Part shown: one piece after another, positions 1-64,000 of the stretch
How the letters are laid out: every line of letters starts with the position of its first letter
Numbering within the stretch: position 1 is the first letter of the stretch
Made by a program: the position numbers and the translations under genes
Virus record (IMG/VR): IMGVR_UViG_3300036771_000052
Coordinates: 1 to 64,000 of that record
Reading direction: 5' to 3' (one strand)
Length of the DNA stretch: 64,000 nt
Origin: a virus
The notes under the pieces: generated by a model
What the model was told of the DNA's origin: nothing
The model's database searches: none
What the model saw: the letters and a program-made list of their open reading frames with translations, nothing else

Positions 1-322
1 ACGCGCGACCAACGATCACGCGCTTTTCGTTGTAGTCAGCTTCTACTAGCTTGATAAGCGTTGCGGACCACACCGAATCGGCCGCATGACCGTCCCAATA
101 CTGTGACAATCCCTCGCCGGATTTCTCGAACCGCTCGAAATTGTCCAGATCGTACGTCCACCCGCGGTAACGGAAAAACGTCGCGGATGCGGAACCCTCA
201 TCGATCGCCGACCAGTCGTAGTGGTCGTATTCCTTGCGTTCTTTCTCGGTCAGCTCCCACCCGTCGATTAAATCGCGGGGGACATGGTTAGTGCGGACGG
301 TAATACCGTCGATTTGCCTCAT
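1..322 (-). CDS. Small phage protein, cut by window edge
   Basis: Unrecognised. The ATG at 322 follows a GAGAGGATC ribosome-binding site and 107 codons are open to base 1, so the stop lies outside the window. The product is acidic and aromatic, with HYDWSAIDEG and FFRYRGWTYDLD in the middle. It is the most distal visible member of the leftward cluster of small single genes. No family can be named. Confidence 0.8.
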   Translation of the reverse strand, partial: MRQIDGITVRTNHVPRDLIDGWELTEKERKEYDHYDWSAIDEGSASATFFRYRGWTYDLDNFERFEKSGEGLSQYWDGHAADSVWSATLIKLVEADYNEKRVIVGRA

Positions 323-360
323 TGTTCGATCCTCTCGGTTTAGTCTGGATGTGTGCGGTT

Positions 361-567
361 CTAGATATTGGTGATCTGATAGAACCATTCATAGTCGGGG
401 TGAGCGTATACGCGACCATCTAGCACACTGTCGCGTAACGTCCACCCGCCGCGCATGCAACTCGTTTCAAAACGAGCATCAACTGAGCACCAACTCTCCC
501 GTACATAAGGCACCGACGAACGCGACGTTGCCTCCCATACGCGCACGAACACTCGCTTGGGTTCCAT
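361..567 (-). CDS. Small phage protein (68 aa)
   Basis: Unrecognised. The frame stays open to 639, but the ATG at 567 has GGAGGAG four bases upstream, which decides the start; the product begins MEPKRVFVRVWEATSRSS. It is a mixed, soluble-looking protein with no visible motif. It lies alone between two other leftward genes. Confidence 0.7.
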   Translation of the reverse strand: MEPKRVFVRVWEATSRSSVPYVRESWCSVDARFETSCMRGGWTLRDSVLDGRVYAHPDYEWFYQITNI

Positions 568-642
568 CTCTCCTCCAATGTGGGTGTATCTAATGCCGCC
601 ACTAATAAATGGGTTAGTGGCCACACAAGTCACACTCACAAG

Positions 643-1005
643 TCACTCATCCTCGTCTGACTCCCTATCGTCGGACCAATGAAGCCAGAACACAACACGA
701 CTGTCGCCACTGTCAGCGACCCAACACGACCAGTCTTTACCGTACCAAATATTGTGAGACCGCTCGATACTGAAGTCGTGGAGAATAGCGTCAACGGTTG
801 CGCGCATCGAACCGTAATCCTCGTCTGTCCAGTCTTCCTCGGCCATTGCGTCGTTAGCCTCATCGTTGCTATCGGCATACTCGCGCATGTCATTGGCGAG
901 CGCATCCGCGGCCTCATTCCACGTCGCGTACGCGGGTGTGTCGAATTCGGACAGTGTAGAGCGTGACCGTCCGAACATGTTGTGTCCGATAACCCAAGCA
1001 CCCAT
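643..1005 (-). CDS. Acidic small phage protein (120 aa)
   Basis: Unrecognised. The start at 1005 (MGAWVIGHNMFGRS) follows GAAAGGGAAACGACA; the longer frame to 1038 has no ribosome-binding site. The C-terminal half is rich in Trp, Asp and Glu (IWYGKDWSCWVADSGDSR) and ends DRESDEDE. Its leader carries the stem-loop at 1042-1073. Proteins this acidic are sometimes DNA mimics, but nothing here proves that. Confidence 0.75.
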   Translation of the reverse strand: MGAWVIGHNMFGRSRSTLSEFDTPAYATWNEAADALANDMREYADSNDEANDAMAEEDWTDEDYGSMRATVDAILHDFSIERSHNIWYGKDWSCWVADSGDSRVVFWLHWSDDRESDEDE

Positions 1006-1041
1006 TGTCGTTTCCCTTTCTCTGTTTTGTGTTTTCAACCC

Positions 1042-1073
1042 GAATTCCCCCGAAAAATTTTGCGGGGGAATTC
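1042..1073 (-). promoter_or_regulatory. Intergenic stem-loop, copy 1 of a repeated leader
   Basis: Perfect 11-bp stem GAATTCCCCCG/CGGGGGAATTC with an A/T-rich loop. On the minus strand it is flanked by TTGTGTGGTGAA upstream and TTGAAAACACA downstream, then the ribosome-binding site and start of the next gene. Copies 2 and 3 (2143-2178, 2547-2578) keep the layout while the stem sequence changes, so pairing is conserved. Either a terminator or attenuator, or an RNA processing site. Confidence 0.7.
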
Positions 1074-1091
1074 AGATTCACCACACAAAAC

Positions 1092-1421
1092 TTAGTCTTC
1101 CTGCCACTGCTCATCGGACCACAGAAAGAACTCACCCTCGAACCATCCGAATGAGAACCCTTCGGGTGCAACGTTGTCATTGAGCCACTGCTCAACATCA
1201 TCGGACGCATCGTTCAGCGTCCAGTATTCGTCGGTGGTCAACTCCTCACTGTTGGATGCTCCCATGCTGGCCAGATGCTTATCGGCGAGCGCGATAACCT
1301 CCGCGTCGGAATATCCCCACCATTCCGCGCGCTGAACCATATGAGCCACCCCGTATTGTCCCCAATGACCATCAACGTAGCATCCAGTGTCGTCCGCGGT
1401 GAGTTTTACGATTGTCATCAT
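1092..1421 (-). CDS. Small phage protein (109 aa)
   Basis: Unrecognised. Starts at one of two adjacent ATGs (1421 or 1418) after AGAGAGAGTC; the product begins MMTIVKLTADDTGCYVDG and ends in an aromatic, acidic tail (FSFGWFEGEFFLWSDEQW). It is soluble-looking with no catalytic motif. The residues upstream to 1493 have no ribosome-binding site and are excluded. Confidence 0.75.
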   Translation of the reverse strand: MMTIVKLTADDTGCYVDGHWGQYGVAHMVQRAEWWGYSDAEVIALADKHLASMGASNSEELTTDEYWTLNDASDDVEQWLNDNVAPEGFSFGWFEGEFFLWSDEQWQED

Positions 1422-1460
1422 GACTCTCTCTTTCTGTGTTGGTCGTTCGGTTACCGCTAA

Positions 1461-1482
1461 CCACTCACACAATGTTGAGTGG
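1461..1482 (-). terminator. Intergenic hairpin
   Basis: CCACTCA/TGAGTGG perfect 7-bp stem with an 8-base loop, placed between the genes at 1501-1686 and 1092-1421. There is no T tract, so termination is uncertain. Confidence 0.45.
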
Positions 1483-1500
1483 CCGCGGTACACCTAACGA

Positions 1501-1686
1501 TCAATCCCACTCACCCGCACCATCAAGTGCGGGAACATCTTGGATGCCAATCAGTTGGCATGTCTCGGCGACATAACCAAGATGTTCCAATTGGCGCGCC
1601 GCGGCGTAAGCTATCTCCGGTGAACGAAACGGACCCACTACCACCGATTCCGCCGCGAATGGACTGGTCCCGATTACTACGTCCAT
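1501..1686 (-). CDS. Small phage protein (61 aa)
   Basis: Unrecognised, with a beta-alpha pattern: MDVVIGTSPFAAES, then GPFRSPEIAYAAARQLEHLGY, which resembles the small alpha/beta folds of sporulation-related (SPOR-like) repeats, though too short to assign. AGAAAGG lies nine bases before the ATG. The start overlaps the end of the upstream gene by ten bases, so the two are probably co-translated. Confidence 0.7.
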   Translation of the reverse strand: MDVVIGTSPFAAESVVVGPFRSPEIAYAAARQLEHLGYVAETCQLIGIQDVPALDGAGEWD

Positions 1687-1910
1687 TCAAGTAAACCTTT
1701 CTCCCGTTGACACTCGTCACACCATTCTAGCGGGTGTGACAGCCACGATAACGCGGTCGAATATTTCTCATGCGAGATTATCCAGCCGTGTTCCTCGCAG
1801 ACTGTCTGCCAGCGACCAGCGTCGGTATCCATTCCCTCGGTGATACCGTCATAGAGGCCAACTAGATGACCGGTCTCACGGCAGCGACGCTGGATACGTA
1901 GGCCGCTCAT
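1677..1910 (-). CDS. Small phage protein with Cys pair (77 aa)
   Basis: Unrecognised. The product begins MSGLRIQRRCRETGHLVGL; the middle has VCEEHGWIISH and the end WCDECQREKGLLEW, so three Cys with nearby His could bind a metal. It starts two bases after the end of 1913-2113 and has only a weak ribosome-binding site, so translational coupling is likely. Confidence 0.72.
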   Translation of the reverse strand: MSGLRIQRRCRETGHLVGLYDGITEGMDTDAGRWQTVCEEHGWIISHEKYSTALSWLSHPLEWCDECQREKGLLEWT

Positions 1911-1912
1911 TT

Positions 1913-2113
1913 TTAGGTCATCCAGCCGTTGGCATAACCGACTTGCTGGACTGTGAGATAGTAACGTACTAGCGGATGCTCGTTGTACTGAGGATTGATA
2001 CCCTGGAATCCGTCACTGAACGTGAGTACGAACTCTGCGGGTATTGCGGCGTGCGCCGATTCCATTTCTCGCCGCCAATTTTGTTCGTGCGCAGAACTTT
2101 TGAATGCGACCAT
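1913..2113 (-). CDS. Small phage protein (66 aa)
   Basis: Unrecognised. The ATG at 2113 has GAGGAAAACA directly upstream and gives MVAFKSSAHEQNWRREME; the frame is open to 2158 without a ribosome-binding site. The predicted mix of helices and strands has no known motif. Its leader holds the second copy of the repeated stem-loop. Confidence 0.7.
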   Translation of the reverse strand: MVAFKSSAHEQNWRREMESAHAAIPAEFVLTFSDGFQGINPQYNEHPLVRYYLTVQQVGYANGWMT

Positions 2114-2142
2114 TGTTTTCCTCGTTTCTGTGTTTTCAATCC

Positions 2143-2178
2143 CTGATATCCCCCACAAAATTTTCGGGGGGATATCAG
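2143..2178 (-). promoter_or_regulatory. Intergenic stem-loop, copy 2 of a repeated leader
   Basis: Perfect 12-bp stem CTGATATCCCCC/GGGGGATATCAG. Minus-strand flanks match copy 1: TTTGTGTGTGGTGAA before and GGATTGAAAACACA after. Compared with copy 1 the distal stem changes from GAATTC to GATATC on both sides. Confidence 0.7.
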
Positions 2179-2199
2179 AGGTTCACCACACACAAACAG

Positions 2200-2520
2200 T
2201 CACCACACAAGCGCATGAGTAGTCGGTGAGCACTCCTCAATACGTACCGTCTCCGGTAGGTTGAAACCTTGGGACGCGGCATCCAACATTTCCGCGCCAG
2301 ACCAGCTCCACAAACGACCGTGCCACGTATCGGCGACGGTCACGTATACAGTGTTCACCGATTCGGTGAACACGGCAGATTTGAGTACGGCGATGTATTC
2401 GCGGAGAGAGTCCATATTAGACCAGTCGTACGGTCCGTTCGTCTCCTCCTGTTCCACCCGCTCAGCCTGACGTTCTTTAGCCTTGACGATGATCTGAGCG
2501 GCGATACTCGATACGTTCAC
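2200..2520 (-). CDS. Small phage protein (106 aa)
   Basis: Unrecognised. GTG start at 2520 after GGAGGAGAAAA, a strong ribosome-binding site. The N-terminal 30 residues look helical and charged (AAQIIVKAKERQAERVEQ), followed by a mixed segment with VTVADTWHGRLWSWSG. It sits alone between two copies of the repeated stem-loop. Confidence 0.78.
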   Translation of the reverse strand: MNVSSIAAQIIVKAKERQAERVEQEETNGPYDWSNMDSLREYIAVLKSAVFTESVNTVYVTVADTWHGRLWSWSGAEMLDAASQGFNLPETVRIEECSPTTHALVW

Positions 2521-2546
2521 TTTTCTCCTCCTTGTGTCGTCAAGTA

Positions 2547-2578
2547 CCTAGCCTCCAATTTTTTCGGGGGAGGCTAGG
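2547..2578 (-). promoter_or_regulatory. Intergenic stem-loop, copy 3 of a repeated leader
   Basis: Perfect 10-bp stem CCTAGCCTCC/GGAGGCTAGG. The minus strand again has TTTGTGTGGTGAA before it and GACGACACAAGGAGG after it. The loop keeps CCCCCGAAAAAATT as in the other copies, but the stem is a different sequence. Confidence 0.65.
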
Positions 2579-2600
2579 ACATTCACCACACAAACAGAAC

Positions 2601-2927
2601 TCACCGATACATACGGTGACCATACTGGCGGATAATTTCCGCCACGTCATCGTGTTCATTCACCACTAAACCCATAGCGTGAGACAGACTCTCTCGCGTG
2701 ATCTCCTCACCAGTCTCCCGCGCCAACAGGTAGGCCAACCGCCACGCTACCGGCGCGCAATCCTCGGAAGTGCTGCCGTAGCGCGAGAAACACCGTAGAT
2801 GACCGGCGCGGTTAGTGCCGTTGCATGTTTCACACTGGTCGGGTGCAACCGCGCGGCCACCATTCCAGTGGACACCGTGATCATCGGCGCATTGAGTGAG
2901 GTAGGCGATTCCTTCAGATTTACGCAT
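2601..2927 (-). CDS. Probable zinc-binding small phage protein (108 aa)
   Basis: Function unknown. The start at 2927 (MRKSEGIAYLTQCADDHG) follows AAAGAG. Cys and His recur in the N-terminal half: C-A-D-D-H-G-V-H, then CETCNGTNRAGHLRC, consistent with a small zinc site. The C-terminal half is helical (RLAYLLARETGEEITRESL). It is flanked by stem-loops on both sides. Confidence 0.72.
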   Translation of the reverse strand: MRKSEGIAYLTQCADDHGVHWNGGRAVAPDQCETCNGTNRAGHLRCFSRYGSTSEDCAPVAWRLAYLLARETGEEITRESLSHAMGLVVNEHDDVAEIIRQYGHRMYR

Positions 2928-2965
2928 GACATGCTCTTTTCTCTTCGTGTGTCTGGCACTCACTA

Positions 2966-2990
2966 GACGCTACCGACCAGCGGCAGCGTC
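2966..2990 (-). terminator. Intergenic hairpin
   Basis: GACGCT(A)CC/GG(C)AGCGTC stem with one mismatch, between the genes at 3000-3281 and 2601-2927. It has no T tract. Confidence 0.4.
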
Positions 2991-2999
2991 GTTTGCGCG

Positions 3000-3281
3000 T
3001 CAGATAACAGGTTTCAAATTAGCGGCAAGCGGATTCAACACAACCGTCAACACACACCAATGGTTCAGATCGGTGACCGGGTCGCGTAGTTTCGCCGAGA
3101 TGAGAAACGGATACGCGAATTCGTCATCCGCCAGCATGACATCGGCGAAGCTAGCCGCGGAACGAATGTTCGGGAACGCGATATCCCATTCACCCGTCAC
3201 GGTGTCGCCGTGGATCATTCCGCCATATCCCTGAACCATCTTCGGCAGCAGAGAAACGACAGTCTCATAGTCGGTCATCAT
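3000..3281 (-). CDS. Small phage protein (93 aa)
   Basis: Unrecognised. Starts at the first of two ATGs at 3281/3278 after GGAAGGATCGA; the product begins MMTDYETVVSLLPKMVQGYG. The C-terminal half has alternating hydrophobic strands (CVLTVVLNPLAANLKPVI). The frame continues to 3473 but without a ribosome-binding site and across the hairpin at 3326-3344. Confidence 0.7.
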   Translation of the reverse strand: MMTDYETVVSLLPKMVQGYGGMIHGDTVTGEWDIAFPNIRSAASFADVMLADDEFAYPFLISAKLRDPVTDLNHWCVLTVVLNPLAANLKPVI

Positions 3282-3325
3282 TCGATCCTTCCCATGGTTA
3301 CAGACAGTAACTTCGCCGGGTAAAA

Positions 3326-3344
3326 CTAGGAAAAAAATTCCTGG
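3326..3344. terminator. A/T-loop hairpin
   Basis: CTAGGAA/TTCCTGG with an all-A/T loop; on the minus strand the loop is a run of T. A compact terminator or attenuator between 3400-3741 and 3000-3281. Confidence 0.4.
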
Positions 3345-3399
3345 CGTACTGATAGCGCCAACACTCAAACCAGGTTTGAGCGCGACGCTAACGGTACGA

Positions 3400-3741
3400 T
3401 CACTCAATGATGCGCCACCACGACGCCAAACGATTACCCTGCACAGTCCACTCATTCCCGCGGAGCAAACCACACGTCACATGGTTGACACCCATAGCGT
3501 GAATTTTGTCCGCGTTCTCAACAGTACCGACAAACCAATAAACCGGACCGTACTCCGCGTACCGATCAACGCGTTCAACAACATGCCGTTCACCCAAGCG
3601 AATCAACATATCGTAGTTGAGAATCAAGTCACCCTCTCGTAGCTGTGACGTGTCCACCGATTCACCTTTACGAGTGTCGACACCCGCAGTCAATGCGCGT
3701 GTCTCTGCATACAACTTTTCGATGAACTGTTCATCCGTCAT
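3400..3741 (-). CDS. Small phage protein (113 aa)
   Basis: Unrecognised. The start at 3741 (MTDEQFIEKLYAETR) follows GAGAAAGACA. A central strand-rich part (REGDLILNYDMLIRLGERHV, then YGPVYWFVGTVENADK) suggests a compact beta fold. No catalytic motif is visible. Confidence 0.75.
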   Translation of the reverse strand: MTDEQFIEKLYAETRALTAGVDTRKGESVDTSQLREGDLILNYDMLIRLGERHVVERVDRYAEYGPVYWFVGTVENADKIHAMGVNHVTCGLLRGNEWTVQGNRLASWWRIIE

Positions 3742-3778
3742 TGTCTTTCTCTTTTCTCTCGGAAAAACCATTCGGCGA

Positions 3779-3797
3779 CCCACCCCTAACGGGTGGG
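3779..3797 (-). terminator. Intergenic hairpin
   Basis: CCCACCC/GGGTGGG perfect 7-bp stem with a 5-base loop between 3823-4365 and 3400-3741; not followed by a T tract. Confidence 0.45.
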
Positions 3798-3822
3798 CCA
3801 GCCTGACGACCATTCCGTGAGA

Positions 3823-4365
3823 CTAAACCTTACCGGCGCATACCGGACCAATACCGGCCGCAACACTATCACCGGCGTCTAAACGGCGACCACAAACCAC
3901 ACAATAACCGTGGACAGTGGACAGTTCTTGCGCACGCTCAGCAGACACCCTGTCCGTAGTGCGAAGGAACGGAACGACACCAAAATACTTGTATTTAGCG
4001 TCAATCACCGTACCCGCTTCAGTCAAACGAGTCGACCCGGTAGGCGTGAGAACCTTCCCGTACAAAAAACCAGACGTCTTAGACCGAACCACCTGATACA
4101 CCGAACCATCCCGTTCGTAGATACCGGGCTCGATAACCTCACTCCCGGGACTGACAGCCACGCTGACAGCCGTATCGGGGGTGGTCGGTACCTCAACCAC
4201 CGGACAGTCCAGCAAGACGCCTATCGCCTTACTGGCGTCCCTAGACGACATGTCCGTGATCCGCTGCTCAATCCACAAACGGACCGCAGGAGAAACCACC
4301 CTGCCATCGAGCAACGAACGAATAAACCGATCCTGCTTGACCGTGATCATCTTCACCGCATACAT
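3823..4365 (-). CDS. DUF6011-like zinc-motif phage protein (180 aa)
   Basis: The C-terminus YCVVCGRRLDAGDSVAAGIG followed by PVC matches the C-x2-C ... GIGP-x-C pattern of the DUF6011 domain, a small zinc-binding module that ends many actinophage early proteins. The N-terminus (MITVKQDRFIRSLLDGR, about residues 6-22) is a charged helix of the kind found before such modules. The middle (residues about 80-130) looks like a small beta domain. AGAAAGG seven bases before the ATG supports the start. Role unknown; nucleic-acid binding is a guess from the zinc module. Confidence 0.8.
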   Translation of the reverse strand: MYAVKMITVKQDRFIRSLLDGRVVSPAVRLWIEQRITDMSSRDASKAIGVLLDCPVVEVPTTPDTAVSVAVSPGSEVIEPGIYERDGSVYQVVRSKTSGFLYGKVLTPTGSTRLTEAGTVIDAKYKYFGVVPFLRTTDRVSAERAQELSTVHGYCVVCGRRLDAGDSVAAGIGPVCAGKV

Positions 4366-4449
4366 CGTATGACCTTTCTCTGACTGCCATCCGGTAAACC
4401 AGTCAACGCGCGCTCAACCAAACGAACGCGCGCTCACCTACCTACCGAA

Positions 4450-4689
4450 TCACTGGTAATACGGCATACCATCCGCACCCGACTCCGCACCAAACTGGTA
4501 AAAGTCATCCATAAACTGGGCGACCCCACCCGAATAATGCCGCCGAATACCATTAACCACCTGCCTATCAGACAACGACGCCAACACCTCATCATCCAGA
4601 TCATCCCACACACAATCACTAATCCAACCACGCATCTCAGCCAACAAATCAGCATCAAACGACATCGGCGGAGCAAACGGTGCAGTCAT
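4450..4689 (-). CDS. Small acidic phage protein (79 aa)
   Basis: Unrecognised, soluble and acidic (WISDCVWDDLDDEVLASLSD). GGAGAGAATGTC precedes the ATG. Downstream is a pair of direct repeats ACGCGCGCTC (around 4408-4437) that can pair with each other through GCGCGC. Confidence 0.72.
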   Translation of the reverse strand: MTAPFAPPMSFDADLLAEMRGWISDCVWDDLDDEVLASLSDRQVVNGIRRHYSGGVAQFMDDFYQFGAESGADGMPYYQ

Positions 4690-4948
4690 GACATTCTCTC
4701 CATTCTAGGAAACGACCGTGCGGGAAACGACGAAACATACATCCAAGTGTCTCGCACGCGCGTAGGCGTGCAGTGCTGTGACCTGCGGTTATGTGGTGAT
4801 CATGTGCGCTATTGGGTGTGCTGGTGATGCGCACGGATAGCTAATGCGCATAGGTTCGCGCACATGATCGTTTGGGTGCCACCTGCATAAACGTCGCACC
4901 TGACAGCGGTTGTTGATGTTGTGCGTATACGATCGTTGCCGCACATGA
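4690..4948. promoter_or_regulatory. Intergenic region with 12-bp inverted repeat
   Basis: No gene is seen. GATCATGTGCGC (4798-4809) and GCGCACATGATC (4858-4869) are perfect inverted repeats 48 bases apart, and GCACATGATC recurs near 4940. GCACGC/GCGTGC forms a hairpin at about 4755-4772. Probably control sites for the leftward gene at 4450-4689. Confidence 0.5.
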
Positions 4949-5194
4949 TCAAACGAGTTGCTGAAACATCGTGTGTGCGGTTAGTTCGTTGCTGCGCTGG
5001 ACTACGATGCGTGCGCATGCCGTAACTACGGCTTCCGAACCCCTGACAGCCGCGTAGAACGGTGTAGGGTCATCGGCGTCCCAATTGTCTAGGCACGCCG
5101 CATTGAGGGTGTCGCGCTGGATTAGCGCCTCAGCGAGGCGGGTGATTGCTTGCTCGCGGGATTGAGTGAGGAATGACTTTCTGGGGTCGAACAT
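4949..5194 (-). CDS. Small helical phage protein (81 aa)
   Basis: Unrecognised. The start at 5194 (MFDPRKSFLTQSREQAI) lies eight bases after AGAAAGGA; the ATG two codons earlier is too close to the ribosome-binding site. The product is almost all helix, with an RLAEALIQRDTLNAACLDNW segment. It is the first leftward gene below the GATC-rich region and is probably transcribed from within it. Confidence 0.72.
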   Translation of the reverse strand: MFDPRKSFLTQSREQAITRLAEALIQRDTLNAACLDNWDADDPTPFYAAVRGSEAVVTACARIVVQRSNELTAHTMFQQLV

Positions 5195-5960
5195 GATCAT
5201 CTTCCTTTCTGGGGTACATGACCGATGATCATGAGGGCCGAGGAAATGATCTCGGTTCATGATCATGATCATCAAACCTCAAATTCTTGATGATCTTGAT
5301 CTCGACTCCAACGAGTTTGCGGCTCAACACTGATCCTCGAAGATGATCTACGCTTTCTGGCTGGACCGGACTCTCAGCGGCGCAATCGCCGATGATCTTT
5401 ACACGGGACCTGCAACCGGTCCGACCTCTCCGGCTGCCGTTACCACGCGGGGTCGCGGGTTCCGACGATCCAAGATCATCTCCCGATGATCAAGGACCCA
5501 TTACTTGGGCGTAGATCAACTCCGTCAGTGCCTCGCGGCCTTTCTGGAGTCGCCGGTCCAAAAGGACCGTGAGGTTGATCTTGTGGATGACCTCCTTGAT
5601 CATCCGTAGGGGGGTGTGATGATCGCTCCCGCTCGCCCGCGGGACCCCGACCCCTTCGCCTCTTTGCTTCCCTCTTTCCGATCTACTACAAGACTACAGT
5701 GCCAGTGGTCGGATGTCAACGAAGACCACCCATTCGGCCTAGCGGGGTCCGTTTCCGCCGGTCAGAGGCTCTCAGTTGATCTCAGTTGATCACTCATGAT
5801 CTGAATTGATCGTTTGATGATCCATTAGAATTCTCAGTTGATCATCAGTTGATCACAAGTGGATCAATTCGGATCTTCAGTTGATCACTCGTGATCTTCA
5901 CCCAAACGGGTGACTGCGGTGAACGACGTTTCGTTAGCTAACGAAACGATCCCCCCTCAT
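5195..5960. promoter_or_regulatory. GATC-rich non-coding region with CAGTTGATC iterons
   Basis: No convincing gene in about 760 bases. By eye I count about 35 GATC between 4798 and 5965, many as TGATCA or ATGATC. CAGTTGATC occurs at 5773, 5783, 5835, 5846 and 5878. CGGTCC-AAAA-GGACCG makes a hairpin at 5554-5569. Such a cluster next to divergent genes suggests a replication origin or a repressor/partition-protein site; the sequence does not say which. Confidence 0.65.
5927..5948. promoter_or_regulatory. 22-bp perfect palindrome
   Basis: Each half is CGTTTCGTTAG / CTAACGAAACG with no spacer. It sits just right of the CAGTTGATC cluster, upstream of an AT-rich stretch (ATATATGATATAAC, about 5965-5980). 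It looks like the operator of a dimeric regulator. Confidence 0.6.
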
Positions 5961-5991
5961 GATCAGATATATGATATAACAGGGCAAGGGT

Positions 5992-6012
5992 TACGGATTG
6001 TCCGTATTTTTT
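5992..6012 (+). terminator. Compact intrinsic terminator
   Basis: TACGGA-TTG-TCCGTA followed by six T on the plus strand. With the promoter-like TATATGATATAAC just upstream, it would end a transcript of only tens of bases, or stop rightward transcription from the GATC-rich region before it runs antisense into the endonuclease genes. Confidence 0.55.
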
Positions 6013-6039
6013 GGTGTAGGCGTACGTTTCAAAATTTGT

Positions 6040-6615
6040 CTAGACGGCGTGTTTTTCGAGGTAGTTGGCGGCTTTTTCGAGTAGTTCTGGGTTGTCGTTG
6101 TAGTAGCCTAGCATGCTGTTGCAGTTGTTGCAGAGTAGTTCTCTGGTTTGGTTTGTGGTGTGGTCGTGGTCGACGGCTAGGCGTTTAATTTTCCCGTTGA
6201 GAGTCGCGGTTTCGGGTTGTTGGCAGATGGCGCAGAGGTTGTTTTGGTGTTCGGCCATCTGATTGTATTGTTGTTTGGATAGTCCTGTGCGTTTGGCGTG
6301 CTGTCGTAGTGGTGCGTGTTCGGGTCCGCAGTAGTTTTTGCGTCGGTCGGTGAGTGCTGTTCCGCATGAACATCGCTTGGGTGGTGTTGTTTTTTGGCTG
6401 GGTCGGTGTTCGGGTCGGCAGTAGGTTTTTGGTCGTCCTTCCTTGGTGTTGAGGGGGATGGTGGCGCCGCATCGGCACTTGGCTGGTTCAGCGGTTTGCG
6501 CTTGTTCCCAGAGTTGGGTGGCGCGTTGGCGGCTGATGTCGAGGCGTTTGGCGATGGTGCCGTAAGAGTCTCCTTGTTTACGCCACTTGAGGATTTGTCG
6601 TGAGCGTAGCGGCAG
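6040..6615 (-). CDS. Endonuclease VII-type protein with HTH, start unclear
   Basis: The C-terminus has the endonuclease VII/HNH pattern CAICQQ ... LAVDHDHTTNQTRELLCNNCN ... LGYYNDNPELLEKAANYLEK. Before it are two C-x-C-G zinc motifs and a helix-turn-helix (YGTIAKRLDISRQRATQLW). The frame is open to 6927, wholly overlapping the upstream endonuclease gene, and has no ATG, GTG or TTG near the start of the domain; 6615 (a CTG codon) is arbitrary. A +1 frameshift from 6578-6925 or a disabling indel would both explain this. Related enzymes are mobile homing-type nucleases. Confidence 0.65.
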   Translation of the reverse strand: MPLRSRQILKWRKQGDSYGTIAKRLDISRQRATQLWEQAQTAEPAKCRCGATIPLNTKEGRPKTYCRPEHRPSQKTTPPKRCSCGTALTDRRKNYCGPEHAPLRQHAKRTGLSKQQYNQMAEHQNNLCAICQQPETATLNGKIKRLAVDHDHTTNQTRELLCNNCNSMLGYYNDNPELLEKAANYLEKHAV

Positions 6616-6925
6616 TCGTGTGTTTTCTGAGGTAGCAGGCTGCTGCTCGGAGGGTGTTGGGGTTGTCTTTGGCGTATCCGAGTCCGCGGTTGCAGTTGCC
6701 GCATAGGAGGTCTCGGGTCTTGTTGGTTGTGTGGCAGTGGTCGATGTGGAGTCGACGACTGCCAGGGTTGGTCTTGCCGCAGATGGCGCAGAGATGCCTC
6801 TGTTTGGCCGCCATTTGGTCGTAGAGCTTCTGGCGAGCCTTGGCCGCTCTCTCACATTGGGGACAGGGTCGTTGAGGCTTAGCGGTCGCGTCAGGCCGTT
6901 TACATGTTTTGCAGGTGTATCGCAC
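6578..6925 (-). CDS. Endonuclease VII-type HNH nuclease
   Basis: A C-x2-C pair at the N-terminus (CKTCKRP, then CPQCERAAKARQKLYDQM) precedes the nuclease core: LCAICGK ... LHIDHCHTTNKTRDLLCGNCN ... LGYAKDNPNTLRAAACYL. This matches the endonuclease VII family; phage members act as free-standing homing nucleases or package-site nickases. GTG start at 6925 with no ribosome-binding site; TTGACA at about 6950-6955 suggests a near-leaderless transcript. The second gene at 6040 is a tandem paralogue. Confidence 0.75.
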   Translation of the reverse strand: MRYTCKTCKRPDATAKPQRPCPQCERAAKARQKLYDQMAAKQRHLCAICGKTNPGSRRLHIDHCHTTNKTRDLLCGNCNRGLGYAKDNPNTLRAAACYLRKHTTAATLTTNPQVA

Positions 6926-6951
6926 ACATCGTCAAGCTAATGTGTGTGCTG

Positions 6952-7398
6952 TCAAATTCTTTTATTGGGGTGGTTTTTTTTGGTGTGGAGTTTGCCGGCG
7001 CCTTCTTTGCGGTAGCAGCCGCAGGAGAATGTTTTGTGGTTTTTGAGGTTTTTGATGGTGACGTTGACTTGGTTTCCGCAGGTGCAGAGGCATTGGATGG
7101 TTCGGTCGTGGCCGGGTTGGGGTGTTCCGGTGACGGTGAGTCGTCCGAAGATGTCGCCGATTTCGGGGTCGCCGTCGCGTTGGGTGGTGGCTTTGGGTCG
7201 TTGTTTTGTCCAGCTGGCGGATTTGAGGATGTCGTCTCGTAGGCAGCCGCAGGATTGGGTTTGTCCGGATGTGAGGTGGTTGCGCCACACGGTTTTTATG
7301 GTTCCGCAGTCGCAGTAGACTTCTACTTTGTCGCCTTGTTGGTTGGGGTCGAGGACGGTGAGTCGTCCGTAGCGGGTGTTGAGGGTCCAGTTGGCCAT
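6952..7398 (-). CDS. Tandem zinc-motif DNA-binding protein, homing-endonuclease type
   Basis: Two copies of one module lie at about residues 8-55 and 85-135: YGRLTVLDP ... CDCG ... V-x4-HLTSGQTQSCGC, and FGRLTVTGT ... CTCG ... V-x4-NLKNHKTFSCGC. The GRLTV/C-x-C-G/SCGC pattern is common in phage homing nucleases and is taken to be a zinc-stabilised DNA-binding unit. No nuclease motif is present, so this may be a DNA-binding remnant or partner of the two endonuclease VII-type genes next to it. Confidence 0.7.
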   Translation of the reverse strand: MANWTLNTRYGRLTVLDPNQQGDKVEVYCDCGTIKTVWRNHLTSGQTQSCGCLRDDILKSASWTKQRPKATTQRDGDPEIGDIFGRLTVTGTPQPGHDRTIQCLCTCGNQVNVTIKNLKNHKTFSCGCYRKEGAGKLHTKKNHPNKRI

Positions 7399-7739
7399 CC
7401 CGAGAGTGTACCATGCTTGTCGTCGGATGTGGTGGCAGGGACCACCCCGAGAGAGGTGATGGTCCCTGCCGGTCTAGAAGACGGGGACAGGACACGCCTT
7501 CCGCGTACCTGGAGACCATCCTGGATCGTCACGGCACCCCGCCGCTCCTCGGGACCGCGTCTCCTGGTCCGGAACCCCCTCTAGGCGGTTCGTGGGGAAG
7601 CCTGCCACACCCTGTGAGCTGTGTCTATGGGTCAAATGTCGCCGATTTTAGGGTCCGTTCGGTCGTGTGTTAGTGTCTGCGGGTCTCCCGGGATGGCTCC
7701 GACTCAACGGTCCGGGGTGGGGAGGCGCGGAGCAGAGGG
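7399..7739. other. Non-coding gap with hairpins
   Basis: No gene is supported in 340 bases. GGCAGGGACCA (7434-7444) pairs with TGGTCCCTGCC (7460-7470), an 11-bp stem placed downstream of the leftward operon and upstream of the homing-type gene. Smaller hairpins (GGACC/GGTCC near 7551-7568; GAACC/GGTTC near 7570-7590) follow. Likely terminator(s) and a promoter for the nuclease genes. Confidence 0.5.
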
Positions 7740-8222
7740 TCAACCCTCTTGTCTTCCCCAACGTCCCGGGGGACGTCCCGAACAGTCACATTTGGTACAT
7801 CTGGGGTTGACGGGGGTTCCGTCGTCTCGCCATCTTCCGTCGCTGTGATCCACCAAAGAATGTCCACATGGGATCGGAGCGGGACACGCTAGACTTCCCG
7901 TGTAGCGGTCCTCCCGGCGGCGTTCCGCCTCATACACTCGTGGGGGGAGGGTTTGTTCGTCTACGTGGCGTTGAGCGGCTCTCAGAGCCATCTTTTTCCA
8001 TGGGTAGGGAGCTGTGGTGTATCCGCAGATGCAGTTGGCTTGCCATAGGGTTGCTTCGACGGTTTTCCCGTTGTATTTCGCGGGGAGTCGGATTTGGTAG
8101 GGTTCGCCGGGTTGATGTTTTTTCGTGGTGATTTCCCCGGGAAACCACTCTAGTTTACTTCTGTCTTCCCACCAGCGGCCCTGGCAGTCGTCGCATCCGC
8201 AGTTTTTCTCGTGATCTGTCAC
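7740..8222 (-). CDS. Cys-rich zinc-motif phage protein (160 aa)
   Basis: Function unknown. Three Cys clusters are visible: CGCDDC at residues 8-13, CICGYT near 65, and CPAPIPCGH ... CTKCDCSGRPPG at the C-terminus, suggesting two or three zinc sites. It is the last gene of the leftward 7740-13579 operon, 53 bases below the gene at 8276-8452. Confidence 0.72.
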   Translation of the reverse strand: MTDHEKNCGCDDCQGRWWEDRSKLEWFPGEITTKKHQPGEPYQIRLPAKYNGKTVEATLWQANCICGYTTAPYPWKKMALRAAQRHVDEQTLPPRVYEAERRREDRYTGSLACPAPIPCGHSLVDHSDGRWRDDGTPVNPRCTKCDCSGRPPGRWGRQEG

Positions 8223-8275
8223 TTCTGTTTACCCCTGTCCCAAAAATGGTAGTTGGCCACCGTCCCAGTCTCCGG

Positions 8276-8452
8276 TTAGCCGATCTCGACCGTCACATCA
8301 GAGTCGCCGTCTTCCGAGATCACCCACTCCACGCTCATCACCCGATACGTACTCTCCCCGGGAAGGGTGACATACTCCCCCACGGCCGGAACCTGCCGCA
8401 TGCGACAGAACCTAGAGACACCTTTGATGGGGATGATCTGTACACGAATCAT
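8276..8452 (-). CDS. Small beta protein (58 aa)
   Basis: Unrecognised. AAAGGAGAAGA before the ATG at 8452 decides the start. Strand-rich sequence (MIRVQIIPIKGV, then GEYVTLPGESTYRVMSVEWV) resembles small single-domain phage proteins of the kind found in actinophage early operons. Its start overlaps the upstream stop in ATGA. Confidence 0.72.
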   Translation of the reverse strand: MIRVQIIPIKGVSRFCRMRQVPAVGEYVTLPGESTYRVMSVEWVISEDGDSDVTVEIG

Positions 8453-8628
8453 TCTTCTCCTTTCGGACTTTTGAGGGTGGCGCAGCAAATGTAACGAATC
8501 CGGCGGCGCAGGAGGATACGTCGCCACCAGGGTCCCACAAGCGCTCGCGTAGCCACGTTCACGGCTTCCCACCAGGTTTCAGCATCCACATCGATCGTGA
8601 CCTGGTAGACCATTCGGTAGCGAGTCAT
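8449..8628 (-). CDS. Small basic protein (59 aa)
   Basis: Unrecognised. The start at 8628 (MTRYRMVYQVTIDVDAETWW) follows GGGGGAAGA. The first strand-helix unit is followed by a basic C-terminus (RRILLRRRIRYICC). Overlaps its neighbours by four bases on both sides, typical of coupled translation. Confidence 0.72.
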   Translation of the reverse strand: MTRYRMVYQVTIDVDAETWWEAVNVATRALVGPWWRRILLRRRIRYICCATLKSPKGEE

Positions 8629-8873
8629 TCTTCCCCCGGGAAAAACGCGCCGCACTTGCAACACTGATTGTCGTAGTCGGCACACCGGCAACACCATCCC
8701 TGGGGACACTTTTCTTCGGTCATCCAAGGTTCCCTGCGTACGATGCGGACGAGCTCGTCAAGTTCTTCGTCGCTCAAATGTTTCCCGGACCACCTCAGTT
8801 CTTGTCGTGTGATGCGTCGGCGTAGCGCTTTCTCTGATCGGTGACGCCAGTACCATCTGCGCAGCCAAGTCAT
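8625..8873 (-). CDS. Small zinc-motif protein (82 aa)
   Basis: Function unknown. AGGAGACAACG precedes the ATG at 8873. The N-terminal half is basic and helical (WLRRWYWRHRSEKALRRRI); the C-terminus CPQGWCCRCADYDNQCCKCG holds six or seven Cys that could bind two metals. Coupled by four-base overlaps to both neighbours. Confidence 0.75.
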   Translation of the reverse strand: MTWLRRWYWRHRSEKALRRRITRQELRWSGKHLSDEELDELVRIVRREPWMTEEKCPQGWCCRCADYDNQCCKCGAFFPGEE

Positions 8874-9097
8874 CGTTGTCTCCTGATCTCCCGGCGGATG
8901 CGCCTCAACCAGACGAGCAGCGGAACCCCGGTGACCGCAAAGCAGCCGGCGGCGATCAAAACAACGTTGGTCGCTAGGGAGCGGTCCGGGTAGGCATAGA
9001 TGCCGTAGACGACGACGGAGATGAAGCACAACGCTTGGCTGATCCACAACACGGTGAGCAGTAGCGCGGTGCCTTCCTCAGACTTCACGAGAGTCAC
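8870..9097 (-). CDS. Two-helix membrane protein (75 aa)
   Basis: Two hydrophobic segments, about residues 11-34 (LLLTVLWISQALCFISVVVY) and 44-63 (VVLIAAGCFAVTGVPLLVWL), then a basic tail RRIRREIRRQR, so both ends probably face the cytoplasm side. GTG start after AGAGGAAAAGA. Role unknown; expressed with early genes, so superinfection exclusion is possible but unproven. Confidence 0.72.
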   Translation of the reverse strand: MTLVKSEEGTALLLTVLWISQALCFISVVVYGIYAYPDRSLATNVVLIAAGCFAVTGVPLLVWLRRIRREIRRQR

Positions 9098-9308
9098 TCT
9101 TTTCCTCTCGTTTCTCCCAGAATCCCGGCGAGATTTCTTCGTAGTCTCCTTCCGTGACCCATTCTTCCGCGATCTCCTGAGACACCTGAAAATAGGTGAT
9201 CTTGTCGGTCCCGAACGGGTGGTACGGGGGTATCTTCACCGCGTCGTTGTCGACTTTCACGTACGCGTGGCAGCCGTCGACCAAAGCGATGTAGTGGCGT
9301 TGGGTCAT
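9078..9308 (-). CDS. Small phage protein (76 aa)
   Basis: Unrecognised; mixed strands and helices (HYIALVDGCHAYVKVDND, EIAEEWVTEGDYEEI). CCGGAGGAAGA precedes the ATG. Overlaps the gene below by 20 bases and the gene above by four. Confidence 0.75.
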   Translation of the reverse strand: MTQRHYIALVDGCHAYVKVDNDAVKIPPYHPFGTDKITYFQVSQEIAEEWVTEGDYEEISPGFWEKREEKSDSREV

Positions 9309-9463
9309 TCTTCCTCCGGTTCGTTGGGAGCTACCGCCGCCGCCACCGCGAGAACAGCGTGGACCAGCGCATGCGTGAGCGCCGTAGTGGGATGTCCGGG
9401 TTCCGCATCGAGCGCGACCTGGAGTAGTTCCTCCGCGAGCTTGTAGTGTTCCGGACCGTTCAC
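9305..9463 (-). CDS. Small Ala-rich helical protein (52 aa)
   Basis: GTG start at 9463 after AAAGG; stop shared with the next start as ATGA. The product MNGPEHYKLAEELLQVALDA continues with THALVHAVLAVAAAVAP, a pattern (AEELL-x2-A ... AHA-x-LA) often seen in very small actinophage proteins of unknown role. Confidence 0.68.
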   Translation of the reverse strand: MNGPEHYKLAEELLQVALDAEPGHPTTALTHALVHAVLAVAAAVAPNEPEEE

Positions 9464-9469
9464 CGAACC

Positions 9470-9655
9470 CTAACCTTTCTCGTCATGTTTCGCGTCGTCG
9501 ACCTGGGGTGTTGTCTCCGGGGGTGGCATGTCTCCACCGGCGGGTAAGCGGTGCCACGCAGTGTGGAGGGTGCGGTCTTTGACCAGTGCGCCGCATGTGT
9601 TGCAGCTATAGTGGAACGTGCCGAAGTTTTGCGCTTCCTCGTAGTCGTCGTTCAT
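9470..9655 (-). CDS. Small zinc-motif protein (61 aa)
   Basis: AGGAGAAAA before the ATG at 9655 sets the start, giving MNDDYEEAQNFGTFHYSCNT. A CNTCG ... TLHTAWH arrangement (C-x2-C then H-x3-H) looks like a classical C2H2 finger. The tail is Pro- and acid-rich. Could bind nucleic acid; no family assigned. Confidence 0.72.
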   Translation of the reverse strand: MNDDYEEAQNFGTFHYSCNTCGALVKDRTLHTAWHRLPAGGDMPPPETTPQVDDAKHDEKG

Positions 9656-9698
9656 TTTTCTCCTTCTTTTTCGCCGGGAGAACCATCGTTCTCCCGGT

Positions 9699-9848
9699 TC
9701 ATGACCGGCAGATAGGACAGTCGCAGCACACACAGTTGTCCTCCGGGTCACATAGACACGGACGTTTCTCGCCGGGAGAGTTCTCCTCTTTCAAGTCGGG
9801 ACGCTCCCTCCACCATCGAGCGAAGTCGTCGTCTTGCTCCCAAGTCAC
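9699..9848 (-). CDS. Cys-rich mini-protein (49 aa)
   Basis: The GTG at 9848 overlaps the upstream stop (GTGA) and the frame ends in TGA at 9699. The N-terminal 25 residues are acidic and aromatic (TWEQDDDFARWWRERPDL); the C-terminus is CLCDPEDNCVCCDCPIC, eight Cys in 17 residues, so a metal-binding knot is likely. No family recognised. Confidence 0.68.
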   Translation of the reverse strand: MTWEQDDDFARWWRERPDLKEENSPGEKRPCLCDPEDNCVCCDCPICRS

Positions 9849-10024
9849 TTCACGCTCACCTCAATCACGTGAAAGTCAGAGTCGGCACTCGCCAAATGCA
9901 TGCTGATGGTCCTGAACAACTGCTCCGGGTTTTTCGCCTCGATGTGAAGATCACAGTTCTGCTCCTGGCATTCGAGCATGTACTCGACTCCGTCTTCTTT
10001 CACCGAGTAGAACGACAGTTTCAT
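9845..10024 (-). CDS. Small phage protein (59 aa)
   Basis: Unrecognised; starts MKLSFYSVKEDGVEYML and has CQEQNCDLHIEAKNPEQLFR. The start shares ATGA with the stop of the gene above; its stop overlaps the GTG of the gene below. A compact strand-strand-helix fold is likely. Confidence 0.7.
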   Translation of the reverse strand: MKLSFYSVKEDGVEYMLECQEQNCDLHIEAKNPEQLFRTISMHLASADSDFHVIEVSVK

Positions 10025-10251
10025 TTCACCATCCGCCAACGTCCATCCCTCACTTCGAACAGAGTGAAACACTTCGGACACGTCCACGTGTCCGGCTTCG
10101 GGTTGAGTCCCCACGTCAGCTCGAACGGGTGACCACAGATTGGTTCACCTTTCTCTTTTTTGCCGGTGGAGAATGGGATGGGGAGTGCGGCCATCGCGTA
10201 GAAGCAGCCGGCGAGAACCACCAGAATCAACGCCAGTACGATGTCGATCAT
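10021..10251 (-). CDS. Membrane-anchored zinc-ribbon protein (76 aa)
   Basis: One membrane segment at residues 4-24 (IVLALILVVLAGCFYAMAAL) is followed by a cytoplasmic-type C-terminus with CGHPFELTW and CPKCFTLFEV, a two-knuckle zinc ribbon. GAGGAACCC before the ATG. Role unknown. Confidence 0.72.
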   Translation of the reverse strand: MIDIVLALILVVLAGCFYAMAALPIPFSTGKKEKGEPICGHPFELTWGLNPKPDTWTCPKCFTLFEVRDGRWRMVK

Positions 10252-10263
10252 GGGTTCCTCGGC

Positions 10264-10632
10264 TCACTCATCGGCCAGCCGTTCACGTAGCCGCGCGATC
10301 TTGTCCTTCAAGTCAACTTTCTCCTTCTGTAGATGATCAAGACGTAGATCAACGCCTTCGAGCTTCTCCTGAGCTTCCGCGAGCTCATCTTCGAGGTTCG
10401 GCAGATATCCGACGACCATGCTGTCGATCGACTCGCCGAGGACGCTGACGATTTTCGCGGCGTCGCCGAGCCGGATCGAACGTAAACCTGTCTCCATATT
10501 ACTGATTGCTGAGCAGTGGACGCCTAGTCGCGCGGCGAGCTCCGTCTGGGTGAGGCCGAGGCTTTCCCGGTGGTGGCGCATCCATCGGCCGAACATTTTT
10601 TCCGCCGGGGAGAGTTTGGGTTTGTTGCTCAT
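10264..10632 (-). CDS. XRE-family HTH regulator with coiled coil
   Basis: Residues about 14-70 are a Cro/CI-type helix-turn-helix (RESLGLTQTELAARLGVHCS, then MET-GLRSIRLGDAAKIVSVL). Residues about 78-120 are a heptad coiled coil (LEDELAEAQEKLEGVDLRL), so it probably dimerises. GGAGGAACTC gives a strong start. It lies inside the leftward operon rather than the immunity region, so it more likely tunes this operon than maintains lysogeny. Confidence 0.85.
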   Translation of the reverse strand: MSNKPKLSPAEKMFGRWMRHHRESLGLTQTELAARLGVHCSAISNMETGLRSIRLGDAAKIVSVLGESIDSMVVGYLPNLEDELAEAQEKLEGVDLRLDHLQKEKVDLKDKIARLRERLADE

Positions 10633-10841
10633 GAGTTCCTCCGGTGGTGTTCGGCTCTGATCTCGTCGAAGATCGCCAACGACCTCTTATACCCAGCGAC
10701 ATCCCCCAACTCTTTACACTCCGTAAGGGATTGTAGACAGACTCTGGCGGCTTCAGACAGTTCGTCGTCGGTCATGGGGACGAGTTTCTCCCGGATTTCC
10801 TGCATGGCGAGCTCTCGGAGTACCTCTTCGAGCCGGCTCAC
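10629..10841 (-). CDS. Small helical protein (70 aa)
   Basis: Unrecognised, all-helical and charged (MSRLEEVLRELAMQEIREKL ... CKELGDVAGYKRSLAIFDEI). GTG start overlapping the upstream TGA; stop overlapping the start of the XRE gene. It could be a partner of that regulator, from position only. Confidence 0.75.
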   Translation of the reverse strand: MSRLEEVLRELAMQEIREKLVPMTDDELSEAARVCLQSLTECKELGDVAGYKRSLAIFDEIRAEHHRRNS

Positions 10842-11284
10842 TGGTGTTTCGCTAGTAGTCGTTCGGCGTGTTCGATGAACGGCTCCAAATTCGGCGGGTC
10901 ATCAGATTTGATGATCCCCACCAGGATGCGTATCTCATCCAACGCCTCGTTCAGGCGCTCTCGGAGCGCTGCCTTCTCCTCGGTTTCTTTCTCTTCGTGA
11001 TACCGTTCGGCGATACGAATCAGGTCATTCTGAAGATGAATTCCCCGTGGCTCTTCCTCCATCTCGAAAACGCAAACCTCGGTCGCGTTGACCCGCATGT
11101 CATACCACATGTCGCCGACTCTCACGTGGAGGGTTTTGACGTATGAGGATTCCAGGTACTGCTCGTCGACGACTATCCCGGCGTCGCCGGCTGCCTTCAC
11201 CCACGCCTGAGTGGCGTCGTACCACCACTCGTAGTCGTTAGCGCCGTCGGGTGGGAGGGTCACGCGTACGTCGGTTGGGGTCAT
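10838..11284 (-). CDS. Coiled-coil phage protein (148 aa)
   Basis: Unrecognised. The ATG at 11284 lies seven bases after AGGAGA and shares ATGA with the stop above; the GTG two codons earlier is too close to the ribosome-binding site. The N-terminal 90 residues are mixed; residues about 95-145 are a long charged helix (RYHEEKETEEKAALRERLNE). Confidence 0.75.
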   Translation of the reverse strand: MTPTDVRVTLPPDGANDYEWWYDATQAWVKAAGDAGIVVDEQYLESSYVKTLHVRVGDMWYDMRVNATEVCVFEMEEEPRGIHLQNDLIRIAERYHEEKETEEKAALRERLNEALDEIRILVGIIKSDDPPNLEPFIEHAERLLAKHQ

Positions 11285-11592
11285 CTCCACTCTCCTGCCA
11301 TGAGGAACTCATGCTCCTCCGGGGTCAAAAAAGCATCCCCCATCGCTAGCCGCACCATCCCCCGAGTGGTGACACAGGTGGGTCCCTGCATGGCGTCCAC
11401 AAATTTCGCCAGGACGGACTCGACGGTGGGTTCGTTGGCCATGTCCACCAGTTCGACTCCTTGGTCTAGGGTCATGTGTCCGTTGTTGATGGCGGTGATG
11501 ATTTCCGGGTCGTCGTGAGCGATGATTTTCTCCGCTTTCGCTAGATTCCCCGGGGAAAGACTCAAGCTCGGAGTCTCAGGGTTGGTCATCAT
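11281..11592 (-). CDS. Phage protein with ParB-like helical segment (103 aa)
   Basis: GGAGAAGCAC precedes paired ATGs at 11592/11589. Residues about 15-50 (KAEKIIAHDDPEIITAINNG, then HMTLDQGVELV) resemble the short helical stretch found after the HTH in ParB/Spo0J-type proteins (A-I-x-N-G-x-M/L). The rest is unrecognised. The resemblance is weak and the protein lacks an HTH. Confidence 0.68.
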   Translation of the reverse strand: MMTNPETPSLSLSPGNLAKAEKIIAHDDPEIITAINNGHMTLDQGVELVDMANEPTVESVLAKFVDAMQGPTCVTTRGMVRLAMGDAFLTPEEHEFLMAGEWR

Positions 11593-11836
11593 GTGCTTCT
11601 CCGACGATATCCAGGAGCGCCGCAGCAAGCCGGCGCGCCTTCTCACGGGTGAGGTAGAACCCTTCGTTGCGGACTCCGCCGCGGCCGCCGAGGAATTCAA
11701 GATTCACCACCGCGAGCGCTATGTCGTCGTTGATGACGGCGGTCACTCCGATGGTTGCGGATTCGTCGCTCGGTCTGGTCGACTCGACCGGGATGCTGAC
11801 CGACGAAGTTGGATAGTCGAGTTTGAGTCCACTCAT
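11576..11836 (-). CDS. Small phage protein (86 aa)
   Basis: Unrecognised. AGGAACGAGG before the ATG; strand-rich N-terminal 60 residues (GVTAVINDDIALAVVNLEF) and a helix GFYLTREKARRLAAALLDIV at the end, a strand-then-helix layout common in small phage proteins of unknown role. Overlaps both neighbours. Confidence 0.75.
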   Translation of the reverse strand: MSGLKLDYPTSSVSIPVESTRPSDESATIGVTAVINDDIALAVVNLEFLGGRGGVRNEGFYLTREKARRLAAALLDIVGEAHDDQP

Positions 11837-12027
11837 CCTCGTTCCTTCATCTCGACCTGGTGTTGGTGTTGTTCGTCAAAGGTGGCGGGTCGCAGTATGT
11901 CACCTTCCAGTTTTGCGATGCCGTTGGTGATGAACAGAGCCGCCATGGCCAGCTCGTCGTCGGCGAGGAGCCGGTGGTCGACGGGGAGCCTGTTCCATAG
12001 TTCCGCCGCGAGAACATCCTCATCCAC
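11833..12027 (-). CDS. Small helical protein (64 aa)
   Basis: Unrecognised. GTG start at 12027 after AGGTGG; acidic helical product (DEDVLAAELWNRLPVDHRLL). Its start lies inside the end of the upstream gene and its stop overlaps the next start. Confidence 0.72.
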   Translation of the reverse strand: MDEDVLAAELWNRLPVDHRLLADDELAMAALFITNGIAKLEGDILRPATFDEQHQHQVEMKERG

Positions 12028-12322
12028 GCCGCCACCTCAGCAGGAAACTTTTCTCCTCTGCGGTGAGGTAGACGGCGCTCATGTTCTGCCGGAAGCCTCC
12101 TTGGTCGCTGAACTTTGCTGGTCCGCGGCGCGCCTCCCAGAATTTGATGAGAAGTTTCTCAGCCATATCCAAGTTGTCAAGGAATCGTTGACGCTCCGAC
12201 CCGGAGAAATACTCCGCAACAGCGTTTACATCCGTAACATCCGAAGCAGCCGTATCGTAGGTGTCGTCCATTAAGGCGTCGATCTCCTCATCCGTAGGTT
12301 CGGGGTCTTCCGGATTAGCCAT
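12020..12322 (-). CDS. Acidic phage protein (100 aa)
   Basis: Unrecognised. GAGAGGATGCATC precedes the ATG at 12322. The N-terminal third is very acidic (NPEDPEPTDEEIDALMDDTY); the end has LTAEEKSFLLRW, much like LTPEEHEFLMAG at the end of 11281-11592, which suggests the two are distant paralogues. First gene after the triple-hairpin barrier. Confidence 0.75.
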   Translation of the reverse strand: MANPEDPEPTDEEIDALMDDTYDTAASDVTDVNAVAEYFSGSERQRFLDNLDMAEKLLIKFWEARRGPAKFSDQGGFRQNMSAVYLTAEEKSFLLRWRRG

Positions 12323-12352
12323 GATGCATCCTCTCGGTGTACAGTGCAAAAC

Positions 12353-12587
12353 GGAGACCGGATCGCAATTCCCCCTGGGTCCGGTCTCCCCCGGATTCCG
12401 ACCACCTGGTCACGACGGTCCCTCCCTGTAGCGGGGACTGTTAAAGAATCCGACGAAGGCCGAACCGTATGCCGATGACGGTTCGGCCTTCACCATTGTG
12501 GTAGCCTTTCGCCGCCAACCGTCGAGAGCTTCTCCGGTTGGTCGAACGTCCCGGACCCACGCGGGCTGCCATGGTCCGGGACGTTCG
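12353..12587 (-). terminator. Three successive strong hairpins
   Basis: GGAGACCGGA/TCCGGTCTCC at 12353-12389; GAAGGCCGAACCGT/ACGGTTCGGCCTTC at 12455-12491; CGAACGTCCCGGAC/GTCCGGGACGTTCG at 12543-12587. The last directly follows the stop of 12588-12797. Stems are 10-14 bp and perfect, without clear T tracts. Together they should cut or attenuate the leftward transcript in two. No gene is supported between them. Confidence 0.65.
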
Positions 12588-12797
12588 TCATTTCCACTCC
12601 GCCAAACCCACATCTGTGAGCGCATCTGTCACAGTGGTCTTTGACGGAACACACGTCCCACACCACACCAGGAGTATCTGGGTGTGTTCGATGTCGATCC
12701 AGCCGCCGCGGTATTCCCGCTCTCGGTGGAACACCAACGTGTGATACAGCTGGCCGAGGGGGATGTCGTCTCCACACACCCCGCAGTGGTTACGCAT
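12588..12797 (-). CDS. Small zinc-motif protein (69 aa)
   Basis: Two Cys pairs, CGVCGDDIPLGQLYHTLVFH and CGTC, frame a 40-residue domain, like a two-knuckle zinc finger that clamps Cys/His. The start overlaps the stop of the gene above. Role unknown. Confidence 0.72.
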   Translation of the reverse strand: MRNHCGVCGDDIPLGQLYHTLVFHREREYRGGWIDIEHTQILLVWCGTCVPSKTTVTDALTDVGLAEWK

Positions 12798-13005
12798 CTT
12801 CGTAGGCGTAGGTGACGCGGTCTAACCCGTCGATGGCGTGTTCCATGTCTTCCATCCATCCGATGGGGTCGTCGGCGTCGTCTTTCCATGCGCGGGGTTG
12901 CCGGTCGAACTTTCGCCGCGCCGACGCTAACGCAATCTCGAAGTCGGCCATCAACGCCAACGCGCGGACGTTCAGTTTCGGATCGAGCTCGAACTTCGGT
13001 TCCAT
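12790..13005 (-). CDS. Small helical protein (71 aa)
   Basis: GAGAGGAATT precedes the ATG at 13005; the longer frame to 13242 lacks a ribosome-binding site and overlaps the lipoprotein gene. The product is helical (VRALALMADFEIALASARRK) with no known motif. Confidence 0.7.
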   Translation of the reverse strand: MEPKFELDPKLNVRALALMADFEIALASARRKFDRQPRAWKDDADDPIGWMEDMEHAIDGLDRVTYAYEDA

Positions 13006-13013
13006 AATTCCTC

Positions 13014-13286
13014 TCAGTACAGGATGGGTCCTACGAGGCTGCACACCGTTTTGACGAACTCGATGCTCCCGGTGAACGTCCCCGTCTGCTGGTAGGTGGT
13101 GACCTCCGTTATGAACTCCTGGGGTTGGGTGGTGCGTTCGATCCAGTCCAAAGCGCAGGCACAGTACCCCATCCCACCTTTCTGTTCGCAGCTGACGAGG
13201 AACGCGTTTTCGAAGTCGTACCCGTATAGGTAGCGACCGCATCCCGACACTAGCAACACCAGCAACAGGGGCATGAGGCGTCTCAT
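13014..13286 (-). CDS. Small lipoprotein (90 aa)
   Basis: MRRLMPLLLVLLVSGC is a short lipoprotein signal with lipobox LVSGC, so the mature protein should be anchored by Cys-16 on the outer face of the membrane. Five further Cys (CEQ ... CACALDW ... C) may form disulfides. The start shares ATGA with the gene above. Phage lipoproteins can block superinfection by the same receptor route; that role is only a possibility. Confidence 0.75.
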   Translation of the reverse strand: MRRLMPLLLVLLVSGCGRYLYGYDFENAFLVSCEQKGGMGYCACALDWIERTTQPQEFITEVTTYQQTGTFTGSIEFVKTVCSLVGPILY

Positions 13287-13579
13287 CGGTAGTCGTCCAG
13301 GTCTAGCTCTCCCTGGTACGGCCGGTGTTGATGCGGGTTGTGGTACGGCAGCTGGCGGTTCACCGGTCGTGCAGGCGCGGTTGTCGGAGCTGTGGGGGTT
13401 GCGAGGTTGCCTCTCAAGAAAATCCCGAGAGCCACCAACCCGGCGAACGTACCCCAAAAATCGCACCAGACCGCGACGCTTGGCACCCACACACACGTGC
13501 TGAACAGCGCGATGCTGGCGACGAAGCAGCTAAACGCGCAGAGAACCGTGACCGGTTCACGTCGACTGATGGACATCAT
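13283..13579 (-). CDS. Two-helix membrane protein (98 aa)
   Basis: Hydrophobic segments at about residues 10-32 (VLCAFSCFVASIALFSTCVW) and 37-55 (FWGTFAGLVALGIFL), then a Pro-rich soluble tail. GGAAGGGAAG precedes paired ATGs at 13579/13576. It is the first gene of the leftward operon and faces the late operon across a 99-base promoter region. Confidence 0.72.
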   Translation of the reverse strand: MMSISRREPVTVLCAFSCFVASIALFSTCVWVPSVAVWCDFWGTFAGLVALGIFLRGNLATPTAPTTAPARPVNRQLPYHNPHQHRPYQGELDLDDYR

Positions 13580-13678
13580 CTTCCCTTCCTCGGTGGGACA
13601 CATTTTCGCATCCACCGCAGGGTGGAGTCCAATGTTATAACTTTTCGCTATCTATCTATATGAATATATGGGGGTTCA
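13580..13678. promoter_or_regulatory. Divergent promoter region
   Basis: Separates the leftward operon from the rightward late genes. TCCACC-GCAG-GGTGGA (13611-13627) is an inverted repeat, and AT-rich GTTATAAC plus CTATCTATCTATATG could supply -10 elements in either direction. No clean -35 is seen. Confidence 0.45.
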
Positions 13679-16189
13679 ATGCGCGACGAGAACCCTGAGC
13701 TAGTCGAAGCCGGCCTTGACCAGCTGGAAATGCTGAAACGACTACAAGCCAGGAATGAAGCGCTCGAACGTCTAATCGCCACAAAAGTATCCGACAGACC
13801 ACGACCCTGGCACGATCTCGCTCGACCAGAACAGCTACCCCCGGAGGGTATCTGGAATATCTGGTTGATCTTGGCCGGGAGAGGGTTCGGGAAAGCGCTC
13901 TCTTTGGAGACGCCGATCTCAACACCTCAGGGTTGGTCTCTCATGGGGAAACTCGATGTCGGCGCCCAAGTCTTCGACGAGAACGGTCAAGTTTGTAATG
14001 TCACCGCCGTTCACGATATTTGGTCGGATGAATCCTACCGACTGACGTTCTCCGACGGCGCCACTCTGGACGCCTGCGCCGACCACAGATGGGTCACATG
14101 GACCCACGCGGACCGGAAAGCGTATTCACGTAACGGCGATGGATTCCCGACGGATTGGCCAAACTGGCGCTCCCCTACGGGATTGGGACCATGTGTCCGT
14201 ACTACCAGAGAGGTTGTTGACAGCCTCACTTATGGGAAGCGTGGTGACACAAACCATTCGATCCCCGTCGCTAGGACACTACAACTCCCTGAGGTCGACC
14301 TTCCTGTAGACCCGTACGTTTTCGGAGTCTGGCTTGGTGACGGTTCATCGGCCTCTGCAACCGTGACCATCGGTCGGGATGATGCGGCCGACATGATCCG
14401 GCTGCTTGAGGCATGCGGAGAGAAGGTCACTCCAACTGCTGATCCCATCTCCTACACGGTGGGGAGTCGACCGCTAGCGCGGGACTCGCACGGTCGTATG
14501 ACGGCCAACGGGAGTCTTCATTCGCGGTTGAAAGCTTTGAGTGTCCTGGACAACAAATTCGTACCTCAGGTGTATCGACGTTCCTCTGCTGCGCAAAGGT
14601 TGGCGCTGCTTCAAGGTTTGATGGACACCGACGGATGCATCAGCGCCGGGGGGTACGTTGAGTTCACCTCGATCAAATATGTCCTCGCTGAAGCCGTGAT
14701 GGAATTGGCGTGTTCTCTGGGACAGAAACCAAAGCTCAGCGAAGGACGCGCAACTCTCGACGGACGTGATTGCGGTCCGAAATACCGCGTCACATGGCGT
14801 CCCACGATCGACGTGTTCCGACTGCCACGTAAGAGCGGTCGTGTGAAACCGTTGGGTTCGCAGGGAATGCGGAATCTTCATCGGATGATCGTCGGAGCTG
14901 AATCTATCGCGGCGCAGCCGATGCGGTGCATCACTGTTGACTCGCCGAATCACATGTATCTCGCCGGAAGGCAGATGATCCCTACTCATAACACCCGGAC
15001 CGGCGCCGAGTGGATCGCCGAACAAGCCGTGCGGAACCCTGGAACTGAGTGGGCTATCGTCGCTCCCACTTGGCGTGACTGTCGAAAGGTTTGCATCGAA
15101 GGACCCTCAGGTTTATTGAAAGCGTTCCTTCCCGGGGAGCTTGAATCGATGAACGCATCCGATTTGACGGTGCGTTTAAATAATGGCAGTAGGATTTACG
15201 GCTACTCTTCCGACGGGTACGAAAGACTCAGAGGAAGCAACTTAGCCGGAGCCTGGGTTGACGAGGCCGCGGTGATGGACCGCGTCGATGACATGTTTTC
15301 CGAAGCGCTCATGCCGGCGTTGCGTATCGGCCAAAACCCGCGTGTGTTGATTACCACTACGCCACGTCCGATCGGCTTTTTGCGTGATCTCATCGGTAGG
15401 GATAATGATTCGGTCGCTATCACCCGCGGGAAAACGTGGGACAACGCCGCCAATCTCTCCAAAACAGCTCTCGACGAGCTCAAAGCTATCTATGCTGGGA
15501 CGAGGATCGGTCTCCAAGAACTCGAAGGTGAGCTGCTTGAGGACATTCAAGGCGCTTTGTGGAATCACGAGCTGATCGCTAAGACTCGTGTGCATGTGTT
15601 GCCGCCAATGTCCCGGATCGTTGTGGGTGTCGACCCTGCTGTGACTTCCGGTGAAAAGGCTGACTTCACGGGGATTGTGGTTGCCGGTAGGAGTCATGAT
15701 GGTCATTTGTACATTCTTGAGGATTGTACGATGAAAGGTACCCCGCAGGCGTGTATGGCGACCGCGGTGAACGCCTACCACAGGTGGCATGCCGACCGGA
15801 TTGTTGGTGAGGTCAACAATGGCGGGGATTACATCGAGACCGTGATCCGGTCGATTGATTCTAATGTTGCGTATAAGACTGTTCGCGCCACCAGGGGGAA
15901 GTTGGTTCGTGCTGAACCTATTTCTGCGTTGTGGGAGCAGGAACGCGGCCACATCTATAAGACTCTACCTAAGTTGGAGGATCAGATGTGTTTGTTCACA
16001 CCTGATTCTAAAGAGTCTCCGGATAATTTGGACGCGATGGTGTGGGCTGCTACTGAGTTGAATATGGGTGCGACGGCGGCGATTTGGTTGTCGGCGATGT
16101 CTAATTTGTGTAATTATTGTGAGACGCCGAATCCTAAAAGTTCCACGTCGTGCGTTGTTTGCCATGCGCCTTTGTTGGTAGCGGCATAG
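13679..16189 (+). CDS. Large terminase with in-frame intein and C-terminal zinc ribbon
   Basis: ATPase-nuclease motor that packages DNA through the portal. The precursor is 836 residues; removing the 366-residue intein (residues 73-438) leaves 470. The N-extein ends ILAGRGFGK and the C-extein begins TRTGAEWIAEQ, rebuilding the Walker A loop GRGFGKT. AGAWVDEAAVMD is the Walker B region. IVVGVDPAVTSGEKADFTGI begins the RNase H-like nuclease, with a late DNLDAMVWAATEL. An unusual C-terminal tail CNYCETPNPKSSTSCVVC is a zinc ribbon. GGGGG lies four bases before the ATG. First gene of the late operon; no small terminase is evident next to it. Confidence 0.93.
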   Translation: MRDENPELVEAGLDQLEMLKRLQARNEALERLIATKVSDRPRPWHDLARPEQLPPEGIWNIWLILAGRGFGKALSLETPISTPQGWSLMGKLDVGAQVFDENGQVCNVTAVHDIWSDESYRLTFSDGATLDACADHRWVTWTHADRKAYSRNGDGFPTDWPNWRSPTGLGPCVRTTREVVDSLTYGKRGDTNHSIPVARTLQLPEVDLPVDPYVFGVWLGDGSSASATVTIGRDDAADMIRLLEACGEKVTPTADPISYTVGSRPLARDSHGRMTANGSLHSRLKALSVLDNKFVPQVYRRSSAAQRLALLQGLMDTDGCISAGGYVEFTSIKYVLAEAVMELACSLGQKPKLSEGRATLDGRDCGPKYRVTWRPTIDVFRLPRKSGRVKPLGSQGMRNLHRMIVGAESIAAQPMRCITVDSPNHMYLAGRQMIPTHNTRTGAEWIAEQAVRNPGTEWAIVAPTWRDCRKVCIEGPSGLLKAFLPGELESMNASDLTVRLNNGSRIYGYSSDGYERLRGSNLAGAWVDEAAVMDRVDDMFSEALMPALRIGQNPRVLITTTPRPIGFLRDLIGRDNDSVAITRGKTWDNAANLSKTALDELKAIYAGTRIGLQELEGELLEDIQGALWNHELIAKTRVHVLPPMSRIVVGVDPAVTSGEKADFTGIVVAGRSHDGHLYILEDCTMKGTPQACMATAVNAYHRWHADRIVGEVNNGGDYIETVIRSIDSNVAYKTVRATRGKLVRAEPISALWEQERGHIYKTLPKLEDQMCLFTPDSKESPDNLDAMVWAATELNMGATAAIWLSAMSNLCNYCETPNPKSSTSCVVCHAPLLVAA
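13895..14992 (+). other. Class 3 intein with LAGLIDADG endonuclease in terminase P-loop
   Basis: A 366-residue protein insert between Lys and Thr of the Walker A loop. It begins ALSLETPIS, with Ala instead of the Cys/Ser nucleophile, and ends MIPTHN before extein Thr. Class 3 signature residues are in place: Trp two residues after the block B His (ACADHRW), Cys at block F position 4 (MRCITVDSPNHMYLAG) and Thr before the terminal His-Asn. FGVWLGDGSS and LLQGLMDTDGCIS are the two LAGLIDADG motifs, so the homing endonuclease looks intact. Class 3 inteins start splicing from the block F Cys. Confidence 0.88.
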
Positions 16190-16208
16190 TAGTTTTGAGG
16201 GTGGTTGT

Positions 16209-18164
16209 ATGCCTATTAGGCGTCCTACCCGGGTGACACCAAGGCCGACTCGGCTTGCGGGTTATCGCCGGGTCGTTCAGGAAGAAGTACAGAAAGAACT
16301 CGCTAAAGCGTTGGCTTTACCTCGGGGTGCGACTACGCAGGAGATCACTTCTGGGTATTTGGCGAGTTTGCAGATGAATGGGTCGCCACGTATTAGTGGT
16401 TCCGCGTCTTTGCCGCGAGACCCGAACAATATGTATCCGTTCGGTCCTGGGGAAAGCTTGTATCCGGCGCCGATCGCGCCGGTTATTCCTTCGACGGGTC
16501 GTCAACCTCCGCAGTTGCGGAACTACGAACCGTCGTGGAACCTTCAAACGACCACCACTCGCGCGGTGCCGTGGACTGTGTTACGGGACGCGGCGAACCA
16601 AGTTTCCATTATGCGAGCTTGTATCGATACGTGTATTTCTGCTATCACGGGGTTGGAGTGGTCGTTCGGTATCGATACAGCTAAGGCGCGTGCTTTGGCG
16701 AAACGAGCCGATACTTCCAGCCACGAAGTGATTTCTGATTTGCAGGATAAGTATGCGGATGATATTGATCGTCTGCATCAGTGGTGGATGAAACCGGACC
16801 GCATCAATCAATTAACTTTCGTCCAGTGGTTGACGATGTTGTTGGAGGATGAGTTGGTGTTGGATGCGGTTTCTTTGTATCCGCATTTCGCGTTGAGTGG
16901 CGACCTCCACTCTATCGAAATTATCGACTCCACCACTATCAAACCTCTTCTAGATATTCGTGGTGCGACACCGCAGCCACCATATCCTGCTTATCAGCAG
17001 ATCCGTTACGGCTTCCCTCGCGGGGAATATCAACAACCGACTCCTCCGGAGCTGGTGGATCACGAATTTGTGAGTGTGATCTACGGGAAACCCCCCCCGG
17101 ACACCTCTCCGACGGATCAGTTGATTTATAAGGTGCGGAATTGCCGAACGAGTTCTCCGTATGGATTTTCGAATGTTGAGCGGTCGTTGTCTGATGTGGA
17201 TTTGTGGTTGAAACGGTTCGACTGGTTGCGGTCAGAGTATTCGGCTGGTGTGACCCCGGAGATGATCGTGAAAGTTGATATGGCGATGACTCCGGAACAG
17301 CTCAGACAGTACGAGGCGATTTTCAACGACGATCTTTCGGGTAGGACCGCGGAAAGACACCGCGCACGGTTCCTACCGGCGGGTTTCGAACCGTCCTATC
17401 CGGCGGGTTTTGAGGCTAAGTTCCAATCCGACCTTGACCTTCACATTGTCAGGTTGATTTGCGCATCTTTCGATGTGTTGCCGACGTCGTTGGGGTTCAC
17501 CCCCAATCACGGTATGGGTGGGATGGGTGGTGCCGGTCACCAGCAGGGTGAGCAGGATTCCCAGTTGGCGCGGGGTACAAAACCTCGAACTAAGTGGCTG
17601 ATCGATGTGATCAACGAGATTTGCCAAAACTACCTCGGTATGCCACCTGAGGTCACTTTCCAATTCCACGGCATCGACGACGAGGACGAACAAAAGGAAG
17701 CCACTCTCCTTGAGGGGTATGTGAATAACGGTGGGATGGTGTTGAACGAGATGCGTGACCGGTTGAACCTGCCGCGTTATTCGATTGAGCAGGCTAACGA
17801 GCCGTTTATTGCTACTCCTACTGGTCCGGCGTTCTTTAATCCTAAGGTTCAGCCGGTGGGTATGCCGGGTAACCTTCCTTCGGCGGATCAAAATAAGCCA
17901 GGTCCAGCAGAACCAAGTAAACCGGCCGCGCCGTCATCTGCTTCCGTGGGGACGCGAGACCAGCAGGTTCAGAAGGTTTCCAAATCGGCTGAACAGAAAG
18001 CGTTCCTCTCTTGCGTCCAAGCTTCTGTGAAAACCGGGAAAGAGTGGTCTGGGTTCACTTTCAAAGCGTATTCGCCGGTGGTGGCGGAAGCAGCTAATAG
18101 GTTGGCGGCGGATGGGGATGTGGACGCCTGCAAAGTGCTGTTCACGTTAGATGATGAATTCTAA
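16209..18164 (+). CDS. Portal protein
   Basis: Forms the dodecameric channel at the capsid vertex to which the terminase docks. At 651 residues it is longer than the usual 450-550; a Pro/Gly-rich N-terminal 100 residues and a long C-terminal tail (residues about 560-651, with KPAAPSSASVG) account for this. The core has MRACIDTCISAITGLEWSFG, FVQWLTMLLEDELVLDAVSL and EQLRQYEAIFNDDLSGRTAE, typical of actinophage portals. GAGGGTGG precedes the ATG. Assigned from these segments and its place after the terminase. Confidence 0.88.
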   Translation: MPIRRPTRVTPRPTRLAGYRRVVQEEVQKELAKALALPRGATTQEITSGYLASLQMNGSPRISGSASLPRDPNNMYPFGPGESLYPAPIAPVIPSTGRQPPQLRNYEPSWNLQTTTTRAVPWTVLRDAANQVSIMRACIDTCISAITGLEWSFGIDTAKARALAKRADTSSHEVISDLQDKYADDIDRLHQWWMKPDRINQLTFVQWLTMLLEDELVLDAVSLYPHFALSGDLHSIEIIDSTTIKPLLDIRGATPQPPYPAYQQIRYGFPRGEYQQPTPPELVDHEFVSVIYGKPPPDTSPTDQLIYKVRNCRTSSPYGFSNVERSLSDVDLWLKRFDWLRSEYSAGVTPEMIVKVDMAMTPEQLRQYEAIFNDDLSGRTAERHRARFLPAGFEPSYPAGFEAKFQSDLDLHIVRLICASFDVLPTSLGFTPNHGMGGMGGAGHQQGEQDSQLARGTKPRTKWLIDVINEICQNYLGMPPEVTFQFHGIDDEDEQKEATLLEGYVNNGGMVLNEMRDRLNLPRYSIEQANEPFIATPTGPAFFNPKVQPVGMPGNLPSADQNKPGPAEPSKPAAPSSASVGTRDQQVQKVSKSAEQKAFLSCVQASVKTGKEWSGFTFKAYSPVVAEAANRLAADGDVDACKVLFTLDDEF

Positions 18165-18828
18165 CACGCGTGCGATGGTGGCGTTGGCGAAAGCTAAATC
18201 CGCCACCATGGCGCAACTCTTGAAAGTCGTTGATGAACAAGCTTCCCAAGCAGCCGTGTTGGCGGCGTTGACGGTGTGGTTCGGTTCCTCGGATGCGGTG
18301 CAGGCCGACCAGCTCCCACCGAGATTGATTTCGATGCTCATGCAGCTTGGGGTTTCTCGGAATGCGGCGGAACGTATCGGGTCGATGGCCACTGTGAAGT
18401 CTCTGTCGGGGAGAACTAAAGGCGGTTCACCTGCTCCCGAACGGGAGATGACGGTGGTTCGGCGGGTGGCGTCTGAGGAACCCCGGATGCGCGCCATGTA
18501 CGTGTTGGCGGCGGCGCGACGTTTGACCGCGGCGGAAGATTTCGATGCGGCGATGGACCGGGAAACCCTCTACCTGAAGATGCATGTCCAAGCGGGTCAA
18601 AACCGGCGTCGCGCCGCGAAAAAGGTCGACGACCTCGGCGACCACGTCCTGGTGTGGCGTACCGCCGGGGACAGCAAGGTGGAGGCGCGCTGCGCGGTGT
18701 TGGAAGGTCGTTTGTTCACGGCGGATAACCCGCCGGATGGGGAAATCCCCGGTGCGGTCCATCCGCACTGTAGATGTCACGCCGCGGTGTTCGGTAAGGG
18801 ACCTCTGTTGAACTTCGGGGTAATTTAA
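18151..18828 (+). CDS. MuF-like capsid morphogenesis protein
   Basis: The C-terminus GAVHPHCRCHAAVFG matches the HP-x-CRC motif of phage Mu F / SPP1 gp7-type minor head proteins, which bind the portal inside the head and may be ejected with DNA. The rest is helical and Ala-rich. It overlaps the portal stop by 14 bases; two adjacent ATGs at 18151/18154 lack a good ribosome-binding site, so translation is probably coupled. Confidence 0.75.
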   Translation: MMNSNTRAMVALAKAKSATMAQLLKVVDEQASQAAVLAALTVWFGSSDAVQADQLPPRLISMLMQLGVSRNAAERIGSMATVKSLSGRTKGGSPAPEREMTVVRRVASEEPRMRAMYVLAAARRLTAAEDFDAAMDRETLYLKMHVQAGQNRRRAAKKVDDLGDHVLVWRTAGDSKVEARCAVLEGRLFTADNPPDGEIPGAVHPHCRCHAAVFGKGPLLNFGVI

Positions 18829-18841
18829 AGGAAGTTTTATT

Positions 18842-20605
18842 GTGAAAATGACTTCGGTGTTCGCGCCGATCACAAAATCCGTCGAAAATGACGACGGAAC
18901 CATGTATGTGTACGGCAAAGCGACCGGTCCGGATTTGGATTTGGACTACCAGCGTTGCGACCCGGAATGGTTGGCGTCTGCCATGCCGGAGTGGTTCGGC
19001 GTGGGTGGCGCCGGGGGACCTTTCTCCACCGGGGGGAACATTCGGGAACAGCACGACTCGAAGAAAGCCGCCGGCCGCGCCGTCGAACATGACGTTCAAC
19101 CCGACGGCCACTATATTAAAGCACACATCATCGACCCTGTCGCGGTACTAAAAACCAAGCACGGGGTTTACACAGGTTTCTCCATTGGTATCGGCCAGCC
19201 GAGGGTTGAAAAGTCCACTTCGGCTCCTAACGGAATTGTGAAGGACGGAAAGATTTTCGAGGTTTCCCTCGTTGACCGTCCCGCGCTGCCTACGGCGACG
19301 TTCCGTATGTGTAAGCGCGCGATGCCGGGGATGGAAATTTCGGCGGGAGATTTCGACTCCCAAAGGATGTTGGTGAAGTGCGGCGACTTCATCGAGAAAT
19401 CTTCGGACGGGATTCCGGAGATGACGGTGAAGATCGGCGAGTCAATGTCGGAGGAGCAGAAAGCGAAATTCGATTCACTCTACGACTCCCCTGACCTGGC
19501 CGAAGCTGGGTTACTCCCACCGGCCGGGACCGGCGCCAAAGAATACAGTGAGACCACTCGGGACGAGGCGTTGGCGTTCGCCAAACTAGCGAAGGCCGCC
19601 GACATGCCACCGGAATACGACTCCGAACAAGTCGACATCGAAAACGCTCAAGAAGCCATCACTATCCTGTCCCAGCTGATCATTTCTGAAGCTTCGGAGA
19701 TGGCTGATAACCCGGCTGAAGATTGCGACATCAGCATCCTCCTTGACGCTGTGTCGTGTTTGAGGCATTTCATTTGCCGCGAACAGCAGCAGGCGATGGG
19801 TGCCGACAAGCAGCCGATCCCTATCTTGATGGCCGCTGACCCCGACCTTGTGAAGGGCAAATATTCGGCCGAGCAGCTACGCCAAATGCTGAAACAAGGG
19901 AAAGCGATGCGGAACCCTAACGGGGACCCATCGTACCCGATTGCGGATAAATCTGACCTGTCCAATGCCATCCGCGCCGTTGGTCGCGGTTCCGGCGACC
20001 ACAACTCCATTCGCGCTTATATTAAGCGCCGCGCGAAAGCATTAGGAGCTTCTGACATGATTCCAGATAACTGGAGCAGCGACGGCAGCAACAAAACCAC
20101 TGAACCGGACAACACCAAAGTTGACGAGGTTCAGAAGCCTGCCGACGAGGTTCTCAAAACTACCTCCGAGGAGAACTCCGTAACGAAGGAGACTCCGAAG
20201 GAAGACCCCACAGACACAGTCGACACTGTTGACAAGTCTGTGGAAGTCGGCTCCGAGGGTGAACCTTCGGATGTGTTGTTTAAAGCTTTCTCAGCCGCAT
20301 TGGAGGCCGACGACAGTCCACTGTTGAAGTCCTTCCAGGCGATCATTGAGAAGTCCACCGCTAAGACATCCGCGCAGCTCGGGGAGCTGGGAGAACGTCT
20401 TGGTCGGGTAGAGCAGATGGCAACCCCGGGGGGGCCGTCACTGCGTCGAACAGAGCAAGAGCGTGCTGTTGCGCGTCAACAGGATCTAGCTAGCGAATCA
20501 GCTAAGTATAAAGCGCTAGCGATCAACAGCGACGACCAACTTTTGCGCCAGGGTTATTTGGCGAAGGCCGCCATGTTGGACGCTGAAGTTAAGCGCCTCA
20601 GCTAA
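18842..20605 (+). CDS. HK97-type prohead protease fused to scaffold
   Basis: Residues about 1-160 are a U35-family capsid maturation protease: NIREQHDSKKAAGRAVEHD carries the catalytic His and IFEVSLVDRPALPTATFRM the catalytic Ser. Residues about 335-400 hold MRNPNGDPSYPIADKSDL and AIRAVGRGSGDHNSIRAYI, a segment that recurs in actinophage maturation proteins. The C-terminal 140 residues are a charged coiled coil (LGELGERLGRVEQ) and should act as the scaffold. GTG start after AGGAAG. A separate scaffold gene is absent, which fits the fusion. Confidence 0.85.
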   Translation: MKMTSVFAPITKSVENDDGTMYVYGKATGPDLDLDYQRCDPEWLASAMPEWFGVGGAGGPFSTGGNIREQHDSKKAAGRAVEHDVQPDGHYIKAHIIDPVAVLKTKHGVYTGFSIGIGQPRVEKSTSAPNGIVKDGKIFEVSLVDRPALPTATFRMCKRAMPGMEISAGDFDSQRMLVKCGDFIEKSSDGIPEMTVKIGESMSEEQKAKFDSLYDSPDLAEAGLLPPAGTGAKEYSETTRDEALAFAKLAKAADMPPEYDSEQVDIENAQEAITILSQLIISEASEMADNPAEDCDISILLDAVSCLRHFICREQQQAMGADKQPIPILMAADPDLVKGKYSAEQLRQMLKQGKAMRNPNGDPSYPIADKSDLSNAIRAVGRGSGDHNSIRAYIKRRAKALGASDMIPDNWSSDGSNKTTEPDNTKVDEVQKPADEVLKTTSEENSVTKETPKEDPTDTVDTVDKSVEVGSEGEPSDVLFKAFSAALEADDSPLLKSFQAIIEKSTAKTSAQLGELGERLGRVEQMATPGGPSLRRTEQERAVARQQDLASESAKYKALAINSDDQLLRQGYLAKAAMLDAEVKRLS

Positions 20606-20639
20606 ATCACTTTTTTAATTTACGGAAGGTTTAGGGTAG

Positions 20640-22334
20640 ATGGCTACGGATAAGAAACCGCCATCCCCGACTCAAATGTTCGGCGATTGTACCTCCCCAA
20701 TGGAGCTCGTCGAACGTTTCGAGTCGTATAAGTTTGAGCTAACGAAATCTCTCTCTTCACCGGTTCCGCTTCCTGGCGGTCCCGGTTTCGATGAAACAAA
20801 CACCGCTTCGGCTTTCCAGTCAGCTTTGAGCTCACCGGAAATCTCGAAGGCGCTTTCCCCAGAATTGGTTTCTTCGGTGCGTAACGCGCTGGCGGAATCA
20901 GCTTTGGGTAAAGAATGGACAGCTGGAACAGGTTCTAACGCCAACCCGGTTCCACAAGGTTTGGTTGCTTTCGATTTGGAAGCACCCGCGAAGCTTTTGG
21001 CACCTCGTCCGACGCCTTTGCGTAACCGTATCGCGCGTCGCCGCGGAATCGGTTTGGCACACCGCTTCAAGGTAATCTCCGGATTCACCGGTACCGGCAC
21101 TGGTGGTGTGGGTATTTTCCACCCAGGTATCACTGAAGGTGGTGTGAACTCCCAGGGAACTGGTTTCCAGCCTGGCGGTTCACCGTATCCAACATATTTG
21201 CGTGGTGCGGCGATCAGCTACGCTGGTTACGACCAGAGTGTGGCCTACAAGCAATTCGGCGTATCCGACGTTGTCAGCTGGGCCGCGCAGTTCTCCGGCC
21301 AAGGCTACGAGGACGTAAGGCAGCTATCCCAGTCCACACTTTTGTGGTCGTCAATGTTGCTAGAGGAGCGCATGCTTCTTGGTGGTCGTGGAACCGACTC
21401 CGGGTTCTCCGGGGCGATCGTTCCCACAGTCACTTTGACTGCGCGTGCCGCAGGGTCGGGTGAAGCCGCTATCACTGGTGGCGGCACCAACGTCTACGTT
21501 GAAGTTGTCGGCCACGGCATGTGGGGTACCGGTGCTCTAACAGGCGCTGTATCGGTGGCCACCGGTTCTGGTGTCATCGACGTGAACATCACGAACGCTA
21601 ACACAACAGCCGCGTTGTCATACGACATCTATGTGGGTACTGGGTCTTCCGCACCAGCCGCATCAGCGATGTATCTCGCTGCATCAGGTGTGACGGCAAG
21701 CAAGTTCACAATTCAGGGTGCGTTGCCATCGAGCGGTACTAACGCTTCGACAGCGCCTACTTCGGACACTTCAGCATATGCGACTGGGTACGACGGTATC
21801 CTTTCTTACTGCTGTGGTTCAAACTCTGGTTACGTGAACCACGTAAACGGTCCGTTGTCCACCACTAACCCGGGTAACGAGTTCAACGTTGCTTTCGCGG
21901 CTATTTACGACTCAGTCAAGGGTGACCCTGACGAAATCTTCGCAAACGGCCACGACCGTAAGCAGCTCTCCGACACCCTGAAGGCCGCGAACGGTAACTC
22001 CTACCGTATCAACCTTCAAAACTCGGGTGACGCACACAACGCGCAAATCGGAGCCCTCGTGACCGGGGTTCAAAATGAAGTTACTGGAAAAATGGTGGAC
22101 GTAACTGTTCACCCGTGGATGCCTCAGGGTGTCATGCCTATTGTGTCGTGGACTTTGCCGCTGCCTGATTCTAACGTTTCGGACGTGTGGGCGGTTTACA
22201 ATGTTCAGGATTACATGGGTATTCAGTGGCCTGTTCAGCAATTCTTGTACGAGTCATCCAGTTACTGGTACGGGACGTTCATTTGTTACGCGCCTGGGTG
22301 GAATGGTGCGGTGATGGGAATTACCCAGGTATAA
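20640..22334 (+). CDS. Major capsid protein (HK97 fold) with inserted domain
   Basis: Builds the icosahedral shell. The N-terminal about 100 residues resemble a scaffolding/delta region; the fold runs from FDLEAPAKLLAPRPTPLRNR to the C-terminal PVQQFLYESSSYWYGTFI. Residues about 260-380 (VTLTARAAGSGEAAITGGGT through TSKFTIQGALPSSG-like sequence) are Gly/Thr/Ser-rich beta sequence with an Ig-like pattern and look like an insertion that would decorate the capsid. Start ATG after GGAAGG. Followed by a strong hairpin, as usual for this gene. Confidence 0.9.
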   Translation: MATDKKPPSPTQMFGDCTSPMELVERFESYKFELTKSLSSPVPLPGGPGFDETNTASAFQSALSSPEISKALSPELVSSVRNALAESALGKEWTAGTGSNANPVPQGLVAFDLEAPAKLLAPRPTPLRNRIARRRGIGLAHRFKVISGFTGTGTGGVGIFHPGITEGGVNSQGTGFQPGGSPYPTYLRGAAISYAGYDQSVAYKQFGVSDVVSWAAQFSGQGYEDVRQLSQSTLLWSSMLLEERMLLGGRGTDSGFSGAIVPTVTLTARAAGSGEAAITGGGTNVYVEVVGHGMWGTGALTGAVSVATGSGVIDVNITNANTTAALSYDIYVGTGSSAPAASAMYLAASGVTASKFTIQGALPSSGTNASTAPTSDTSAYATGYDGILSYCCGSNSGYVNHVNGPLSTTNPGNEFNVAFAAIYDSVKGDPDEIFANGHDRKQLSDTLKAANGNSYRINLQNSGDAHNAQIGALVTGVQNEVTGKMVDVTVHPWMPQGVMPIVSWTLPLPDSNVSDVWAVYNVQDYMGIQWPVQQFLYESSSYWYGTFICYAPGWNGAVMGITQV

Positions 22335-22361
22335 CAATACCGGGTTTCTCTGAAGTCGTCT

Positions 22362-22398
22362 AGACAATGCCGCCGGCCACATGCCGGCGGCATTGTCT
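22362..22398 (+). terminator. 16-bp hairpin after major capsid gene
   Basis: AGACAATGCCGCCGGC pairs perfectly with GCCGGCGGCATTGTCT across a CACAT loop. There is no T tract, so it is more likely an attenuator or mRNA 3'-end stabiliser that lets the capsid gene be expressed above its downstream neighbours. Confidence 0.75.
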
Positions 22399-22418
22399 AC
22401 CATCGGAAGGTTTTATCT

Positions 22419-22643
22419 ATGTCCACACCTGTCGAGGCGCAACCTAAGCGTCGTCCACCACGTTCCCGCAGCTCAGAGGCCGTGACGGCCACTCCGGAGA
22501 TTGTTCCAGAAACAGTTCCTCGTATTCCCAACGATGAACGCGTCGGCCTTTCCGTCCCTGATCCTGGATGTACTGGGATCACGTTCGAGGACGGTAAATC
22601 GTATCGCGTGAAGAACGGGATGATCGTCGAGAGGGTGGCATAG
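22419..22643 (+). CDS. Small basic head-region protein (74 aa)
   Basis: Unrecognised. GGAAGGTTTTATCT precedes the ATG. A Pro/Arg-rich disordered N-terminus is followed by a short beta unit GITFEDGKSYRVKNGMIVER. Its place between capsid and connector genes suggests a capsid accessory or decoration role, by position only. Confidence 0.72.
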   Translation: MSTPVEAQPKRRPPRSRSSEAVTATPEIVPETVPRIPNDERVGLSVPDPGCTGITFEDGKSYRVKNGMIVERVA

Positions 22644-22879
22644 TGCCTCGTTTGTTGTCCCCTGACGATAAATGTCTTGAGGTCGACGTGAGAGGTCTCC
22701 GCTACCGCGGGAAGACAATCAACGTCACCGACCCGGTAGCGGTCAAACAACTCCGCGAGGCCGGCTATACCATGGCCGACACCGCCGGTGTTATCACACG
22801 TGGCGGGTTTGCGTGCGAGTGTGGTTTTCAATCTTATTTCCGGCTGTGTTCGAGATGTGGCTCGGAATGTAAACAATAG
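22643..22879 (+). CDS. Zinc-ribbon head-region protein (78 aa)
   Basis: GTG start overlapping the upstream TAG by one base. The C-terminus CECGFQSYFRLCSRCGSEC is a five-Cys zinc ribbon; the N-terminal half has VDVRGLRYRGKTINV and VKQLREAGYT. Function unknown; small ribbon proteins are common here in actinophage head operons. Confidence 0.75.
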   Translation: MPRLLSPDDKCLEVDVRGLRYRGKTINVTDPVAVKQLREAGYTMADTAGVITRGGFACECGFQSYFRLCSRCGSECKQ

Positions 22880-22888
22880 GAGGCAGAT

Positions 22889-23788
22889 ATGACTGCTCCT
22901 ACTCTTCCCCCTACGTCCACGATGGGGACACCAGTCGCTTATCTAACCTTGGCCGAGCTCGAACGTAATCCCATCTACCAGGAACTTAAACACCTCGTCC
23001 CCAACGAGTCGCCCGCCGATCGGGACGCCGAGCTGGAGAGGATTCTCGCCAGAATTTCGGCGATGATCAACGGTTTGTGTAACCAAAACTTGGCGGCCAC
23101 CACCGACCGAGAAATCGGACAAGTCGTTGTCTCCGACGAGGGAAATCTGGTCATCCACACCCGCGGCGACCCCATCATCGAAGTCGTGTCCGTCTCGGTC
23201 GGACCGAACGTGTACAACCTCACCCAAATCACAGATTTGTCCCACGTCATTGTAGAACCCTGGTCGATCACCATCCCACAAGCTTTGGCCGGATCATGGT
23301 TTTCCAGCGGGAACCTCCCCCTCGGGAGTTCGTGGCGGCCACGCTCAAAACTGTGGGCTGAGTGGACGTATGTGAACGGTTTCCCCATCTCCACCATCGC
23401 GGAGGATGTGAACGCTGGGGACACCACCATCACAGTGAAGGATGCAACGGGGATTATCCCCACATCTTCCTCGCCGGGTCTGATCCCGACATTGTTGACG
23501 ATCGAGGACGGTATCTACCTAGAACAAGTCGTCCCCACCGCGGTGAACGGGAATGTCCTAACTGTTCCTCCTTTGTCGTATGCGCATGAGTCTGGTGTGG
23601 GGATTCACAGCATGCCAGGAGACATCAAACAGGCAGCGTTGATTTTGATGTCCCGTATTCATGACACGTGGGCTTTGGCTATGGGCGCGATTTCTATGGA
23701 CGGGTCGGGTGCGCAAATGTCTGAGGGTAAACCTCGGTTTATGTGTGATCCGGCGTGGATTCTGAATCCGTACATTAGGAAAGTGTAG
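22889..23788 (+). CDS. Head-to-tail connector (adaptor)
   Basis: Residues about 25-70 form the helical part typical of gp6/gp15-type adaptors (AELERILARISAMINGLCNQ), and YVNGFPIS ... AGDTTITVKDATGIIP and KQAALILMSRIHDTWALAMG follow the usual layout of actinophage adaptors. AGGAGG precedes the ATG. It should bind beneath the portal ring. Assigned from layout and position. Confidence 0.75.
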   Translation: MTAPTLPPTSTMGTPVAYLTLAELERNPIYQELKHLVPNESPADRDAELERILARISAMINGLCNQNLAATTDREIGQVVVSDEGNLVIHTRGDPIIEVVSVSVGPNVYNLTQITDLSHVIVEPWSITIPQALAGSWFSSGNLPLGSSWRPRSKLWAEWTYVNGFPISTIAEDVNAGDTTITVKDATGIIPTSSSPGLIPTLLTIEDGIYLEQVVPTAVNGNVLTVPPLSYAHESGVGIHSMPGDIKQAALILMSRIHDTWALAMGAISMDGSGAQMSEGKPRFMCDPAWILNPYIRKV

Positions 23789-24195
23789 TGGGTAACTACA
23801 ACGACATCAGGTTCGCGCTGGGTAAAGCATTAAAATCTTTCCAACCGGATTTGAATGTGTACTACTACATGCCGCGGTCCGCTTCCCCGCCGGTGGCGAT
23901 CATCATGCCGTCACCGAACCAAACCATCAATTATATGGAAGCGCAAACATCCCGCTCAGCTAAATGGAACTTCATCGTCATGGTCACTGTCGGCTATGTG
24001 GACAGTGAGGCGGCGCAGCTCCGGGTCGGGGAGCTTATTTCTCCGGGGTCTGAGTTGTTGACTGTGTTGAATGGGAAGATCGGCACCGGGTATTCGCAGG
24101 TGACGTCGGGTTCGGTTCACGAGTTGATGTTGGGGAAACCCCCTAAAACGGCTCTGCATACGTGTGCGCGGCTTTCTTTGATTGTCCTCGCGTAA
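23788..24195 (+). CDS. Tail terminator / connector protein
   Basis: 135 residues beginning MGNYNDIRFALGKALKSFQP, with a strand-rich middle (WNFIVMVTVGYVDSEAAQLR) and a C-terminal beta strand, as in tail terminator proteins that cap the tail tube at the neck. GTG start overlapping the previous stop. Exact connector class is inferred from order between adaptor and major tail protein. Confidence 0.65.
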   Translation: MGNYNDIRFALGKALKSFQPDLNVYYYMPRSASPPVAIIMPSPNQTINYMEAQTSRSAKWNFIVMVTVGYVDSEAAQLRVGELISPGSELLTVLNGKIGTGYSQVTSGSVHELMLGKPPKTALHTCARLSLIVLA

Positions 24196-24208
24196 CTCTT
24201 TTTTGTTT

Positions 24209-24231
24209 CCCCACTCCTGGTGGGGTTTTTT
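24209..24231 (+). terminator. Intrinsic terminator before tail genes
   Basis: CCCCAC-TCCTG-GTGGGG followed by six T, a textbook rho-independent terminator between head-completion and tail genes; probably leaky, because no new promoter is obvious after it. Confidence 0.85.
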
Positions 24232-24254
24232 GTTGTCCCCAAAAAGGAAGTGGC

Positions 24255-24494
24255 ATGGCAGTAAAACAAATGGGTGACGGCTCCCGGAAAGTTTTGAGGG
24301 ATTTCCGCTACACCGACCCGCAATCAGGTGAGAGCACCAATTGGAAGGCCGGGGACTCTTACACGGGTCGTATGGATAACCCGTGGCTGCTGGACCCGAA
24401 TGGTCCGGACGGTGGGGGTCCACTCATCGAGTCTCCTGCGCCAGCTCCTACTCAACCAATTGTTTCGCTTAGCGATCCAAGCAAGGAGAAGTAA
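24255..24494 (+). CDS. Small protein before major tail gene (79 aa)
   Basis: Unrecognised. AAAAAGGAAGTGGC precedes the ATG at 24255, after the terminator. Begins MAVKQMGDGSRKVLRDFRY and has a Pro-rich tail (SPAPAPTQPIVSL). Possibly a neck or tail-tube accessory, from position only. Confidence 0.7.
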   Translation: MAVKQMGDGSRKVLRDFRYTDPQSGESTNWKAGDSYTGRMDNPWLLDPNGPDGGGPLIESPAPAPTQPIVSLSDPSKEK

Positions 24495-24497
24495 GTC

Positions 24498-25277
24498 ATG
24501 GCTATTGACCTGGCGCAGGTCACAACTTTTTATCCTGGATATCAGGCGCAATGGGGTATCGAACAATACCTATTCAGTGCTCAGGGTAACGATATTGAAC
24601 ACTCTAGGAAAGCTGACAAGATCGACGGGTCGGGTTTCGGCACTAGGGTAAAGAACAACCTCCCCGGCATGCAGGAAGGGACCTTAAAAATTAAGGGTCT
24701 CGCTGTCATGGACAAGGGGAAGTTGAACTGGCAGCTCAACCAATGGTTCGGGATCACGTCTCCCATCAATGCGTGGTATGCGCTTGAGGGGTTGAATGCG
24801 GGTGCGCCGATCACAATGCAGCCGTCGTCCATCATTGATGCTTCTATCTCCGCGAAGCTGAAAGACGCGGTCGACTTCAACTTGGAGTTGGACGCCCGCG
24901 GTGCATATAACGATGGTTTCATTTTGTTGTCCCCGGAAAATCTGCTAACGGGGGCTTCAGGAACCGGTGCGGCGGACTCAAACGTCGGGTTCGGCGGTCC
25001 AACCACAACTGGTGGTGTGGTTGAACTTCACGTGTGGGCGTTCGACGGGGGCACCAACCCTAGTGTCACGGTGACGGTTCAGCATTCACCGGATAACGCC
25101 ACGTGGACCACTCTTCAAGCGTTCCAAGCGCAATCCACTTTGGGTTCTCAAAGGATCACGCTGCCATCGACCACAACGATTAACCAATACGTCCAAGCCA
25201 CATGGACGACATCGGGTTCACCAACTGATGTTCAGGTGTTGTGTGCGTATGCGCGTGGTTTGAACTTGCTTGCATAA
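24498..25277 (+). CDS. Major tail protein
   Basis: Polymerises into the tail tube around the tape measure. The N-terminal 150 residues form the tube domain (KIDGSGFGTRVKNNLPGMQE, then EGTLKIKGLAVMDKGKLNWQ); residues about 165-259 are an Ig-like surface domain (VELHVWAFDGGTNPSVTVTV). ATG after AAGGAG. Size and place before the chaperone pair support the call. Confidence 0.85.
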   Translation: MAIDLAQVTTFYPGYQAQWGIEQYLFSAQGNDIEHSRKADKIDGSGFGTRVKNNLPGMQEGTLKIKGLAVMDKGKLNWQLNQWFGITSPINAWYALEGLNAGAPITMQPSSIIDASISAKLKDAVDFNLELDARGAYNDGFILLSPENLLTGASGTGAADSNVGFGGPTTTGGVVELHVWAFDGGTNPSVTVTVQHSPDNATWTTLQAFQAQSTLGSQRITLPSTTTINQYVQATWTTSGSPTDVQVLCAYARGLNLLA

Positions 25278-25294
25278 AGGAGTTTTTGACCGTC

Positions 25295-25540
25295 ATGACT
25301 CATCCTTCGTGGAATGATCCAGAGTGTTTCTTCGTCGGGGTTATCCCGAAGGAACAAACCCAGACGGTTGCGAGACGACTTGACCCTGAGGAGATCACGC
25401 ATACTGGGTGTCGGGTGATTAAACACCCGGATGCGTGCATCCTCTGCGTGGCAAATGACGATTGCAGAAAACTACCTATGCACGTTCATTGCCGCTGTAA
25501 AAGGGAGTTTTATTTTGAAAAAGAAATCCTCCCGGAGTAG
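25295..25540 (+). CDS. Cys/His-rich tail-region protein (81 aa)
   Basis: Unrecognised. MTHPSWNDPECFFVGVIPKE is followed by CRVIKHPDACILCVANDDCR and HVHCRCKREFYFE. The HVHCRC end recalls the HP-x-CRC tip of the MuF-like protein at 18151 and is probably a zinc knuckle. ATG at 25295 is 12 bases after AAAGGAG; a TTG at 25286 is closer. Unusual between major tail and chaperone genes. Confidence 0.65.
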   Translation: MTHPSWNDPECFFVGVIPKEQTQTVARRLDPEEITHTGCRVIKHPDACILCVANDDCRKLPMHVHCRCKREFYFEKEILPE

Positions 25541-25580
25541 GCGTACACCCGCGCCTATTCTCACTAGTCAGAAAGTACAC

Positions 25581-26012
25581 ATGTCTAACGCCGAAGAAGA
25601 AGTTGAGTTCGAACTTGTCACCTCCGCGCGGATGTTGGCTCCCCCTCCTCCGTTGCGGAAAGAACCTGTAACTTTGGAGGAGTGGAAAACCGTCAGCGGT
25701 AAAGCCGCAAGGTTCCTGGTGTGGGAGTTGACCGCCGCCGAGTTCTCCGCCTGTATCGAATCTGGGTGGACCTACAAAGATGGTGCGCGGAAAAAATATG
25801 ATGAAGAAGCCGCCGACATCCGCTTCCTGGCGTATGTGATCCGCGACCAACACGGACATAGGTTGTGGCCGAAAATTGAGGACGCTAAAGCTCAGTTGGG
25901 ACTGCTTGGTCGCGCCACCATCCAAACTTTGGTGGCGGCGGGTAACCGCATGAATTCCGCGAGGGAAGTGGCAAAAGCGGGAAACTCCGAAGAAACCCAG
26001 AGCGACTCCTAG
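25581..26012 (+). CDS. Tail assembly chaperone G
   Basis: Short product of the chaperone pair, which coats the tape measure while the tube assembles. Starts MSNAEEEVEFELVTSARML; an upstream in-frame TTG at 25515 has a better ribosome-binding site (AGGGAG, eight bases) and would add 22 basic residues. The ribosome meets the slippery site at 25979 near the end; those that do not shift stop at 26012. Confidence 0.8.
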   Translation: MSNAEEEVEFELVTSARMLAPPPPLRKEPVTLEEWKTVSGKAARFLVWELTAAEFSACIESGWTYKDGARKKYDEEAADIRFLAYVIRDQHGHRLWPKIEDAKAQLGLLGRATIQTLVAAGNRMNSAREVAKAGNSEETQSDS

Positions 26013-26305
26013 CATTAGACTTCGCGTTCGCTTTGGGTTTCCCCTCCGCCGAAAGTTTCTTGGGAGCAATCACTGTCCCGGACTGGTTGGAGTGGATGGA
26101 GTGGTACAACATCCGCGGTCCCATTGGCGGTCCCCGCCAGGACTATTACACCGCGTTTATCGCGCAGCAAGCAGCTGGACCGTTCCAGAAACCTGACCAC
26201 GGGAAGTTCGAAAACTTCATCATGCCGTGGCTACGTCCAGACGAAATCGATGTGTCCCAATTTATCCGGAATTGGATTGACACGCGGGGAACTAACGAGG
26301 AGTGA
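25581..26305 (+). CDS. Tail assembly chaperone G-T fusion (by -1 frameshift)
   Basis: Joined 25581-25985 and 25985-26305, about 241 residues. After the shift the protein reads through RNPERLLALDFAFALGFPSA into ITVPDWLEWMEWYNIRGPIG and ends DTRGTNEE. The T part has no ATG of its own (only a TTG at 26033), which supports frameshifting as its route of expression. It should bridge G-coated tape measure and tail-tube subunits. It abuts the tape measure gene by three bases. Confidence 0.85.
25979..25985 (+). promoter_or_regulatory. Programmed -1 frameshift site GGGAAAC
   Basis: Canonical slippery heptamer X-XXY-YYZ, in phase with the G frame (codons GGA AAC). A -1 slip joins the frame that is open from well upstream to 26305. 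The position, nine codons before the G stop and ahead of the second chaperone domain, matches tailed phages in general. Confidence 0.9.
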
Positions 26306-26308
26306 GTT

Positions 26309-29300
26309 GTGGCCGCCGAAAGCATCATGAACCTAGTTATGACTGGGGATTGTACCAGTTTGGTGGCCGCAACCCAGTCCGCGAAAAACGCCGCCGTCGA
26401 CCTCGGGAACACTGAGGCCAGGGTGTCGGTCACGATGCCTGGCGCGTCATCTGTGATGTCGCAGATGCGTGGTTTGCAGGCCGCGAAGGACGACCTCGGC
26501 GGCAGCGACATCAAATTCGCTGTTGCCGCGCCGGGGATGAATGAGGCGCGCGAAGACGTCCGCAACATGCAGAAAGACGTCGATTCCCTCGCGGCGTCCG
26601 TCAATAGTGTTTCCGATGTGGACGTTTCTGTCGGTGGGGGTGGCGCGCTTCGAACTATGGTGTCGGACCTCTCCAAAACCAGCACAAGTATGCGGTCTCT
26701 AGCGTCCACTTCGTCGGAGTCGATGCAAAGCATCCGGTCTGATGTGTCTAGTACGGCGCAGCAGGTGAATGCGATGACGGAGGCGAATGAGGCTAACGCT
26801 CGGTCATCGGTTTCGGTGGGTGCGTCCGCTCGTGCATCGTTCGGCCGGGTGGAAGGCGCGATCACCTCATCCGCATCCGCGGCGGACCGTCTCGGCGATT
26901 CTCTGAGTGGTGTAGATAACGGCGCGAGTTCTGTAGCTAAAACTGTTGGGGATGTCGACAACAGTGTCGGTTCGTTGGGGAAATCTGTTGCTGATCTCGG
27001 GGAGAGCGGAACACAGTCTCTTCAGAGTATCGGTGCCGCGGCGAGTAAGTCGGGCAGCGATTTCGGTTTCCACGGGAAAGCAGTTAACGATGCTGCTGAT
27101 GCTCAACGTGCGCTTACGGCGGATGCGCAACGGTCTGCTGGCGCTGTTTCCGAACTGACCCGCGAGACCGGTAACTATGGGAACAAGCTTGCGGAAGTTT
27201 CCGAGGCGCGAGGAGCGTTCGACGGCATCACCGCTGGCGGCAGCGGAATTCCCGTCATCACCGACCTCGGTACGAAGCCAGGTAAGGGTTACGGCGTCGG
27301 TCCTTCCGCCGGGTTACCGAAGAATATTCCCCCGATCACTTTGGCCGGGTCCACCACCCCAGCCGCTGGCGGTCCACCCCCACCGGGAACACCCCCAGTT
27401 GTTCCTCCAGTAGATAAAAAGCCACCAAAAGGTGGTGGTCCTTTCAAAGAGTTCGACAAGGCCGGTGGTGAAGCATTCGACGCGGCCGGTCAAGTCGGCT
27501 CACTCGGGATGATGGGTGCGTTCGTCGGCGGCCTCGGAGTGGCCGCAACCGCCGCTGTCGGACTCGGCTCCGTCTACGAGACGATGAAGCAAATGCCGGT
27601 GCCATGGTCGGAAGCAACCCAAGCCGTCGACCAGTTCAATCACGGTTTGAACCGCACCATCGCGCTGGGTGACATTTACGGCAACGCGGAAAGTATCGTT
27701 AAACCGGACGCCTTCAAAGCTCTCGGTGCGGCGATGGATAGCCTCGGTGCCGAGGTCGGTCACGTCGGTCTAGACAACATGAACACCGCCATTAGCACCG
27801 CCACGGATTTTGTGAATCAACTCGCACCAGCGTTGGACAGGTTGCAACCGGCGATCGCTCCCGCCATTAAGGGTTTGGGATCGTTGGGTGACGCGGTCGT
27901 ACAAGGCTTGTCTAGCCCCGGCGCTGTACAAGGTATCACCGCGTTGGGTAACACGCTGTCCGATCCGAAGGTTGAGCAGGGTATTGCGGGTTTGGTCTCC
28001 GGTGCTATTACTTCCGGTGGTGTCCTGGGTACTGTGTTGGGGAATGTTGCGGGTGCGATCGGTCCCGGTGGGGGTCCAGCTGGACAGTCCGCTATTGATG
28101 GCGCTATCGCTGGCGCCATGATGAGCGGCAAAGGACTCGTCAACAAGATGGTCGGTGCCGGTATCGGCGCTGTCTTGATGGGTGCCGGTGCGTATGAGCA
28201 GAGTCAAGGTATGGACCCTACTGCTGGGTTTTTCGGCGGAGGGTTGGGTGCGTTAGCTGCGTCGACGTTGAAGTACACCAAACCAGGTGTGTTGGATGAG
28301 AAGACCGGTGAGATCGGTGAAGGTGAGCGGGTGCCGATCAAGGGCGCCGGTCTCGGGGGTGCCATCCTCGGGGAGGGTATTTCTTTCGCCGGGGAAAAGC
28401 TTGAACAGGCGGGTTACCCCACTGCTGGCGGCATGTTGCAGGACACCGGGTATGGCGCGTCGATGGGATTGTTGCTTTCCGGTGGTGACCCGGTCGGCGC
28501 CGCTGTCGGCGGTGGTCTAGGCGCCGCTTATGGCGCGATGAATGCTCTCGCTGAGGCGCATCCGGCGGCGGCGCAGAAAGTTAAGGACACAGCCGGCGGG
28601 GTCATGCATGCGTTGAGCAGTCCGGTTGGCCAGGCGTTGTCCGCGGTCACCGGAATGCCGATTCTTGGTGGTTTGGCCGCCGCCGGAACTGGTATCGAGA
28701 AACTGTTCGGCGGCGGGGAGACCCCGGGAGGCGCGGGGTTGCCGATCCCGGATGTGGATCAGGGTGTGCTCCCGCCGGGTACTGGCGCAGCTTCTAAGAC
28801 GGTTGTTGGTCCGGGTGGAACGTTCGCGGGTTCCCGGGATTCCAGTGGAACAACTAGATTTCAGAATGTTATTAACACGCCGTATGGCGTGGGGGTCAGT
28901 GATTACACTTCGACGCCGGGTGGTCCGACTCAGACGCATTCGCGGATGCCAAGTGCGGATGGTGGCTGGTTGGATACCACTTCTGTTCAGGGTAGTCCTG
29001 GTGGTGGTGTGGGTACGACAACGTTCGGTGAGGACGCTTTCGGACACGCGATCGACCCGGGTTTTGTGTTCACACCGCCGGGTGGTGCCGCTCCACCACC
29101 CGCTGCTCCTCCTGCTCCGGCTGCTCCGCCACCTCCGCCGAAGGCTGCTCCTCCGCCGGTTCCGGTAACTCACGGCGCGCTCGTCGGTGGGGACAGTGGA
29201 AGATTCGCCGGGAACCAAGGCGGTGGTCTACAAGCGGCTGGTGAGGCGGCGAAACGCGCCGCCGAAAGGGAAACACCCGCCGGTGGGGGGTATTCGGCGC

Positions 29301-31078
29301 CGTTCCAGTCGATTCCGCAGTATATCCAGCAGGGACTCGGTTTGGATACTGCTACTCCGGCGGCGCAAACCTCGGCGGAGTTGTCCGGTGGTGTCGCTAG
29401 GACGACGCAAGATGCCGGTCCGGCAACGGGTCAAACACCACCCGGTGCCGGCGGGGGACCTCGTCCGGCGCCACCACAACCACCAGGCGGCGGGGGTAAA
29501 GCTTCTGATGGTTATGTCATTCCTCCTCCGCCGGTTATGTTGCAAACCACCCAGGGATTGAATGCGGCTCGCCATGAAGCGGCTATTGCGGCTGCGAAAA
29601 GCTCTCCGTCTCCGGCGTTCGGCGCCGCCGACTATGCCGGTCTTCATGCAACACCGAACGTTGTCACCCACGCGTTTGATCCTACTATTGCGTATCACGG
29701 CTTGGAAGCGGCGAAGACCGGTTATCACACGTTCGACACCACCACAGGTTTGGAGTTGAACCGTAAAACGCTTCAACCTCTTTCGCGTGCGGAGCTGAAC
29801 ACTCCGCTCGGTCCGAAAGCGCAGGCACCTACAGCACCGGGGACACCAACAACTGGTGCGGCGTTCGGGAAGGTTGTAGGGGATGTTACAAGTATTGCGA
29901 AGACGTCTACACCGACGTCGCCGTATTCCGTATTTGGACGTGCGTTACCAGCGGCACCAACACCGGCGACGGCGGCAGCTCCGATGGGTCCGGGTCGTGC
30001 GATGGCGTCGGCGCAGGATTTGGGTAGATACACCCAAGCGTTGAACGCTGTCACGAATACGGCGAGGACAACGACAACGGCGAATAATTCGTTGGCGAAG
30101 TCGATCCAAACGACCACACCGAAACAGCAACAACAAACACCGACACGAACTCCGGCGCAGCATCAGACGCAAAATAATGCGTTGGCGCAGTCGTTTTCGA
30201 ATGTTGGTCAGGCGGCGAATAAGTCGTCGGACAGCATGAACGGGTTGGGTAAAAACCTCGGGAAAACAACCCAAAGTATGGTGGCGATGCATGCCGCTGT
30301 GCCGGGGATGGCGTCTGTGTCTGGTGCTGTTGCGGGTGCGTCGGTGGCGGCGAATGCGGCGGCTACTTCGGGTATGGGTAAGGCTGGTGCGGCGGGTGGT
30401 GCCGCGTTGGCTTCGGGGATTGGTCATTCGACGGGTCAAGCTCACGCGGCTGGTGCGGCGGCGGCGAGTGCGGGTGCGGCTGGTGCGGCGGGTGCGTCGG
30501 GTTCGCATTCACCTTCGACGGTGATGATGCAGATCGGTGAGTGGATGGGTGAGGGTCTTGAGATTGGTTTGAGGGATTCTTCGTCGCAGGTCGCTTCGGC
30601 GGCGGGTCAGTTAATCCAATCGGCGGTGTCCGCCACCAATAGTGCTATTCAGGGTGTGTATAACCAAACGTTGTCGGGTGGGTTTGGTGCGGGGATTATC
30701 GCCGCATCGAATGGGGTGACCCCGATCGCGCAGGATTATGGTTTGATGATCGGCTACGCGTGGGCGCAGAACGTTGTGACTGGTGCGCAAACGGTGTTGC
30801 AATCTTCCGAGTTTACGGCGTTGACGGTGCCGAAGTTTGGTTCGGCGTTGGCGCAGTCCACGTTGGGTGGGGAAGGTTTGTTGCCGCCGGCTGGTTCTGG
30901 TGCGGAATACTATCAAACCACCTCTGGTAGTGCGGGGATGGTGTCGATGACACCCACCGTCACGATCGGTCAAATCACTGTGTCGGTTGGTGGTCAGCAA
31001 TTGCAGGGTCAGATCGATGGCCAGATCGACGCGAAAATGGTCACCCTGGCTAACTCGATCGGTCAACAACGCGGGTAA
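26309..31078 (+). CDS. Tape measure protein
   Basis: 1589 residues, the largest gene of the window; it sets tail length. At the usual rule of about 1.5 angstrom per residue the tail would be near 240 nm. The N-terminal 330 residues are helical repeats rich in Ser/Ala/Val; residues about 390-850 contain hydrophobic Gly/Ala-rich stretches of the membrane-inserting type; residues about 915-1010 are Pro-rich; the C-terminus is Ala-rich. No lytic domain is visible. GTG start with GAGGAG seven bases upstream. Confidence 0.9.
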   Translation: MAAESIMNLVMTGDCTSLVAATQSAKNAAVDLGNTEARVSVTMPGASSVMSQMRGLQAAKDDLGGSDIKFAVAAPGMNEAREDVRNMQKDVDSLAASVNSVSDVDVSVGGGGALRTMVSDLSKTSTSMRSLASTSSESMQSIRSDVSSTAQQVNAMTEANEANARSSVSVGASARASFGRVEGAITSSASAADRLGDSLSGVDNGASSVAKTVGDVDNSVGSLGKSVADLGESGTQSLQSIGAAASKSGSDFGFHGKAVNDAADAQRALTADAQRSAGAVSELTRETGNYGNKLAEVSEARGAFDGITAGGSGIPVITDLGTKPGKGYGVGPSAGLPKNIPPITLAGSTTPAAGGPPPPGTPPVVPPVDKKPPKGGGPFKEFDKAGGEAFDAAGQVGSLGMMGAFVGGLGVAATAAVGLGSVYETMKQMPVPWSEATQAVDQFNHGLNRTIALGDIYGNAESIVKPDAFKALGAAMDSLGAEVGHVGLDNMNTAISTATDFVNQLAPALDRLQPAIAPAIKGLGSLGDAVVQGLSSPGAVQGITALGNTLSDPKVEQGIAGLVSGAITSGGVLGTVLGNVAGAIGPGGGPAGQSAIDGAIAGAMMSGKGLVNKMVGAGIGAVLMGAGAYEQSQGMDPTAGFFGGGLGALAASTLKYTKPGVLDEKTGEIGEGERVPIKGAGLGGAILGEGISFAGEKLEQAGYPTAGGMLQDTGYGASMGLLLSGGDPVGAAVGGGLGAAYGAMNALAEAHPAAAQKVKDTAGGVMHALSSPVGQALSAVTGMPILGGLAAAGTGIEKLFGGGETPGGAGLPIPDVDQGVLPPGTGAASKTVVGPGGTFAGSRDSSGTTRFQNVINTPYGVGVSDYTSTPGGPTQTHSRMPSADGGWLDTTSVQGSPGGGVGTTTFGEDAFGHAIDPGFVFTPPGGAAPPPAAPPAPAAPPPPPKAAPPPVPVTHGALVGGDSGRFAGNQGGGLQAAGEAAKRAAERETPAGGGYSAPFQSIPQYIQQGLGLDTATPAAQTSAELSGGVARTTQDAGPATGQTPPGAGGGPRPAPPQPPGGGGKASDGYVIPPPPVMLQTTQGLNAARHEAAIAAAKSSPSPAFGAADYAGLHATPNVVTHAFDPTIAYHGLEAAKTGYHTFDTTTGLELNRKTLQPLSRAELNTPLGPKAQAPTAPGTPTTGAAFGKVVGDVTSIAKTSTPTSPYSVFGRALPAAPTPATAAAPMGPGRAMASAQDLGRYTQALNAVTNTARTTTTANNSLAKSIQTTTPKQQQQTPTRTPAQHQTQNNALAQSFSNVGQAANKSSDSMNGLGKNLGKTTQSMVAMHAAVPGMASVSGAVAGASVAANAAATSGMGKAGAAGGAALASGIGHSTGQAHAAGAAAASAGAAGAAGASGSHSPSTVMMQIGEWMGEGLEIGLRDSSSQVASAAGQLIQSAVSATNSAIQGVYNQTLSGGFGAGIIAASNGVTPIAQDYGLMIGYAWAQNVVTGAQTVLQSSEFTALTVPKFGSALAQSTLGGEGLLPPAGSGAEYYQTTSGSAGMVSMTPTVTIGQITVSVGGQQLQGQIDGQIDAKMVTLANSIGQQRG

Positions 31079-31082
31079 ATAG

Positions 31083-31116
31083 TCGGCCGACCCCAATAGA
31101 AGATGGGGTCGGCCGA
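31083..31116 (+). terminator. 13-bp hairpin after tape measure gene
   Basis: TCGGCCGACCCCA/TGGGGTCGGCCGA with an 8-base loop; no T tract. Likely attenuator or mRNA end between the tape measure and minor tail genes. Confidence 0.7.
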
Positions 31117-31150
31117 TCCTAAATTACTTATTCCTAAATAGGGGGGATCT

Positions 31151-32809
31151 GTGACGTCTCTCACTACTGTCACTTACCAGCCAACATCTTCCCCCCAATT
31201 GGGTAATTGGACTGTGACCGGCGCATCCTCGGGGTGGCAGGCTGTGTCCAGCGGCACCAACACAGAATACGTCCAACTCGCTGCGGGTATTTGCCGTCTG
31301 GCGTCGCAAGTCATCCAATTCGGATTCCCCACCCCTTCAATCCCCACCGGTGCGCAAGTGTATTCGGTGGGGATTCGCCGCACCGTCCAATGCTGTGTAC
31401 CGCCACCGATCCCGTTGTGTTTCCACTGGTTCGAGTGTTTAAGCGGAACAGTTGTTGTCGCCGGTCAATCCCCCGCGCCAGCCACAACGTTCTTCTCCTC
31501 TCCGTTACCTACAAACACTGTGACCGGTGTGTGGGTGACAGAAACTGTGTACACCTCGACGACGGCGCCGGACGGTTCAGCCTGGAATGTGGCGACGAAT
31601 CTATTGTCGGGGAACTTCGCCTACGAGATGGGTCGCGGCGACAGCTCCAACGTACCCATTTTGGTGTCCGAAGTGTATTTGGACGTCACCTACCAATCAG
31701 AATCGTCGGTCACCGTCACCGGACCAACAGGGACAGTGACAACTACTCAGCCGACGATTACGTGGACATACTTTTCAGCGGACAGCCAACCCCAACAAGG
31801 CTATCAGGTTGCAGTGTACACCTACGCGCAAACCACAGCGCTAGGTTTTGTCCCGTTCACCACCACACCCATCGACGGCACCAACGGATTCGTCCTCGGC
31901 GAAACCCTGCAATGGACAATGAATATCGACCTCACCAACGGTCAATACGTTGCGTACGTCCAGGCAGAGTCCCAGTGGGCCGGTCCGGGTAGTTTCCTCT
32001 CAGCTATTGGATCAACTACTTGGACTCGTTCGGTGTCGTCACCGCCAGCGAACGCGGTGTTCTCGTCCTGTGTATTCGATGCGGTGAATAATCGTGTCGC
32101 GTTGACGTTCGCGCCGGGTGGGACCTCACCGGCTACTGTCGCGTTCACTGTTTATGCCAGTCGTGACGGCGGTTTGAGTTGGACTCCTATCCCGAGTTTG
32201 ACGTATGTGCCGGCGCAAGGCATGAGCTCGATCACCAAATACGATTACGTGGCGCCGTTGAACACCACGTCACAGTATTACGTGTTGGCTTACGGCGGTT
32301 CCCCGCTAGCCGCGGCGGCGGCTCCATCGACGACTTTGTCGGTAACACCGGTCGGGGATCAGCCGTGGTTGAAAGACCCGTCGAACCCGATTTTGAACAC
32401 GGTGCTTCCAATTGCCGCGCCGAAACAAAGCGAAGACGGAATCAAAATCACCAAACGTCGCATGATGGGAACGTTCCAGCTACTCGGCGGCGCCGGCACC
32501 CAAGTATTACCGTTCATCGTTTCGGGACCAAATTACGGCGACGAATACACATTCGAGCTGATCTTCATCGAAAACGATCCGAATACACCAATGACGCTGT
32601 GGGCGCCAGTCGACGAACTCGACCGGTCGGGAAACACATTGTTGTTGCAGCTACCGGATGGGACCCAACTGTGGGTCGTGACCGGTCCCGGCGCCACCAG
32701 CCAGGACACCCAGGAAATGTACAACTCCGTTTCCGGTGACCCAACAGTCACATTCTGGCGTCGCCGCAAACTAACCATGACCCAGGTCGGACCACCCGAC
32801 TTCTATTAA
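31151..32809 (+). CDS. Minor tail protein (distal tail type)
   Basis: 552 residues; beta-rich, with two fibronectin-III-like stretches at about 180-400 (VTVTGPTGTVTTTQPTITWT; VAFTVYASRDGGLSWTPIPS). The C-terminal third (KRRMMGTFQLLGGAGTQVLP) resembles minor tail proteins that follow tape measure genes in actinophages and build the tail tip hub. GTG start after GGGGGG. Confidence 0.78.
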   Translation: MTSLTTVTYQPTSSPQLGNWTVTGASSGWQAVSSGTNTEYVQLAAGICRLASQVIQFGFPTPSIPTGAQVYSVGIRRTVQCCVPPPIPLCFHWFECLSGTVVVAGQSPAPATTFFSSPLPTNTVTGVWVTETVYTSTTAPDGSAWNVATNLLSGNFAYEMGRGDSSNVPILVSEVYLDVTYQSESSVTVTGPTGTVTTTQPTITWTYFSADSQPQQGYQVAVYTYAQTTALGFVPFTTTPIDGTNGFVLGETLQWTMNIDLTNGQYVAYVQAESQWAGPGSFLSAIGSTTWTRSVSSPPANAVFSSCVFDAVNNRVALTFAPGGTSPATVAFTVYASRDGGLSWTPIPSLTYVPAQGMSSITKYDYVAPLNTTSQYYVLAYGGSPLAAAAAPSTTLSVTPVGDQPWLKDPSNPILNTVLPIAAPKQSEDGIKITKRRMMGTFQLLGGAGTQVLPFIVSGPNYGDEYTFELIFIENDPNTPMTLWAPVDELDRSGNTLLLQLPDGTQLWVVTGPGATSQDTQEMYNSVSGDPTVTFWRRRKLTMTQVGPPDFY

Positions 32810-32818
32810 GGACACCCG

Positions 32819-33205
32819 GTGCAGGGATTCTCCAACGCATTCGCCGCGACAGTCCAAAACAATCATACAGCTGTTGTTGTCGTCCAAGCCGTCCAAAACG
32901 GGAAAGTCGTCGCCACCCTCCCGGTGCATGCCGGGTCGGTGACCGCCGACCGCACAGCCGCGCAATTACGAACATTCCAATTCGAGCTGGTGGACACGGA
33001 CGGCACCCTCACCCCCACCGGGATGACTTCACTATTGGCTCCTTTCGGTACGCGCGTGCAGTTGTTCCGGGGGGTTCGCATTAAGAACGTCGAAACAATC
33101 AGCGCGATCTACGGCGTGACGAATTCGTGGACGCCTCAAACCCCGACGGGGGAAATGAATGGCGTGAAGGTCGACGGCAACGGCGATCTCGCGCTCGGTC
33201 CGTAG
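32819..33205 (+). CDS. N-terminal part of DUF5047-type minor tail protein
   Basis: Begins MQGFSNAFAATVQNNHTAVV and has LPVHAGSVTADRTAAQLRTF and PFGTRVQLFRGVRIKNVE, the usual opening of DUF5047 minor tail proteins in actinophages. In intact relatives the next segment is a ELVPLGVF-like stretch; here the frame ends after 128 residues with fibre-like sequence (GEMNGVKVDGNGDLALGP). The matching remainder appears in 35656-37281. GTG start after AAGGACACCCG. Confidence 0.7.
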   Translation: MQGFSNAFAATVQNNHTAVVVVQAVQNGKVVATLPVHAGSVTADRTAAQLRTFQFELVDTDGTLTPTGMTSLLAPFGTRVQLFRGVRIKNVETISAIYGVTNSWTPQTPTGEMNGVKVDGNGDLALGP

Positions 33206-33218
33206 GAGATTTTAGTTA

Positions 33219-33710
33219 ATGACCGCATATGCAGCCTATGGCACTGTCACCGGTTCATCGGGGCAGGTCAGCGTGGAACTGTTCGTTGCACCTGGCACGT
33301 ATGAGATTCGGGTGCCGTCGATCCACTTGGACTATGACGTGTTTCAGGCAAACTCGGCTGTTGTTAGCGCCACAGTTGGCTATTACACCGGCGGGATGTC
33401 TGGCGGATCGACAGTGCCGGTTGCCACTATGCGCCAAGGCGCGCCAGCCACAACGGCCACCGCAAAAACAGGTGCGACAGGGTCTGGGACTCAGTTCATT
33501 ATCGGCACGTTCGGTGCCGGCACTACTGTTCCACCCACTCCGCCGCTTACCGATTATGCACTGGACGACGGCTCCTTCATTTTCGAACCACCTTTCGATT
33601 GGATTCTTTCGCCAGGGACCGCCGTTTTTGTGAATATTAGCTCCTTCGGCTCAACAACGCTCGACGTCGTTATTTTCTATGAAGAGCTGCGGCTCTCTTG
33701 GCATTACTAA
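33219..33710 (+). CDS. Beta-rich tail-associated protein (163 aa)
   Basis: Unrecognised, all-beta by eye (VSVELFVAPGTYEIRVPSIH; YALDDGSFIFEPPFDW) and low in charge, like decoration or fibre domains. GTAGGAG ten bases before the ATG. First gene of the four-gene block between the two parts of the split minor tail gene. Confidence 0.72.
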   Translation: MTAYAAYGTVTGSSGQVSVELFVAPGTYEIRVPSIHLDYDVFQANSAVVSATVGYYTGGMSGGSTVPVATMRQGAPATTATAKTGATGSGTQFIIGTFGAGTTVPPTPPLTDYALDDGSFIFEPPFDWILSPGTAVFVNISSFGSTTLDVVIFYEELRLSWHY

Positions 33711-33719
33711 GGACCGCAG

Positions 33720-34175
33720 ATGGCTAACTTTGTTTTTGACTATGCAATGGGTCGCTGGGTGGGACTGTACGGGCTCCCGTTGGGCAGCGACACCATCACT
33801 GTTGTTCTCGTCCAATCCACCGGTTTGCCATCCGATTCCACGTTGGCGGGTTACCAATACCTCAGTCAGGTGTGGTCCGGCGGCGGCATTGAGGCGACGT
33901 TCACTAACTATTCGCGGCAGACCATCACCAGCTCGGGTATCACGATCGGGGTCAACACCGGCACCGGGACAGCCACGGTGAGTGTGCCGAGCCAAGTGTG
34001 GAACGCCGCTGGTGGCGCGACCAATAACACGTTGGGCGCGTTGCTCACTTGTTACCAGCCGACGTCGATCAGTGCGGATTCCAGTATTCAGTTGTTGACG
34101 AAACATAATTTTGCGGCGACGACGACGGGTGGGAATCTGACTGCTGTCATCACGTCTGTCGGGACTGTGACGTAA
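33720..34175 (+). CDS. Beta-rich tail-associated protein (151 aa)
   Basis: Unrecognised. Begins MANFVFDYAMGRWVGLYGLP and has QVWNAAGGATNNTLGALLTC. The pattern (short structural protein made of beta strands, few charges) fits a surface-exposed tail or capsid decoration protein. Overlaps the next start as TAATG. Confidence 0.72.
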   Translation: MANFVFDYAMGRWVGLYGLPLGSDTITVVLVQSTGLPSDSTLAGYQYLSQVWSGGGIEATFTNYSRQTITSSGITIGVNTGTGTATVSVPSQVWNAAGGATNNTLGALLTCYQPTSISADSSIQLLTKHNFAATTTGGNLTAVITSVGTVT

Positions 34176-34954
34176 TGCCGGCAACTCTCCAGTTCTTTGA
34201 CATGACTGCGTCGGTCACTCCACCCAAAGGTCATTTGGAGCCATTGGTGATCACGTTGGGTCCGAACTGGCAGCCTAACGATATCCGGTTGTTCATCGCT
34301 TCCGGGTCGGCGTCTGAGACCGCGCCAGGCGGGACTGTCTCGGTTGAGATGCCGATGCTGACGGACCCGCCGCCTGCTTTCACCGCGGCATACAGTCTCA
34401 ATCCCGGCAACGAGACACACGGTGTGTATTACCGCCGGCTTGTGGCTGGGGATGACGACCAGTTTGTGGACTGGGTGAAACCGCCGAACTGGATGCATTA
34501 CATGACCGCGTTTCTCACGGTGCGGGGAGTGGACCCGGGCACTAACCCCACGGCGGGGTCATTGTCGGCTGGGTTCCCTGGCCGTATCAGCTACATCACC
34601 GCCGATTCCACGGACAGCACCACGGTCAGTTCGATCACGGTGCCGCATGCGGGGACGATGGTTTTCGCCATCGGGAATGTTGCCGCGCCGTCGTCCACAC
34701 CGTGGCCGAACTGGGCGGTGGCTATGGGTGTTCCGTCGGGTTGGACACCGCTGGTCGCCACTCCGAATAGCGGGAACACCTATTACCAGTACGACACGAA
34801 TCCGTGTTTCGAGGTAGTGGCGAATTCGTATAGCGCGGCCGGGTCGACCGGGAGCGTGGTGTTCCCGACTGGTCAAGGGTCTCCTGCGTTTGCGGGTTTG
34901 TATGTGTTTCTGACTCCGGCACCTGATGTGTCGGTGACGGTGGGAGCTGCGTAG
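34175..34954 (+). CDS. Beta-sandwich tail-associated protein (259 aa)
   Basis: Unrecognised. Begins MPATLQFFDMTASVTPPKGH; an all-beta domain continues with VTLG, GTMVFAIGNVAAPSS and FAGLYVFLTPAPDVSVTV, reminiscent of Ig/lectin-like sandwich domains of phage adhesins. Part of the inserted block. Confidence 0.7.
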   Translation: MPATLQFFDMTASVTPPKGHLEPLVITLGPNWQPNDIRLFIASGSASETAPGGTVSVEMPMLTDPPPAFTAAYSLNPGNETHGVYYRRLVAGDDDQFVDWVKPPNWMHYMTAFLTVRGVDPGTNPTAGSLSAGFPGRISYITADSTDSTTVSSITVPHAGTMVFAIGNVAAPSSTPWPNWAVAMGVPSGWTPLVATPNSGNTYYQYDTNPCFEVVANSYSAAGSTGSVVFPTGQGSPAFAGLYVFLTPAPDVSVTVGAA

Positions 34955-34976
34955 CTTCGGAGAGAAAGCATGAGGA

Positions 34977-35600
34977 ATGACAGTACCTGAGAACGGTGTC
35001 CTGGTGGTACGGAACTTCGTGTTACCGCCGGAGGTGGCGTTGCTTGTTTCCATACTTGACGCCGCCGACGAACCTACCGAACTTAAGTCGGGAGAAGATC
35101 GCCAAATCCTCTTTAAGAGAGGCGTGCGCCGCACAGAGATCGAAGTGTCGGAAAAGATGTCCGCGCTATTGGAACCCGCTGTTGTCAAGCAGGTTTTAGC
35201 TATCCGGGACCGGGTTGCCGCGGCTATGTGCGAGGTTTTCGAGGTTCAGGGGCACAGCAACGATTTCAGTGCGCTGGTGGAGATGCGCGAGGGCGATTCT
35301 CATCGGCTCCACGCGGACGCCGAGAGGCTCACCCCGAAGGGGTGGCAGCCGAACCATTGTCCCTGGCGCAGCCTTTCCGCTCTCCTCTATCTCAACACCC
35401 AAGGTGTCGACTTCGAAGGCGGCCAGCTGAGCCTTCCCGGGGTTGGGCTGACTCTCTCCCCTGAGGTCGGGATGTTGGTGGCGTTCACCGCTGGCCGCCG
35501 CCACCAACATGAGGTGTGGACGATCACGGCTGGTAAGCGCCGGACGATGCCGGTCTGGCTACGAGATGATCATTGGGTACCCGGCGCGCCCACTGAATAG
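34977..35600 (+). CDS. 2-oxoglutarate/Fe(II)-dependent oxygenase
   Basis: Prolyl-4-hydroxylase-like dioxygenase fold: metal ligands His-112 and Asp-114 in RLHADAERL, distal His-178 (HQHEV) and a basic residue about ten later (GKRRTMPVW) for 2-oxoglutarate; FEGGQLSLPGVG is the conserved G-G-x-L strand and MLVAF the strand before the distal His. 207 residues is a full single domain. It should hydroxylate a protein side chain or another substrate. Its position among tail fibre genes, and the Pro/Gly-rich fibre proteins nearby, suggest a virion protein as substrate, which is inference. Confidence 0.83.
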   Translation: MTVPENGVLVVRNFVLPPEVALLVSILDAADEPTELKSGEDRQILFKRGVRRTEIEVSEKMSALLEPAVVKQVLAIRDRVAAAMCEVFEVQGHSNDFSALVEMREGDSHRLHADAERLTPKGWQPNHCPWRSLSALLYLNTQGVDFEGGQLSLPGVGLTLSPEVGMLVAFTAGRRHQHEVWTITAGKRRTMPVWLRDDHWVPGAPTE

Positions 35601-35655
35601 TCCCTCGTTGAGCACCCGAATCGGGGTTTCAGGGGTTTAGAAATCGGGGTTTTTC

Positions 35656-37281
35656 ATGGCTGAAATAGATGCCGCAACTACGATCACCCCGAATGTGTCC
35701 ACCGCGGTTACTTACGCGATTTCGCCGGCGTTTGAGGTGGACAGTTCGGGTCCGGTGTTTAATCCGTTGTTGGGGTATTGGCAGTCTGATCCGTTGGTGT
35801 TGCCGGGGAATCCGGTGACGGGGTCGGTGGTGCGGTGGACCGCGAATGTCCCTGTAGGTACGGGTCTTGTGGTGCAGACGAGTATCAATAATGGTGTGTC
35901 GTGGGATTTGGCCACGAATGACCAGTCTGTGCCGCGGCTGCTGAATGGTGATACCACTACGCAGTCGGTGTTGGCGAAGATCACGATGACGAGAGCCACG
36001 AGTCCGTCGTTGTTCCCGAGTCCGTCGTTGTTCCCGAGTCCGTCTTTGTATCCAAGTGGTTCGCCGCCGTCGGTGTCCTACTTCGAATTAGATGTGTCGG
36101 TCGACGCCAGCGTTGACGAGCTGGTCCCGATCGGTGTGGGGATGATTGATGATGTCACCACCCACGCTACAGCCGGTACGTCCGGTTCCGGTTCAACCAC
36201 GAATGTTTCCACCTCTACCAGCGTGGTCAGCCAGGGTGGTGGCCAGTTCGGCGGCGGAGTCGCAATTAAGGTTCATGCTAACGATTTGAGTTACGCGATC
36301 AAAAGGAACGTGTGGCAACAACCATATACGGTTCCTAGTGGATTGTTGTACACCGACGCTATTAAGGCGATGGTGGAGGATCGTTTGCCGTCGCAGACCG
36401 CTTTCAATCTGTCGACCACAACAGCGACTACTCCTCTGTTGGTTTATGGCGCGTCGCAGGGTGGTGATCCGTGGCAGGACATTATGGAGTTGGCGGCGGC
36501 TATCGGGTTCGAAGTGTTTTTCGACGCCACCGGAGTGTGTGTGGTGCGGCCAATTCCCGATCCGGGTATCGGCGACCCGGTGTGGGCTTTTGACGAGAAT
36601 CTTGTTCCGCTGGTAGCGGAGGCGGAATTTGATTTGAGCTCGGAGCAAACATTCAATGACATTGTCGTTGTTGGCCAGTCGACTTCGTCGGCTAATCCTT
36701 TTTCCGGGGAGGCATTTGATAATGACCCAAACTCTCCGACATATATTTTGGGTCCGTATGGTCGGGTCACGCAGCGGGTTAATTCGTCTCTGATCACCTC
36801 ACAGTATCAGGCGCAGGCGATGGCGTATTCCGCTTTGTATGCGTCGCTCGGCGCGGCTAATACGGTGACTTTGACGACTGTTCCGATGCCGGCGTTGGAG
36901 CCGGGGGACATCATCTTCATTGTGTGTTCGGATGTGAAAGCGAACGGCACCTATATGATTAACCATTTGGAAATGCCGCTTTCCCCCGCTGATCCAGCTA
37001 TTTACACGTGTTTCCGCCAGTCTACGAGTGGGACGTTGGGGTTGGCCGGTGCGTTCGGCGTCACCGATGGTGTCACGATTAGTGGTTCCGCGGTGATCAC
37101 GTCCGAGTCCGCGGGCTTCACTTCGGGTGATATTGGTGCGTCGGTTTATGGGGTGGGGATTCCTGTGAATGCGACGATCATTTCGATCACCGATCCCGAT
37201 ACCGCGGTGATGTCGGCGAACGCGACCGCTTCGAACACTGATGTGTATTTGGTTGTGAGTGTCGGTTCCGGCACTCTCTAG
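35656..37281 (+). CDS. C-terminal part of DUF5047-type minor tail protein
   Basis: Residues about 155-470 read like the body of the DUF5047-type tail protein: DELVPIGVGMIDDV, then VAIKVHANDLSYAIKRNVWQ, TDAIKAMVEDRLPSQ, WQDIMELAAAIGFEVFFDA and VTQRVNSSLITSQYQAQAMA. The first 150 residues are a different, probably recruited beta domain, joined by three copies of SPSL(F/Y)P (about 36000-36055). With 32819-33205 it would make one usual minor tail protein. The last 80 residues are Ser/Thr-rich. Confidence 0.75.
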   Translation: MAEIDAATTITPNVSTAVTYAISPAFEVDSSGPVFNPLLGYWQSDPLVLPGNPVTGSVVRWTANVPVGTGLVVQTSINNGVSWDLATNDQSVPRLLNGDTTTQSVLAKITMTRATSPSLFPSPSLFPSPSLYPSGSPPSVSYFELDVSVDASVDELVPIGVGMIDDVTTHATAGTSGSGSTTNVSTSTSVVSQGGGQFGGGVAIKVHANDLSYAIKRNVWQQPYTVPSGLLYTDAIKAMVEDRLPSQTAFNLSTTTATTPLLVYGASQGGDPWQDIMELAAAIGFEVFFDATGVCVVRPIPDPGIGDPVWAFDENLVPLVAEAEFDLSSEQTFNDIVVVGQSTSSANPFSGEAFDNDPNSPTYILGPYGRVTQRVNSSLITSQYQAQAMAYSALYASLGAANTVTLTTVPMPALEPGDIIFIVCSDVKANGTYMINHLEMPLSPADPAIYTCFRQSTSGTLGLAGAFGVTDGVTISGSAVITSESAGFTSGDIGASVYGVGIPVNATIISITDPDTAVMSANATASNTDVYLVVSVGSGTL

Positions 37282-37289
37282 GAGATGTT

Positions 37290-37607
37290 ATGGCTACAGG
37301 TTCGGCTATTGCTCGCGCGGCGCGCGCCATCAAGAACGCGAATACCACAAATACGGCGTGGATGACACGCTCCGGTGTTTTAACAGTCCACATGGGGACA
37401 TTGACCAGGGTTGACCCTTTCAACGGGGTGGCGGATTTTCAGTTCCCTGATCCGTCTGTGCCGATTGTGCAGTCGGTGAGCTACCTCCAGCCGTACAGTT
37501 CGACGAACACTCCATCGGTGGGGGATGTTGTTATTGCTCACCAGTTCGGTAACGGTTTCATGATTATGGGTCAGCATATTGTTTTGAACGGTTTGGTGAG
37601 CATGTGA
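37290..37607 (+). CDS. Small minor tail protein (105 aa)
   Basis: Begins MATGSAIARAARAIKNANTT and has VDPFNGVADFQFPDPSVPIV and FGNGFMIMGQHIV, a pattern repeated in small proteins that follow the DUF5047-type tail gene in actinophages. Exact role unknown. Its stop is followed directly by the next GTG. Confidence 0.7.
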   Translation: MATGSAIARAARAIKNANTTNTAWMTRSGVLTVHMGTLTRVDPFNGVADFQFPDPSVPIVQSVSYLQPYSSTNTPSVGDVVIAHQFGNGFMIMGQHIVLNGLVSM

Positions 37608-37996
37608 CATCACCTCAGGGTCTGACCACGTTGGTGTATCCGTTGTGTATCCCGCAGGGAGCGGATTGGCCTGGTATCGATTTCCCGATTATTGGTCCGG
37701 ATGGTTCGCCGTACGATTTGACGGGGTGTTCGGCGTTGGGTCAGATTCGGTCTTCCCCCGGGTCGGATCAGTTGTATTTCACGTGGTCCACATCCCCTAC
37801 CACGGGTCAAGGTTTGATCACCTTATCGGCTAGCGTTCTGAATATCAGGGTATTGGCGGCTGAGTCGTCTTTGTGGACGTTCGAGTATGGCGCCTACGAC
37901 ATTCTATTAACTAACCCTGCCGCTCCTACGGGTTTTCAGGAATCCCGGGTTGTGATGGGTAAAGTCATTGTTTCTCAAGAGGTAACGGTTCTATGA
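37604..37996 (+). CDS. Minor tail / baseplate-type protein (130 aa)
   Basis: GTG start overlapping the upstream TGA. IIGPDGSPYDLTGCSALGQI followed by LYFTWST and YDILLTNPAAPTG resembles the short beta domain at the N-terminus of many phage receptor-binding or baseplate proteins. Unassigned beyond that. Confidence 0.68.
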   Translation: MTSPQGLTTLVYPLCIPQGADWPGIDFPIIGPDGSPYDLTGCSALGQIRSSPGSDQLYFTWSTSPTTGQGLITLSASVLNIRVLAAESSLWTFEYGAYDILLTNPAAPTGFQESRVVMGKVIVSQEVTVL

Positions 37997-38169
37997 GCGA
38001 AGTTCGTGTTCCCCGTAAATGCATCTATTGCAAGGTTGAAGACACTGAGCCTAAGCATGAAAATATTTTGCCGGGGTTTGTGTCTGTGTATGCGCATAAG
38101 GGTTGTTGCGCGGATGTCACCAATTGTGAGTTGTGCGGTCCTGAGGTCCTGGAAGGGGTTAATCAGTGA
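37993..38169 (+). CDS. Cys-rich mini-protein in tail operon (58 aa)
   Basis: ATG at 37993 overlaps the upstream stop as ATGA and its TGA overlaps the next GTG. KCIYCKVED ... HKGCCADVTNCELCG has two C-x2-C knuckles and a CC pair, so a zinc-binding fold is likely. Small size and cysteines are unusual among the extracellular tail proteins. Confidence 0.7.
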   Translation: MSEVRVPRKCIYCKVEDTEPKHENILPGFVSVYAHKGCCADVTNCELCGPEVLEGVNQ

Positions 38170-38567
38170 GTAATATCGTTACCGTTGAGGCTAACAACAT
38201 TTTGGGTTCGAGTGTCGCCGGGAGCTCTTACACCGCTCCGACAACGCCGGTGAATTTGGCGTTGATCACCACTACCACTCCTTCGACCGCTACCGCGGCT
38301 GGTAGCGAGGTGTCGGGTGGGTCGTATGCGCGTATGTCCACTGCGGGTATTTGGGGGTCGGCGTCTAGCGGGTCGATCACTAATTCGGCGGGGTCGGTGA
38401 GTTTCACCAGCATGCCATCTTGCACCATCGGCGGTATCGAGTTGTGGGATTCCGCAGGTACTCCTATTCGACGTTGGTTCGGAACTTTAACCGGCGGCAG
38501 CAAAACTGTGAACAGCGGCGACACCGTCACATTCGCCACATCGAGCATCTCCATCAGCTTGTCCTAA
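38166..38567 (+). CDS. Tail fibre-like structural protein (133 aa)
   Basis: SYTAPTTPVNLALITTTTPS, EVSGGSYARMSTAGIWGSAS and a C-terminal VNSGDTVTFATSSISISLS follow a pattern widespread in phage virion proteins (A-L-x-T-x2-P, E-V-x-G-x2-Y-A-R). Probably an external fibre or decoration subunit. GTG start. Confidence 0.72.
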   Translation: MSNIVTVEANNILGSSVAGSSYTAPTTPVNLALITTTTPSTATAAGSEVSGGSYARMSTAGIWGSASSGSITNSAGSVSFTSMPSCTIGGIELWDSAGTPIRRWFGTLTGGSKTVNSGDTVTFATSSISISLS

Positions 38568-38617
38568 AAGTCTAGGCCGGGTATCCGGTCATCTAATCGG
38601 TGGAGGGATGACCGGGT

Positions 38618-41518
38618 ATGGCTATCGCGTTCGTTTCCGTCGGCGCCGTCCCCACTAGCGGCAGCTTCGGCGCCGGTTCCGTTTCTTGTCCGTATCCTGC
38701 TAGTATTGTTGCTGGGGATATTCTGATCCTGTTCGCCGGGATGACTGGTGGCAGCGGAACATGGAACACCCCGTCGGGTTGGACGCTTCAACAAAAAAAT
38801 AACAACATTCTGTCCGATCTTGGTGTGGTGTGTTTCACCAAGGTCGCGTCGGGTAGCGAAACCGGCTCGTTAGTTGTTGGTAACGGTGGCACGGCTGGTG
38901 TTGAGCATGTGTGTATGCTGCTGTATAGCGGCCAAAACTCCACAACACCTATCGGTAACACCGCGCTCGCGGTCAGTACATCCACGAGTACCACATCTCC
39001 CACCCAGGGAACTGTTACACCTGGCGCCAGTGATGTGGTGGTCCGCTGTTACATGGTGGGACAAGTAACAGGTTCCACTACGGGTACGGTCACGTTCCCG
39101 ACCGGAACAACTTGGACATCGCGTCTCAACTTCTTCACAAAAACCTCCAGCCACGTAAACGTCGGCACTATCGTTGTCGATAAAACAGCTGGTACAGACA
39201 CCGAAACAGTTACGGCTAACTCGGCTGGCGCGTGGGGTGTCATCGACGTTGTTATCCAGTCGAGCCTCACAGTGTGGAACGCGGCGGCTTCTTTGGCCGC
39301 TACCGCCGGATTGTCCGCGAACGCGCATGACACACAACACCCGGCGGCGGCGTTCTCAGCGCATGGTGCGTTAGCCGCTACAGCGACGGATCACATTCCG
39401 GCTACAGCGTCGTTGTCGACGCATGCTGGATTGTCGGCTGCCGCGACCGACACTGTTTTCGGCGCTGTTTCGATGTCGGCGACAGCTGGGTTGTTGGCCA
39501 GTTCCGTTTCGCAGTTCGCGGGGTCGGCGTCGTTGTCCGCGTCGGCTTCGTTGTCGACGACAGCCAAAGACATCATTCCTGCTGCCGGGACGCTAGCGGC
39601 TAATGGTTCTTTGTCGGCGACACTAGAGGTTGTTGTCCCCGCCGCGGCGTCACTATCGGCGACTGCGGGGTTAATTTCAGCCGCCACGGTAACCGAGCTC
39701 CCACATGTGGCTCTGTCCACTACGGGGTCGCTATCGGCGACGCCGCGGGCGACCGTCCTACCATCGGCGGCGTTAACAGCCTCTACAGGTCTGTCGTCGT
39801 CGTCTATCGACGCCAGTCACGGAGTGGTCGCGGCTTCGGCTGTGACTGGGTTGTCGGCCGCCGCGAAGATCACCGAATTCCCAGCCGTCTCCTTCACCGC
39901 ATCAGGGTCTTTGACCGCCGCGGTACACGACGCCATCTACCCGATGGTGTCGCTGTCGGCGAACGCAATTATGTCCGTCCCGGCGGAAGACACCACCCTC
40001 CCCGATTCGACATTCACCGCCGCGGCTGGTCTGTCCGTCCTGGCGCATGTCACCGTGTTGGGTTCGGCGCATCTGTCCGCGACAGCGGGACTTACCGCTA
40101 GCGCTCACGCAAGTGTTGTGTCCGCAACAACGCTGTCGGCGACCACAACACTGTCGGCTTCACCTGTCGATACTGTTTCAGCGGCTGTTGTTTTGGCCGC
40201 GCATGGCGGGTTAACGGCGCAACCCACCGACCTCATCCACACGTCAGTAGCGTTCACCGTTTCCGCTGGGTTGACGGCGCACGCGGTTGACATTGTTTAT
40301 GCGGCGGCATCGTTGGCCGCCGCCGGAGGGTTCAGCTCCACCCCAACGGATTTGGCCACAGTTGGTCTGTCCGCTGTTGCTCATTTGTCCGCTGTTGCAG
40401 TCGACACTATCCACGCGGCTGTTTCCTTCACCGCAACAGGGTTGTTGACCGCGACCGGATTCGCCACCGTTCACGGCTTGTGCGCGATGGCCGCCGCAGC
40501 TACTGCGCATGCGTCTTGTCTTGTCAGAACACTCCCAACAGTCGGCTTAACCGCACACGCAGTATTGACGTCTTCCGCAAGGGACGTCACCTTCCCCGCA
40601 GTGGGGTTGTCGACGGCTGCGTCTTTGTTGGCGACGGCTGTTGATGTTGTTCGTCCGCATGTGGCGTTGTCGGCTTCGGCGAGTTTGTTGGCGTCAGCCA
40701 CCGATTCCGTCGGCGGCGCCGTCCACCTAGCGTCAACCGCAACACTCACCGCTAACGCGGTTTCCACTGTTCGACCCGCAACTGTTCTGTCGGCGACCGC
40801 GAACCTCACAGATCGAGCGGTCGACACCACCCGTCCAACTGTGGGGTTGACTGCGTCTGCCGGTTTAGCGGCGACCGCGGAACTCGCTCTCCCCGTCCAT
40901 GCTGTTCTTACCGCATCGGCTGGTTTGGCAACTGTCGCGGTGGATCACATCCTGCCGACGGCTACATTGCTGGCCACCGCCGGGTTGATCGCACACCCAA
41001 TTGTTCGGGTGTTCCCGGCGGTGTTTCTCGCCGCGGCCTCATCTTTTGCTGTTGGGATGGATGTTTCGGTCCCGGCGGCTGTGGTGGCCGCCGCGACCGC
41101 CGCATTGGATGTGACCGCGACACTCGAAGCGGTCAACAGCATCCACATGGCGGCGGGTACTTCATTCACCGCCGAAATGCGGGTGATCGCGGTAGCCGGC
41201 GCCACACTCGCCGCTCAAACCAACATCACCGCGAACCCGCAACTGGATCATTACCCAGTTGCGGTGTTGGGTGCGTTCGCTGCGTTAACCGCAACAGGTC
41301 ATATCCGGTTGTGGGAAGCGTTCTGCAATACACCGCATGTGGTGGCGGGGGTTATCGCGGCGCAGGCAATCGCATTGGCCGTTGTCCGAGCCGCATACGG
41401 CAACCCGGTTGGTGTGACAACCGCCGAGAACGGAACCCCGGTGATACCGGTTCGCGCAGCCACCGGGGTTCCATTGGCTGCCACGGATTCCGGTTCGCCA
41501 TCTCGCGTAGTGCATTAG
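38618..41518 (+). CDS. Fibre-like protein with about 34 repeats of 20 residues
   Basis: 966 residues. Residues 1-220 form a beta domain (GDILILFAGMTGGSGTWNTP; CYMVGQVTG). From residue 224 to about 900 the sequence is an array of 20-residue repeats, consensus (V/A)xLSATAGLSAxAxDTxxPA, then a 65-residue tail (NTPHVVAGVIAAQAIALAVV). Alternating small and hydrophobic residues suggest a beta-solenoid or triple beta-spiral shaft. GGAGGG lies ten bases before the ATG. It is probably a long tail fibre; no adhesin domain is recognised. Confidence 0.75.
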   Translation: MAIAFVSVGAVPTSGSFGAGSVSCPYPASIVAGDILILFAGMTGGSGTWNTPSGWTLQQKNNNILSDLGVVCFTKVASGSETGSLVVGNGGTAGVEHVCMLLYSGQNSTTPIGNTALAVSTSTSTTSPTQGTVTPGASDVVVRCYMVGQVTGSTTGTVTFPTGTTWTSRLNFFTKTSSHVNVGTIVVDKTAGTDTETVTANSAGAWGVIDVVIQSSLTVWNAAASLAATAGLSANAHDTQHPAAAFSAHGALAATATDHIPATASLSTHAGLSAAATDTVFGAVSMSATAGLLASSVSQFAGSASLSASASLSTTAKDIIPAAGTLAANGSLSATLEVVVPAAASLSATAGLISAATVTELPHVALSTTGSLSATPRATVLPSAALTASTGLSSSSIDASHGVVAASAVTGLSAAAKITEFPAVSFTASGSLTAAVHDAIYPMVSLSANAIMSVPAEDTTLPDSTFTAAAGLSVLAHVTVLGSAHLSATAGLTASAHASVVSATTLSATTTLSASPVDTVSAAVVLAAHGGLTAQPTDLIHTSVAFTVSAGLTAHAVDIVYAAASLAAAGGFSSTPTDLATVGLSAVAHLSAVAVDTIHAAVSFTATGLLTATGFATVHGLCAMAAAATAHASCLVRTLPTVGLTAHAVLTSSARDVTFPAVGLSTAASLLATAVDVVRPHVALSASASLLASATDSVGGAVHLASTATLTANAVSTVRPATVLSATANLTDRAVDTTRPTVGLTASAGLAATAELALPVHAVLTASAGLATVAVDHILPTATLLATAGLIAHPIVRVFPAVFLAAASSFAVGMDVSVPAAVVAAATAALDVTATLEAVNSIHMAAGTSFTAEMRVIAVAGATLAAQTNITANPQLDHYPVAVLGAFAALTATGHIRLWEAFCNTPHVVAGVIAAQAIALAVVRAAYGNPVGVTTAENGTPVIPVRAATGVPLAATDSGSPSRVVH
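39287..41320 (+). repeat. 60-bp-period coding repeat (about 34 units)
   Basis: Encodes the 20-residue repeats. Units differ at the DNA level but keep the protein period nearly perfectly; one unit is 18 residues. Codon choice varies between units (GTG/GTC, TCG/TCC), which may limit recombination between them. Confidence 0.75.
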
Positions 41519-41527
41519 GAGCTATTT

Positions 41528-42673
41528 GTGTCATACCCAACTGACCCGGTACCGAATTGGCAGGACTCTCCGTCTGCGGCGACACCGCTCGATGCCGCTA
41601 ATTTGAATGAAGACAGCACCGCAATCCAGCAGTTGCAAACGTATGTGACGACGTTGCAGCCGCAGATTCCGTTCACGGGTGTTCAAACAGCTAGTACTGT
41701 CACCGCCACGGCGAACACGTATGTGTTGGTGTCGACTGCATCGAATGCGGTGACGGTGAGTATGCCGGTTGCGCCGCCGAACTTCACTATCGTTGGTATT
41801 AAGATGGTCGCGCAGGCCGGTACTAATATGGTGACCGCGCAGCTGGGTGGGTCGGACCATTTTGATACTGCAACTGGTTCGACGACCGCGACGTTGAAGT
41901 TGCTCGGCGCGGCTGGGATTTGGCAGTACAGCTCGTCCACCGCTGTGTGGGTGCGTATCTCGGATGATTTGCCGTTAGGCCAGCTGGATTTGCGGTATGT
42001 GAACTCGGTGACCGCCGCGGATTCGTCGATCACGGTCGCCGGAACAACGGTCGCTCCGACGGTGAAAGTCGCGCAAGCTAACTTGACGCTCGCCGAATCA
42101 CAGATCACCGGTCTCGTCGCTAACCTGAATCAAACTAATCAGGGTGGTGGTGTGTGGGGTTCAAACACGTACGGCAACCAGATGTCTAACATCGGGATCG
42201 ACGACGCCACCGGCACCTACCTTATGGTTACCGCGTCTAGAACATTGTTGATGCTGATCGGTCTAGCGCCGGCCGCGACGTATTCCACATTCAAACTGTA
42301 TGTCACCAATGCTGCGGCGTCGAGTACCTTGACCGCTGCGTTGTACAGTTCTAGCACGCTCACGAACACGTCGTGGTCTCGTCTCGGTTCCGGGAACATC
42401 ACCCCGGTCATCACAGCAAACGGGTTGGTGTCGACAGCTATCTCGTTCACCCTCGCTTCCCCCGCATATGTGGTGGCGGAAATGGTTCTGACGACTGCCA
42501 CCAACTTCCCCACCTTCGCGGCGTCCGCTTCGGGTACGGCGGGTTTGTTGAATCCATCTTCGGGGTGTCCGGTGGCGGCCAACTTGAACGCGTCGTCCGC
42601 GCCCGCGGCAACTTTGAACCCGACGACTGGTTTCACAAATATGGCTCAGAAGGTTTGGTGCGCGCTCGCTTAA
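41528..42673 (+). CDS. Tail fibre / receptor-binding candidate (381 aa)
   Basis: Starts MSYPTDPVPNWQDSPSAATP (LDAANLN follows), the common opening of fibre proteins that attach to the baseplate. ITVAGTTVAPTVKVAQANLT then ITGLVANLNQTNQGG is a trimerising stretch; residues about 215-381 form a beta domain (GVWGSNTYGNQMSNIGIDDA). GTG start after AGGAG. The C-terminal domain may bind receptor. Confidence 0.75.
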   Translation: MSYPTDPVPNWQDSPSAATPLDAANLNEDSTAIQQLQTYVTTLQPQIPFTGVQTASTVTATANTYVLVSTASNAVTVSMPVAPPNFTIVGIKMVAQAGTNMVTAQLGGSDHFDTATGSTTATLKLLGAAGIWQYSSSTAVWVRISDDLPLGQLDLRYVNSVTAADSSITVAGTTVAPTVKVAQANLTLAESQITGLVANLNQTNQGGGVWGSNTYGNQMSNIGIDDATGTYLMVTASRTLLMLIGLAPAATYSTFKLYVTNAAASSTLTAALYSSSTLTNTSWSRLGSGNITPVITANGLVSTAISFTLASPAYVVAEMVLTTATNFPTFAASASGTAGLLNPSSGCPVAANLNASSAPAATLNPTTGFTNMAQKVWCALA

Positions 42674-42712
42674 CCATTATTTCAATCTATTCGAATTTTT
42701 GCTAGGACGGCG

Positions 42713-43519
42713 ATGAGTCTCCCCGAGAATGTGAATGTCGTCCGGGTCCGCGGCTACTGGCTCGACCAATCAGGTCAAGGTACGACACGTTCAATTAACT
42801 TCCAGCCTCTGCCATGCGACCTGGTCACCGACAGCGGCGCGTTCGCCTACATTTCCACCACAAACACCAGAATCGTACCCGACCCAACAACCGGGTACTT
42901 CTACGCCGATTTGATCGCCACGAACGACCCGGACTTGACCCCGTTCACATGGAAAGTGACATTACAGGGTCAGCCGCCGTTCACCATCGAAGTCGACTAC
43001 CAATCACCAACCGTTGACGTCGGTGACGGTGTGATGATGCAGGCGGTGTGGCTAGTGGACGCCGCCACCACAACAGTCCCACAACCAATTAGTTCTTATT
43101 ACACCAAAACACAAACAGACGCCGCGATCGCCACCGCTATCGACGGAATAACCCTAGGCGCAGCCACCTCACTCACGACAACCGCCGTCGCGGCTGCCGC
43201 ATTGTCGGGACACCAAATCGTCACCCCCGCCGCAAACGGGACCGTGAACTACGCCGACAACACTTCGACACCCTCGGGTGCGCCACTGTGGATGACCACC
43301 GCAGCCGTAACACAAGGCACCAGCGCAACCGTCCTCACCGCCGGACCGTGGACCGAACCGTCATGGACGTGGACACCCGGACCGATCTACCTCGGCGCCG
43401 CCGGCGTAATCACCCAGACCGTCCCGACAGCGCCAGCGTTCCTGGCTCAGATCGGCTATGCCACCACCCCCACGTCGATTGTGCTCGACCGGTGGCCATC
43501 AATCATCCTCGCCTCATAA
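42713..43519 (+). CDS. Tail fibre protein with spike-type N-terminal domain
   Basis: Residues about 8-110 (VVRVRGYWLDQSGQGTTRSI, then GYFYADLIATNDPDLTPFTW) match the baseplate-binding beta domain at the start of many actinophage fibre proteins (D-x-x-G-x-F, A-T-x-D-P-D). SYYTKTQTDAAIATAIDG starts a coiled stem, then a Trp-rich tip (PWTEPSWTWTPGPIY). Confidence 0.75.
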   Translation: MSLPENVNVVRVRGYWLDQSGQGTTRSINFQPLPCDLVTDSGAFAYISTTNTRIVPDPTTGYFYADLIATNDPDLTPFTWKVTLQGQPPFTIEVDYQSPTVDVGDGVMMQAVWLVDAATTTVPQPISSYYTKTQTDAAIATAIDGITLGAATSLTTTAVAAAALSGHQIVTPAANGTVNYADNTSTPSGAPLWMTTAAVTQGTSATVLTAGPWTEPSWTWTPGPIYLGAAGVITQTVPTAPAFLAQIGYATTPTSIVLDRWPSIILAS

Positions 43520-43531
43520 GGGAGAGCTTTC

Positions 43532-44044
43532 ATGGCTGGAAACAAATACCTCTCGAATAACGCCGGCACGATCACAGAAGTGCACGGGACTCAGGTGTCG
43601 GCTGGTGGCGCGAACGCCAACCAGATTCCCGCGTTGAACGCGAGCGGTGTGTTCGACACCTCGCTGCTACCTACCGGAATTGGCGCAGATACCGCTCAGA
43701 TCGTCGCTAGCGAAGCTCTCTCGGCTGGTGCGTTCGTGAACGTGTGGAACAACAGCAGCGCGTTCAATGTCCGCAACGCCGACGGTTCAACCTCCGGCAA
43801 GGAGGCACACGGGTTCGTCTTGGCCGCAGTCAGTTCAAGTGGTACCGCCACGGTTTATTTCGCCGGCACCAACAACGCTGTTACCGGTGTCACTGCGGGT
43901 GTGCAGTACCTGTCGTCGTCCGCGGTGGGGGGGTTTAGCTCCACCGCGCCGTCGGGTTCGGGTCAGACTGTGCAACGTCTCGGCGTTGGTACCACTTCCA
44001 CGGCGATTGATTTCAATCGGCAAACCCCGATCGTTCTCGCATGA
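43532..44044 (+). CDS. Fibre or decoration protein (170 aa)
   Basis: MAGNKYLSNNAGTITEVHGT, NANQIPALNASGVFDTSLLP and SSGKEAHGFVLAAVSSSGTA-like sequence (with a short variation) are typical of small phage structural proteins used as fibre tips or capsid decorations. Overlaps the next start as ATGA. Confidence 0.7.
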   Translation: MAGNKYLSNNAGTITEVHGTQVSAGGANANQIPALNASGVFDTSLLPTGIGADTAQIVASEALSAGAFVNVWNNSSAFNVRNADGSTSGKEAHGFVLAAVSSSGTATVYFAGTNNAVTGVTAGVQYLSSSAVGGFSSTAPSGSGQTVQRLGVGTTSTAIDFNRQTPIVLA

Positions 44045-45258
44045 CGACGCGTCGGCCACTGTATCTCAACGCTGGCCAGATACAGCAAATCGTTGATGGC
44101 GACACGCTGCCGAGCGGGATCACAACAAATTTATCGCCAGCTCTAACCCCCACCGCAACGAAGACATCCGCGTATACGGCTGTTGCGGGTGATCTAGTGG
44201 TGTGCAATACCGCTAGCGGCGGATTCACCGTCACTATGCCGGCGGCTGCGGCCGGGACAGTGATCGCGGTTCGAAAGGACGATACCAGCGCTAACACGGT
44301 CACGATCTCCCCTAATGGTGGTGACGTGTTCGGTGCCGTTAACACGGTTAGTTCTCTGACGTTGGATGTGGCTCGTCAGGTTGTCACGTTGGTGGGGGTG
44401 TCGGGGGGATGGATTCTTTCCGGCGGAATTCCGACCCCGCGGACTTTGCCAGATGTGCAGATTTTCACCAGCAGCGGGACCTGGACTAAGCCACCGGGTG
44501 CTACAACGACCAATGTCATCATAGTTCCCCCCGGTGGCGGCGGCGGTTCCGGACCTCGGCTCGCTTCCGGTACCGCCAGTTCGGGCGGCGCGAGCGGCGG
44601 CTGCGGCGGATGGACGATAGGAACATTCCGAACCGCCGATCTCGGCGCTACCGAATCAGTCACAGTCGGCGCAGCAGGCACCGGTGGTGCCGCTGTCACT
44701 GCTGACAGCACCAACGGCAATGCGGGAGGCAGCGGGGGCACCTGCCTGTTTGGCACCCCGACCAAGATGCGCGCCAGCGGCGGCTCCGGCGGTGGCGGCG
44801 GTGGTACTACAACCTCCGTAGCTGGTGGTGTCACTTCAGGCGCCTTTCTTCTGGGCGGCAACGGCGCTACATGCACGGCTGGCGGTGTCGGCGCCAACGG
44901 CGTAGCCGTCAACTCTGGCGCGACGAGTGGGGGCGCCGGCGGCGGCATTACTTCTGGCGGTACTGCGCAGGCCGGAGGAACGGCCGGGTTCGCGCTCCAG
45001 ATCGGACAAGCCGGTGGCGCCGGTGGTGGTGCTGGTGGCGGCACTGGTGTCGCTGGGGCTGGCACCGTGACGAACTGTCCCTGCGGCGGCGCTGGTGGTG
45101 GTGGTGGTGGTGCCAACACCGCTGGTGCGGGCGGCGCAGGTGGTGCGGGTGGCATCTACGGCTCCGGCGGTGGCGGCGGCGGTGCGTCGCTGAATGGAAG
45201 CAACTCCGGCGCGGGCGGTAACGGCGCTGCCGGCATCTGCATCGTCTTCAGCAATTAG
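44041..45258 (+). CDS. Tail fibre with Gly-rich adhesin domain
   Basis: Residues about 1-140 are a beta domain (VVCNTASGGFTVTMPAAAAG; DDTSANTVTISPNGGD). VQIFTSSGTWTKPPGATTTN starts a Gly-rich adhesin domain that runs to the end, with GGGGG blocks and loops in between, like polyglycine sandwich tips of phage adhesins. At 405 residues it is a complete short fibre. Likely receptor contact. Four Cys in the Gly-rich part are unusual. Confidence 0.78.
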   Translation: MTTRRPLYLNAGQIQQIVDGDTLPSGITTNLSPALTPTATKTSAYTAVAGDLVVCNTASGGFTVTMPAAAAGTVIAVRKDDTSANTVTISPNGGDVFGAVNTVSSLTLDVARQVVTLVGVSGGWILSGGIPTPRTLPDVQIFTSSGTWTKPPGATTTNVIIVPPGGGGGSGPRLASGTASSGGASGGCGGWTIGTFRTADLGATESVTVGAAGTGGAAVTADSTNGNAGGSGGTCLFGTPTKMRASGGSGGGGGGTTTSVAGGVTSGAFLLGGNGATCTAGGVGANGVAVNSGATSGGAGGGITSGGTAQAGGTAGFALQIGQAGGAGGGAGGGTGVAGAGTVTNCPCGGAGGGGGGANTAGAGGAGGAGGIYGSGGGGGGASLNGSNSGAGGNGAAGICIVFSN

Positions 45259-45269
45259 TGGGGTAAATC

Positions 45270-45620
45270 GTGGCTGTTTATGTACTTGTATCTACCGATC
45301 CAACGAATCTCGTCATTGTTGAGGGACCGATTGTGTGGGACGGCCAAACCCCCTATCAGTTGCCGCCGAATACTCAGGCGATGTTGGCGTCGACCGCGTT
45401 GGCGGCTGGTTACACCTATCCGCCACCGGATGTCGGCACCGCAAACATGCTCGCGTTGCAGCAGAAGGCGTTGAACGCGTTGACGTCCAACGCAACGTAT
45501 TTGGGTATTGGCAGTCCTACGACCGCTCAGGCGGTTGCGCAGGTGGCGAGTTTGACTCGGCAGGTTAATGCGTTGATTCGGTTGCAGGTGGGTGTGTTGG
45601 ATTCGACGTCTGGGACGTGA
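45270..45620 (+). CDS. Small fibre-associated protein (116 aa)
   Basis: GTG start. MAVYVLVSTDPTNLVIVEGP is followed by LPPNTQAMLASTALAAGY and a helical end AQVASLTRQVNALIRLQVG. Small proteins of this make-up end actinophage tail operons; possibly a fibre chaperone or connector. Unassigned. Confidence 0.7.
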   Translation: MAVYVLVSTDPTNLVIVEGPIVWDGQTPYQLPPNTQAMLASTALAAGYTYPPPDVGTANMLALQQKALNALTSNATYLGIGSPTTAQAVAQVASLTRQVNALIRLQVGVLDSTSGT

Positions 45621-45650
45621 TCTCCGGCTGAGTTTTTTCGGAGGGAGTCA

Positions 45651-46049
45651 ATGCCGAATCGACCTGAGTTGACCTCCAGTCGAATGTGGTATGCCGGGTT
45701 GTGGCGCATCGTATTAGGCGCCATCGATTCTCTCTACGGCGGCATCATCCTCTCCGGAGCACACGCGAACAGCGCCTACCAGCAAATCCTTGAACGGGTG
45801 TGTCCGCTGCAACTTTTCGCGGCGGTCTTGGTGATTGTTGGGTCGCTCCTCATTTCCCGAACTTTGAAGTGGGGTGGGGTGATGGGTGCGGCGGTGTGGA
45901 TGTCTTTCGGGATGGCGTCTTTGGTGACGGTGTTCCAACATACTGCGGAGTCTGATACGGGTCCGGTGTTGCTGATTGGGTTCGCCATTCTCCATTTGTT
46001 GATCACTTATGGCGCTGCTGCTGGTTTGGCGGCGAAGAAAAAAGAGTAA
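45651..46049 (+). CDS. Four-helix membrane protein (132 aa)
   Basis: Four hydrophobic segments at about residues 14-34, 52-68, 75-95 and 104-126, with KKKE at the end. Located between tail fibres and the lysis region, so a holin is possible, but the segments also suit a transport-type membrane protein. GGAGGG precedes the ATG. Confidence 0.72.
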   Translation: MPNRPELTSSRMWYAGLWRIVLGAIDSLYGGIILSGAHANSAYQQILERVCPLQLFAAVLVIVGSLLISRTLKWGGVMGAAVWMSFGMASLVTVFQHTAESDTGPVLLIGFAILHLLITYGAAAGLAAKKKE

Positions 46050-46058
46050 GGGACGCTG

Positions 46059-46424
46059 GTGCCACCTGGAATCAATATCCCAACCAGTGGACCGCTCGCA
46101 TGGATCGTTGTTGTCACGTCGCTCCTTATCGCGTTCGCTCCGCTGATTGTAGCTCATTTCAAAAAACCTGATGCTCATGTTGTGTTGCCGGTGACGGCGG
46201 CGCAACCACAGCTCGACGCGGGTAATGCGTTACTCGCAACCCTGGTGGCTAATTTGGAGAAGCGGACGTCGGCGGCGGAGGACCGAGCCAACGACTATAT
46301 TGGGATAAATAATGAGCTGCGGGAACGTTTAGCTCGCGCGGAGTCTGAGATCGCCGCGTTGAAGAGTGAGATTGCTGTGTTGACCGCTCGTCTTATGGAG
46401 CGAGGAAGGCGTCGGGATGAGTGA
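46059..46424 (+). CDS. Membrane-anchored coiled-coil protein (121 aa)
   Basis: One membrane segment at residues 13-33 (LAWIVVVTSLLIAFAPLIVA) and a charged coiled coil at about 60-115 (NELRERLARAESEIAALKSE). GTG start. Resembles small membrane/coiled-coil proteins near lysis genes that may help disrupt the envelope; role unproven. Confidence 0.7.
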   Translation: MPPGINIPTSGPLAWIVVVTSLLIAFAPLIVAHFKKPDAHVVLPVTAAQPQLDAGNALLATLVANLEKRTSAAEDRANDYIGINNELRERLARAESEIAALKSEIAVLTARLMERGRRRDE

Positions 46425-46947
46425 CGCTAAGGAACCGCTGGAGCTTCACGAGGATTCCCCACCTGCTGATGTCGCCGCGAAAATCGGTGAGCTTTACGCC
46501 GAGGTTGTTCAGAAGATGGTGGAGGAAGCTCCGGCGGTTGCGAAGTTGGAGGCGAAGATTGAGGCCACCAGGATTGTTCGGCGTTGGTATTTGATGGCGG
46601 TGTTGGCGGCGGCGATCGTGTCTCTCACAGTGTCGGCGATGGCGTTGAATATTATTTTGTCTACGCGTACTCAGCAGGCGGCGTGGCATGCCGTTTTCGA
46701 GGCGCGGCAGCAAAACTTCACCAGCGATAAGCAGAAGTTGGCGATGTTGAATGACACGTTGAAAGCGGAGGGGAAAGCGCAGGTCCCGGAGCCGCAAACC
46801 CCTCTGGATGCCACCGCGGCTGTGTCGTTGGCTACTGTGTTGTTGCGGAATGGTCCGGTGTGTCCGGACGCCTCGACGGTGCAGAAGGTTACTTATTCGA
46901 GTGGGGTCACGGGTTGGGGTTGTGTGAACGTACCCCCGAAGCGTTAG
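46417..46947 (+). CDS. Single-pass membrane protein (176 aa)
   Basis: An N-terminal helical part (residues 1-55), a membrane segment at about 58-80 (MAVLAAAIVSLTVSAMALNI) and an outer domain with a coiled coil and two Cys (GPVCPDAS, WGCVNV). Overlaps the previous gene by eight bases; the two could form a complex. Confidence 0.7.
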   Translation: MSDAKEPLELHEDSPPADVAAKIGELYAEVVQKMVEEAPAVAKLEAKIEATRIVRRWYLMAVLAAAIVSLTVSAMALNIILSTRTQQAAWHAVFEARQQNFTSDKQKLAMLNDTLKAEGKAQVPEPQTPLDATAAVSLATVLLRNGPVCPDASTVQKVTYSSGVTGWGCVNVPPKR

Positions 46948-47006
46948 AAGCGTTATATAGTTTTGGTGACGAGAAATTCTCGGTCCCCGATAGGAAGGTT
47001 CCACAA

Positions 47007-47192
47007 ATGCGGCTTCTGGTCGCGGCGGTTCTGGCCGTCGGTGCTCTCGGCGTCGGCGCCGGCAGCGCAACAGCGCATGATTTCCACCGTCATCACCATC
47101 ATTTGGGGTGGCGGCTTGGTGAGGTTGTGCATCATCCGTTCCACCTGTTCCATCCGGATCATCCGGGATTTCATCATGGAGGACATCACTAA
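47007..47192 (+). CDS. Secreted His-rich peptide (61 aa)
   Basis: AGGAAGG before the ATG at 47007. MRLLVAAVLAVGALGVGAGS then ATA is a signal peptide with an Ala-x-Ala site. The mature about 38 residues contain 15 His (HDFHRHHHH; VVHHPFHLFH; HHGGHH), so it should bind Zn, Ni or Cu outside the cell. Its stop overlaps the next ATG as TAATG, coupling it to the secreted protein. No known family. Confidence 0.7.
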   Translation: MRLLVAAVLAVGALGVGAGSATAHDFHRHHHHLGWRLGEVVHHPFHLFHPDHPGFHHGGHH

Positions 47193-48094
47193 TGCGTAAG
47201 GTTTTGTTCGCCGTCCTCGCCATCGTGGTGAGTTTCGGCTTGTCTACGGGTGCGGCGTTCGCGTCGACACCAACCCAAGGCGTCGACTGTTCTACTGGTC
47301 AGAGCGGCCTGGTGAATTTGGGTACAACAACGTGTACTAACACGTCAACCGCTACTGGTTTGACTGGTTTGTTGCCGTCGGTAACTAATCTGTTGGGGGT
47401 TCGCCATCGGCCACGCTGGCCATATCCTGGGTTGCCAGCAGGTTTCCCGTCGTTGTATGACGGGAATCTTCTTCCGCTGTCCGAGCTGGGTTTGACTGGT
47501 GTAAACCAGGATCTAGACGTCTGCGCTTACGGCAATTACAACGCGCTCGACCAGTACGGTCTGAGGACGTATGGCGGTCGTTGGCGTGGTGTCGAGTCAC
47601 GTTGGTTCGCGGTTCAACGCGCTGAGCGCATGGCGGCGTTGCGCGCCGCGGCTGGCTGTGGGAGTACCGCGGTGATTCCGTGGCAGCTCCGTGGGAACGA
47701 ACTGAACCTCGGCTACTACGGCGGTTCCGGTTTCTACAATGTGTGCGAGTCGCCAACGTTCGACGGTTTCCAAGGTGTGTTGCGTCCACGTCTGCGTGGC
47801 GCTTGGCCAGGTTTCGAACGCCACTATTTGGGTGGTTCCCGTGAGGCGTGGCTGAATTCGTTCCGTCAGCTTCATGAGCAGGCGGGTTGTAGTCCGTCGG
47901 TGGTGGTGGTTCCCGGCGCCACCTACGAGCAGCCGCTCATTGAGCAGCCGCAGGTGATCGAACAGCCACAGGTTATCCAGCAGTCGGCTCCGTGTGGGTG
48001 TGCTCCCGTTAGCGCTCCGCCGGTTGTTCAACCTGAGGGTGTTCCGGGTGCGGGGAATTCTGGTTTGGCTCCGGATGCGGTGAGGGTTAACTAA
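47192..48094 (+). CDS. Secreted protein (300 aa), unknown
   Basis: MRKVLFAVLAIVVSFGLSTG then AAFAST is a signal peptide. The mature part has Cys at CSTGQSG, CTNTS, DVCAYGNY, GCGST, NVCES and GCSPS, enough for three disulfides, then a Glu-Gln-Pro tail (EQPQVIEQPQVIQQ) and CGCAP. No sorting signal (LPxTG-type plus membrane helix) is seen at the C-terminus. Directly upstream of the sortase gene, one base apart. Confidence 0.75.
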   Translation: MRKVLFAVLAIVVSFGLSTGAAFASTPTQGVDCSTGQSGLVNLGTTTCTNTSTATGLTGLLPSVTNLLGVRHRPRWPYPGLPAGFPSLYDGNLLPLSELGLTGVNQDLDVCAYGNYNALDQYGLRTYGGRWRGVESRWFAVQRAERMAALRAAAGCGSTAVIPWQLRGNELNLGYYGGSGFYNVCESPTFDGFQGVLRPRLRGAWPGFERHYLGGSREAWLNSFRQLHEQAGCSPSVVVVPGATYEQPLIEQPQVIEQPQVIQQSAPCGCAPVSAPPVVQPEGVPGAGNSGLAPDAVRVN

Positions 48095-48670
48095 ATGCTG
48101 CGGGTCCTTCTTTCGGGACTCGCCGCGCTGGTCGGGGTGTCGATGACGTGGTGCGACCCCCCGGCCTCCCTCGCCGATATGAGTGTGTATCCGACGGGGA
48201 TTCACATCCCCGCTATCGGTGTTGATGGGAATCAACTTATCCCGTTGGGTTTAGCGAAGGACCGCACACTTCAAACCCCACCGTTGTCCACACCACAGAT
48301 TGGTGGCTGGTACACGGGAGCATCAGTCCCGGGTGATCCGGGAACTGCGATAATCATTTCCCACGTGGACGGGGACGGGAAGAAGGGTTTGTTTTACGAT
48401 CTTTCCCGGGTTCAGGTGGGGGACGAGATTTCGGTTGACCGGTCTGATGGTCATATGGCTGTTTTCACGGTCACTAAGGTGGGGTTGTTTTGCAAGGAGA
48501 GAGCCGCGTGTCCCCGGGGGAAGAAAGTTTTTCCTTCCGCGGAGTTTTACTCCACGCAGTCTGAACCGCAACTTCATTTGGAAACTTGTGGTGGCAGGTT
48601 TGATGCGAAAGACAAAAACTATTTGGACGCGTTCGTGGTGTTCTCGACATTGACTGCGAGTTTCGGATGA
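48095..48670 (+). CDS. Class E/F-like sortase
   Basis: Signal or membrane anchor at residues 1-20; the sortase barrel follows: IHIPAIGVDGNQLIPLGL, GGWYTGASVPGDPGTAIIIS, then catalytic His-90 in SHVDG and Cys-165 in LHLETCGGRFD. Sortases join cell-wall or pilin proteins by transpeptidation. The Arg expected after the Cys is not evident at its usual place (NYLDAFVVF). Encoded in a phage late operon between a secreted protein and the lysin, which is unusual; whether it modifies virion, phage-secreted or host proteins is unknown. Confidence 0.82.
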   Translation: MLRVLLSGLAALVGVSMTWCDPPASLADMSVYPTGIHIPAIGVDGNQLIPLGLAKDRTLQTPPLSTPQIGGWYTGASVPGDPGTAIIISHVDGDGKKGLFYDLSRVQVGDEISVDRSDGHMAVFTVTKVGLFCKERAACPRGKKVFPSAEFYSTQSEPQLHLETCGGRFDAKDKNYLDAFVVFSTLTASFG

Positions 48671-49668
48671 TCTTCGATGAGTTGTGGCAGGAGATGCTGT
48701 CCCGGAGGGACCCTCAACACACCACTGAGTTCCTTGCTTCTCCTGGCTTGTATGGGATTGACACTTCGTCGTGGCAGGGGACGGTTCAGTGGTCGGCGGT
48801 CGCGGCGTCGGGTCACCAGCTGGTTTATGTGAAGGCTTCTGAGGGTGCGGGTTTGAGTTACCCGACGTTGGATGCGCAATATCGGGGAGCTGTGGCTGCG
48901 GGGATGAGTGTGGGGTTGTACCACTTCGCCAACCCCGCTTTGACCCCTGAGGCGAACGCTGACGCGTTCTCCACGCAAATCAACAGGTTGGGCGCCACGG
49001 TCAATCATTTGCCGCCAGCGCTCGACCTAGAGATTGGTTCTGGTGACTTGTCGGGGTGGTGTCAAGCGTTCATCGCTCGGCTTCGGCAGCAGATCAACTG
49101 GCAACCTGTGTGTGTCTATTCCGATGCGTCGTTCTTCAAAAACCAGATCGGCGAAGAATGGATGGACGACGATATTGTTTTGTGGATCGCATCATTCAAC
49201 AACAACCCCGGCCACCCGTCGTACATGTCTCCTCGGGTGGCGATCCATCAGTATTCCCAATCCGGGAATGTTCCTGGTGTGGCGGGTGATGTTGACTTGG
49301 ACTTTGCGATCTGGCCGCTCAACCAGCTTATCGGAGATGACGACTTGACCCCGCAAGAATCGCAGATGCTCACCGACATCCACCAAATGCTCCCCGTGAT
49401 CACCTGGCTATACGGCCAATTCGCCGGCCTCGGACCAGACGGCACACCCGCACCATTCCCCGACGTCCCAGGATGGGAAACCCTCCCCGGGGGAACAAAC
49501 CAACACTTGTCATTCCTGGACTACGCTCGACAAGCCAACGTACAGCTAGCCGGGTTGACACAGTCGGTACAAAACATTATTTCCACCTCTGGTGGGACGG
49601 TGGATGCGAAGGGTTTGGCAGATCAGATCGTCGCCGAATTTGTGAACAAAATCCACAACAATGTGTAA
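48667..49668 (+). CDS. Endolysin, GH25 muramidase
   Basis: Residues about 27-225 are a GH25 lysozyme domain: YGIDTSSWQGTVQW, LVYVKASEGAGLSYP, GLYHFANP, the catalytic ALDLEIGSGD and VAIHQYSQSGNVPGVAGDVD. It cuts the glycan strands of peptidoglycan. The C-terminal 100 residues may be a wall-binding part. No signal peptide, so it should need a holin. Overlaps the sortase stop as ATGA. Confidence 0.9.
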   Translation: MIFDELWQEMLSRRDPQHTTEFLASPGLYGIDTSSWQGTVQWSAVAASGHQLVYVKASEGAGLSYPTLDAQYRGAVAAGMSVGLYHFANPALTPEANADAFSTQINRLGATVNHLPPALDLEIGSGDLSGWCQAFIARLRQQINWQPVCVYSDASFFKNQIGEEWMDDDIVLWIASFNNNPGHPSYMSPRVAIHQYSQSGNVPGVAGDVDLDFAIWPLNQLIGDDDLTPQESQMLTDIHQMLPVITWLYGQFAGLGPDGTPAPFPDVPGWETLPGGTNQHLSFLDYARQANVQLAGLTQSVQNIISTSGGTVDAKGLADQIVAEFVNKIHNNV

Positions 49669-49942
49669 CCACATCCCTGAGGGGATGTGGGCCAGGATTT
49701 GGACATGGTTCCTCTCCGCCACGTTGGGGACTTTCGTCGCGGTGGAAACCGTCGCGTTAACCCTCGAAGGTTCCCCCGCCACCCTCTCCGCCTACATCCG
49801 AACAGTGGCGGGATCGGACCCACGCTGCCATCACGTCCACGCCGGACGCCTAGCGCTGCTGGTGATCTTCGGGTGGGCTACCGCTCATTTGGGTTGGGGT
49901 CTGTTCGGGTACGACCCGCATCATCGGAGGAACAGATGCTGA
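49661..49942 (+). CDS. Two-helix membrane protein, holin candidate (93 aa)
   Basis: Starts within the lysin stop region (ATGTGTAA). Hydrophobic segments at about 10-33 (ARIWTWFLSATLGTFVAVET) and 63-82 (ALLVIFGWATAHLGWGLFG), with HHRRNRC at the end. Size, two membrane passes and place after the lysin suit a holin or antiholin. Confidence 0.7.
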   Translation: MCNHIPEGMWARIWTWFLSATLGTFVAVETVALTLEGSPATLSAYIRTVAGSDPRCHHVHAGRLALLVIFGWATAHLGWGLFGYDPHHRRNRC

Positions 49943-50331
49943 AAAAAATTTGGTCCGCTCTCTCGCGTGCGGTGACCCGTAACCCGGTGGTGATCTCGGG
50001 GGGGTTCGCGGCGCTGTTGCAGTTTGTGTCCACCCAGATTGTTCCGTTGACAGTGGACCAGCAGGGAACGCTCAACGCCGCCGTGGTGGCGTTGTTGGGG
50101 TTCATCGCCGCCGCCGCGGTGTCAGAGGAGAAAGCTGTTCCCGCGATCGCCGGACTCGTCCAAGCCGTCCTGGCTGTGGTCCTGGCGTTTGATGTTCACA
50201 TGTCTACGCAGTGGCAGACGGCGGTGATGGCGTTTGTTACGACGGGTGTGGCGATGTTTGTTCATACTCAGGTGACCGCTAGGGGTGGTCCGCCGAGGGG
50301 TCGACACGAGGTTAATTGGATGCGTGGGTAA
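49936..50331 (+). CDS. Four-helix membrane protein, holin candidate (131 aa)
   Basis: GGAGGAACAG before the ATG at 49936; the longer frame is a shadow. Hydrophobic segments VVISGGFAALLQFVST, AAVVALLGFIAAAAV, AIAGLVQAVLAVVLAF and AVMAFVTTGVAMFVHT, then a basic tail. This multi-pass layout recalls holin-like proteins that follow the lysin in many actinophages. Last gene of the late operon. Confidence 0.72.
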   Translation: MLKKIWSALSRAVTRNPVVISGGFAALLQFVSTQIVPLTVDQQGTLNAAVVALLGFIAAAAVSEEKAVPAIAGLVQAVLAVVLAFDVHMSTQWQTAVMAFVTTGVAMFVHTQVTARGGPPRGRHEVNWMRG

Positions 50332-50342
50332 CCATCCTGAAT

Positions 50343-50435
50343 GCCTGGTCGAAACCCCTCGAATTCGGGACGAAGGGTTTCCCAGGCGGGAACCCCCGGC
50401 GCCTAGAAGCCTTATGGCTCGACGCCGGGGGTTCC
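50343..50435. terminator. Double hairpin between convergent operons
   Basis: First stem: GCCTGG-tc-GAAACCC (50343-50357) with GGGTTTC-CCAGGC (50375-50387). Second stem: GGAACCCCCGGCG (50389-50401) with CGCCGGGGGTTCC (50423-50435), whose loop itself holds AGCC-TTAT-GGCT. They separate the rightward late operon from the leftward gene at 50446, so the pair should stop both polymerases. Confidence 0.8.
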
Positions 50436-50445
50436 ATTAAAATTT

Positions 50446-50694
50446 CTACTTACATTGGGTGATGGTGCCGGGGAACCCGAACCATCCGAAGACGATTGCG
50501 ATGGCGCTCCCGCAGGTTGCGGTCCCCACCCCGGATGAACCGGAACTTCCCGAAGACCCGGAAGAACCCCCGGAGCTTCCTCCCTTGCCTCCGGCTCCGC
50601 CGGGACTGGATGCCGCGGATGCGAGTCCGGGTGTGGCGGTGAGTGCGAGTGTGGCGATGACGGTGGCGATTAACGCGCGGGTGCTGCGCTTCAT
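50446..50694 (-). CDS. Secreted Gly/Ser-rich protein (82 aa)
   Basis: MKRSTRALIATVIATLALTA then TPGLASAA is a signal peptide. The mature part is a GGSSGSSGSSG-type linker, then a hydrophobic Cys-flanked end (CGSAIAIVFGWFGFPGTITQ, C). GAGGAGGAAAGCA precedes the ATG. Small secreted peptide of unknown role. Confidence 0.75.
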   Translation of the reverse strand: MKRSTRALIATVIATLALTATPGLASAASSPGGAGGKGGSSGGSSGSSGSSGSSGVGTATCGSAIAIVFGWFGFPGTITQCK

Positions 50695-50777
50695 TGCTTT
50701 CCTCCTCAGTGGTGTGGCGTCTCAATGGTATCGGCCTTCGCCACAGCTCCCGGTGTGCCATTCGGGTGAGTGAGGGT

Positions 50778-50783
50778 ATTATA
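50778..50783 (-). promoter_or_regulatory. Consensus -10 element TATAAT
   Basis: TATAAT on the minus strand (within ACGTTATAATACCC) 84 bases before the ATG of the secreted Gly/Ser-rich gene. No convincing -35 at 17 bases; an activator or extended element may be needed. Confidence 0.45.
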
Positions 50784-50789
50784 ACGTGG

Positions 50790-50933
50790 TCACTCGTCCT
50801 CTTCTCCCTCGCCTTGATCTTCCGTCTCATCTGTCTCTTGCTTTTTCTTCCACCATGCCAACGCGGCCACCGCAGCCAACACCGCAGCAATCGTTGTTTT
50901 AATTCGAGCGTTCACCTTGTGGTTTCCCTTCAT
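50790..50933 (-). CDS. Single-pass mini membrane protein (47 aa)
   Basis: ATG at 50933 after GGAAGGGTGAGG. MKGNHKVNARIKTTIAAVLA continues AVAALAWWKKK, one membrane helix with a positive start, then an acidic tail (QETDETEDQGEGEEDE). Too short to name; likely a small membrane effector. Confidence 0.68.
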   Translation of the reverse strand: MKGNHKVNARIKTTIAAVLAAVAALAWWKKKQETDETEDQGEGEEDE

Positions 50934-50939
50934 GCGCGC

Positions 50940-51108
50940 CTCACCCTTCCGGGGTGGGGCGCTCTTTTTTTGTGCCTAAGAGCGGCCTCAGCGAGTGGCC
51001 AACATCAACATACCGTGTGGCCAAGATCAGATGGCCACCGGGGGTTGGCCGCTATAACGCGACCGTGGCCACCCCACGATGGCCACGGTCATGTGATAGC
51101 GGCCAACA
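50940..51108. promoter_or_regulatory. TGGCCA cluster with 27-bp imperfect inverted repeat
   Basis: No gene is seen. TTGGCCGCTAT-n5-GACCGTGGCCA (51045-51071) faces its complement (51080-51106) across 8 bases; only the central 5 bases fail to pair. (T)GGCC(A) half-sites also occur at about 50998, 51019, 51033 and near 51122. It lies between two leftward genes and looks like an operator cluster, or a strong cruciform/terminator. Confidence 0.6.
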
Positions 51109-51333
51109 CTACCTTGACACGATGGCCACCCTATCCCCCACATAAACCTTCATGGCCACCTGTTCCGGCCGCATCCCACCACCCATCGCATCTGCGATCG
51201 CAACCTTGGCCGCCTCCTCAACCTCATCCCATAGCTTGGTCTGTGTCACCAGGTCCAACACCGGGACCCGGATCATCCACCAGCCGTCTTCCTCGAACGC
51301 CTCGACCTTGAAGTGGATGAACGGCTCGGTCAT
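51109..51333 (-). CDS. HicB-like protein (74 aa)
   Basis: The start at 51333 follows AGGAGCACGT. FHFK-like opening (FIHFKVEAFEEDGWWMIRVP) then LDLVTQTKLWDEVEEAAKVA is the partial RNase H-like fold of HicB antitoxins (V-x-x-x-EEDG-W-x-I-x-V-P, T-Q). No HicA toxin lies next to it, so it may be a solitary anti-host or anti-toxin protein. Confidence 0.75.
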   Translation of the reverse strand: MTEPFIHFKVEAFEEDGWWMIRVPVLDLVTQTKLWDEVEEAAKVAIADAMGGGMRPEQVAMKVYVGDRVAIVSR

Positions 51334-51352
51334 ACGTGCTCCTGAAGAGAGG

Positions 51353-51385
51353 GACCCCCCGCCACGTATCCTGTGACGGGGGGTC
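51353..51385 (-). terminator. Hairpin upstream of HicB-like gene
   Basis: GACCCCCCG/CGGGGGGTC with inner CAC/GTG. On the minus strand it follows the tRNA-like pair and precedes the HicB-like gene by 20 bases, so it may end the RNA transcript or act as a leader structure. Confidence 0.6.
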
Positions 51386-51488
51386 ATATTTGGACTCGGC
51401 AGCGAGTCGATTTAACATGCGGTGCTGCCATTCCGATGTAACTGCGGAGAATCGCCACCACTGTTCACAACAGGTCAGCATGTAATGT

Positions 51489-51559
51489 CAGCGCGTGTTG
51501 CCATTGCACCACGGGACCATGTGGAGGTCCCGCCGGGGGTCGAACCCGGAATCTCGCTT
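51489..51559 (-). tRNA. Permuted tRNA-like gene 2 (3' half before 5' half)
   Basis: Read on the minus strand: AAGCG-AGATT, T-arm CCGGG-TTCGACC-CCCGG, acceptor 3' strand CGGGACC, T, CCA, three bases (CAT), then acceptor 5' strand GGTCCCG, TG, D-arm GTGCAATGGCAACAC, G and CGCTG. The acceptor strands pair 7/7 and the variable loop is 5 bases. CGCT pairs with AGCG of the upstream half as an anticodon stem, and GACAT/ATGTC and CCTGTTGT/ACGACAGG extend it. The anticodon cannot be assigned. No 5' half lies upstream and no matching 3' half downstream. Confidence 0.68.
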
Positions 51560-51640
51560 AGACATAGCCTGTCGTACTCAGATGCGGCGGATGCAGTTGT
51601 CGAGAATCTTAGAGCGTTCCTGAAGAATCTCGGGTTCCTC

Positions 51641-51748
51641 GCCTGCGTCTCTACCAGTTGGACTACCATGGCTTGTGAAGTGTTTCTTTGAGTTCCATCA
51701 CGAGTGATGGAGTGCCACGGGTAGGTCTCGAACCTACACTGTACAGAC
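51641..51748 (-). tRNA. Permuted tRNA-like gene 1 (3' half before 5' half)
   Basis: Read on the minus strand: GTCTG, T-arm GTAGG-TTCGAGA-CCTAC, acceptor 3' strand CCGTGGC and A; then about 41 bases with a CCATCA-CTCG-TGATGG hairpin; then acceptor 5' strand GCCATGG, TA, D-arm GTCCAACTGGTAGAGAC, G and CAGGC. Acceptor strands pair 7/7 (one G-U) and CAGGC pairs with GTCTG (one G-U). Upstream, AGACTCGGTACTGC/GCAGTACCGAGTCT (51745-51805) is a perfect 14-bp hairpin that competes with the anticodon stem. No CCA is encoded after the discriminator. Confidence 0.68.
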
Positions 51749-51814
51749 TCGGTACTGCTTTTTCTGGAGGATTTTCATCTTGCGCTCTTGCGCAGTACCG
51801 AGTCTAACACAGTC

Positions 51815-52570
51815 CTAGCCGAAAATGTAGTTCAGAACCTTCTCACCGATCACCTGTTCGGGTGATTCGATGCGCTTCGCTTCCTCCTTCGCCGCATGGA
51901 CAGCGTTCTTCAGCTTCGTGATACGAGTGAGAATCTGCTCCCGCTCCGAAACAGGCATCGCACCGCTGAACTTCACCCGAGTCCATTTGCCTTCAACGAC
52001 GACTTCCTGGATGGTGACGAACTGTCCGGGTTGTTTATCCGTCGGCTGGAACACGGTGACCACTTTCGGCTGTTGCGTCTGCCGCAAAGTAACCACCGGC
52101 TTCGACTTGTACACCCCCCGGCCGGAATCCTCCAACGTCCACTCGGTAGACGCCGAAAGCGTGGGGATGCGGGTGGCGAACGCTCGCAAATCGTCGAGCC
52201 TCTTATCCAGCCACAACAGATACGGCACCGGCGCGGCCTTGATGAGAGTCACCTCACCCACCACCACATCAGCCTGCGCTTTACCTGATGAGTTGGTGAA
52301 ATCTCTAGCCGCGGTGACGTCGAACAGTTCCGCCAACTGCTCCCTGGTGGCGTCGATCATCTCCTTCACTGTGGACTGGACTCGTTGTTCCTCAGGTACG
52401 AGTTCGAGTCCACCTTCCGCCGCCGGGGTGTACTCGCCGCGCATACCTTCCATCAATGCGGTCGGCTTGTCCAGCGCGTGATACCTTTCGGTCAAGCTCC
52501 GCATAACGGTTTTGCGGAGCTCACCTTCCTTCCCGACGATCGCGCCGAGAGTTTTCGGTTTCCCTGCCAT
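51815..52570 (-). CDS. Conserved phage protein, DUF7873-like (251 aa)
   Basis: MAGKPKTLGAIVGKEGELRK, SLTERYHALDKPTALMEGMR, AAPVPYLLWLDKRLDDLRAF and SEREQILTRITKLKNAVHAA match a protein common in actinophage genomes (as I recall it, DUF7873). It is soluble and alpha/beta; no enzymatic motif is known. AAGGAACACAG precedes the ATG. Its stop lies ten bases from the permuted tRNA-like pair. Confidence 0.72.
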   Translation of the reverse strand: MAGKPKTLGAIVGKEGELRKTVMRSLTERYHALDKPTALMEGMRGEYTPAAEGGLELVPEEQRVQSTVKEMIDATREQLAELFDVTAARDFTNSSGKAQADVVVGEVTLIKAAPVPYLLWLDKRLDDLRAFATRIPTLSASTEWTLEDSGRGVYKSKPVVTLRQTQQPKVVTVFQPTDKQPGQFVTIQEVVVEGKWTRVKFSGAMPVSEREQILTRITKLKNAVHAAKEEAKRIESPEQVIGEKVLNYIFG

Positions 52571-52651
52571 CTGTGTTCCTTAATCTTGATCTTGAAGGGG
52601 GGGTCGGCGGCGGCAGCAGGACTAAGCTCGCCGGATCAACGGGAACGGGTC

Positions 52652-52939
52652 ATGGCCAGCCTTTACCCCCGAAGGAATAGCGGAAAAGGAGGTTTTGACG
52701 TCCGCCGCCGAAGTCTTGGTACCTACACAGCACACATGTACGATGCATACATGGGTGAAGACATGTCACACCTCGACGGTTACCCGGAGGTGTTTGTCCG
52801 CGCGCTCGAACAATGCCTAAACGTCCAAGCGGGACTAGATGCGGTGCTTAACGCCGCGAAAACACATACAACCGATCATGCATCCCCGACCACTGAGGAA
52901 TCTCCACACCCGCAACCTCCTCAAACAGAGGTTCCTTAG
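52652..52939 (+). CDS. Possible rightward small gene (95 aa)
   Basis: Opposes the leftward genes, in the 277-base gap 52571-52847, and its end overlaps the methyltransferase gene antisense by 92 bases. MASLYPRRNSGKGGFDVRRR then MSHLDGYPEVFVRALEQCLN has protein-like composition and G/C third positions, but no proper ribosome-binding site. Unproven. Confidence 0.4.
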   Translation: MASLYPRRNSGKGGFDVRRRSLGTYTAHMYDAYMGEDMSHLDGYPEVFVRALEQCLNVQAGLDAVLNAAKTHTTDHASPTTEESPHPQPPQTEVP

Positions 52940-53531
52940 GACAATCACACGCTCCATCATGCCAACACGCGCCGGTCCCTAACAGAACATGCATCTTCGG
53001 ATCACCAGTACACCCCATACAACCTTCGCCAACATAAATGATCGTGTCACCGTCATACAGCTCCACCGTTTCATGTGGCCAATCCGCGTAGTGTTCCGGC
53101 CAACACATAAACAGTGTTCGTTCTCCCTTCCCCACCACATTGGTATGGTCGCCGGTGATGACTTCGGTGAAGGTTTCCTCGCGGAGGGTCCAGTCGGAGC
53201 CGGGTGGCGGGTTGATGTCATACGCCACCACATCCAACCCCCGCTCTCGGAGAAGAGAGGTCCAGTAGCCGGCTCCGGCGCCGATCTCGATCAAACCATT
53301 CGGGGAGTACTTGATGATCGTGTCCAAAGCTTCATCGTTGGGGATGGCCCACGACCATTGTTTCCGCATGCTCTGATAGTTGGCTTCCCCTTTAGACACG
53401 CATTCGTAACAGTATTCCTCGGGTGCTTTGAGGAGTCGTGTCATGACGGGGATGTGTTCCTTCTGATGCTCAAACATTTCTTGATAAGCATCGAGGTACG
53501 GATTCTTGGTTGCTACCGCTGTGTCAGTCAT
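52848..53531 (-). CDS. SAM-dependent methyltransferase-like protein
   Basis: Rossmann motif I LIEIGAGAGYWTSLLRERGL is followed by DVVAYDINPP (acidic residue after strand 2). The later part has YDGDTIIYVGEGCMGCTGDP and a Cys/His-rich patch (CWHDGACDCP). No DNA-methylase catalytic motif (DPPY or PC) is seen, so the substrate may be a small molecule or protein. Shares ATGA with the gene above. Confidence 0.8.
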   Translation of the reverse strand: MTDTAVATKNPYLDAYQEMFEHQKEHIPVMTRLLKAPEEYCYECVSKGEANYQSMRKQWSWAIPNDEALDTIIKYSPNGLIEIGAGAGYWTSLLRERGLDVVAYDINPPPGSDWTLREETFTEVITGDHTNVVGKGERTLFMCWPEHYADWPHETVELYDGDTIIYVGEGCMGCTGDPKMHVLLGTGACWHDGACDCPKEPLFEEVAGVEIPQWSGMHDRLYVFSRR

Positions 53532-54385
53532 TCCTCACCTGTGTAGTGGACGACTTGGATCGCGCCGACTGTGTTGTTGAGGGTCAGCGTGGTGTATTTC
53601 CCGGCGGAAAAAATGTACAAAACGTTATGGCCAGTGTGGTCACCAGTATTATCGAACACAAGATTGCAACCCTGGGGGACAATAATATCTAGAGCGTCTT
53701 CGTTGTAGAGGGGACGCAGCCGCAGATAAGAATATTTAGGGGTCCAGTAGTTTCGGGGTTTCCCGGGGTCCCTTCGGGAGGGAACCCCCCCGCTGTGAAG
53801 GAACCCTTGGAACCAACGATGGTATTCGGCTTCGGTTGCGGGTCGGAGCTGTTCCAACACGTACGCTTTGTCGCGTATGGCGGTTTCTTCCCGTACTGCT
53901 TCTAACTCTAGTTTGGCGCGTTCTTTAGCTTCTTGTTCTGTTTTCTCTTTGGCGTCATGAGCTAGACGAAGCTGTTCTCTTTGTTCTCTGTTCCACCGTT
54001 CCCTCTCTTCCGCTCTCTTAACGGACCGCTGTTGGTCTTCCCACCTGCGTATCCATTCTTGTTCGAAATTCCACCGTTTGTTCTTCTCCATGTGAACAAC
54101 GAACATGGTAGCCGCGGCGGTGAAGAGTACCCAGATGAGGAGCGCCCACCACGCGAAGCCGTTGATCACCACACCGGGAATGCAAGCCAGGAACGTTGGT
54201 GATACCACCAAAGCTCCTCGACGTATCGTCGCGGTTTTTGATAGTCGCGGCGGCCACACCACCGGCGGCGGAACAGGTTTTGCTTCTTCTATCCCGGCGA
54301 GACGGTTCCACCGTTCTAGATCCTTTTTGTCATCGTCGGTCAGAAATTTCCGCGGGTCGTCCTCTCTGTACCCCAGCTCCGCCAT
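53528..54385 (-). CDS. Membrane and coiled-coil protein (285 aa)
   Basis: Two hydrophobic segments at about 58-73 (LVVSPTFLACIPGVVI) and 76-97 (FAWWALLIWVLFTAAATMFV), then a long charged coiled coil at about 100-175 (EERERWNREQREQLRLAHDA) and a C-terminal beta domain (LRLRPLYNEDALDIIVPQGC). It resembles membrane-linked scaffolds but no family is recognised. Confidence 0.75.
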   Translation of the reverse strand: MAELGYREDDPRKFLTDDDKKDLERWNRLAGIEEAKPVPPPVVWPPRLSKTATIRRGALVVSPTFLACIPGVVINGFAWWALLIWVLFTAAATMFVVHMEKNKRWNFEQEWIRRWEDQQRSVKRAEERERWNREQREQLRLAHDAKEKTEQEAKERAKLELEAVREETAIRDKAYVLEQLRPATEAEYHRWFQGFLHSGGVPSRRDPGKPRNYWTPKYSYLRLRPLYNEDALDIIVPQGCNLVFDNTGDHTGHNVLYIFSAGKYTTLTLNNTVGAIQVVHYTGEE

Positions 54386-54386
54386 T

Positions 54387-54620
54387 TCATTTGCCTTTAC
54401 AACTCGGGTCCTGCGGGATCACCTTCAGACCACCATTATCCCATCCGCCGTTAGGGACACTGTAGAGACGGTTTCCATGGTCGCATGCCGTGGTTACGTT
54501 CTCCATGCCGGGGAGCGCGTTCGGGTTCAACTGAATGTACTTCGGTGTGTATGTGGCGTCGCAGCCGACGAGACAAAGCGTCACCAACACACCCATGGCA
54601 AGAATGAAAACATTCATCAT
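54387..54620 (-). CDS. Small lipoprotein (77 aa)
   Basis: MMNVFILAMGVLVTLCLVGC is a lipoprotein signal with lipobox CLVGC. The mature part is polar with two more Cys. The start at 54620 or 54617 is chosen by the signal; GTG at 54638 is an alternative. Followed by the membrane/coiled-coil gene, with which it may work at the envelope. Confidence 0.72.
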   Translation of the reverse strand: MMNVFILAMGVLVTLCLVGCDATYTPKYIQLNPNALPGMENVTTACDHGNRLYSVPNGGWDNGGLKVIPQDPSCKGK

Positions 54621-54931
54621 CCGTCTGGCCACTTCCACTCACCGAGAGGTATCTGAGCGGCTTTCTCACACGCCTCCGACAAACTCCACGCACGAACGGT
54701 TATCTGAAACGGGTCGGACACTTCGCTAGAGTCCTGTGACGGTTCTCCGGGTACTCTCGCGTAGCTCGCTTGGAGCGTCACGGAGAAGTGGAATTGATGT
54801 CCATCCTCCGGACTCTCGTTCTGGTCTTCTAAAGCTTGGCGTTCCGCGGTGACGCGGGGAAGTCGGCGATCGACAGGACCGGCGCGACGCCGCAACTCCT
54901 GAATCGCGCGAACCTTCTCCTTATCACTCAT
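54617..54931 (-). CDS. Small phage protein (104 aa)
   Basis: Unrecognised. A charged N-terminal helix (MSDKEKVRAIQELRRRAG) precedes a beta part FHFSVTLQASYARVPGEPSQ and a helix SLSEACEKAAQIPLGEW. Overlaps neighbours by four bases on each side. Confidence 0.75.
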   Translation of the reverse strand: MSDKEKVRAIQELRRRAGPVDRRLPRVTAERQALEDQNESPEDGHQFHFSVTLQASYARVPGEPSQDSSEVSDPFQITVRAWSLSEACEKAAQIPLGEWKWPDG

Positions 54932-55203
54932 GACTTGGCCGCTACCTCTTCATCGTGAATTTCTTGAGCTATAGACAAGACTGTCTTCGCGCAGGTCGCT
55001 TGGACTTCTTCCGGCATCTCCGCAAAATGATCCGCAGCGATGAATTCTTTAATCACGTACGTAGTCCAGCTTGGATAGTCGAGTGCCTCCCAAGCGCGAC
55101 CTCGATACGCCTTCCTCATCTGTTCTTTCATGAGACCAAGTGAGTTTTGGATATGCTCCACTCTGGCTAGTGCTAGCGCTTCTTTGTACCTGTCACTTGA
55201 CAT
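54928..55203 (-). CDS. Small helical protein (91 aa)
   Basis: MSSDRYKEALALARVEHIQN at 55203 is the likely start (GGGAG upstream), overlapping the gene above by 11 bases; the frame continues to 55299 without support. All-helical: TTYVIKEFIAADHFAEMPEE, QATCAKTVLSIAQEIHDEEV. Function unknown. Confidence 0.72.
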   Translation of the reverse strand: MSSDRYKEALALARVEHIQNSLGLMKEQMRKAYRGRAWEALDYPSWTTYVIKEFIAADHFAEMPEEVQATCAKTVLSIAQEIHDEEVAAKS

Positions 55204-55399
55204 GACCGAGCAGTCTCCCGAGTTCCTCGTTTGGACATATTTCGCCGGGGTCCAAAACAAAACTGTGTTCCTGACAGTTACCATGATGATCGAATGCACA
55301 CGGATTGGGATCGTAGAAGAGCTCTATAAACTCCGAGGGGACGGTGATGTACGCTGTACCAGCAGTGCTGTGTGTCTTGATCGTGATGTGGTCAGGCAT
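55193..55399 (-). CDS. Small phage protein (68 aa)
   Basis: Unrecognised; MPDHITIKTHSTAGTAYITV with two Cys (PCAFDHHGNCQEHSF) and a Cys near ICPNEELGR, possibly a zinc site. Start overlaps the stop of 55392-55751 by eight bases. Confidence 0.72.
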   Translation of the reverse strand: MPDHITIKTHSTAGTAYITVPSEFIELFYDPNPCAFDHHGNCQEHSFVLDPGEICPNEELGRLLGHVK

Positions 55400-55751
55400 C
55401 CCGCGCGTCCCTCCTCGCTTTCATTCGCAAACCATCCTCTACTGTGAATCCATTCACTGTCACATTCGGCGCGTACCTCTTAGCGATCTCAATTGCCTCA
55501 TCAAGCGTGAACTGTCGAGCTTCCCGCCACGACGGTGACCGCGACCACGGCTTAGCTTCTAGACACCACTTGCCGTGACGGTCAAGCGTATCCGAGGGAT
55601 TGAAACCGTCGGTGACGGAGTACCAGTCCGCTCCGTCACGGTGGCCTCGGAATTCCACGTAGATGGTGAAATGGAAATCTCCGGGAACACAAGACACCGC
55701 TACCCGCATGACCCGAACTGTCGGTTCAGGTATCTCCACTTCGGATGTCAT
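55392..55751 (-). CDS. Small beta protein, full-length paralogue (119 aa)
   Basis: GGAAAGCTAAAG sets the start at 55751: MTSEVEIPEPTVRVMRVAVS then CVPGDFHFTIYVEFRGHRDG. The first 40 residues are about 75 percent identical by eye to the small gene at 56456-56581. The C-terminal part has FTLDEAIEIAKRYAPNVTVN. Role unknown. Confidence 0.75.
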   Translation of the reverse strand: MTSEVEIPEPTVRVMRVAVSCVPGDFHFTIYVEFRGHRDGADWYSVTDGFNPSDTLDRHGKWCLEAKPWSRSPSWREARQFTLDEAIEIAKRYAPNVTVNGFTVEDGLRMKARRDARDA

Positions 55752-55872
55752 CTTTAGCTTTCCGTCTCTCCCGGCGATTTGTTCGACGTTTAGCTTTCCT
55801 ACCACTGCGGATCACCGCGACAGCGTCGGAATGTTTGGAGAACAGAGCCGCTAATTCTTGTATCCAGTTCAT
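55726..55872 (-). CDS. Small basic protein (48 aa)
   Basis: Starts at 55872 in an ATGA overlap with the gene above, MNWIQELAALFSKHSDAVAV, and ends in a very basic stretch (GRKAKRRTNRRERRKAKDD) that could bind nucleic acid. GGAAAACGCCGC lies upstream. Confidence 0.68.
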   Translation of the reverse strand: MNWIQELAALFSKHSDAVAVIRSGRKAKRRTNRRERRKAKDDIRSGDT

Positions 55873-56153
55873 GCGGCGTTTTCCAGCGCCGCTCGACAGA
55901 GCTCGGGGGTGTGGGTTTGTGTCGTCACATGCCACCCACGCTTACCGTTCTGCATCCCGGGGGAAATCATCTCAACCTCATCGAGACAATATTGATATTG
56001 TTCATCGATGAGACCCACAACTTTCGTCCCACACCGGTCACACGGTCCATAGGGTTGGACCACGGTCCCGGAGGAGCCGTCTACTTGTTCCACGGTGCGC
56101 CCGGCGGCGAAGAACGCTTTTACGGACGCTTCGAACAGTTCCTTGTCATCCAT
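55869..56153 (-). CDS. Small zinc-motif protein (94 aa)
   Basis: MDDKELFEASVKAFFAAGRT, then CDRCGTKVVG (C-x2-C) and a distal Cys and His pair (WHVTTQTHTPELC). Unrecognised. Coupled to both neighbours. Confidence 0.72.
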   Translation of the reverse strand: MDDKELFEASVKAFFAAGRTVEQVDGSSGTVVQPYGPCDRCGTKVVGLIDEQYQYCLDEVEMISPGMQNGKRGWHVTTQTHTPELCRAALENAA

Positions 56154-56463
56154 GAGGTGTCTCTTCTTTGGTCACTGTTATCGGAATCTTTCTGTCGAAA
56201 GCGAGGAGATCGTCCACCGCTTGACACACCGATCGCAGGTATGTGACGAACTCTTGTAAGTTGACGTGGAGACGTTCGTTCTCTACACGCATCCGAGTGA
56301 CTTTCTCAACGATCTGATCCACACCGTATGGTGCGGGTACTCCAGCGGCGGTTGCGATCTTAACTTGCGCTTCACCCATGCGTTCGTTGGCGTCTACGAG
56401 GTTCGTGACGAACTCGTTGTCGTTGTGAGGTTGTTGCTTCCAATCTGCGACTGGACTAGTCAT
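56146..56463 (-). CDS. Helical phage protein (105 aa)
   Basis: The start at 56463 (MTSPVADWKQQPHNDNEFVT) follows GGAAGG; the frame upstream overlaps another gene. ERMGEAQVKIATAAG and KVTRMRVENERLHVNLQEFV suggest a coiled coil. Function unknown. Confidence 0.72.
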   Translation of the reverse strand: MTSPVADWKQQPHNDNEFVTNLVDANERMGEAQVKIATAAGVPAPYGVDQIVEKVTRMRVENERLHVNLQEFVTYLRSVCQAVDDLLAFDRKIPITVTKEETPHG

Positions 56464-56581
56464 GCGGCCACACCTTCCGCAAATTACCCCGGTACGCCAC
56501 GTACAGGGTGAAATGGTATTCCCCGGGGATACAGGACACCGCAACTCGCATCGTCCGAACGGTCGGTTCAGGTATCTCCAC
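56456..56581 (-). CDS. Truncated paralogue of 55392-55751 (41 aa)
   Basis: GTG start at 56581 after GGGAG (seven bases). VEIPEPTVRTMRVAVSCIPG then EYHFTLYVAYRGN matches the start of the paralogue, then ends LRKVWPHD. Overlaps the upstream gene by 14 bases and the downstream start by eight. Probably a duplication that lost its second half; it may still be translated. Confidence 0.65.
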   Translation of the reverse strand: MEIPEPTVRTMRVAVSCIPGEYHFTLYVAYRGNLRKVWPHD

Positions 56582-56882
56582 AGTCCGACTCCCGAACTTC
56601 TTCCCATCTCGATCGAAGGAGCCGAGCTCCCTCTGATTTCAACCGGTCATACAGCGCGACCGCTTCCACCTCGTGGTTGCAACGCCACACCTTCCCATCA
56701 TGAAGTACCCCCCAAATGGGGGGACCGTCCTCGTCTATCTCATGCATTTCCACGACAGCTTTGAGGTCATCAGCGCAGCCGTAGAACGCTTTCTGCGACA
56801 AGCCGGTAGTCCGTCTCCCGTACTTGTACCAATTCTGGTAGGTTTCGCGGAGATGCTCGATCAGCGGTATCGACTCAGCCAC
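56568..56882 (-). CDS. Small phage protein (104 aa)
   Basis: GTG start at 56882 with GGGGAG seven bases before; VAESIPLIEHLRETYQNWYK, CADDLKAVVEMHEIDEDGPP and HEVEAVALYDRLKSEGARLL. Mixed alpha/beta with no known motif. Confidence 0.7.
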   Translation of the reverse strand: MAESIPLIEHLRETYQNWYKYGRRTTGLSQKAFYGCADDLKAVVEMHEIDEDGPPIWGVLHDGKVWRCNHEVEAVALYDRLKSEGARLLRSRWEEVRESDCGDT

Positions 56883-57486
56883 TGTGTGGCTCCCCGACGA
56901 CGGGTTTCGACACCCCAAGGTCCGCCGCCAATATCCTCACCAGACGTTCCGTCAGCTCCGGCTGATCAAACCCCGCGTCCCGGAGAATGGTCAGCGCGGT
57001 ACGTGTCGCGCGCCACAGAGGATCACTATCGTCGTACTCCGGGAACGCCACCGCCGGGGGGTCATGCGCTGTCACATGGTTAATAAGGTCAGTCGACCAA
57101 CCCTCCTCGTCTTCTTTGTGGAAGTGGCCGTGACCTTGCCAAAAGTATTGGTACTCCCCCGGAATCTCCCACTTATGGTCACAGGCGCTGCACTTGTACA
57201 CCGCGACATGCCGGCTTCCACACACGAGACAGTCAAGGTCGTCGCATCGATCCGGAGTCCGTGTGGCTTCGCCGCGGATACGGATATTTCCCCCGGCGAA
57301 AGCGATACGGCGCGGCTCCCGCGGATCGTGAAGATACACCGCATCCTCCGGCAGCGTGGACAACTCGGAATCCATGTCGGCGCCAGTGTCGAACAGTTTC
57401 ACCGTGTCGTAGCATCCACCATAACGGTGCGCGACGATCCACGCTTCCGCGCTCTCCGACCACCAAATCGGCGGCATCCTCGTCAT
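56875..57486 (-). CDS. Zinc-ribbon phage protein (203 aa)
   Basis: The start at 57486 shares ATGA with the gene above. Residues about 90-115 contain CDDLDCLVCGSRHVAVYKCS and ACDHKWEIP, a four-Cys zinc ribbon. A C-terminal helical part has TALTILRDAGFDQPELTERL. Unrecognised overall. Confidence 0.75.
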   Translation of the reverse strand: MTRMPPIWWSESAEAWIVAHRYGGCYDTVKLFDTGADMDSELSTLPEDAVYLHDPREPRRIAFAGGNIRIRGEATRTPDRCDDLDCLVCGSRHVAVYKCSACDHKWEIPGEYQYFWQGHGHFHKEDEEGWSTDLINHVTAHDPPAVAFPEYDDSDPLWRATRTALTILRDAGFDQPELTERLVRILAADLGVSKPVVGEPHSG

Positions 57487-57782
57487 CCCAACTCCATTAC
57501 GCCAGAGACCATGAGCCTCAGGTAGCTGTCGTCCGATATCCCACTGGACCGTATCCGGCAACCCGGCCGCCACACGATCCCGTTCGGAACAATCACGTCC
57601 CACAGATGTTTACCATCGTGGAACCCTAAGTAGCGGCAATCGACCGGTATAACAGTGTTATCTTCAAGTATGAGACGGACGTTCTTCGGTGGCTCAGGGA
57701 GAGAGGTCAGTTCTTCAATGTCTGCGGCACCGGTCAGCATCTTGCGGATACGCGTAAATATTAGCGACCCAGCTCCCCGCAT
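57483..57782 (-). CDS. Small phage protein (99 aa)
   Basis: AGGAGAGTC precedes the ATG. MRGAGSLIFTRIRKMLTGAA, then a beta part PPKNVRLILEDNTVIPVDCR and GKHLWDVIVPNGIVWRP. Unrecognised. Its N-terminal 23 codons overlap the end of the upstream gene. Confidence 0.72.
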   Translation of the reverse strand: MRGAGSLIFTRIRKMLTGAADIEELTSLPEPPKNVRLILEDNTVIPVDCRYLGFHDGKHLWDVIVPNGIVWRPGCRIRSSGISDDSYLRLMVSGVMELG

Positions 57783-58179
57783 GACTCTCCTTAAACAACA
57801 CCAAATGTCCGATCGGGATGAAGCTGTATGGTCTTCCTGTCATGAACTCCCAGCTGATATCGATGGTCCGCCGAAGATCGTCAGCGTTCTTCCAACCCCG
57901 AATGTGGAAGAACTTCTCCGGGTCCGACGTCGACACCAGACATGCGGCAGTCTCCGTCATCACCCAAAGCAGAGCCTCCCGCGGATCGGTACACGCTTCA
58001 CCGCGCGCTACCCGATCCGCGATCTCCTCACCGACGAACTGGTTTTCCTTCAATGTCAACTTTCGGTCCCACCGGGTCAGATGCCAGTGGGTGATCCCCA
58101 AGCTTCGCCACACCTCGCTGTCGCGGAGCGTGGGGATGTACTCCTCCGGGACTGTCAACAACTCACTGAAGTCGGTCAC
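57715..58179 (-). CDS. Phage protein (154 aa)
   Basis: Unrecognised. MTDFSELLTVPEEYIPTLRD, LTLKENQFVGEEIADRVARG and a hydrophobic C-terminal patch FIPIGHLVLFKESHAGSWVA. Overlaps the next gene by 68 bases, an unusually long overlap for this operon, in a different frame. Confidence 0.72.
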   Translation of the reverse strand: MTDFSELLTVPEEYIPTLRDSEVWRSLGITHWHLTRWDRKLTLKENQFVGEEIADRVARGEACTDPREALLWVMTETAACLVSTSDPEKFFHIRGWKNADDLRRTIDISWEFMTGRPYSFIPIGHLVLFKESHAGSWVANIYAYPQDADRCRRH

Positions 58180-58415
58180 CCTGCTTGCTCGACCCGCTCC
58201 ATCTCAACCGAACTACCACCTGGCGGCTCTTCGGTGTGAAGCCGAACCAGCTCCCGTAGGAACAGTTTCCCTATCCAGCGGACGTGGCTGAGCTTTCGGC
58301 TGTCGTGTCCTCCCGCTCGCGCCTCGATGGCGCGTACGGCGATGTCCAGCTTGGTGTTGTATTCGTGTACGTCGTCGACCAGCTGGTGACCCAGTCTGGT
58401 GAGCTCCTCGTCCAT
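58176..58415 (-). CDS. First gene of leftward early operon (79 aa)
   Basis: GGAGAGGAACCTG precedes the ATG. Helical product (MDEELTRLGHQLVDDVHEYN, then KLDIAVRAIEARAG). Promoter with TTGACA is 50 bases upstream, so it is the first gene transcribed from the repressed leftward promoter. Function unknown. Confidence 0.75.
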   Translation of the reverse strand: MDEELTRLGHQLVDDVHEYNTKLDIAVRAIEARAGGHDSRKLSHVRWIGKLFLRELVRLHTEEPPGGSSVEMERVEQAG

Positions 58416-58442
58416 CAGGTTCCTCTCCCCGTTGTGTTGGCG

Positions 58443-58494
58443 ACGCTACTCCCGGGTGGCAAAACCTGTCAACTCAGGGGTGGCATCTTTTGCC
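58443..58494 (-). promoter_or_regulatory. Leftward early promoter with operator
   Basis: On the minus strand TTGACA (58472-58467), 18-base spacer, TAGCGT (58448-58443). GGCAAAA (58458-58464) and TTTTGCC (58488-58494) flank the -35 as an inverted repeat. The element TGCCACCCCTGAGTTGACA matches the rightward promoter at 61317 in 17 of 19 bases. Confidence 0.68.
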
Positions 58495-58840
58495 GATTCC
58501 CGCCAACGGTGCCACCTGGCCGACGCCGACCCAAAGGGTCGAGGGTACTCGAACCAGAACAAGATCAAAGATGCGTAGGGGAGCGTGATCCTCAGCAGTC
58601 CTATGTGGACTGCGGTCTGTCCTTAGTGGACGGCTTCGGGACGTGTAGGGGACGCGGCAGGGTGAGAACTAGCGGGAACTGGAGGGAACCTCGTTGATCC
58701 TTATTAAGATGTATAGATGCAGGTGAAGGCCATGATCAGTGTCCGGAGACGCTGGCCACAGCCTTCCCCATTTTCCCAGTTTCCACTTGTTGAAGAAGTA
58801 CCCACATCTCAGAGAAAACTATCTCTGACCTGCGACGATG
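58495..58840. other. Non-coding region next to integrase, possible attP
   Basis: No gene is seen. CGACCC-AAA-GGGTCG makes a hairpin near 58525-58540. On the minus strand GGTTCGAGTACCC (about 58543-58555) resembles a tRNA T-arm, which would be expected if attP overlaps the 3' end of a host tRNA gene. CAGAGA-AAACTA-TCTCTG (about 58813-58830) is a hairpin at the end of the integrase transcript. Confidence 0.35.
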
Positions 58841-60007
58841 TTATCGTGAAGATCGCTCGGGACGCGTCAGGGACGCGCCAGCGCGAGCGAAAGCAGCGTC
58901 AACCGCATCCCGAATCCGATACTCCTGACCGGGACGCCGGTGGCCGTAGGTCTTCGCCACCAACGTCGCGTCCTTGTGACCCAAGTACTCAGCCACCGTC
59001 ACCATGTCGATCCCGGCATCCAACAACACCGACGCGTAGTAATGCCGAAGATCATGCGGGGTGGCATCAGCGGGGAACGCCGAGTCCCGCTCATGCAACT
59101 TCAACACGGCGGGATGGAACACCCGATGGTGATATATCTCCCGCGCGTAAGGACGTCCCGTGCTGGCGTGGAACAGCAACCCCTCCCAGCCGGGCCGACT
59201 TCCCGGGGGGAACGTGGCGATATGGGTGGACAGCTCCTCCGCCACCCTCTCCGGCAGCGGGATGGTCCGCTTGCTGTATCTGGTCTTCAGCTTCACCAGC
59301 TCGCCGGTGTCCGGATCGGACTGGCGTCGGATGCGGACCTCGCGGCGGAGGAAGTCAACGTTGTCCAGACACAGTCCGAGCGCTTCCCCGACGCGCAGAC
59401 CGAGGCCGGCTTGAACCACCAAGATGCCTCGATACCGAGGCCGGACGAAATCGATCAGCGACTCCACCTGATCATCTTCGAGGGGGACGACACGTTCGTC
59501 TTCGATCTCCGGGAGATCGATCGACGCGAACGGGTCGTCTTCCAACAGGTGGTCGGCGATGGCGGCGCGGATCGCGCTACGGACCATCCCGGCGATGATC
59601 CGTATCGTTGACGGCGCCAACCGTTCCCGCCGGCTTTTCAGCCACATCTTGGCGTCGGACACCCGGAGTCGGTTCAGCTGGCAGTTCCCGAACGGTGTCC
59701 CCTCAACATGGTTTCTGATGTCGCGTTCGAAGCGGTCGGCGGTCCGCTTGCCGTGGATTTGCATCTTGGACCAGTGGCGCATCCATTCGATGACGGTGGT
59801 TTTGTCGGCGTGGTCCACCCATCGGCCGCGGAGCATGCTGGACTCGATCTCGATGCGGCGTTTCTCGGCGTCACCCTTCTTGGTGAAGCTACCGCCGTCC
59901 TTCTCCCGGCTGTCTTTGCGGTATTTGACTTGCCAGCGCATGCCGGTGTCGCAGCGGTCGGTGGGGCTACCGTCTTTGTTATACCAGCGGTCTTTGACGT
60001 ATGCCAT
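58841..60007 (-). CDS. int: Tyrosine integrase
   Basis: Catalyses attP-attB recombination. Residues about 55-150 form the SAM-like core-binding domain (KTTVIEWMRHWSKMQIHGKR) and the C-terminal 220 the catalytic domain: GLGLRVGEALGLCLDNV (Arg I), HDLRHYYASVLLDAG (H-x-x-R), LGHKDATLVAKTYGHR (His and Tyr nucleophile). An N-terminal AP2-like arm-binding part precedes. AGAGGA sets the start at 60007. Divergent from the excisionase across 25 bases, so one control region serves both. Confidence 0.93.
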   Translation of the reverse strand: MAYVKDRWYNKDGSPTDRCDTGMRWQVKYRKDSREKDGGSFTKKGDAEKRRIEIESSMLRGRWVDHADKTTVIEWMRHWSKMQIHGKRTADRFERDIRNHVEGTPFGNCQLNRLRVSDAKMWLKSRRERLAPSTIRIIAGMVRSAIRAAIADHLLEDDPFASIDLPEIEDERVVPLEDDQVESLIDFVRPRYRGILVVQAGLGLRVGEALGLCLDNVDFLRREVRIRRQSDPDTGELVKLKTRYSKRTIPLPERVAEELSTHIATFPPGSRPGWEGLLFHASTGRPYAREIYHHRVFHPAVLKLHERDSAFPADATPHDLRHYYASVLLDAGIDMVTVAEYLGHKDATLVAKTYGHRRPGQEYRIRDAVDAAFARAGASLTRPERSSR

Positions 60008-60032
60008 CGGTGTCCTCTCATACACTGGGTGG

Positions 60033-60215
60033 ATGGGTGAGTCTGTGGAGACCTGGCTGACGCCGGTTCAGGTCGCCGAGGAGTTTCAGTTGTCGGTGAA
60101 GACGTTGGCTAATCAGCGGTGTCGGGGTGAGGGTTTTCCGTTTGTGCGCCTCCCTGGTGGTCGTATCCGGTACTCGCGGTCCGCGATTTCCAAGTATTTG
60201 GCTTCACGGCGGTGA
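60033..60215 (+). CDS. xis: Excisionase-like HTH protein (60 aa)
   Basis: WLTPVQVAEEFQLSVKTLAN then RLPGGRIRYSRSAISKYLAS is the winged helix of MerR/AlpA-type excisionases (HTH_17). It should bend DNA at attL/attR and steer the integrase to excision. ATG at 60033; no strong ribosome-binding site, so perhaps leaderless. Confidence 0.8.
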   Translation: MGESVETWLTPVQVAEEFQLSVKTLANQRCRGEGFPFVRLPGGRIRYSRSAISKYLASRR

Positions 60216-60240
60216 TGTGAGACCCACCGGCTACGTGGGT

Positions 60241-60588
60241 CTATTCGTGAGGGTCGACTAACTTTCCGTTGGAGGCGATGAGCCAGGGTCGCCGGGTAGG
60301 GTCGAGGCCGTCGAATTCTGAGTCGAAGACGAGGCTGCCGACGATCCGGTCGAGCGCTCGTCGCTGCTCAGAGAGGCTGTACCAGGTCGGTAGACGAACG
60401 GTTCCAGTGTTGCGATTGATGCAAAAGTCCTCACCTCGGACCAGCGTTTCGTCTGCGACAAAACGGACGTGGAACCGCTGACTGATGGTCAGACACTTCC
60501 CAAGAAATGCGGTCCCCGGGAAGGGGTAGAACTTCTGCAAAGCCTGTACCCCGGACCCTGCCGGTGAAGCTTCCTCCGCGCTTGTCAT
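60241..60588 (-). CDS. Unknown protein in immunity region (115 aa)
   Basis: GGAGGAACACACG precedes the ATG. FHVRFVADETLVRGEDFCIN and LIASNGKLVDPHE suggest a mixed fold; no HExxH or HTH is present, so it is not the usual ImmA partner of a repressor. May assist lysogeny, by place only. Confidence 0.7.
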   Translation of the reverse strand: MTSAEEASPAGSGVQALQKFYPFPGTAFLGKCLTISQRFHVRFVADETLVRGEDFCINRNTGTVRLPTWYSLSEQRRALDRIVGSLVFDSEFDGLDPTRRPWLIASNGKLVDPHE

Positions 60589-60699
60589 CGTGTGTTCCTC
60601 CCTGCTTGATGGGATTCTTTTCGATGTTCGGCGAAGAAGTTAACGTCGATCATGTGAGAAACACAATCCGGGGTCAGTTTTGAGCGTTGATTAGGCCGT

Positions 60700-61188
60700 T
60701 CAGTCGACGCCGTTCACTCGTTTGGGTTGGTCGGGTTCGGTCCGTCGGCGCATGGTAGAGACGATAGGTGTGGCGTCTGAGTCGTGGTGTGTGTGGAGAG
60801 GTTTCTGAGGTTGATTGATCACATTCGGTACACCCTCAACCGTGACTTGAGGGTTGAGGGTTCCGTTGGACCACCGACGAGACACCTCCGCGTTGGCCGC
60901 ACTCGCCTCAGCGAGCGCTCGACTCTGCCGCAGCAGCAACGTCGAAGCCGACATCTCCTCCCACGCCTGATGCTCCTTCACCGGGAGCAGCTGCTCGTCC
61001 AGGTTGAGCCGCTCCCGAATCTCCAGGAACCGGGTCACCGGAATCTTGCCTTGCTCCCACTTAGCCCACGACGTACGGCCGATGCCGAACATCTCACCCA
61101 TGTCGTCCTGATTGAGTCCAAGTCGTAGACGCGCCTCTCGTAGGCGCTGTCCCAGCAGCCGTGCAGGCTGTCCCAGCAGCGAGGTCAT
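60700..61188 (-). CDS. Cro/CI-type repressor, probable immunity repressor
   Basis: MTSLLGQPARLLGQRLREAR then LRLGLNQDDMGEMFGIGRTS is an XRE helix-turn-helix; the C-terminal 90 residues are low in structure with no LexA-like protease, so it should act without cleavage. ATAGGTGG precedes the ATG at 61188 (a start at 61224 is possible). It faces the rightward promoter at 61317 and probably binds the shared 19-bp element there and at 58443. Confidence 0.78.
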   Translation of the reverse strand: MTSLLGQPARLLGQRLREARLRLGLNQDDMGEMFGIGRTSWAKWEQGKIPVTRFLEIRERLNLDEQLLPVKEHQAWEEMSASTLLLRQSRALAEASAANAEVSRRWSNGTLNPQVTVEGVPNVINQPQKPLHTHHDSDATPIVSTMRRRTEPDQPKRVNGVD

Positions 61189-61316
61189 GCCACCTATCAT
61201 CTCTGTAGACCACTGGGAAAGCAAGCATCAACACGACCAAACTGCCACCGTGATCCACTCTTGACCTGCGGTTTTACCGATCATCGGCGTCGCTTGCTAC
61301 CTAGAACGGAAAAATA

Positions 61317-61359
61317 TGCCGCCTCTGAGTTGACATGTCGGCGCGAAGCCGTCTAGTGT
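61317..61359 (+). promoter_or_regulatory. Rightward promoter of hairpin array
   Basis: TGCCGCCTCTGAGTTGACA, with TTGACA at 61330-61335, 18-base spacer and TAGTGT at 61354-61359. Both the upstream 19-bp element and the 18-base spacing equal those of the leftward early promoter, so one regulator should control both. Confidence 0.68.
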
Positions 61360-61367
61360 TCGAGTTA

Positions 61368-61405
61368 CGAGGTGATCGACGACCCCGAATCGGAGGATCA
61401 CCTCG
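61368..61405 (+). repeat. Hairpin at start of array transcript
   Basis: CGAGGTGATC/GATCACCTCG perfect 10-bp stem, 18-base loop. It lacks the conserved core of the array units and begins about nine bases after the -10 element, so it may cap the 5' end of the transcript. Confidence 0.6.
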
Positions 61406-61470
61406 AAGACTTGGGAGGCGGAAGTCAAACTCAGGTGGCCACACAGAGGCTGAGGTGTTGCGCCAAGCAA

Positions 61471-61829
61471 AGGCCGACCATGATGCGGAAGTAAGCCTTT
61501 CAGCCGCGAGTCGGACCTGCTTTTGCCTCCTTCATGAGGAGGTGGGACCCGGAGTTGGCGAGGTCCCGGGTCCCACCTCCAACAACTCAATCTCCCCGCC
61601 GACCAACAAAAAAGCGATACCCATCTTGGTACCGTCGGCGGGGTCCTAACCAGCCAGCCGGGACCATGGGAAACACGATAGCCAGACAGTGTTTGTCCTG
61701 GCTGGCTCCTAATCTTCCCCGCCGACCAGGTGTTGCGCGGTAACCACAGAGACTGCGTCGGCGGGGTCTTAAGCAGCGGCAACGACCAGGTCTTCGTCGA
61801 CACCCATATGCCTAACGTCGTTTGTCGCT
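61471..61829 (+). repeat. Hairpin array, block 1 (5 units)
   Basis: Units at 61471-61518, 61594-61643, 61653-61706, 61717-61766 and 61775-61829. The core is GAC-CA-N10-GNNNNCCA-N10-GTC on an 8-13-bp helix whose sequence differs (CCCCGCCGAC/GTCGGCGGGG; GCCAGCCGGGAC/GTCCTGGCTGGC). N10 pairs: ACAAAAAAGC+TCTTGGTACC, TGGGAAACAC+GACAGTGTTT, GGTGTTGCGC+CAGAGACTGC, GGTCTTCGTC+TATGCCTAAC. The first unit has CCT and an 11-base second box. TCCTAA-type linkers separate units. Another plain 15-bp hairpin lies at 61538-61580. The fourth linker leads into the ribosome-binding site of gene 61852. Confidence 0.88.
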
Positions 61830-61851
61830 CCGATCAAAGAGGAGAAACGCA

Positions 61852-62415
61852 ATGCCAGGTTTCGATCTACGCGCTCTCGTCAAAGACATCTGTGACAGCT
61901 CGGCGCTGACCAACGATGATGAGCTGACGAAGGAAGTGTTGTCTCAGATCGCGCCGGCCGACGAGCATGCGGCGTTGGAGCAGTCGTTGCCGGCATTCAT
62001 GCAGCGTTTTCTGTCACGGGACCATCGTCCGCTGGCGGCGCCACAGTCAACCCCCGCCAGCCAAGGTGGTACTGATGACCAACCAGGCTCCGCTGGCGGG
62101 GGTCCTCAGCCATTCCGTTCACCGAAAGTCGAAGGCGTCCGTTCCTGGTATCAGGAGTGGAAGAGCCAGTGTGACGGCGCTCGGGTGAACGTTGGCCGGA
62201 ACGAACGCAAGTTCTTCGGGGATTGTACGTTGGAGGATTTGGCGTATATTTCTCAGCATCGGCGTAAGTTGGCGGCGGCGAATCTTGATGCCGCTGACTA
62301 TGTTGATCGGGTTGCTGAGTTGATGCAGAAGCATGGTGTGAAGCTTGCGCGGCAGTTGCCGGAGGATGCGGTTCGCCAGTTGGCTGGCGGTAAGTTGGCT
62401 GGCGGTGCGCAGTGA
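61852..62415 (+). CDS. Array-associated protein A (187 aa)
   Basis: AGAGGAGAAACGCA sets the start at 61852. MPGFDLRALVKDICDSSALT; residues about 65-85 are translated from a hairpin unit; the C-terminal half is helical (VRSWYQEWKSQCDGARVNVG, then LEDLAYISQHRRKLAAANLD). It carries no enzymatic motif. Overlaps the next gene as GTGA. The protein family is not recognised; co-transcription with the array suggests it binds or processes it. Confidence 0.75.
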   Translation: MPGFDLRALVKDICDSSALTNDDELTKEVLSQIAPADEHAALEQSLPAFMQRFLSRDHRPLAAPQSTPASQGGTDDQPGSAGGGPQPFRSPKVEGVRSWYQEWKSQCDGARVNVGRNERKFFGDCTLEDLAYISQHRRKLAAANLDAADYVDRVAELMQKHGVKLARQLPEDAVRQLAGGKLAGGAQ

Positions 62416-62979
62416 CTTCGACGCTCCCAAGGCAGGTCCATCATGACCATGATCTTGCCGGCACCCATAAAGGCGGCGTCGTGGTGGACCCCCAAACAGC
62501 CAGCCAGGACCAAACACCCGGCGATTCCCATACGCGTGGCGTCTTGGCTGGCACTGAGCTCCCCGTCGACCATGGCAAGGTCGACACCCATAACGCGCAT
62601 GTCGGCGGGGTCCTAGACAGTGGCAACGATCAAACTAGATGCGACGACTACGACGGTCCCGTCGTTGCTGCTTCAGATTCCCCGACGACCATCCCGATCC
62701 CGTCCTCCATAGATGGCACGTCGCCGGGGTCTCAATCTACCGTCGACCATACTGAGTGTGATTCCCACCTCGGAACTGTCGACGGTGTGAACGGAACACC
62801 AGGCCAGGCCACGAGAGGAATGAGGTCCAACGATGCCTCGTTTGGTTTGGTGTTCCGTGAATCAGACTCCCCGGCGACCAGCCAGCAGGCGTCATCCATG
62901 GTGAATCCGTCGCCGGGGTCCCAAAACAGCGCCACCGACCATGCCACAACCGAGAACCACGGCCGCCATGTCGGTGGCG
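62051..62979 (+). repeat. Hairpin array, block 2 (10 units inside two genes)
   Basis: Units at 62051-62102, 62435-62490, 62499-62552, 62561-62610, 62619-62672, 62680-62729, 62739-62786, 62791-62858, 62869-62918 and 62930-62979. All ten keep the 10/8/10 spacing of the core. Some stems need G-U pairs, as in GGTCCATCATGAC/GTCGTGGTGGACC, which suggests selection on RNA pairing. The first unit lies in gene 61852, the others in gene 62412. Here the linkers avoid in-frame stops (TCCTCAG, TCTCAAT) where intergenic units have TAA. Confidence 0.88.
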
Positions 62980-63788
62980 TGTTAGACGATCAGTCAGATT
63001 CAGTTACGTCGAAGCGGTCGCTGAATCTGACTGATCCCCTCCTCAGCCTCGCTGCGGACATTGTTGACGACTTGGAAAAGGTTCGCGTAGCTAACGAGAA
63101 CCGACTACGGCAACTCACCCGCAGCGAAGGAGACAAGGACGGTCAGAACCGCGGTTGGGGGTTGGACCTCGACCATCCGGATGTGGCGAGACTCGCCGGA
63201 CTCGTCGACCTGTTGATCGCGGCGGAGAAACAGGCGATTAAGAACCTCGAAATCCACATGAAGCAACACCCGCTGGGTCCGTGGGTGAAGCTAGCGAAGG
63301 GAGTCGGGGAGAAACAAGCGGCTCGACTGCTGGCGGCGATCGGTGACCCGTATTGGAATGAGCTGAAGAATCGGCCGCGGCGAGTAGCGGAGCTCCGATC
63401 GTACTGTGGGTATGGGGATGCGGAGAAGCAGGTGCGCCGTAAGGGTGTGAAGGCGAATTGGTCGGCGGATGCGAAGAAACGCGCATATCTGGTGGCTACG
63501 TCGATCATCAAAGCGGGTGGTCCGTATCGTGAGGTGTATGACCAGGCTCGCGCGAAATATGACGGCGCGGTCCATACGTCGGAGTGTCGGCGGTGTGGTC
63601 CGGCGGGGAAGCCTGCTCTTCCGGGGTCTCCGTTGTCTGCTGGTCATCAGCATGCTCGTGGTTTGCGAGCTATTTGTAAGGCTGTGTTGAAGGATTTGTG
63701 GTTTGAGGCTCGTAGCCTTCATGGTGTCCCCGACGATCAACGGTATCACGATAACCATCAAGCGATCGTCGTCGGGGACTCTAGTTAA
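62412..63788 (+). CDS. Array-associated protein B with IS110-type C-terminal domain
   Basis: 458 residues. GTG start overlapping the stop of protein A; internal starts such as 62899 are possible. Residues about 1-200 are encoded by hairpin units and are low-complexity with repeats (DHGKVDTHNAHVGGVLD). Residues about 210-290 are helical (DIVDDLEKVRVANENRLRQL), then GVGEKQAARLLAAIGDPYWN and VAELRSYCGYGDAEKQVRRK resemble the HhH-containing Transposase_20 domain of IS110-family recombinases; ARGLRAICKAVLKDLWFEAR closes it. The DEDD/RuvC-like catalytic half is absent. It probably binds nucleic acid, perhaps the hairpins. Confidence 0.75.
   Translation: MTSTLPRQVHHDHDLAGTHKGGVVVDPQTASQDQTPGDSHTRGVLAGTELPVDHGKVDTHNAHVGGVLDSGNDQTRCDDYDGPVVAASDSPTTIPIPSSIDGTSPGSQSTVDHTECDSHLGTVDGVNGTPGQATRGMRSNDASFGLVFRESDSPATSQQASSMVNPSPGSQNSATDHATTENHGRHVGGVLDDQSDSVTSKRSLNLTDPLLSLAADIVDDLEKVRVANENRLRQLTRSEGDKDGQNRGWGLDLDHPDVARLAGLVDLLIAAEKQAIKNLEIHMKQHPLGPWVKLAKGVGEKQAARLLAAIGDPYWNELKNRPRRVAELRSYCGYGDAEKQVRRKGVKANWSADAKKRAYLVATSIIKAGGPYREVYDQARAKYDGAVHTSECRRCGPAGKPALPGSPLSAGHQHARGLRAICKAVLKDLWFEARSLHGVPDDQRYHDNHQAIVVGDSS
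62988..63036 (+). repeat. 16-bp perfect inverted repeat inside protein B gene
   Basis: GATCAGTCAGATTCAG pairs with CTGAATCTGACTGATC over a 17-base loop. It directly follows the last unit of block 2, lacks the core motifs, and marks the junction between the hairpin-encoded N-terminus and the conserved C-terminal domain. Confidence 0.7.
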
Positions 63789-64000
63789 TTGACATCCCCG
63801 GCGACCAGAGTATGCGCGATAACCAATTCGTTTTCGTCGCCGGGGTCCTAATCTCCTCCACCGGTTATGCCGAATCCGGTCTCCAATAGATCCAGCGCCG
63901 GTGGAGACCTAAGCAGTTCCGGAAGTCAGGATATCTGCGTTACCCATGTGGCATCCGCTTCCGGGACCTCTAACTTCAAGGATGCTGACTTGACCAGCGA
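63726..64000 (+). repeat. Hairpin array, block 3, continues beyond window
   Basis: Units at 63726-63779 (over the end of gene B), 63796-63845, 63856-63906 and 63916-63967, and the start of another from about 63974 to the window end. Box pairs: ACGGTATCAC+TCAAGCGATC, GAGTATGCGC+ATTCGTTTTC, GGATATCTGC+TGTGGCATCC; one unit has a longer second box. Linkers again hold TAA (TCCTAATCT, ACCTAAGCA, TCTAACTTC). No gene is seen here. Confidence 0.85.

Follow-up and report, generated by a model that had tools for sequence, protein, structure and literature searches.

Two tRNA-like modules in one predicted structured RNA encoded beside DUF7873 in phages and bacteria

Do two sequences that read as tRNA genes with their halves in swapped order, on the minus strand of a 64,000-nucleotide stretch of viral DNA (here "the window," part of a virus record of 97,861 bases), encode tRNAs, or do they belong to something else? 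A sequence-only reading had described them as circularly permuted tRNA genes at 51489-51805, and the permuted order is indeed there: both modules read T-arm, 3′ acceptor strand, linker, 5′ acceptor strand, and D-arm, with canonical T-loops. The pairings that had been claimed also hold, as the acceptor strands pair 7/7 in module 1 (CCGTGGC with GCCATGG, one G-U) and 7/7 by Watson-Crick pairs in module 2 (CGGGACC with GGTCCCG), the anticodon-like stems pair 5/5 in module 1 (CAGGC with GTCTG, one G-U) and over four pairs in module 2 (CGCT with AGCG; a fifth pair would be G-A), and only the three bases CAT separate TCCA from GGTCCCG in module 2. A strict detector (T-stem 5/5, acceptor 7/7 within 60 nt, and a D-arm) matched the minus strand of the window twice and the plus strand never, with no match on either strand of 100 dinucleotide shuffles of the 64 kb. 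ARAGORN called no tRNA in the window, and an Rfam scan of the window returned no match at gathering thresholds.

The modules are nevertheless not lone permuted tRNA genes: they make up two domains of a single predicted RNA of ~440 nt, encoded immediately 3′ of a DUF7873 gene. The extent given earlier contains both modules but is too short for the feature, which runs from ~51794 to 51353; the minimum-energy fold of 51350-51800 has a z of -4.91. The gene and the parts of the RNA element are as follows.

51815-52570, minus strand: DUF7873 gene, 251 aa (Pfam PF25283, 221.6 bits, E = 1.7e-65, residues 8-250)
51353-51794, minus strand: whole noncoding RNA element, P1 hairpin to 3′ hairpin, delimited from sequence (transcript ends putative)
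51781-51794, minus strand: P1 hairpin, GCGC..GCGC type, from sequence (helix 1 of the family alignment)
51617-51781, minus strand: module 1 domain, match of covariance model R2 (56.4 bits, E = 1.1e-9, model 1-143 of 143)
51744-51748, minus strand: module 1 anticodon-like stem, strand before the T-arm, GTCTG, from sequence
51721-51737, minus strand: module 1 T-arm, from sequence
51714-51720, minus strand: module 1 acceptor, 3′ strand CCGTGGC, pairing 7/7 with 51666-51672
51666-51672, minus strand: module 1 acceptor, 5′ strand GCCATGG, from sequence
51647-51665, minus strand: module 1 D-arm, from sequence and bases 15 and 48
51641-51645, minus strand: module 1 anticodon-like stem, strand after the D-arm, CAGGC, partner of 51744-51748
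51601-51631, minus strand: inter-module region, the conserved core (3′ strand of P2) of the family alignment, divergent in the window
51451-51589, minus strand: module 2 domain, match of covariance model R1 (71.5 bits, E = 2.1e-17, model 1-140 of 140)
51461-51578, minus strand: YrlA (RF02553) match inside the module 2 domain (25.1 bits, E = 0.0075, model 1-114 of 114)
51584-51589, minus strand: P4, 5′ strand, with its 3′ strand at 51453-51458 (R1 alignment)
51570-51576, minus strand: P3, 5′ strand, with its 3′ strand at 51466-51472 (R1 alignment, 7/7 standard pairs)
51533-51549, minus strand: module 2 T-arm, from sequence
51526-51532, minus strand: module 2 acceptor, 3′ strand CGGGACC, from sequence
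51519-51525, minus strand: module 2 TCCA (51522-51525) plus CAT, a short acceptor-closing loop, from sequence
51512-51518, minus strand: module 2 acceptor, 5′ strand GGTCCCG, from sequence
51495-51511, minus strand: module 2 D-arm, from sequence and bases 15 and 48
51353-51385, minus strand: 3′ hairpin with the constant loop motif GGNTA (GGATA in the window), from sequence

The DUF7873 gene ends 20 bases upstream of the P1 hairpin, on the same strand as the RNA. At the other end, the 3′ hairpin may double as the transcription end; it was not listed by a terminator scan, and a T run is absent. The window's module 1 and core are divergent from the family described below.

The virus record had no nucleotide match among 50,697 phage records (a collection that may omit the record itself), and a DNA pattern made from module 2 matched one other viral contig (L003), which has the same permuted arrangement in otherwise different sequence. 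The gene upstream of its modules belongs to the DUF7873 family, with 35% identity to the window protein. Homologues of DUF7873 were found by tblastn in 49 phage records, 13 of which were examined in detail, and the same order, which the sequence-only reading had proposed to look for in related phages, does recur there: the strict detector was positive in Mimi, Ziko, Keelan, Phendrix, NiceHouse, Fryberger, and Racecar, and a module was detected in Rhizobium phage RHph_Y1_11 once six pairs were allowed. Pam2, PA-SR01, and a Microcoleus phage each gave a full-length match to covariance model R1 or R2 (see below), and two Vibrio phage loci gave weak partial R1 matches only (21.1 bits in L015, 19.7 bits in L017), with one module visible by eye. 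The annotations of the phage records examined leave the second module free of any CDS or tRNA, with one exception: in Keelan, a hypothetical CDS (6259-6504) overlaps it. In Rhodococcus phage NiceHouse, the RNA and a tRNA-Lys are followed by a gene for a Band 7/SPFH membrane protein (PF01145; L011 6365-7237).

Scans with a DUF7873 alignment revealed at least 323 relatives in viral contigs and at least 554 in bacterial genome contigs, and 80 of each were kept. At least one module was found by the strict detector at 54/80 viral and 53/80 genome loci (107/160), with every module on the DUF7873 strand and none on the opposite strand. A relaxed detector, applied to 700 nt downstream of 174 DUF7873 loci, found two tandem modules at 122, one at 41, none at 10, and two out of tandem range at one. 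The genome loci are mostly from Actinomycetota (Nonomuraea, Nocardia, Streptomyces, and others), and a few come from metagenome bins named Myxococcota, Polyangiaceae, Anaerolineales, and Armatimonadetes. Across 150 genomes of one actinobacterial order (that of G002, the genome of locus L100), DUF7873 is present in 47, i.e., 43 at ≥297 bits and four with weak or broken matches (G274, G307, G311, and G322), and R1 matches at E ≤ 1e-9 in exactly the 43 genomes with strong DUF7873, lying 145-263 nt downstream of the gene (median 201) on the same strand. Among 246 genomes of the phylum, six carry DUF7873 and all six of these the RNA, with a partial R1 match in two more, and in whole-genome R1 searches the best match was the DUF7873-linked RNA in 8/8 genomes. 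Since the pair is found in bacterial chromosomes with unrelated neighbors (10 proteins at six loci, from unrelated families or none), the RNA and DUF7873 are not only a phage device.

For structural alignment, 71 of the 174 loci passed a filter on T-arm, spacing, and end motif, and 58 were left after near-copies were removed. Their consensus comprises the P1 hairpin, a long P2 bearing module 1, P3 bearing module 2, and P4 outside P3. Over 78 pairs and 58 RNAs, 90.8% of the cells hold standard pairs, versus 74.9% when shuffled and 36-41% with slid partners; two-sided changes occur in 64 of the 78 pairs, and the covariation score is 0.471 versus 0.183. T-stem pairing in this alignment is selected because the loci were chosen by their T-arms, and the acceptors, D-arms, and P2-P4 are unselected. 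Loss of acceptor pairing in relatives had been named as grounds for abandoning the modules, and it did not occur: both acceptor stems are 99.5% paired across the 58 loci, with two-sided changes in 7/7 pairs of each (14/14 in total), and the stem under module 2 (helix 13, P3) has two-sided changes in 9/9 pairs. These results support selection on the module pairings. P1 is weak, with 69.3% of cells paired, the second-weakest helix. A 3′ hairpin of at least eight pairs with a GGNTA loop occurs at 115/174 loci, including the window, versus 2 in one mononucleotide shuffle each. Further, YTNA recurs at exact 6-base spacing at least three times upstream of module 1 at 45/116 loci (0.0 expected by shuffle); this hexamer repeat is one strand of P2 (e.g., L100, ~3760-3790), and the window is without it.

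Within the modules, we scored the tRNA-type tertiary pair between bases 15 and 48, positions on which the module detector did not select. Of the 117 second modules that allowed scoring, 105 have A-U and 12 have G-C, with no exception (five of 122 were unscored, base 14 not being read as A), and the first modules have A-U in 111, G-C in four, and A-C exceptions in six of 121 scored. In the window, bases 15 and 48 read as A and T in module 1, i.e., an A15-U48 tertiary pair, and likewise as A and T in module 2. Comparative sequence analysis shows a conserved RNA family with a defined structure, a tRNA-like tertiary pair, and a tie to DUF7873, and it predicts that the modules fold like tRNA.

Covariance models further delineate the family. 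R1 (module 2, P3, and P4) was built from 40 sequences, leaving out the window and the named phages except Phendrix, and it matched the window at full length (71.5 bits, E = 2.1e-17), L003 at 60.1 bits, and, at full length with at least 46.9 bits, 64 of the 75 DUF7873 sources outside training, the window included, some of these 75 being close relatives of training loci. The held-out sources below that mark were L013, L014, L015, L016, L017, L036 (a locus cut by a contig end), L059, L071, L079, L082, and L124. R2, the module 1 model, was also built without the window and matched it at full length (56.4 bits, E = 1.1e-9), as it did 26/33 held-out sources at 49 bits or more. The main false positives of R1 are tandem ordinary tRNAs (44.6 bits, partial, in L002), and a full-length R1 match of 32.2 bits elsewhere in the window's genome (L005 15867-16005) was set aside as two tandem tRNA-Met genes. 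Near its other end, the same record carries four ordinary tRNA genes (Met, Met, Pro, and Asn; G000 96850-97740, i.e., L005 15850-16740).

The window protein scores 221.6 bits against a Pfam cut-off of 27 bits for DUF7873 and has no PHROGs, NCBIfam, or PADLOC match. Its AlphaFold2 model (pLDDT 94.8, pTM 0.83) predicts four long helices and a long beta hairpin. Structure searches with this model returned no known RNA-binding fold and no convincing relative of known structure: the top PDB rows from Foldseek were Cas7 chains (best E 0.012), but with TM-scores of ~0.13, so a Cas7-like assignment was rejected, and the best VIA-align match (Z 6.2 at 13.9 Å) was not trusted as evidence of another known fold. 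Ro60 chains are missing among the best rows of both lists, which excludes nothing. A crAss-like phage protein in BFVD (A0A7M1RW91; probability 0.98, TM 0.46/0.62, E 0.11) may be a distant relative sharing the predicted DUF7873 fold. The family as a whole is not especially basic (median pI 6.2, n = 86), and, with no known RNA-binding fold either, it is the linkage to the RNA alone that points to DUF7873 as an RNA-binding protein. The next gene upstream (window 52848-53531, minus strand; phrog_19090) has a weak PF13489 methyltransferase match below the cut-off.

We consider it probable that the locus is a two-gene ribonucleoprotein (RNP) unit, in which the DUF7873 gene is followed by a ~350-440-nt structured noncoding RNA with two tRNA-like modules. 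A new tRNA-mimic RNP is the best reading of the sequence comparisons, with a function that can be proposed from them, and we weighed it against several alternatives, beginning with known RNAs of the same topology. The precedents listed earlier for a permuted order did not name the bacterial Y RNA YrlA, which shares that topology. As described, YrlA carries its module on a 5′/3′ stem that binds Rsr, its tRNA-like domain binds PNPase, and bacterial Y RNAs are 90-150 nt long (PMC8394870); the YrlA crystal structure (6CU1) superposes on tRNA only with circular permutation (PMC11472068), and Y RNAs have been reported from mycobacteriophages (PMC12282133, citing Chen 2014). In a 1-kb scan, the YrlA model (RF02553) aligned over all 114 positions with the window's module 2 domain (25.1 bits, E = 0.0075), and in relatives it matched at full length in L010, L100, and L021 and over positions 23-85 in L108 (28-37 bits). 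The gathering score of 69 bits was not reached in any of 13 relatives (best of eight, 37.1 bits), and an unrelated match of 25.7 bits lies in the tRNA cluster of L010, so a score of 25 alone proves little and the weight comes from its position and from full-length alignment in several loci. Like YrlA, the window RNA has a permuted module of T-arm, closed acceptor, and D-arm on a stem formed by flanking strands; unlike YrlA, a single module of 90-150 nt, its family has two modules in ~350-440 nt (~440 nt in the window), adds P1, P2, P4, and the GGNTA-loop 3′ hairpin, and has DUF7873 rather than Ro60 as its partner gene. The element thus resembles a doubled bacterial Y RNA more than a scrambled tRNA gene.

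Could it then be a divergent but ordinary Y RNA, bound by a host or phage Ro60, with DUF7873 a mere neighbor or accessory? The full-length YrlA alignment fits this, as does the distribution of TROVE (PF05731, Ro60/Rsr), which occurs in 67/150 genomes of the order, 29/43 with DUF7873 versus 38/107 others. We still regard it as unlikely, given YrlA scores of 25-37 bits, far under 69, and the absence of TROVE from 14 of the 43 genomes, in all of which DUF7873 and the RNA are inseparable, and from 23/27 DUF7873 virus records (present in four); none was found in the window's 97,861-base record or in the 11 named DUF7873 phages. Moreover, where both systems are present, R1 gives a second, weaker locus beside Ro60. 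Such second matches, in genomes that also hold the DUF7873 RNA (G281:C21, G283:C40, G348:C23, G358:C22, and G366:C20 at 49-56 bits; G002:C23 at 35 bits), share their contigs with TROVE genes ~0.1-1 kb away and are probably true Ro60-linked Y RNAs, which suggests two Y-type RNA systems in each of these six genomes.

Rather improbable, too, is a purely cis-acting role, in which the modules would be 3′-UTR structures controlling how the DUF7873 message is processed or how stable it is, as RNase P/Z substrates or in DUF7873 autoregulation. The RNA does always lie downstream of DUF7873 on the same strand, usually followed by the constant-loop hairpin, but its size, two modules, and extra conserved helices exceed the needs of a processing site. 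Against it as well stands Microcoleus phage My-WqHQDG (L014), where a gene with RRXRR and HNH Pfam domains (6175-7452), which we take to be IscB-like, is inserted between DUF7873 and the RNA, whose matches (R2, 49.1 bits at 7549-7684; R1, 30.6 bits at 7798-7923) are ~2 kb from DUF7873, so that close linkage of gene and RNA is not essential.

As for permuted tRNA genes proper, splicing or ligation at the anticodon loop and a cut between CCA and the 5′ end would yield two ordinary tRNAs, which we judge very improbable. Circularly permuted tRNA genes are known from algae and some archaea (and are mentioned in PMC10085705), and the window RNA shares their arm order (3′ half before 5′ half), the acceptor strands pairing 7/7, and paired anticodon-like stems beside acceptor, T-, and D-stems; further, TCCA follows the window's second acceptor, and in Gordonia phages Ziko and Keelan the sequence ahead of the break resembles a tRNA-Phe GAA loop. 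However, when an anticodon-like stem of at least four pairs was placed as the best of 12 offsets, hence generously, base 33 was U in only 24/109 first and 30/108 second modules with a placeable stem, and N-CCA follows the acceptor in only 35/122 first and 41/122 second modules; without conserved U33 and CCA, the modules are unlikely to be decoding tRNAs. In contrast to permuted tRNA genes, the acceptor end is usually closed by a loop (median 7 and 8 nt in modules 1 and 2), conserved helices (P2-P4) extend past the anticodon-like stem and fix both modules in one larger RNA, and the carriers are bacteria and phages. An RtcB ligase was not found in 26/27 DUF7873 virus records, and phages with the DUF7873 RNA usually carry ordinary tRNA genes besides. 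The earlier claim that these are tRNA genes, in the sense of maturing into tRNAs, is therefore not supported by the conserved features of this larger RNA.

Other systems were set aside: a two-piece tmRNA, which also has its 3′ acceptor strand before the 5′ strand, differs in that the window RNA family has a full D-stem (helices 7, 8, and 16) with a tRNA-type D-loop, and ARAGORN and Rfam gave no tmRNA match at the element; for a permuted self-splicing intron, considered because the halves flank conserved sequence, Rfam scans gave neither a group I nor a group II match. A standard tmRNA is encoded separately in phage Phendrix (L010 3063-3591). In many loci, the hexamer-repeat stretch upstream of module 1 would read as a short peptide of alternating basic and hydrophobic residues; such a peptide was set aside, as the window lacks the repeat, L122 and L127 differ by a frame-breaking indel (by eye), and this stretch forms pairs with the core. 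A literature search found no mention of DUF7873 and no report of such an RNA; Chen 2014, Sim 2020, Burroughs and Aravind 2016, and Wang 2018 lay outside it and may mention part.

Returning to the two-gene RNP unit, we propose that the RNA would be made as the 3′ portion of the DUF7873 transcript and then released, or kept as a stable RNA. In each module, T-arm, closed acceptor stem, and D-arm are mounted on a stem of their own at the place of the tRNA anticodon arm, hence the permuted gene order, as in YrlA. DUF7873 would bind the RNA, with the long stems or the constant-loop hairpin as the probable site, and the two tRNA-like ends, which could not be charged or cut at an anticodon loop, might hold tRNA-handling proteins (modification enzymes, nucleases such as PNPase, or tRNA-cutting defense enzymes), so that these are either directed or sponged. 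A scaffold or sponge held by DUF7873 is the likeliest function, and aminoacylation or decoding by the modules is not expected. A role in tRNA defense would fit the large tRNA arrays of phages that carry the DUF7873 RNA, as well as a published suggestion (PMC7790460) of an anticodon nuclease being inhibited by the tRNA-like domain of YrlA.

Evenly balanced, in our judgment, is the wider proposal that DUF7873 and its RNA form a separate class of tRNA-mimic RNP beside tmRNA-SmpB and Ro60-Y RNA, present in phages from several phyla of bacteria and fixed in the genomes of many actinobacteria, which in infecting phages may serve to decoy or recruit enzymes that cut or modify tRNA. To our knowledge, Y RNAs have been studied only with Ro60, and a Ro60-free relative would make the purpose of the Y RNA tRNA-like end testable in phages with simple genetics. 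The speculation on anticodon-nuclease inhibition for YrlA, as put forward in PMC7790460, would become a direct hypothesis for a phage. The conserved RNA would represent a large RNA class that is new and offers a ready genetic handle: it copies the tRNA elbow and acceptor twice, is encoded next to an unstudied protein across hundreds of phages and actinobacteria, and is missing both from Rfam, at the Rfam thresholds, and from the phage annotations examined.

Follow-up and report, generated by a model that had tools for sequence, protein, structure and literature searches.

The window (the whole 64,000-nucleotide stretch analyzed, positions 1 to 64,000 of the 97,861-bp IMG/VR record IMGVR_UViG_3300036771_000052) carries near its end an array of hairpins that lies around and partly within two genes. 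The downstream gene, tasA (62412..63788, + strand, 458 aa), includes a conserved Nop-domain core (63003-63785); the upstream partner gene (61852..62415, + strand, 187 aa from the ATG at 61852) is a member of phrog_4604, and its stop codon and the tasA start codon overlap by 4 nt. An ordinary phage integrase gene (58841-60025) is found near the array. The phage is of actinobacterial type; a DNA search with its structural region found no relatives among public phages.

In the whole record, the strict motif GACCA-N10-GNNNNCCA-N10-GTC occurs 12 times (13 if a copy with GATCA is added), always on the + strand and between 61601 and 63838; both the other strand and the reversed pattern gave 0 copies. 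A preliminary description of this DNA had listed 17 exact units, more than this count allows. With degenerate boxes admitted, 18–19 hairpins are counted from ~61465 to 63965; the array, first given as at least 19 hairpins, is real, its first hairpin (~61465) is poor, and the further unit described as truncated at the end of the window could not be confirmed. The stems are mostly 8–14 bp with at most one mismatch and vary in sequence from unit to unit; in the unit at 61784, only 5 bp are paired without a bulge.

All of the units are on the + strand. Upstream of the partner gene are those at 61594..61643 (spacers ACAAAAAAG / TCTTGGTAC; exact motif, 9-bp stem), 61652..61707 (TGGGAAACA / GACAGTGTT; exact motif, 12-bp stem), 61717..61766 (GGTGTTGCG / CAGAGACTG) and 61773..61831 (GGTCTTCGT / TATGCCTAA; stem interrupted). 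The unit at 62050..62103 (AGGTGGTAC / ACCAGGCTC; 12-bp perfect stem) lies within the partner gene. Within the tasA ORF are the units at 62435..62490 (TGATCTTGC / TAAAGGCGG), 62499..62552 (AACACCCGG / TACGCGTGG), 62562..62609 (TGGCAAGGT / TAACGCGCA), 62680..62728 (TCCCGATCC / TAGATGGCA), 62738..62787 (TACTGAGTG / CCTCGGAAC), 62791..62858 (long stem; CGAGAGGAA / ACGATGCCT), 62869..62917 (GCCAGCAGG / TGGTGAATC) and 62930..62979 (TGCCACAAC / CGGCCGCCA), with a unit of degenerate boxes (TCA, CTA) at 62619..62672 (AACTAGATG / CGACGGTCC). The last codons of tasA, which encode the C-terminal tail, hold a unit with TCA as box C (63726..63779; ACGGTATCA / TCAAGCGAT); directly downstream of the gene is the unit at 63796..63844 (GAGTATGCG / ATTCGTTTT), followed by two that are degenerate as we read the sequence, with TTA (63857..63907; TGCCGAATC / ATAGATCCA) and TCA (63915..63966; GGATATCTG / TGTGGCATC) as box C.

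The two variable boxes had been taken to be ten bases long. In a position table of 103 distinct units, base 10 of each box is a pyrimidine in ~90% and is followed by G; because of this, we parse the unit as GA-CCA-N9-YG-N4-CCA-N9-YG-TC, that is, as two copies of CCA-N9-YG. Each spacer is then 9 nt long and is located between a box C (CCA) and a box D (YG, with CG and TG about equally common) inside a 32-nt loop. Chance is very far from accounting for this layout within a stem that shows compensating changes.

The preliminary description knew of no named family of this kind, but one exists: the stem-loop TIGR arrays of Faure et al. (2025, Science; PMC12045711), in which, according to the main text, variable palindromes enclose two 8–12-nt spacers flanked by CCA as box C and UG as box D, and the TasA encoded with them has no nuclease. 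The window array is of this stem-loop TIGR type with TasA, an already described family; it has a Nop-domain Tas protein that is nuclease-less, two boxed spacers, palindromic variable flanks and spacers A and B that appear to address opposite strands of one target. With the Peromyscus leucopus gut contig of Faure et al., it shares tandem units with the same boxed spacers in the loops of variable palindromes, the same nuclease-less Nop-domain protein and a phage/MGE setting; it differs in that most units of the family are inside the tasA frame, the loop geometry is a strict 9-4-9, the ninth bases of the two spacers (A9 and B9) are coupled, and the relatives have host targets that can be named (vide infra).

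The identity of the protein was obtained from its fold and domains. The predicted structure of the TasA core (63003-63785; 261 aa of Nop fold; pLDDT 88.8, pTM 0.83) has TIGR-TasR as its best PDB match (9mty, E = 5e−9), followed by TasH structures and then by the IS110 recombinases ISCro4 and IS621; Nop5 structures are weak matches. A Pfam search of the protein found no HNH or RuvC nuclease domain, and this absence identifies it as TasA. The dual-repeat TIGR-TasR/TasH systems share with the window the 36-nt unit, the CCA/YG motifs, the opposite-strand spacers and the Nop fold (9mty and 9w03 are the best matches); in contrast, the window TasA has no nuclease domain, stems replace the edge repeats, and the spacers would overlap by 1 nt on the target where those of TasR/TasH are adjacent. 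Box C/D snoRNAs with Nop5/Nop56 share the box C/D logic and the Nop domain; no K-turn or fibrillarin partner was found, and the targets here would be DNA, whereas there RNA is methylated.

The partner gene, which is conserved and encodes a helical protein, sets the locus apart from the published stem-loop TIGR array. Its family, phrog_4604, has no assigned function; one member, gp71, is encoded directly upstream of the array and tasA of mycobacteriophage Euphoria, and at loci of a second TasA clade, an ORF located upstream carries a similar motif in its C-terminal part. The AlphaFold model of the partner protein has a pLDDT of 83 and a pTM of only 0.43, and a structure search with this low-pTM model gave no match.

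Homologues of the array are numerous. When IMG/VR was scanned twice by pattern, units of this architecture turned up on many further contigs, of which some have 6–12 units, and 26 of the 65 loci found by hairpin pattern encode a TasA relative at the array and on the same strand. An independent set of 73 distinct loci was picked by similarity of the TasA protein alone; at least one unit is present in 68 of these and at least two in 62, and 357 units share the strand of tasA, compared with a single unit on the other. In the same TasA-picked loci, all eight flanking positions are paired for 323 of 448 matches to the loop motif on the tasA strand, compared with 1 of 62 on the opposite strand; across all fetched loci, 606 units were found, compared with 1 in reversed sequence. 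Stem positions 1–8 are paired in 97–99% of 418 units, a partly selected set (41–74% when shuffled), and the stems covary with all six standard pair types represented, in agreement with the earlier observation that the helices differ in sequence with compensating changes. Cultured phages and a prophage share the system, for example, the Mycobacterium cluster-A1 phages Euphoria (gp71-array-gp70) and ConceptII (3–5 guides each), Gordonia phage BENtherdunthat (gp58, gp59, at least 11 units) and an M. abscessus prophage; Rhodococcus phage Peregrin probably carries it as well.

Units are commonly written inside the tasA reading frame (243 of the 349 units near tasA). These 243 are distributed among the N-terminal extension (189), an insertion that separates conserved Nop-domain blocks (49) and the C-terminal tail (5). 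For 237 of them, the GAC begins at codon phase 0 or 2, and for 6 at phase 1; phase 1 would turn the TG of box D followed by A into a stop codon. In the window and in five related loci (L025, L038, L052, L055 and L090), the 4-nt overlap of the tasA start with the upstream stop codon immediately precedes the segment with the units, and this supports the view that the segment is translated. Faure et al. (2025; PMC12045711), in their main text, place arrays upstream or downstream of tas and do not mention embedded units; the supplementary figures of that paper may show them.

The two spacers of a unit are not independent of each other. In 418 de-duplicated units, A9 is complementary to B9 in 182, compared with 118.9 ± 7.8 in within-locus shuffles (z = 8.1; 44% agreement versus 28%, with the bases in disagreement in 56% of the units); in the window, this is the case for 10 of the 15 clearest units. 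When all 81 cells of the 9×9 matrix of spacer positions are compared, A9-B9 is the only significant one (p ~ 1e−16). With a codon-usage model, spacer A and the reverse complement of spacer B read as one coding sequence only at offset 2 mod 3 (z = 5.9, or 5.2 with A9 and B9 masked); this link is present in both TasA clades and whether or not A9 and B9 agree, and spacers A and B taken on the same strand give no codon-phase signal. The coupling and the codon-phase link together lead us to a single 17-bp target with a doubly read center, and the data fit both spacers reading one protein-coding site with a shared central base; the predicted target is A1-9 followed by the reverse complement of B1-8. 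One guide pair had at first suggested that adjacent spacers (gap 0) suit the coding variation, an idea abandoned once the units were pooled. For TasR, no covariation between spacers A and B is reported and targets are adjacent with a gap of 0–2 (PMC12045711); either the stem-loop clade differs from TasR or the overlap geometry needs experimental proof.

The A9-B9 complementarity could instead be a base pair within the guide RNA, as might be expected from its being the sole significant cell of the matrix and from the position of both bases next to a box D. We consider this unlikely: the codon coherence of A1-8 with the reverse complement of B2-9 survives masking and is found only at the offset of a 1-nt overlap, and the exact host sites described below have the spacing of that overlap, with a center that follows A9 where A9 and B9 disagree.

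Targets were sought with both geometries. With adjacent spacers (gap 0–2), matches were at chance level in the phage's own genome, related loci, phages and Mycobacterium; with the overlap geometry, they were at chance level in the phage's own genome and in 2.3 Mb of related phage loci, so targeting of self or relatives is not supported. For the window's 15 guides, neither the phage's own sequence nor 1.6 Mb from one Mycobacterium genome yielded a target, and pooling all guides gave no clear excess in 1.6 Mb of one Mycobacterium genome at the overlap geometry (offset 9).

Prophages allow guides to be compared with the chromosome in which they reside. Seven prophage guides were searched in their own host genomes using the overlap geometry and at most one mismatch; three match the chromosome exactly and four have no match. 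The chance per guide is ~0.7–2.8e−3 (roughly 1e−3 to 3e−3), giving ~1e−7 to 1e−6 for three of seven. One guide of locus L189, GAGAAGAAGGACAGCTG, is found exactly in its own host and also at the orthologous site of a second Mycobacterium, at codons 3–8 of a gene flanked by cspA-like and topA-like ORFs. A second guide of that locus, TCGTTGACCGCACTCTT, matches only its own host, in an ORF for an MFS-type transporter, and may do so by chance. The guide AATTACGCCCAACGGCT of locus L182, also exact only in its own host, falls in dnaA just past the Walker A motif. At these exact own-host sites, the central base is that of A9 where A9 and B9 disagree.

Phage guides provide a further example. For the guide AAGGCCATT/GCTTCCCGG, which Euphoria and ConceptII have in common with three further A1 phages, the predicted target is AAGGCCATTCGGGAAGC; with at most one mismatch, this target is found in 57 of 297 Mycobacterium genomes at ~61 sites, 7 of them exact (0.2 expected) and ~54 with one mismatch, compared with ~20 for the reversed pattern. 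Most of the single mismatches are synonymous (ATT to ATC), and 10 of the 12 sites that were read are the same codons of treY, which encodes malto-oligosyltrehalose synthase. The treY sites occur with both versions of the center, T (read by A9) and C (read by B9); at a doubly read center, a wobble base may be tolerated. Mycobacterial treS is matched at 17 of 17 positions by a guide from a Gordonia phage, a single match that is near chance, and one other mycobacteriophage guide has no host match.

TIGR-TasA might be aimed not at the host but at competing mobile elements (superinfection exclusion or competition between phages), as proposed for inter-MGE competition in the main text of Faure et al. 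(PMC12045711). In 13 aligned A1 arrays the stems are constant and the spacers almost wholly different between close relatives, as in an arms race. In BLAST searches, which cover sequenced elements only and have borderline sensitivity for such short queries, 50,697 phage records contained no exact 18-bp counterpart (gap 0) of 14 A1 guides and just one 17-mer, in Microbacterium phages; 4 further guides in the overlap geometry also gave just one 17-mer, in Vibrio phages. As matches to host genes do exist, we judge mobile elements to be quite unlikely as the targets.

Our best explanation, to which we assign a probability of about 0.8, is that a phage or prophage here encodes a TIGR-TasA system of the stem-loop type, with guides on host genes and likely acting as a repressing roadblock. 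The architecture, the strand bias, the TasA fold, the A/B spacer coupling and the exact host matches of the relatives are what the sequences show, and the earlier suggestion of guide-like elements working as RNA agrees with the published box C/D layout, the association with TasA and the host-gene matches. Each hairpin would be processed to a dual-spacer guide RNA (tigRNA) closed by a stem of free sequence; the nuclease-less TasA, encoded among and around the units, would bind tigRNAs as a dimer, and such an RNP would also assemble at this locus. One spacer would pair with each strand of a single uninterrupted 17-bp target in protein-coding DNA, the two sharing its central base pair; in the relatives, the predicted targets are host chromosomal genes (dnaA, treY and the gene beside topA), and the window's own guides may have targets too. 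Without a nuclease, the TasA RNP might block transcription or bend DNA at the 17-bp site, and it would most likely serve as a programmable roadblock, with repression of host genes in the course of infection or in the lysogenic state. The half of this mechanism that concerns guide and host site is supported at the level of sequence; occupancy and repression would complete it.

A third possibility is bridge-RNA-like recombination by an IS110-type element. The IS110 fold is the next-best structural match, 7 of 21 TasA family members have weak matches to Pfam Transposase_20, and the protein is named as a transposase in GenBank and in PHROGs (phrog_4285). An IS110 element has one bridge RNA with two loops, and in IS110/IS621 the two guide segments of this RNA read opposite strands and share a core; in contrast, the TasA locus has many different guides, each with one loop. 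Despite the homologous fold, TasR and TasH match far better, and the RuvC/DEDD recombinase domain is absent from the ORF and its neighbors, only the Nop/Transposase_20-like part being kept. We consider this reading very improbable. That the hairpins function as folded DNA (an origin, packaging or attC-like recombination sites) or as terminators, as palindromes near the integrase gene of a phage might suggest, is scarcely credible given the fixed box C/D spacing in the loop, the strict tasA-strand bias and conserved TasA association, the spacer coupling and the host matches, and the absence of any Rfam or attC-type match. An integron attC array was likewise rejected: the CCA/YG boxes are in a 32-nt loop, the integrase is an ordinary phage enzyme, and an Rfam search of the hairpins returned nothing.

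The main text of the founding paper (PMC12045711) leaves open what TIGR-Tas naturally targets and what it is for, and the in-frame units, the A9/B9 coupling, the prophage host matches and the treY guide go beyond that text. The matches of the relatives' guides to host housekeeping genes suggest that phages use TIGR-Tas to find, and probably to silence, host genes. A link between the targeting of trehalose genes and surface chemistry would be speculative; phages BPs and Muddy need trehalose polyphleates (PMC10465359). Where guides are written in the frame of their effector, a single RNA would have to act as messenger and as precursor of the guides, which would build a feedback into the system. 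In public phage records, TasA relatives are labeled as transposase, HTH protein or hypothetical, and the label ‘transposase’ hides the system in well-studied phages. We think it reasonably probable that temperate phages of Actinobacteria and other bacteria silence host replication or metabolism by aiming nuclease-free TasA at conserved host genes with a 17-bp code whose guides lie partly inside the effector gene and whose center is read twice. The outcome is a target rule that is open to test, with named host targets, and because the cultured phages Euphoria, ConceptII and BENtherdunthat carry the system, its purpose is open to ordinary genetics.

In the loci of the cluster-A1 mycobacteriophages (L088, L089 and L093–L103), guide unit 2 has a constant 13-nt linker and a variant box D (CA). 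Both spacers are wholly different between close relatives among these loci and the stems are constant; some mechanism would therefore swap the spacers and leave the stems intact.

Strong hairpins without box C/D motifs, with short loops and stems of 15–20 bp, lie between guide units in the window (61538–61580 and 62988–63036) and in a related locus (L013, 4334–4374); these are possibly terminators or processing signals.

The array adjoins genes for a tyrosine integrase (58841–60025) and an XRE-type regulator (60700–61224), both on the minus strand; therefore, the phage is probably temperate. Upstream of tasA is a conserved gene for a helical partner protein (phrog_4604; 61852–62415), for whose predicted model no structural match was found; in the second TasA clade, an upstream ORF has a C-terminal motif that resembles that of this partner.

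The TasA family phrog_4285 and the GenBank entries for Euphoria gp70, Pinto, Barriga and Rufus are labeled 'transposase'; their fold and context show that these proteins are TasA, and the annotation needs to be corrected.
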